A program made the position numbers and the translations under genes. A stretch of DNA of 13,377 bases from Jimgerdemannia flammicorona (Eukaryota; Mucoromycota; Endogonomycetes; Endogonales; Endogonaceae), in the NCBI GenBank assembly GCA_003990745.1, contig RBNI01004850.1:1-13377 (forward strand), written 5' to 3'. The notes under the pieces are model-generated. The model did no database searches. It had not been told where the DNA came from and was given only the letters and a program-made list of their open reading frames with translations. Shown here one piece after another: positions 1 to 13,377 of the stretch. Position 1 is the stretch's first letter. Each line of letters starts with the position of its first letter.

Positions 1-437
1 TTTAAAAAAAAAAAATCTTCAATTATCCAAAATAAGTTGCTTCAGCTGATCAAAGAAAAAAAAAATACATACTATAGCAAACTCCAGCACATGCTAGATC
101 ATTGCAAATATTGAGTTCCAATATATACAGACATCCAATATAAGCTCTTTTGGGGCTAAACTGATTGCTCTACACTATGTAGTAAATTTATCTCATCATT
201 ATGGGGATGATCAGACCAATACAACCAGTTTGTACAGCTTGGAAACTATACTTAGGGCCCCTCCTCTCTCAGATGTTTTGTCTATATATATAAGATAGTC
301 CTGATCAGTAAGTGGGCCTGGAATCATACATGGCAGCTTTCTGTACCAAAGGCCATGTTTTCCTATTTGAGGCTGACCACTAAAACTTGGAAAAATGTTA
401 AGTTATTTATGGTATTATCCATTATAATAGCCAAAAT

Positions 438-553
438 CTGTACTTGAAATATTTAGTTGGCAAATTTATGTAAAAATAAATAACCAATAAAATCTGTTTT
501 GTTTTAGAACCTCTCTCAAAATACCAATCTGATGGTAAGCCCCTCTTTTTTAT
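438..553 (-). other. Intron of the hAT transposase with a mutated 5' splice site
   Basis: The coding block ...ELEITTK is followed by ATAAAA where a GTAAAA donor is expected (the other two introns in this gene start GTAAAA). After 116 nt a TTCAAGTACAG acceptor precedes ILAIIMDN. Joining restores the usual hAT sequence into the second catalytic Asp. A G-to-A change at the donor would disable splicing and fits the mutation type seen in neighbouring elements. Confidence 0.6.
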
Positions 554-763
554 CTTGGTTGTGATCTCAAGCTCCTGGATACAACTAATAAAAACATCTG
601 TGATGTTGTCTCTAGAATGAGGGCCAGCAAGTTTGACAAAGTCAAGGGTTAGAGATTTAAGCTGCCAATCGAGGTCAATCCAATGATTGGTAATGCCCAG
701 AAATGAAATTGTATTGAGGAATGTCTATGTGTCAATTATAAATGAAATTTTGCCTGCCAAATT

Positions 764-843
764 CTGCTTATTGAATGTGAGGTTAAATTGATGAGCTCTA
801 TATAATTTAGCTTGCAAAGATCATGGTGCTGCCCTTATTTTAC
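764..843 (-). other. Intron of the hAT transposase between helical region and DDE core
   Basis: An 80-nt interval starts with GTAAAA after ...CQILQ and ends AAGCAG before NLAGKISF. Both junctions are phase 0, and the joined product matches the usual hAT order leading into the D-T-W motif. The two flanking coding blocks lie in different frames without this splice. Confidence 0.72.
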
Positions 844-1236
844 CTGAAGTATCTGGCAGAGATTGTCGTGCTCCTTTCTATAGGCCTCCAGGACATCTTT
901 GTGAATAGTATTGATACTTGGCAAATATAAATCATACTTGAGGAGATCAAAGATGCTATGAAATTGATCACTCTCGATAGTTGTAAATGGCTGGTCTGTA
1001 TATACAATCTAGTGAATGAGCTAATTTTGAAATTCTACCAAAGAGTATGGCTAAATATTTTTGATTAAATGGCATTGTTGATACAGAAATGGTCAGGCAA
1101 TTGGATAAATGTATCTACTACAGCTTAGATATTGATTTTATTTATCTCTATATTCTTTTTAATTTTGTTAGAGTACTTGTCTTTTATATGTCAATATATG
1201 TTCAAAGTTGTATCATCAAGTATTTTGAACTTCTGG

Positions 1237-1320
1237 CTAGTGTAGTTTATGGGAGTGGATGAAACAATATCATATGTATGTCAAACAAAAAGTATCAATA
1301 AGTATATCTTAATTTTTTAC
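1237..1320 (-). other. Intron in the BED-finger region of the hAT transposase
   Basis: An 84-nt interval begins GTAAAA directly after the TGC-AG of the CNYC motif and ends CACTAG. Splicing yields CNYCSQKFKILDDTT in frame, as expected of a BED finger, whereas reading through meets a stop at once. The join is supported by frame and by family resemblance; transcription is not shown. Confidence 0.7.
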
Positions 1321-1483
1321 CTGCAATAATTACAAACAACATCATCTATCTTAGTACAATGTTGCCAGATTTTAGAGTGAGGATTGTATAGAAGGTGTGG
1401 AACTATCAGGAATGTTTAACTTGAAGCATCATTAGTACTGTAAACTGTTGAAGACTGATCTGTCAACATGTATATTTGCATGT

Positions 1484-1535
1484 TTGTATATACATATATA
1501 TGTATATATATGTATTGTATATGTAGACATGTCTG
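1484..1535. repeat. AT-rich alternating TATA/CATATA tract with a small palindrome
   Basis: Just upstream of the hAT coding remnant is a run of alternating purine-pyrimidine ATATATGTATATATATG-type sequence ending in the palindrome AGACATGTCT (1525-1534). It may be part of the hAT 5' end or simple repeat drift; no hAT terminal repeat could be assigned. Confidence 0.55.
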
Positions 1536-1555
1536 GCATATGAGTTATATAGAGG

Positions 1556-1815
1556 ATTTGGATTGGAGGATTTGGTTGAAGGATTCAGATGAGGATTCAG
1601 ATTGAAGGATTTGAATTGGAGGATTTGAATTAAAGGATTTGAATTAGAGGATTCAGATTGAGTGATTCAGATTAAGTGATTCAGATTGAGTGATTCAGAT
1701 TGAGTGATTTAGATTGAGTGATTCAGATTGAGTGATTCAGATTGGAGTGGTTCAGATGGGTGATTCAGATAGAGTAATTCAGATAGGGAAATTCAGATTA
1801 ATCTGAGTTGATTCA
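1556..1815. repeat. Degenerate 14-bp minisatellite, about 18 units (GATTCAGATTGAGT type)
   Basis: Head-to-tail units of about 14 bp, such as GATTCAGATTGAGT and GGATTTGAATTGGA, run without interruption. Variants are mostly C/T and A/G changes plus one- or two-base length changes. It lies between the hAT remnant and the truncated Gypsy element. A second minisatellite at 12400-12542 has the related core GATCCAGATT and also abuts the shared flank described next. Confidence 0.9.
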
Positions 1816-1903
1816 GATAACTTCAGATTTGAGATTTGGATCAAACCATTATATGATGAATTAAATCTGGATTTGATTCAAATTGACTCATTCAGAGCAC
1901 TAG
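1803..1903 (+). repeat. Shared flank of the minisatellite, ending TTCAGAGCACTAG, abutting Gypsy RT
   Basis: This segment aligns with the reverse complement of 12309-12390. Shared blocks include AATCYGAGTTGATTC, CCATYAYATGATGAAT and the terminal TTCAGAGCACTAG. In this copy CATCACATG reads CATTATATG, which is C-to-T decay. The similarity stops at CACTAG in both places: here Gypsy RT sequence follows at 1904, there the LINE-side sequence starts. This may be a fragment of a LINE 5' end or the end of a separate small mobile unit. Confidence 0.75.
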
Positions 1904-2115
1904 GTATACTATAGGGTGATTTGCTTTATTAAATATATTTCTTAGTGACTAGATCTTCTAGTTCCTTTCAAAGGAGTTTTAGTTCAGATTGTGACATTAG
2001 ATATAATAACTTGTATAAAAGTTCAGAGTCTGGGAGAATTTTGATTTCATAGTCTATACTTTTTTTGAGTAATAGTTCTATAGATAGGTTATTTAGAAAA
2101 ATGTCCTTGAATTCT
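1904..2115 (-). other. N-terminal end of Gypsy reverse transcriptase, cut at 1904
   Basis: The frame shows the usual lead-in to Ty3/Gypsy RT: SIDYEIKILPDSELLYK, LYLMSQSELKLL, KELEDLVTKKYI and SKSPYSIP, corresponding to the conserved Y-x-P-L-Y, S-x-x-E-L and I-R-P-S-x-S-P stretch. The expected next block (V-L-F-V-x-K-K-D) is absent. Instead the shared flank ending CACTAG begins at 1903, so this is a physical breakpoint, not further decay. Confidence 0.85.
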
Positions 2116-2389
2116 TAGACCAGAGGTAAGACTGTTTTTGGGAGATTCTTTTCTATTTCTAATTTTGAGGATTATATGATTACCAAGAATACTTGCTTAT
2201 ACTTTTTGAAAAGCTTCTTAAATTAAATTATAGATATAGTTTCTACTAGTGCTTTTGTAGACTTTTTTACTTTTAGTGTAACCTTCTTCCCTTCTTTATT
2301 TAGTATGAGCTTGTTTTCTCTCTAATTAATATCAGAATTATATAACACTAGCTATAGTTTTTCCAGAATAATATAGTATCCTTATAGGG

Positions 2390-2650
2390 GTACAATATAG
2401 AGATTCAATTTTTTGAAGTACTCTTATATTATATAGAATAACTTAGCTATCATTCTATTGACTTGATATTCCTTTCTATTGACTGTGGAAATCTTGAACT
2501 CTACTTGTCATGATAGCTTAATAGTGATGATCTTCAGCTTCTTTACTATCTTTTTACTGATAAAGTTATTAGATATACTACTATTAATAAAGACATCTAT
2601 TTCTTGTTCTTTGACTTTTCTTTTAAATAGTAGTAGGCTGATATTGATAA
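2390..2650 (-). other. Aspartic (retropepsin-like) protease domain of the Gypsy element, inactive
   Basis: Directly after the dUTPase the same frame reads IDVFINSSISNNFISKKIVKKL. This matches the Gypsy protease signature in which the active site is L-I-D-S-G-A-S followed by N-F-I. The catalytic Asp is replaced by Asn (AAT at 2585-2583), the Gly by Ser and the Ala by Ile, all G-to-A or C-to-T type changes. The protease would have cut the polyprotein into Gag, dUTPase, RT and integrase units. Confidence 0.78.
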
Positions 2651-2675
2651 TACTGATATTCTCCTTATGGCTCAT

Positions 2676-3060
2676 ACTTTCAGTACTTCTAAATTCTTCA
2701 GTACTCCAAGTAATTTCTTTTAGAATTATAACTTCCTTAATTGTTAGTACTTTGACTTGTTCTAGGATTAGTTATACAACTTTGTCTTACTTCTTAATTT
2801 TGAAGAGTTATATACCATTATTGATCAGAAGTACTTTGATTTCTCTATAATAATCTGGATCTACTATCTTTATATCTAGATTAATATAATGTTTAATACT
2901 AAGATCTGATCATGGTCCAATCTTTCTATAATACTCTTTAGATATCTGTATAACTAGCCCAATAGCTATGAGTTATTACTGTTCTGTAGGAATTGTTGTA
3001 TCTTGAATTACTACTAGATCTAACCTAATTACTCCTAAGATTTTTGCTTCTGGAATGATG
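2676..3060 (-). other. dUTPase domain inside the Gypsy polyprotein, all five motifs recognisable
   Basis: dUTPase hydrolyses dUTP to dUMP and pyrophosphate and so limits uracil in newly made cDNA. Five trimeric-dUTPase motifs occur in order and at plausible spacing. Motif 1 is GVIRLDL (3035-3015), followed by VIQDTTIP. Motif 2 is P-stop-SDLS (2915-2898; expected PRSGLA, with CGA-to-TGA and Gly-to-Asp). Motif 3 is KIVDPDYYRE (2870-2841; its Asp kept). Motif 4 is K-stop-DKVV-stop-LI (2792-2766; expected GDRIAQLI). Motif 5 is TEEFRSTES (2702-2676; expected G-E-G-F-G-S-T-G, with three Gly-to-Glu/Arg changes). It lies in frame between the zinc knuckle and the protease, so it was made as part of the polyprotein. 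It is now inactive. Confidence 0.85.
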
Positions 3061-3185
3061 ATATCAGGATATAGTTTCTGAACTATCAGATATACTTTTT
3101 TAGTTTGAGTGATAGGCATTACTATTTCCTTCTTAGTAATAACCAAAACCTTTTTTGTTTCTGTTTTATTATTAATCTTTTTGAG

Positions 3186-3990
3186 GCATTTTATAGTAAT
3201 ATATCCTTCTTTTTAATAATAAAAGTAGGCTTTACTTTTATATAATTTTTCCTTTTCCTTAGATATAAGTCTTAATTTAATAATAATATCTAGATCTATT
3301 GGGACAGAACCTATAACTTTTTTAGAATATCTATATCCTTATTAAGGCTTCTTAGATTATTTAGAGAAATAATTTCTTTCAAAAGAGATTATATTAAAGT
3401 AGTCAGTAATCAATATTACTTCTTTAATAGTATTTGGATCTTATAGTTCTACTTCTTGTCTAGTATAATCCTTAAGTTCTCACATATATCTATTAAGCTT
3501 TTCAGCTTTGCTGTTGTTATTAATCTCTAAGGCTATACTCATAAAGATAGCAGTATAGACCTTGACTGATTCTGTTTATTACAGAGATATTAACTTATCT
3601 CTGGCTATCTTTTTCAAGTTGATGGGCTTGAACTACTATATAAGTTAATCTTGAAACTTATCTTAGTCTGAGAGGTCTTCTTTATCTTTGGCTATTTGGA
3701 CTTTTGTTTTTTACCAAATAACTATATCTCCTTATAGTAGTACTTCTATATAAGTAACTAACTCCTCATTTGATATATTTATTATTGCTAGATACTAGTT
3801 CATATTGAAGAGCTAGGTTTTGATATCACCACTTCTTCCATTGTAGGGTTTAGGTAGTAGTAACTTGAGGTGAGTCTTCTTATTTTTAGTAGAGAGGTCT
3901 GCTGTTAGTTCTTTGCCTTTAGAACCTAATACTACCTCTATTACTTATATCTTTGCTTGTGTCTCTTGATAGGTCTACATCAACTATACT
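3186..3990 (-). pseudogene. Gag core and CCHC zinc knuckle of the Gypsy element
   Basis: Gag packages element RNA into virus-like particles. The translation shows the usual fungal Gypsy pattern: LPKPYNGRSGDIKT (the K-P-x-x-F/Y-x-G start of the core) near 3854, GDIVIW, FKPINLKKIARDKLISL, ESVKVYTAIFMSI, ELKDYTRQEVEL and DPNTIKEVI. The knuckle at 3227-3186 keeps exact C-x2-C-x4-H-x4-C spacing, but the first Cys, second Cys and His are all Tyr codons (TAC, TAT, TAT), with a TAA inside; only the last Cys (TGC) survives. These are the changes expected from TG-to-TA and CA-to-TA mutation. Confidence 0.85.
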
Positions 3991-4064
3991 ATTTTTTCTT
4001 AAAGCTATTATATATCTTCTATAAAGACTATGATATTAAAAAGAGTTTATATTAATAAGGAAGT

Positions 4065-5085
4065 GAGGTTTAACTTTTCACTACTACTAATTATAATAAA
4101 TATATATATTATAGAGAATAATTATACTTATTAAAGTATAAGAGTACTTCAATATAGTTAAGCTAAATGAAATCTAAGACTTAGACTATATATCAGCAAA
4201 TATCTAAATAGAAATATATAACCAGATTTTAAGAAATAGAAATTGAGAAGTTCAATTACCTTTAGGAAATTTGAGTAAATGTATAATAACTAACTAGATT
4301 GAACTTTATTAAAGTATTTTGAAAGAATATTTATATAAGAGAAATAAAAAGAAAAAGAAACAGATAGAACATTACTAAGTTAGATATCAAGCAATGAGTC
4401 ATGCTTAGCAGAACTTGGTAAAATATTATAGAGAGTTACTAAGTATTAATTAGTAATTAATAGAATCTAAGCAGAACTATTTAGAAAATAAGTTCTTAGC
4501 AAATGACTAAGTAATTCTATACTATTCTAAGCTATTCTGAAATATTCTATTGAATAATATGATAAAGAAAAAGATAATAATCTAGCAAAAGAAAAAAATA
4601 GAATATAGATGATTATTATACCAGATTAATTACTATAATAATTCTTTTGCTTTTTTCTCATTTTTTCTTTTAATTAGATAATGACTTTATATTTATTATC
4701 TTATTTCTATCATCCTTATCAATGTAAGAATAATCTCATCACTTTTGGTTATCATTTATTTTACTTTGGAACTTAAAGTAAAACCATTAGAGTTATAGAG
4801 TATAATTTCTACTTTATTCTAAAATCTTTTAAAATAATCCTTAAAAGTCATTTTTTTTCACCCTGCTTCTCAAAGAAAAAATAGCTTAGAAGGTGTCAAA
4901 CATTCATCCCAATCAAAAATAATTCTTAGCTTTCTCCCTTTAACTTTTGCCTGTTCTTTGATAAAAGTGTATAAGAACTTAATGTAATTTTGAGAATTCA
5001 TATTTCAGGCATACTGCAACAAAACCAGACAAAATGAACATTTGACATAGGCAGGATCAAAACATATGCAACTATTAGGGATTTT
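4065..5085. other. A+T-rich non-coding stretch, probable Gypsy leader and LTR remains
   Basis: No gene is visible in this kilobase. It lies upstream of Gag on the minus strand, where a leader, primer-binding site and 5' LTR should sit, and it is very A+T-rich without CpG. I could not fix LTR ends or a primer-binding site. Visible details are an imperfect tandem series of TATTCTA-type units at about 4510-4560, a recurrent TATTAAAGTAT (about 4130 and 4308), and a hairpin at 4759-4783. Confidence 0.5.
4759..4783. repeat. Short perfect inverted repeat (9-bp arms, 7-nt loop)
   Basis: TTTTACTTT (4759-4767) and AAAGTAAAA (4775-4783) are perfect inverted arms around GGAACTT. In such A+T-rich DNA it may be chance; no function is assigned. 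Confidence 0.5.
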
Positions 5086-5109
5086 AGCAATTCGTTTAAT
5101 AATGCAAAA

Positions 5110-5154
5110 GTACCGAACTTGACCCGTTTCAACGTTGTGGGTCAAGTTTGGCAC
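5110..5154. repeat. 16-bp inverted repeat around a 13-nt loop at the edge of the CpG-rich island
   Basis: The left arm 5110-5125 (core AACTTGACCC) and right arm 5139-5154 (core GGGTCAAGTT) pair perfectly over 10 bp, and over 14 of 16 positions in full; one of the two exceptions is a G-T pair. It lies where the A+T-rich, CpG-free left flank gives way to CpG-containing DNA, about 450 bp upstream of the predicted gene start. It could be a dimeric transcription-factor site, a structured element, or the end of an old insertion. Confidence 0.6.
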
Positions 5155-5159
5155 TCTTC

Positions 5160-5255
5160 AAAGCTGACGTCAAGATCAACCCAGGAAAACCACGAAGTGA
5201 ACATTTGGCGTCATCAATAATGTCACGTGTATTGTGCGTGACAAGTGACGTTTTT
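5160..5255 (+). promoter_or_regulatory. Probable promoter region with clustered bZIP- and bHLH-type sites
   Basis: A perfect TGACGTCA palindrome (full CRE/ATF-type site) is at 5165-5172, a GGCGTCAT half-site near 5208, CACGTG at 5224-5229 and TGACG again at 5246-5250, all within 90 bp. A T-run and a C-run follow at about 5251-5300. These motifs are known fungal bZIP and bHLH binding sequences; their use here is inferred from clustering upstream of the only intact-looking gene. Confidence 0.5.
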
Positions 5256-5289
5256 TTTTTTTTTGCACGCGCGTCGTTTGTTTGTTGAC

Positions 5290-5604
5290 CCCCCCCCCAG
5301 ACAACTTTCCCCAACTCCAGTTTCATATGTATGTATTAAAAACACTCAATTTCCAGGTGTTTTTCTTCTCTTTCCAAATGACAATTCCTCCAGACAACAT
5401 TTCCCCAGGCAACATTCCTCAGGCCACTTTTAATTTTTTTTTGCAGACAAAATTGCCTACGAATTACACAGACAAAGAGTTAAGAAACCCCATACATACT
5501 GCAACCCCTCCAAGGAGGCTAACCTGTGTGCAGCGCTGATCCTGAGAGCGACTTAAACGTTTTCGCGTCTTCTGTTTTGAAGTCTTCGTATTTTATTTCC
5601 TTAC
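5290..5604 (+). promoter_or_regulatory. Pyrimidine-rich leader of the 5605-6740 gene with short degenerate repeats
   Basis: No convincing coding sequence is visible. CAGACAACTTTCCCC (about 5298) recurs as CAGACAACATTTCCCC (about 5391) and in weaker form as CAGGCAACATTCC just after. The stretch has long C/T runs typical of fungal promoters and 5' leaders and ends in CpG-containing sequence just before the candidate ATG at 5605. Confidence 0.4.
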
Positions 5605-6740
5605 ATGTCGACATCTGACGAGCCGCGTTCACACTACCTTGGCTATGAAGGGGGTTTTTTTTTATTCAAACAGTGCTCACAAAATATTTGGATAGTCGTA
5701 AGCCAGAGGATGCTATTCTTGTCATGCCGCCGTTCAGCGATGATTGGAGCTCACTCGATGGAGCTTGGCTGAGGAGGTTTTGGTGGGCGACTGAGGAGCG
5801 ATGTGATAATATTAATTTTAAAAAAATGGTATGTTATTTTCAGATTTTCGAAGCGGCAATGATGACACTCTCATTCAAGTGACTACTGGTTTGAGAGCAT
5901 TCAGTGACTACTGAGGTTGTCATTGTTGCGAGTGGCCAACGATAGCGCTCTCATTTAAGTGACTACTGGTTTGAGAGCATTCAGTGACTACTGAGGTTAT
6001 TGTTGGTTGCGATTGTTTTGTTTGGTGCTGATATTCATGTATTCAAATTTGTGATAAACTTTACTAATGTATTTCTTTATTCCATGAGACGAAATCTGGC
6101 AACCGATGTACTGGACAAATATAATTCTTGAGCGCTCGGAAGTGAGTGTGAATCAAATGCAAAAAGTATTCTAGGATGCATATTTAGAGCACTACTAATT
6201 GCTAATACTATCAAATTACAGATTGAAACGAGAGCGATGACGAGGGCGGTGATAAACAATGAGGGAATGAGTACTCTTGGGGAATCTATTCGAGCTCAGG
6301 GACGAAAATTTCGCGAAGAGGTAGTAGTACTGTAATATTTTCATTGCTTACATGTTAGTTAGAATTTGTAACTCTAACTTTTCAAGTAATGGCCATTATT
6401 ACGTTGGTTTACATAGATCATCACGGAGGTTGAAGAACGAAATCCAAAACGGCGAGTAATTACTGACGACGGCCACTTCGCGTTTCCCGACTCTTTCATT
6501 GAATCCCAAGTTTCCCAAGAAATTCCCCCTGAAGAGCAAATCGTAAGTTATTTCATACCTTTTATTTTATTTTCTTTGTTGGCCGTACGTTAATTAAATC
6601 AATTTAATTAGGGCCATCACATTGTGGAAGAGTTACATGAAGTGACAGCTGAGAATGAGAGCACACTTCTCCCTGCATCGAGTTTGGTGTCTATCCTTCA
6701 GCAGCATTCTGCAAAGTCAACGACTTCTCAATTTGAGTGA
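5605..6740 (+). CDS. Multi-exon gene for an unrecognised protein of about 183 residues
   Basis: No family is recognised. A consistent spliced model is 5605-5653, 5707-5802, 6089-6141, 6222-6320, 6417-6542 and 6612-6740 (552 nt with TGA stop). The last three introns (6142-6221 GTGAGT...TTACAG, 6321-6416 GTAGTA...CATAG, 6543-6611 GTAAGT...ATTAG) are strong, all phase 0, and the exons between them are fully open. Exon 2 contains MPPFSDDWSSLDGAWLRRFW, exon 3 EIWQPMYWTNIILERSE, exon 4 MTRAVINNEGMSTLGESIR, exon 5 FPDSFIESQVSQEIPPEEQ. The N-terminal half is Trp-rich, the C-terminal half acidic and polar; no signal peptide or membrane segment is seen. The first two introns are less sure: donor GTTTTT at 5654 is poor, and the 286-nt intron holds a duplication. 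CpG content and intact frames set it apart from the dead transposons around it. Confidence 0.62.
5861..6015. repeat. 80-bp tandem duplication inside the largest intron of the 5605-6740 gene
   Basis: The sequence from GATGACACTCTCATTCAAGT (5861) recurs from 5941 as GATAGCGCTCTCATTTAAGT with an 80-bp period and near identity for about 75 bp. Inside each copy AGTGACTACTG occurs twice. Both copies carry stops in all likely coding frames, so they are probably intronic. Confidence 0.85.
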
Positions 6741-7127
6741 GTTCGGTTAGAGAGAGTGTTGTGAAATTGTCTATTTGTAGCAATTGATGTTGATCTAATC
6801 CAGTAACTCTCTCACTTTTTTTTTCTTATCTGTTGTAATATAGTGGATGCCTAACCTTAGAAGTATGGCAGATTTCAGTATCTTGAAAACTTGACTTGTT
6901 CTGACTCTTGTAGAGTTCTCAGAGTACAGGGAAGTGAGTTTGAAGTATATCTACCTATAGGCTTATTAGTTTCTTTGTTTTCTCTTTGCTTTGAACTATT
7001 TCAATCTGAGGTTTATTCACTCTAAAATATTGAGTTATTTATATAAGTTTGCTAGCTATAAGGTGGCTAAGTTATGACTATGTTATGAGTCATTTTTCAT
7101 AAGTATTAATTCTTGATATCTGTTAAA

Positions 7128-7129
<2 letters not shown>
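6741..7129. other. Intergenic stretch between the host-like gene and the LINE 3' end
   Basis: No gene is visible. The first 100 bp may be the 3' untranslated part of the upstream gene. The stretch is A+T-rich and lacks CpG beyond about 6750. It ends in TGTTAAATC directly before the LINE poly-T run. Confidence 0.5.
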
Positions 7130-7162
<33 letters not shown>

Positions 7163-7186
7163 GTTTTTTTTTTTTTTTTTTTTTTT
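7130..7186 (-). repeat. LINE poly-A tail (T-run on the plus strand)
   Basis: A run of T broken only by GG at 7162-7163 marks the 3' end of the minus-strand element, as expected of target-primed reverse transcription from a polyadenylated RNA. Confidence 0.85.
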
Positions 7187-7656
7187 ATAGTTACTTGGAC
7201 TTTTCTTTTATTACCAATTATCATCTAATTTATGTTATATTAATATAAAGATATCAAAATATTCTTCATTTAATTTTATATAAATTCCTTACTCCCCCTC
7301 TCTCTCTTTCTTTTTTAAGAGTTACTGACTTTTCAGCAATCTCAATTCTCCTCTTACTCTTCTTGTAAATATATTTTATGGCTTTTCTTATCAGATTTCC
7401 ACCCTTACCACTATCTATTTAGAATGTTTAACAATAATTACTCCTATCTTACAATTCTTATTCTAACTGCTAATTATTGACTATCTTTAAATATATAGAG
7501 TTAATATCTGACAAGTCTAATCCAAATAACTATAGCTTACTTTAAGGTTCATTACTTATCTTCAACTTCTCTCATTAATCTATGCTGAAGATTACCCCAC
7601 CTCTCTCTCTTCTCTCTCTTTAAAGGTTATAGTCCCAGTTGGTTCTTGATGAACTA
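7187..7656 (-). other. LINE 3' untranslated region
   Basis: Between the last coding motif and the poly-A tail lies about 470 bp without coding features, rich in pyrimidine CTCTCT stretches on the plus strand (about 7295-7315 and 7600-7620). No hairpin or other recognition structure was identified. Confidence 0.6.
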
Positions 7657-8306
7657 TTAGTAGTATCTTAGAACCTCATACTCTCTAAGCCAATATTCAG
7701 AGATATGTACTATGTCTCCTATCTGCTCAATATCCAGACACTTCTTACAGTCCACAATACCTCCTTTTACCAAGTATTCTGACTGATAGTTCAGTATTAC
7801 ATATATCTCAAAATCCACTACTATATTACTCAGAACTTGGGAGAGAGTTATCTTACTACTTGCTTGCATTAAGATTAGACTCTATTTTAGTTCTACTCTT
7901 TACTAATCTCTACTCTCTGCTATACTTCTGGTCACAAATCTTTTCCATACTTCCACAGACATTCCATATCATCTTCTAGCTAAAAATTCTCCACCAGAGT
8001 TTCTCTTAACAGTAGATAGTCCTATCTCCACATCTGTGATCTCTATTCCTTCTCCCCCTCATCACTCTTCTACTAGAGATCAATGCAGTGGATACTATCT
8101 ACTACTTCCTATCAAAATTCTCTATAGTACATCTTTTTACTCCCATCAAGAGCTACTAGAGAGAGTAGGTCACCAGTTGTATTTTGGGGAGAGTACTATA
8201 CTTCCTATACTATATAAGGGATACTTACTCTTGATCCTGCAATTTATTTACTTATCTCAGTCACTATACTCTCAAATAGTGCAAATGTTTAGTAAAGTCT
8301 ATCAGA

Positions 8307-8561
8307 CTAAGCCCACCTCTGTCTACTGATAATGTCAATACCTCCTAGCTGATCTGGCTCCTCTGTCCTACTCAAATCTATAATCTGGCTATCTTTAATA
8401 GTTTCTTGACCATCTATACTAGAAAGTCCAAGTGATATCTGATATATCATAGCTTTAGCAACCAGTACACATTCAGTATCATTACTCTCTCTGCCAGAGA
8501 GATATACTGACCTCTTCACTCTAAGAGTACATTTCCTCAAGCTAATAGCTACTGCTCCCAC
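8307..8561 (-). other. RNase H domain of LINE ORF2
   Basis: The open stretch reads GAVAISLRKCTLRVKRSVYL, then GRESNDTECVLVAKAMIYQI and SSIDGQETIKDSQIIDL. This matches the LINE RNase H pattern G-A-A-V...Y-L-G...S-T-V-Y-A-A-E-L...D-S-Q. The Asp of D-S-Q is kept, but the catalytic Glu of A-A-E-L is Lys (G-to-A). The D-G-S start upstream is lost to a stop. An RNase H after RT supports the Tad1/I group. Confidence 0.78.
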
Positions 8562-8599
8562 TAGTCACAAGGTAGTAAGAAACCATATACTAAAAAATA

Positions 8600-9420
8600 A
8601 ATCTCCAAGTAGCAGACTGCCTTGCCAGCTAAGACTACTATTCTGATCACATTACCTCCAACTATTCCTCTACCTAGAGTCAGTGTCTCACACTTATACT
8701 AATTAAGCCTAACATCTGATTATCTCTTATACTATTTCACTATACTCTTCAGAACTACCACATTCTCCACAGAGCTCAGCCCTACTACTATATTATCAGT
8801 AAAGACTCCAACCTTCTAGTTCACTCCCAAAATATTCAAACCCCCAACTCTATACTAAATTCTATTCAGCAAAGACTCTAATAAGAGGGTATAGAGAATT
8901 GGTAACAGTGGATCTTTTTGTAGCACTTCTCTACCCAGAGAAAAGGACTCTCTCCTGTACCTATTTACTATAATAGCTATCCAACTCTCCTCTAGCAGAC
9001 AAATTAATGATCTTTTGAACTCTTGTAGAACTCCCACTCACTTTAATACCCCCTCCAGCCATATATGCCAAATCCTGTTATATATCTTCTCTTGATCCAG
9101 AAAGACTAGTTGGCCATTGATCTCAGTTATATAAGTACTCTCTATAATACTGTAGACCCATACTGTTCTATCTCAAATTAACCAGCTACTGACAAAGCCC
9201 CTTTGCTCAGCCCCTAGTACCTACTGAGAATCTTACTACTAAAATCTTTATTATCAATTTGTGATCTATATCCAGAAATATAATCAGCCTCTAGTTCTTC
9301 TAATTCTCTCTTCTCCTCTTATCCTTATACAACAGAGTAACAAGTCCCAGGTACTGTCCTCCAATCCAGGACCCTGAGCTAATGACCTCATCATATATCT
9401 ATACTATCTCCTCTAACACA
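8600..9420 (-). other. Reverse transcriptase domain of LINE ORF2
   Basis: Recognisable RT blocks are GLVTLLYKDKRRREN and IIFLDIDHKLIIKIL (motifs 1-2, about 9350-9240), LVFLDQEKIYNRIWH (motif A near 9107-9070, second Asp changed to Asn), SLGREVLQKDPLLPILYTLL (motif B region, 8950-8870; expected G-V-R-Q-G-D-P-L-S-P), and KVGVFTDNIVVGLSS (motif C at 8803-8792; expected F-A-D-D, here F-T-D-N). The loss of the second motif C Asp alone would abolish activity. Confidence 0.88.
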
Positions 9421-10259
9421 ATCTCAATACCAGTTATCTTCTTCCAAAAATCCCAAGGCAGTCCTATCCTCCTCAGGTACTATCTCTATACTCATCATTG
9501 CCAAGACCTGACACATCTCTTCTCTACTTACTGGATCTCCAAGTTTGCCCAGGCCTGTGGCCAGGTCTGAGTGCCAATCCTCCAGCTGCCTTTCAATACC
9601 TTGGGCATCCTCACCCCTCTTCTTCTCACTCTATAGTTGCTCTCAGTGAGACTGCAATAAGTCTAAGATCTCTGGTGTCTCAGTCATCATCTCTCCTGCC
9701 TCATCTAATACTTCTTCCCACTACTATCTTATCCTCCTTACCTATAGCAGCCTTAATAAAAATTTAGTAGACCACTCTCTCTCCTCCATACCCTACCATC
9801 TCAGCTGAGCTGCCAGCTCTTTCACCTGCAATTTCTTCTTCAGTTCTTCCACCTCCTGCTAGATTCTCTGAATCCTCCAATCTCCTACCCTACAATTCTT
9901 TAATAATCCAGCTCACCTCTCCAGTAGGTTTGCTAGTCTCTGTAAAGTCTATCTAATATACTACCTCTGCTGGATTCCTCTCTCTCTCTCTGCCTCACCT
10001 CAATACTACTGAGCATCAGATTTCAACTGCTGCCAACAATTCCCAACCTCCAATCTCTGTGTCCTTCAGCCCACTACCTTAGCACTAACATCTACTATCT
10101 ATTCTCCCTACAAGGCACTATTGCCCAGCAATGTGGTATTCAGGTACCAATATCCAGGCCCATCCCCACTGCTCCAAACCTCTCTCTGCTCAGCAACCCC
10201 CAGTGGTCTAACCAAAGATACCAGACTGTCTTAATCTTGCTCCAAACATCTGTACTTCA

Positions 10260-10883
10260 GTACTCTGCTGTTAATACCCAGTCTATCCACAATTCCAGTC
10301 CTGCTACCCAATAAGTATAGATCCTACAATCTGCCCACTCAAGTCACCCAGTATATATCAAAGAACTCAGTCTCTCAATCTCCTCTCAGTCCTCTATCTC
10401 ACTACTCCTGCCTGCCATATCCCTCCCTCTATTAGTTCTGTCTAACCCATTATCATATATCATATTAAAGTCATCCCCCAGATAGTTGATTTCTGCCTCT
10501 GCCAAAACACCAACCTTCTGCAGATCCTGGACCCAATCCACTTACTCCCCCCTTTCTGTCAGGCAATAGCATGATCCTACAGTTAGGAGACTCTAACCTA
10601 GTCTCCTCTATACTCCCCACACCAATTAGCTCCCCCAATGTCCAATGTTCCCAATGTCCCCCACCCTCTTCCTGATCAGAATAGCCACCCACCCCAGCTA
10701 TACTACTGTACCATCCCATTCTCTCATCCAGTTCAGTAAGTCTAAGTCCACATTATAACCCACATTCTGTAGTAAGAAAAGATCTGCATCTAGCCTCTTC
10801 AATCAGCTGAAGATATTCTATCATCTCATTATATCCCTCAGTCTATTGATATTCAAAGAGCAGATTCTAGTTGTACTATTCAT
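10260..10883 (-). other. APE-type endonuclease domain of LINE ORF2
   Basis: From the ORF2 start I read ICSLNINRLRD (the S/L-N-I-N-G-L start of APE nucleases), LKRLDADLFLLQNVG (the L-Q-E block, with Asn in place of Glu), NWMREWDGTVV and VAILIRKR. GDDFNMIYDNGLDR (GDFN block) begins at 10478-10464, and LELWIDWVLTAEY, the counterpart of S-R-I-D-x-I, lies near 10270-10295. Between about 10660 and 10480 the frame is disturbed. Order and spacing fit the domain well. Confidence 0.8.
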
Positions 10884-12350
10884 ATTGGATAATGTTTTTT
10901 AAGAGAAAGTGCCCACTCTATAGTTCTATACTCATCTCATTACCCATAAGATCCAAGTTCCTCTCTGCTGCAATCTTGTCTGTCTCTATCTACTGAGTAT
11001 CTAATGCTATCAAGATCTCCTGACAGTCCACCCCATCCACAGCCTCCATTTCTGACTGGTATTCTTTGTATACTACCTGCTACTTATTCAGCCCCTTCCT
11101 TGGTCCCCATATGTAAGCTGCTCAATAATTCACAATCACTCTAAGCACTATCTCTCTATCATCATCCACTTGATAGATCTTGGCCTCTAGCAGTACTGCT
11201 ATAATCTTATTGCAGATTTTCCTTAGCACCTCCTCACTATATAGGATTTCTCTCTAGTATCTCTCACTTAGTACCTAAAAGTCCTCCCCCCCCAGCTCCT
11301 CTGCTGCTATATTTTCCAGCATCTTCCACAGCTACTTCTACTCATCTACAGCTTCCTCAACTCTCTCAGCCACTTCCTTCACCCTCTCCTCTTGCTCTCT
11401 CTTAGTATTCTATCTCACCAACTTATCCTAATTCTCCTTCAGTACATTCTACAGTTCCTCCTCCCCAGTAGCCCCACCTAGCACTCTATACTGAGGGTGC
11501 TCTCTCTTGACCATCTCTATATCTTCCATGACTATACTCAACCCAGAGCCACCTTCTGCTCCCTGGGACACCTCCAGCACTACCTCCTTCCCTCCCATCC
11601 AGGCACTTGCTTGCAAATCAGTATCTTTAGCTGGAGTCTCCCCCACCATCTCCCCTCTTAACTTTATCAACAGCTCCTTCTGAATCTATCTCCTCTGTGT
11701 CTGCTCCTAGACTGCCTAATCCAGCTACACCCTCTTGCCATTAACAATCTCTATAATCATCTTGGTCTCATACTTCTTCTAGACCAATCTTCTCTTCTCC
11801 ACAGCTCCAGCCAAGTCCTCCAATACCTCTAGCAAGTCCTCTTCTTCTTCCAGCATCTCCTTTATCCTTGAAACCTTATATTCTACAGGACCCCACTTAA
11901 GGACTACTAGCCAGTCTCTCATCTTCCCCATATTCTTCTTGCCCACTAGCTGTACCCTGATATCCACATCTCTAGTCCTGAACTCAGTACTCTTCCAGAC
12001 TCTAAACTCAACATCTATGATCTCTTCATACTTCTTGATGACCTCTACAATCAACCCTCTGGTCATTTCTTTTGATACAGTTGACATGTCCAGTATTGTT
12101 AACTGTACTACCTTGGGATCTCAGCACAAACACTGTACCATAGAGATCATTACCCTCCCCACTACCACTATCTTCTCTATTGCCTCCAATAGTACCCCCC
12201 CCTGCTTGAAGCCAATCTCCACTCCTTTCTATCTCTTCAAAAACTTCACTAAGATGGCCTCCTTCACCTTTTGAGCCAGAAGTCTCAGAATTATTCTTAC
12301 TATAACTGCTAGTGCTCTGAACGGATGGAGTTGATCCAGATGAGATTCGA
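10876..12350 (-). pseudogene. LINE ORF1, Gag-like protein, coiled-coil and charge-rich, decayed
   Basis: One frame can be followed from about 12350 to a TAG at 10878-10876 with about 20 stops, nearly all TAG, and no evident indel after about 12090. Readable parts include FKQGGVLLEAIEKIVVVGRV, TRGLIVEVIKKYEEIIDVEF, GKMRDWLVVLKWGPVEY, MLEEEEDLLEVLEDLAGAVE and EERVKEVAERVEEAVDE, the last two likely coiled-coil. No zinc knuckle is visible, unlike many Tad1 ORF1 proteins. The start is unclear: an ATG at 12087 is in frame, but similar composition extends upstream to the 12309 boundary. Position and overlap with ORF2 support the ORF1 call. Confidence 0.65.
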
Positions 12351-12390
12351 TTTAGATTCATCATGTGATGGATTCGAATCAACTCGGATT
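12309..12390 (-). repeat. Second copy of the flank ending CAGAGCACTAG, at the LINE ORF1 boundary
   Basis: Read on the minus strand this segment matches 1803-1903, including AATCCGAGTTGATTC, CCATCACATGATGAAT and GTTCAGAGCACTAG. This copy still has CpG and CpA where the other copy has TpA, so it is the less decayed one. The match ends at CTAG (12309-12312). Confidence 0.75.
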
Positions 12391-12399
12391 GGTCTCATG

Positions 12400-12542
12400 A
12401 TCTGATCCAGATTGATCCAGATTGATCCAGATTGATCTATCTGGATTGATCCATCCAGATTGATCCAGATTGATCCATCCAGATTGGTCCATCTGGATTG
12501 GTCCATCCGGATTGGTCCATCTGGATTGATCCATCTAGATTG
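12400..12542. repeat. Minisatellite of 10- and 14-bp units (GATCCAGATT / GATCCATCCAGATT)
   Basis: About eleven head-to-tail units alternate between GATCCAGATT and a 14-bp form with an extra CATC, with variants GGTCCATCTGGATT and GGTCCATCCGGATT. It forms the outer 5' end of the LINE, where it could have served as a promoter array like the repeated 5' monomers of some LINEs. The core differs by one C/T change from the GATTCAGATT core of the minisatellite at 1556-1815. Confidence 0.9.
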
Positions 12543-12546
12543 AAAT

Positions 12547-12631
12547 CTTTGGTGACTTCACCCTTTCTTTTGTTCATTTCGCTCTTGTTTTTTTTTTCCT
12601 GTCACACTTTGGTGACATCACCCTTTCCTTT
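12547..12631. repeat. Two near-identical 25-bp boxes 60 bp apart, each with a GGTGA..TCACC palindrome
   Basis: CTTTGGTGACTTCACCCTTTC (from 12547) and CTTTGGTGACATCACCCTTTC (from 12607) match at 23 of about 25 positions. Each contains GGTGA and TCACC arms around two bases (12551-12562 and 12611-12622). They could be paired sites for a dimeric DNA-binding protein or remains of a tandem duplication next to the LINE insertion point. Confidence 0.7.
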
Positions 12632-12700
12632 TGCTCCCTCTCTTCTTTTGTTCTTTTCTTTATTCTTTTTCTTTGTTCTTTTTCTTTGTTCTTTCCTGCC
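12632..12700. repeat. Pyrimidine-rich TTCTTT/TTTGTTC tract
   Basis: A low-complexity plus-strand run of TTCTTTTCTTTATTC and repeated TTTTTCTTTGTTC units. Open frames crossing it on both strands are compositional and show no domain. Confidence 0.75.
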
Positions 12701-13289
12701 GCATCATGAGCAAACAAAACAGCAGCCCTTAATTTGTACATTAGTCCAGTCTATTCATTTTTCACCCTACAATGATTGTCAAAAGAGGGAGTATTCAAGG
12801 TAGAAACGCACTCTCTACTGACAATGTTAGATTCTTTCTTATATAGATAGTACACAAGCTGCTCATCGAGAGCCAAAGGGGTGATGGCGGTGGCAGTGGT
12901 GATGGTGATGGCGATGGTGATGGCGGGGATGAGAGAGAATTCTAGCAATAACTCACAGCAGCCCTTCAGACCTTGGAATTCACAGATCTCATAGCTATAT
13001 ACGTGGCAGCCTTTTTTGAGCAGCCAATAGTAGATGTAGATTGCTCACTCGGCTACTACTTGTTTACTTGTGTTTATTTAAACTTCCCCAGCATGACCCA
13101 ATTTACCTTGTGCTTTTCTTAGGGTCCACAGCTCTACAGTGAGATCTGCTGACTTTATTCGCAATATCTGGTCAAGATAAAGAAAGGCTGGCAGACGTTA
13201 TAGGGCATGCTTTTGGTGGCTGAGCTATTGAGTCAATGCATTACATAGTGGAGGTCTCAAAAGGAACAGAAGTAAGCCTTTGTGAGCAA
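12701..13289. other. Unassigned region with a GATGGC-type minisatellite, no supported gene
   Basis: At about 12881-12926 the sequence is a short GGTGAT/GGCGAT/GGCGGT repeat. ACAGCAGCCCTT occurs near 12719 and CAGCAGCCCTT near 12957. The stretch 13128-13200 after TTTTCTTAG has a short plus-strand open part (VHSSTVRSADFIRNIW) that might be an exon or transposon scrap, but a stop follows and nothing is recognised. CpG is present at moderate level, unlike the LINE. Confidence 0.45.
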
Positions 13290-13377
13290 TCTTGTACAAC
13301 TCATGCAACTCGTCGATATGCAACTTGTGCAACTTGTCAGTATGCAGCTCACTCACTCACTCACTCACTCTTTTTTT
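13290..13377. repeat. Imperfect GCAACTYGT repeats followed by an (ACTC)n microsatellite and T-run
   Basis: Units such as TGCAACTCGTCGATA, TGCAACTTGTGCAACTTGTC and TATGCAGCTC occur in series and run into five to six ACTC copies, then Ts at the window edge. This is simple-sequence DNA; no gene is visible. Confidence 0.8.

Follow-up and report, generated by a model that had tools for sequence, protein, structure and literature searches.

The stretch of DNA analyzed here, referred to as the window (13,377 nucleotides of contig RBNI01004850.1 from Jimgerdemannia flammicorona), contains a trimeric dUTPase domain, and its placement between the Gag and protease (PR) regions of a decayed retroelement is confirmed. 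The domain, its order and the reading frame that it shares with its neighbors are directly observed. What the window contains is very likely a copy, truncated and mutated from C to T, of a chromovirus-like Ty3/Gypsy element, whose ancestral polyprotein read Gag-nucleocapsid (NC)-dUTPase-PR-reverse transcriptase (RT) in one frame and whose dUTPase served to clear dUTP. The element is called chromovirus-like because of its sister families in the same genome (families A to D, described below).

A decayed dUTPase domain between Gag and protease

The original prediction, made from the letters of the window, was of a dUTPase domain that should be recognizable by HMM search in spite of the decay and should be present in less decayed copies. 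Both are found. When the minus strand of 2664-3212 is translated with stop codons as X, PF00692 matches with 53.1 bits (cut-off 22) and covers profile positions 15-127 of 129 (Table 1), and less decayed relatives retain the dUTPase. The PF00692 scores of the relatives reach 130.1 bits, and at a limit of E 0.001 the domain matches 77 distinct PDB sequences (best 9.2e-35), which supports the dUTPase reading.

Profiles built from the relatives also place Gag, dUTPase and PR of the window in a common frame on the minus strand, as had been predicted. The individual neighbors are more eroded. Pfam matches on the Gag region are each below the cut-off (Ty3_capsid 1.2e-4, Retrotrans_gag 3.5e-4), and the CCHC knuckle has lost the majority of its Cys and His residues, being recognizable solely through a by-eye alignment with family A. 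The PR call is based on the relatives' profile, since Pfam is silent on protease in the open piece 2508-2771, which contains part of PR and gives two unrelated sub-threshold matches. The profile search of the window gave no match to RT, integrase (INT) or chromodomain. LTRs, target-site duplications and the 5' end of the copy were not located, the repeat search of the window showing no LTR, and Rfam (at the gathering threshold) and tRNA scans over the whole window found nothing.

Table 1. Features of the window copy and of the Cys-rich modules of two sister families (window positions unless a locus is named)
Feature	Position	Strand	Basis
Gag capsid region, decayed	3899-3339	minus	profile from family A and P0021 Gag, E 1.2e-33
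CCHC zinc knuckle remnant	about 3227-3186	minus	by-eye alignment with CFFCCQPGHIATKC of family A
Trimeric dUTPase domain, 6 in-frame stops	3077-2673	minus	PF00692, E 3.5e-14; relatives' profile, E 4e-29
dUTPase motif 1, GVIRLDL (family A: GAIGLDL)	3015-3035	minus	alignment
dUTPase motif 2, internal stop (L009: RIAPRSGLS)	2895-2927	minus	alignment
dUTPase motif 3, Asp and Tyr of DPDY kept	2820-2879	minus	alignment
dUTPase motif 4, two internal stops (family A: GDRIAQLIL)	2763-2795	minus	alignment
dUTPase motif 5, Gly lost (family A: KGFGST)	2682-2711	minus	alignment
Retropepsin-type protease (PR), eroded active site	2651-2289	minus	PR relatives' profile, E 4.3e-17
PR-RT linker as far as the break, without an RT core	1901-2288	minus	alignments to sister loci and window profile search
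14-nt minisatellite close to the break	1580-1803	plus	repeat search, 12 registers
Cys-rich module, family B	L011, about 6214-6390	minus	
Cys-rich module, family C	L009, about 6721-6891	plus	

Trimeric dUTPases are defined by five motifs, the third of which supplies the catalytic Asp and Tyr. In agreement with the prediction, the window keeps all five in order, but the motifs are eroded and the domain is crossed by the six stops; several Arg and Gln codons and the Gly residues of motif 5 are lost in the alignment. The copies of the window's own family that have a full-length dUTPase match (L014, L017, L018, L027, L029) carry 5 to 8 stops each. The alignment of family A copies also has the five motifs in order, with motifs 2, 4 and 5 largely retained in the five copies aligned. 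The Asp of motif 3 is kept in the window and in these five copies, and is lost in one family D copy (L065). The Tyr is present in the window, in family B and in the protein P0021 from another source, and is replaced by Phe in families A and D.

The copy in the window is dead. From 4700 to 1830 on the minus strand, the GC content is 0.26 and the CpG observed/expected ratio is 0.0; the adjacent region, 4700-6900, has near-normal CpG (0.75 and 0.91). Lying between CpG-free repeats, that region is perhaps a genic island; Pfam found no match in the two ORFs searched there. Comparison of the window with 21 sister copies gives a sum of 6,543 transitions against 888 transversions (Ti/Tv 7.4), a figure from alignments that all include the window copy and are thus non-independent. 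At positions where nine family A and D copies agree, the window has C>T at 27/83 and G>A at 29/73, with T>C at 6/107 and A>G at 25/180. Transversions are frequent at these consensus sites, presumably because A and D are different families from that of the window. The decay is deamination-like, and RIP-like only in a loose sense, because CpA is not singled out and no CpG sites are left to score. A classical RIP confined to CpA was considered and rejected: C-to-T is found at 11/28 CpA, 20/57 CpT and 8/13 CpC, zero CpG sites being scorable.

The copy is also truncated at about 1901, ahead of the RT core. Homology to the sister copies ends there: 11 loci span position 1901 and none is listed at 1801, and position 1901 is the exact start of 10 of the 21 best sister alignments. 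The minisatellite close to the break has 14-nt units related to those of a second one at 12411-12543. The window contains another high-copy repeat (9600-10600) with at least 41 matches including itself, the others being 72-79% identical, as counted from 40 scored of 1,500 candidates; the ORFs tested near it gave no Pfam match.

Sister families and relatives

The genome searched comprises 134.8 Mb in 7,754 contigs, several of which end within the elements, and the high copy number of the domain in it is a direct observation. Its content agrees with a fungal host, with 51 Zn_clus matches and one fungal U3 match that scores below the gathering threshold; an RPB2 search yielded no close named match, the organism-named rows among the 120 listed being a Myotis-labelled record (62%) and Linnemannia elongata (68%). 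All 150 places scored with the PF00692 profile lie above the cut-off; they are drawn from 5,391 first-look candidates, a number not to be read as confirmed copies. When the window piece was searched as DNA, 28 rows were obtained, the window among them and the others 68-84% identical, with L038 and L039 overlapping as a single place. The dUTPase signal is present in 27 of the 28 rows (the exception is L037); of these, 21 have Gag upstream and 21 have PR downstream. A domain order other than this one was not found among the 28.

Better preserved copies show the full arrangement. In family A, locus L009 has an open frame of 693 aa that runs from the end of Gag through CCHC, dUTPase and PR into RT, with matches to dUTPase (2.8e-34), RVP_2 (8.3e-10) and RT (2.9e-36); beyond the frame lie RNase H (RH) and integrase pieces and a chromodomain (3.1e-14). 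Gag and dUTPase are co-framed in 17 of the 20 family A loci having both (exceptions L002, L052 and L055). Family D (L064-L067) has the same order as family A, L041 falls with D in trees, and in both A and D a gap of only about 10 nt separates the profile match of dUTPase from that of PR. Family B (L010-L013 among other loci) reads Gag-CCHC-dUTPase, then a linker of about 200 nt, PR, RT and chromodomain (9.6e-16), and in L013 a frame of 803 aa extends from Gag through CCHC to dUTPase. The ancestral order would be Gag-NC-dUTPase-PR-RT in one frame, followed in the sister families by RH-INT-chromodomain. The order Gag, PR, RT, RH, INT with a chromodomain, which marks a chromovirus, is present in L009 of family A and also in family B, tested less fully; the window copy ends before RT. 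Family C is represented by one copy (L009, 6988-8235, or 6877-8235 at its widest) with dUTPase ahead of a distant RT. No PR was found between the two, and the stretch upstream of the dUTPase resembles the end of a protease by eye.

How general the order is was gauged from the protease side, with 20 loci hand-picked at about every seventh of 150 RVP_2 matches (150 scored of 3,512 candidates), a sample biased toward well-preserved proteases of one type. A dUTPase lies just upstream in 19 of the 20, with A-like spacing in 8 and B-like spacing in 11; the call was made from the genome dUTPase lists for 7 loci and from 851-base stretches for 13 (12 positive). The best RVP_2 match of the genome (L070; G000:C4948) has no dUTPase within 0.7 kb upstream, and may possibly be a dUTPase-less sister element. 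A Gag-dUTPase-PR layout that saturates a genome is possibly novel; no genome saturated with this order is described in the titles and abstract starts of the open-licence papers listed.

When the Gag tail-dUTPase-PR region was used as a protein query, 178 proteins matched, the best 120 of which were listed. Among ten proteins examined with Pfam, P0021 and P0024 have the order Gag-dUTPase-PR-RT, and the dUTPase follows PR in P0029, P0032, P0039, P0050, P0068, P0078 and P0063, the last a Geotrypetes protein with a SCAN domain. Other placements also occur. In P0079, a chromodomain Gypsy protein, RNase H and the integrase zinc-binding domain flank the dUTPase, and the plant-labelled proteins P0001 and P0020 have four and three tandem dUTPase domains, respectively. 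P0108 (1,104 aa) is listed with dUTPase and PF07727, which we take to be a Copia-type RT, so that a Copia-like element may also carry a dUTPase.

A close parallel is P0021 (1,111 aa), which has the same order as the present elements: Gag-CCHC-dUTPase-PR-RT-RNase H-integrase zinc-binding domain. Its identity to family A is 54% in dUTPase and 57% in RT, but only 39% in PR; to family B it is 59% in RT, 39% in dUTPase and 30% in PR. An RT tree of 32 rows groups the Gag-dUTPase-PR types (A, B, D, the window family, L060, P0021 and P0025) together (100/99; bootstrap not fully settled), away from the PR-dUTPase-RT types and family C. Since every row is a dUTPase-bearing locus or protein, this tree is no test of a single gain against dUTPase-less elements. 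The idea of a fungal Gypsy lineage with the order Gag-dUTPase-PR-RT, raised in the original prediction, nevertheless gains from the order itself, the single frame, the RT grouping and the occurrence of P0021 in another source; the part of it that concerned how unusual the order is has fared less well (see below).

The dUTPase trees are less simple. A tree of 45 rows places types A and D, the window type and P0021 on one side of a branch (93/88). With 52 rows, B and L060 fall with C (96/90, long branches flagged), and under a midpoint root most of the sampled cellular dUTPases join the PR-dUTPase-RT elements (92/97) and stay apart from the Gag-dUTPase-PR ones. A constraint uniting all Gag-dUTPase-PR dUTPases is marginally rejected (p-AU 0.049), a result with long branches that is not decisive. 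The RT of family B is as near to P0021 as is that of A, whereas its dUTPase and PR are not; the dUTPase of B may therefore represent a second gain or a replacement, or may simply be fast-evolving. The donor of the domain may have been a host dUTPase gene or another retroelement. A fungal dUTPase query of the genome distinguished no host DUT gene among 150 places scored of 4,974 candidates, the places not being inspected singly.

Families B and C are linked also by a Cys-rich module of about 45 aa (Table 1). In B it reads DGYxPxGRCPH...DCFSC and lies between dUTPase and PR, and in C a related module, DGYTP.GRCPH...DCWSC, lies upstream of dUTPase. The linkers of the two families share 24 of 54 residues without gaps (E 4e-19, a single comparison), and each as the sole query finds the other (E 6.8e-13 and 2.6e-13). 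A joint profile was searched against 82 loci, the window and 240 proteins (P0001-P0240). It matched 20 rows, namely 17 family B loci, L060, L009 (family C) and, weakly, L022, with L011 and L009 matching by construction; at E 0.01 it matched none of the 240 proteins, nor the window. The module has no Pfam match above the cut-off. Our guess is that it may bind zinc. That the module follows the dUTPase in one family and precedes it in another is possibly new.

A broader reading can be drawn from these data, which we hold tentatively and consider somewhat more apt to fail than to stand. An in-frame NC-dUTPase-PR arrangement, convergent with that of betaretroviruses, would be standard in a genome-filling lineage of fungal chromoviruses; its dUTPase would have been gained or replaced at least twice, as the grouping of the B dUTPase with that of C (which precedes RT) suggests, and the dUTPase and the Cys-rich module that B and C share would move together like a cassette.

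What the dUTPase may do

The dUTPase of the sister families is under purifying selection, like PR and RT, and this is directly observed. Between A and D copies, dN/dS (NG86) is 0.309/1.938, 0.269/2.088 and 0.294/2.375 (ratios 0.12-0.16), ratios that are rough because dS is near saturation, the deeper pairs being near or at it. Within B, the values are 0.025/0.312 and 0.03/0.303 (ratios 0.08-0.10) and within A 0.023/0.124 (ratio 0.19). For the same pairs, the ratios are about 0.13-0.25 in PR and 0.11-0.17 in RT. The low ratios indicate that selection acting on the elements maintains the dUTPase, just as it does PR and RT.

We prefer the view that what is maintained is the clearing of dUTP. The protease would release the dUTPase from the polyprotein or leave it as an NC-dUTPase fusion, and the enzyme, assembled as the usual trimer, would be packaged alongside reverse transcriptase. 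By hydrolyzing dUTP, it would keep cDNA made outside S phase from being uracilated and attacked. Viral dUTPases have been related to replication in non-dividing cells (in the excerpted text of PMC2864245). The present elements make it testable whether uracil control is a limiting step for retroelements whose copying takes place in fungal cells that divide slowly or not at all.

The domain could instead have no enzymatic role, or an altered one, and extend NC or PR in a structural or regulatory capacity. A precedent is found in bovine immunodeficiency virus, whose dUTPase-related protein is reported to be required despite having no activity (PMC4261571, title and opening of the abstract). The replacement of the motif 3 Tyr by Phe in families A and D points in the same direction, as does the close spacing of dUTPase and PR in these families, by which the C-terminal arm of the dUTPase is fused closely to PR. 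However, the five aligned A copies have the motif 3 Asp and preserve most of motifs 2, 4 and 5, the domain is not shortened, and the Tyr is retained in family B and P0021. Purifying selection also speaks for an enzyme, though a structural role would be compatible with it too. On balance, we regard a purely structural or altered role as improbable. That the copies are kept for the host's own dUTP control is very doubtful: their very large number might suggest it, but they are embedded in gag-pol and decayed to varying degree, and their CpG depletion fits silenced repeats. Finally, the heavy decay of the window and the six stops across its domain might suggest a chance juxtaposition, or a host DUT pseudogene beside a transposon fragment, but the identical order in dozens of loci rules this out for practical purposes, as do the natural open frames from the end of Gag to RT (L009) and from Gag to dUTPase (L013).

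Comparison with known systems

The dUTP-clearing element preferred here is not new in kind, as dUTPases are already known from fungal LTR elements and from retroviruses. In Postia placenta, the Gypsy elements PosPlaTy3-3, -4 and -5 carry a dUTPase at three different positions, for which independent gains were suggested (PMC2864245, excerpts). In PosPlaTy3-3 the dUTPase forms the N-terminal part of Pol, so that its published domain order is that of the present elements. The same excerpts cite dUTPase-bearing Metaviridae of Phanerochaete chrysosporium (Novikova and Blinov, 2008) and the LTR element Tmt1 of Tuber, which also has a dUTPase (Riccioni, 2008). The latter work is cited elsewhere for a dUTPase between PR and RT, unlike the present order (PMC5408684 and PMC6431247, in the text available from each). 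Transposon proteins with dUTPase have also been remarked on in Glomeromycotina (PMC11878562, in part).

The bdelloid elements Juno, Vesta and TelKA are retrovirus-like LTR elements with a dUTPase, and Juno has an additional Zn knuckle following it. According to the excerpts of PMC5408684, PR and RT flank the dUTPase in these elements, in which a chromodomain was not detected, both unlike the elements described here.

The nearest retroviral counterpart is provided by the betaretroviruses (MMTV p30, M-PMV), where the order is NC-dUTPase-PR and the dUTPase is fused to nucleocapsid (PMC4531489, in excerpt). Together with PosPlaTy3-3, they give the order precedents, so that the suggestion that it is unusual or unprecedented does not hold, as far as these partial texts go. 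It should be noted that the likeness to betaretroviruses is one of order. The betaretroviral NC-dUTPase is a trans-frame product made by ribosomal frameshifting (PMC4531489, same excerpt), whereas a dUTPase of that gag/pro trans-frame type is not seen here: Gag and dUTPase are co-framed in the window and in the 17 of 20 family A loci. In sum, in one fungal genome a retroelement dUTPase is seen to be the norm, not a curiosity, and it has the betaretrovirus arrangement, which makes it testable whether the same Gag-dUTPase-PR layout has arisen more than once.
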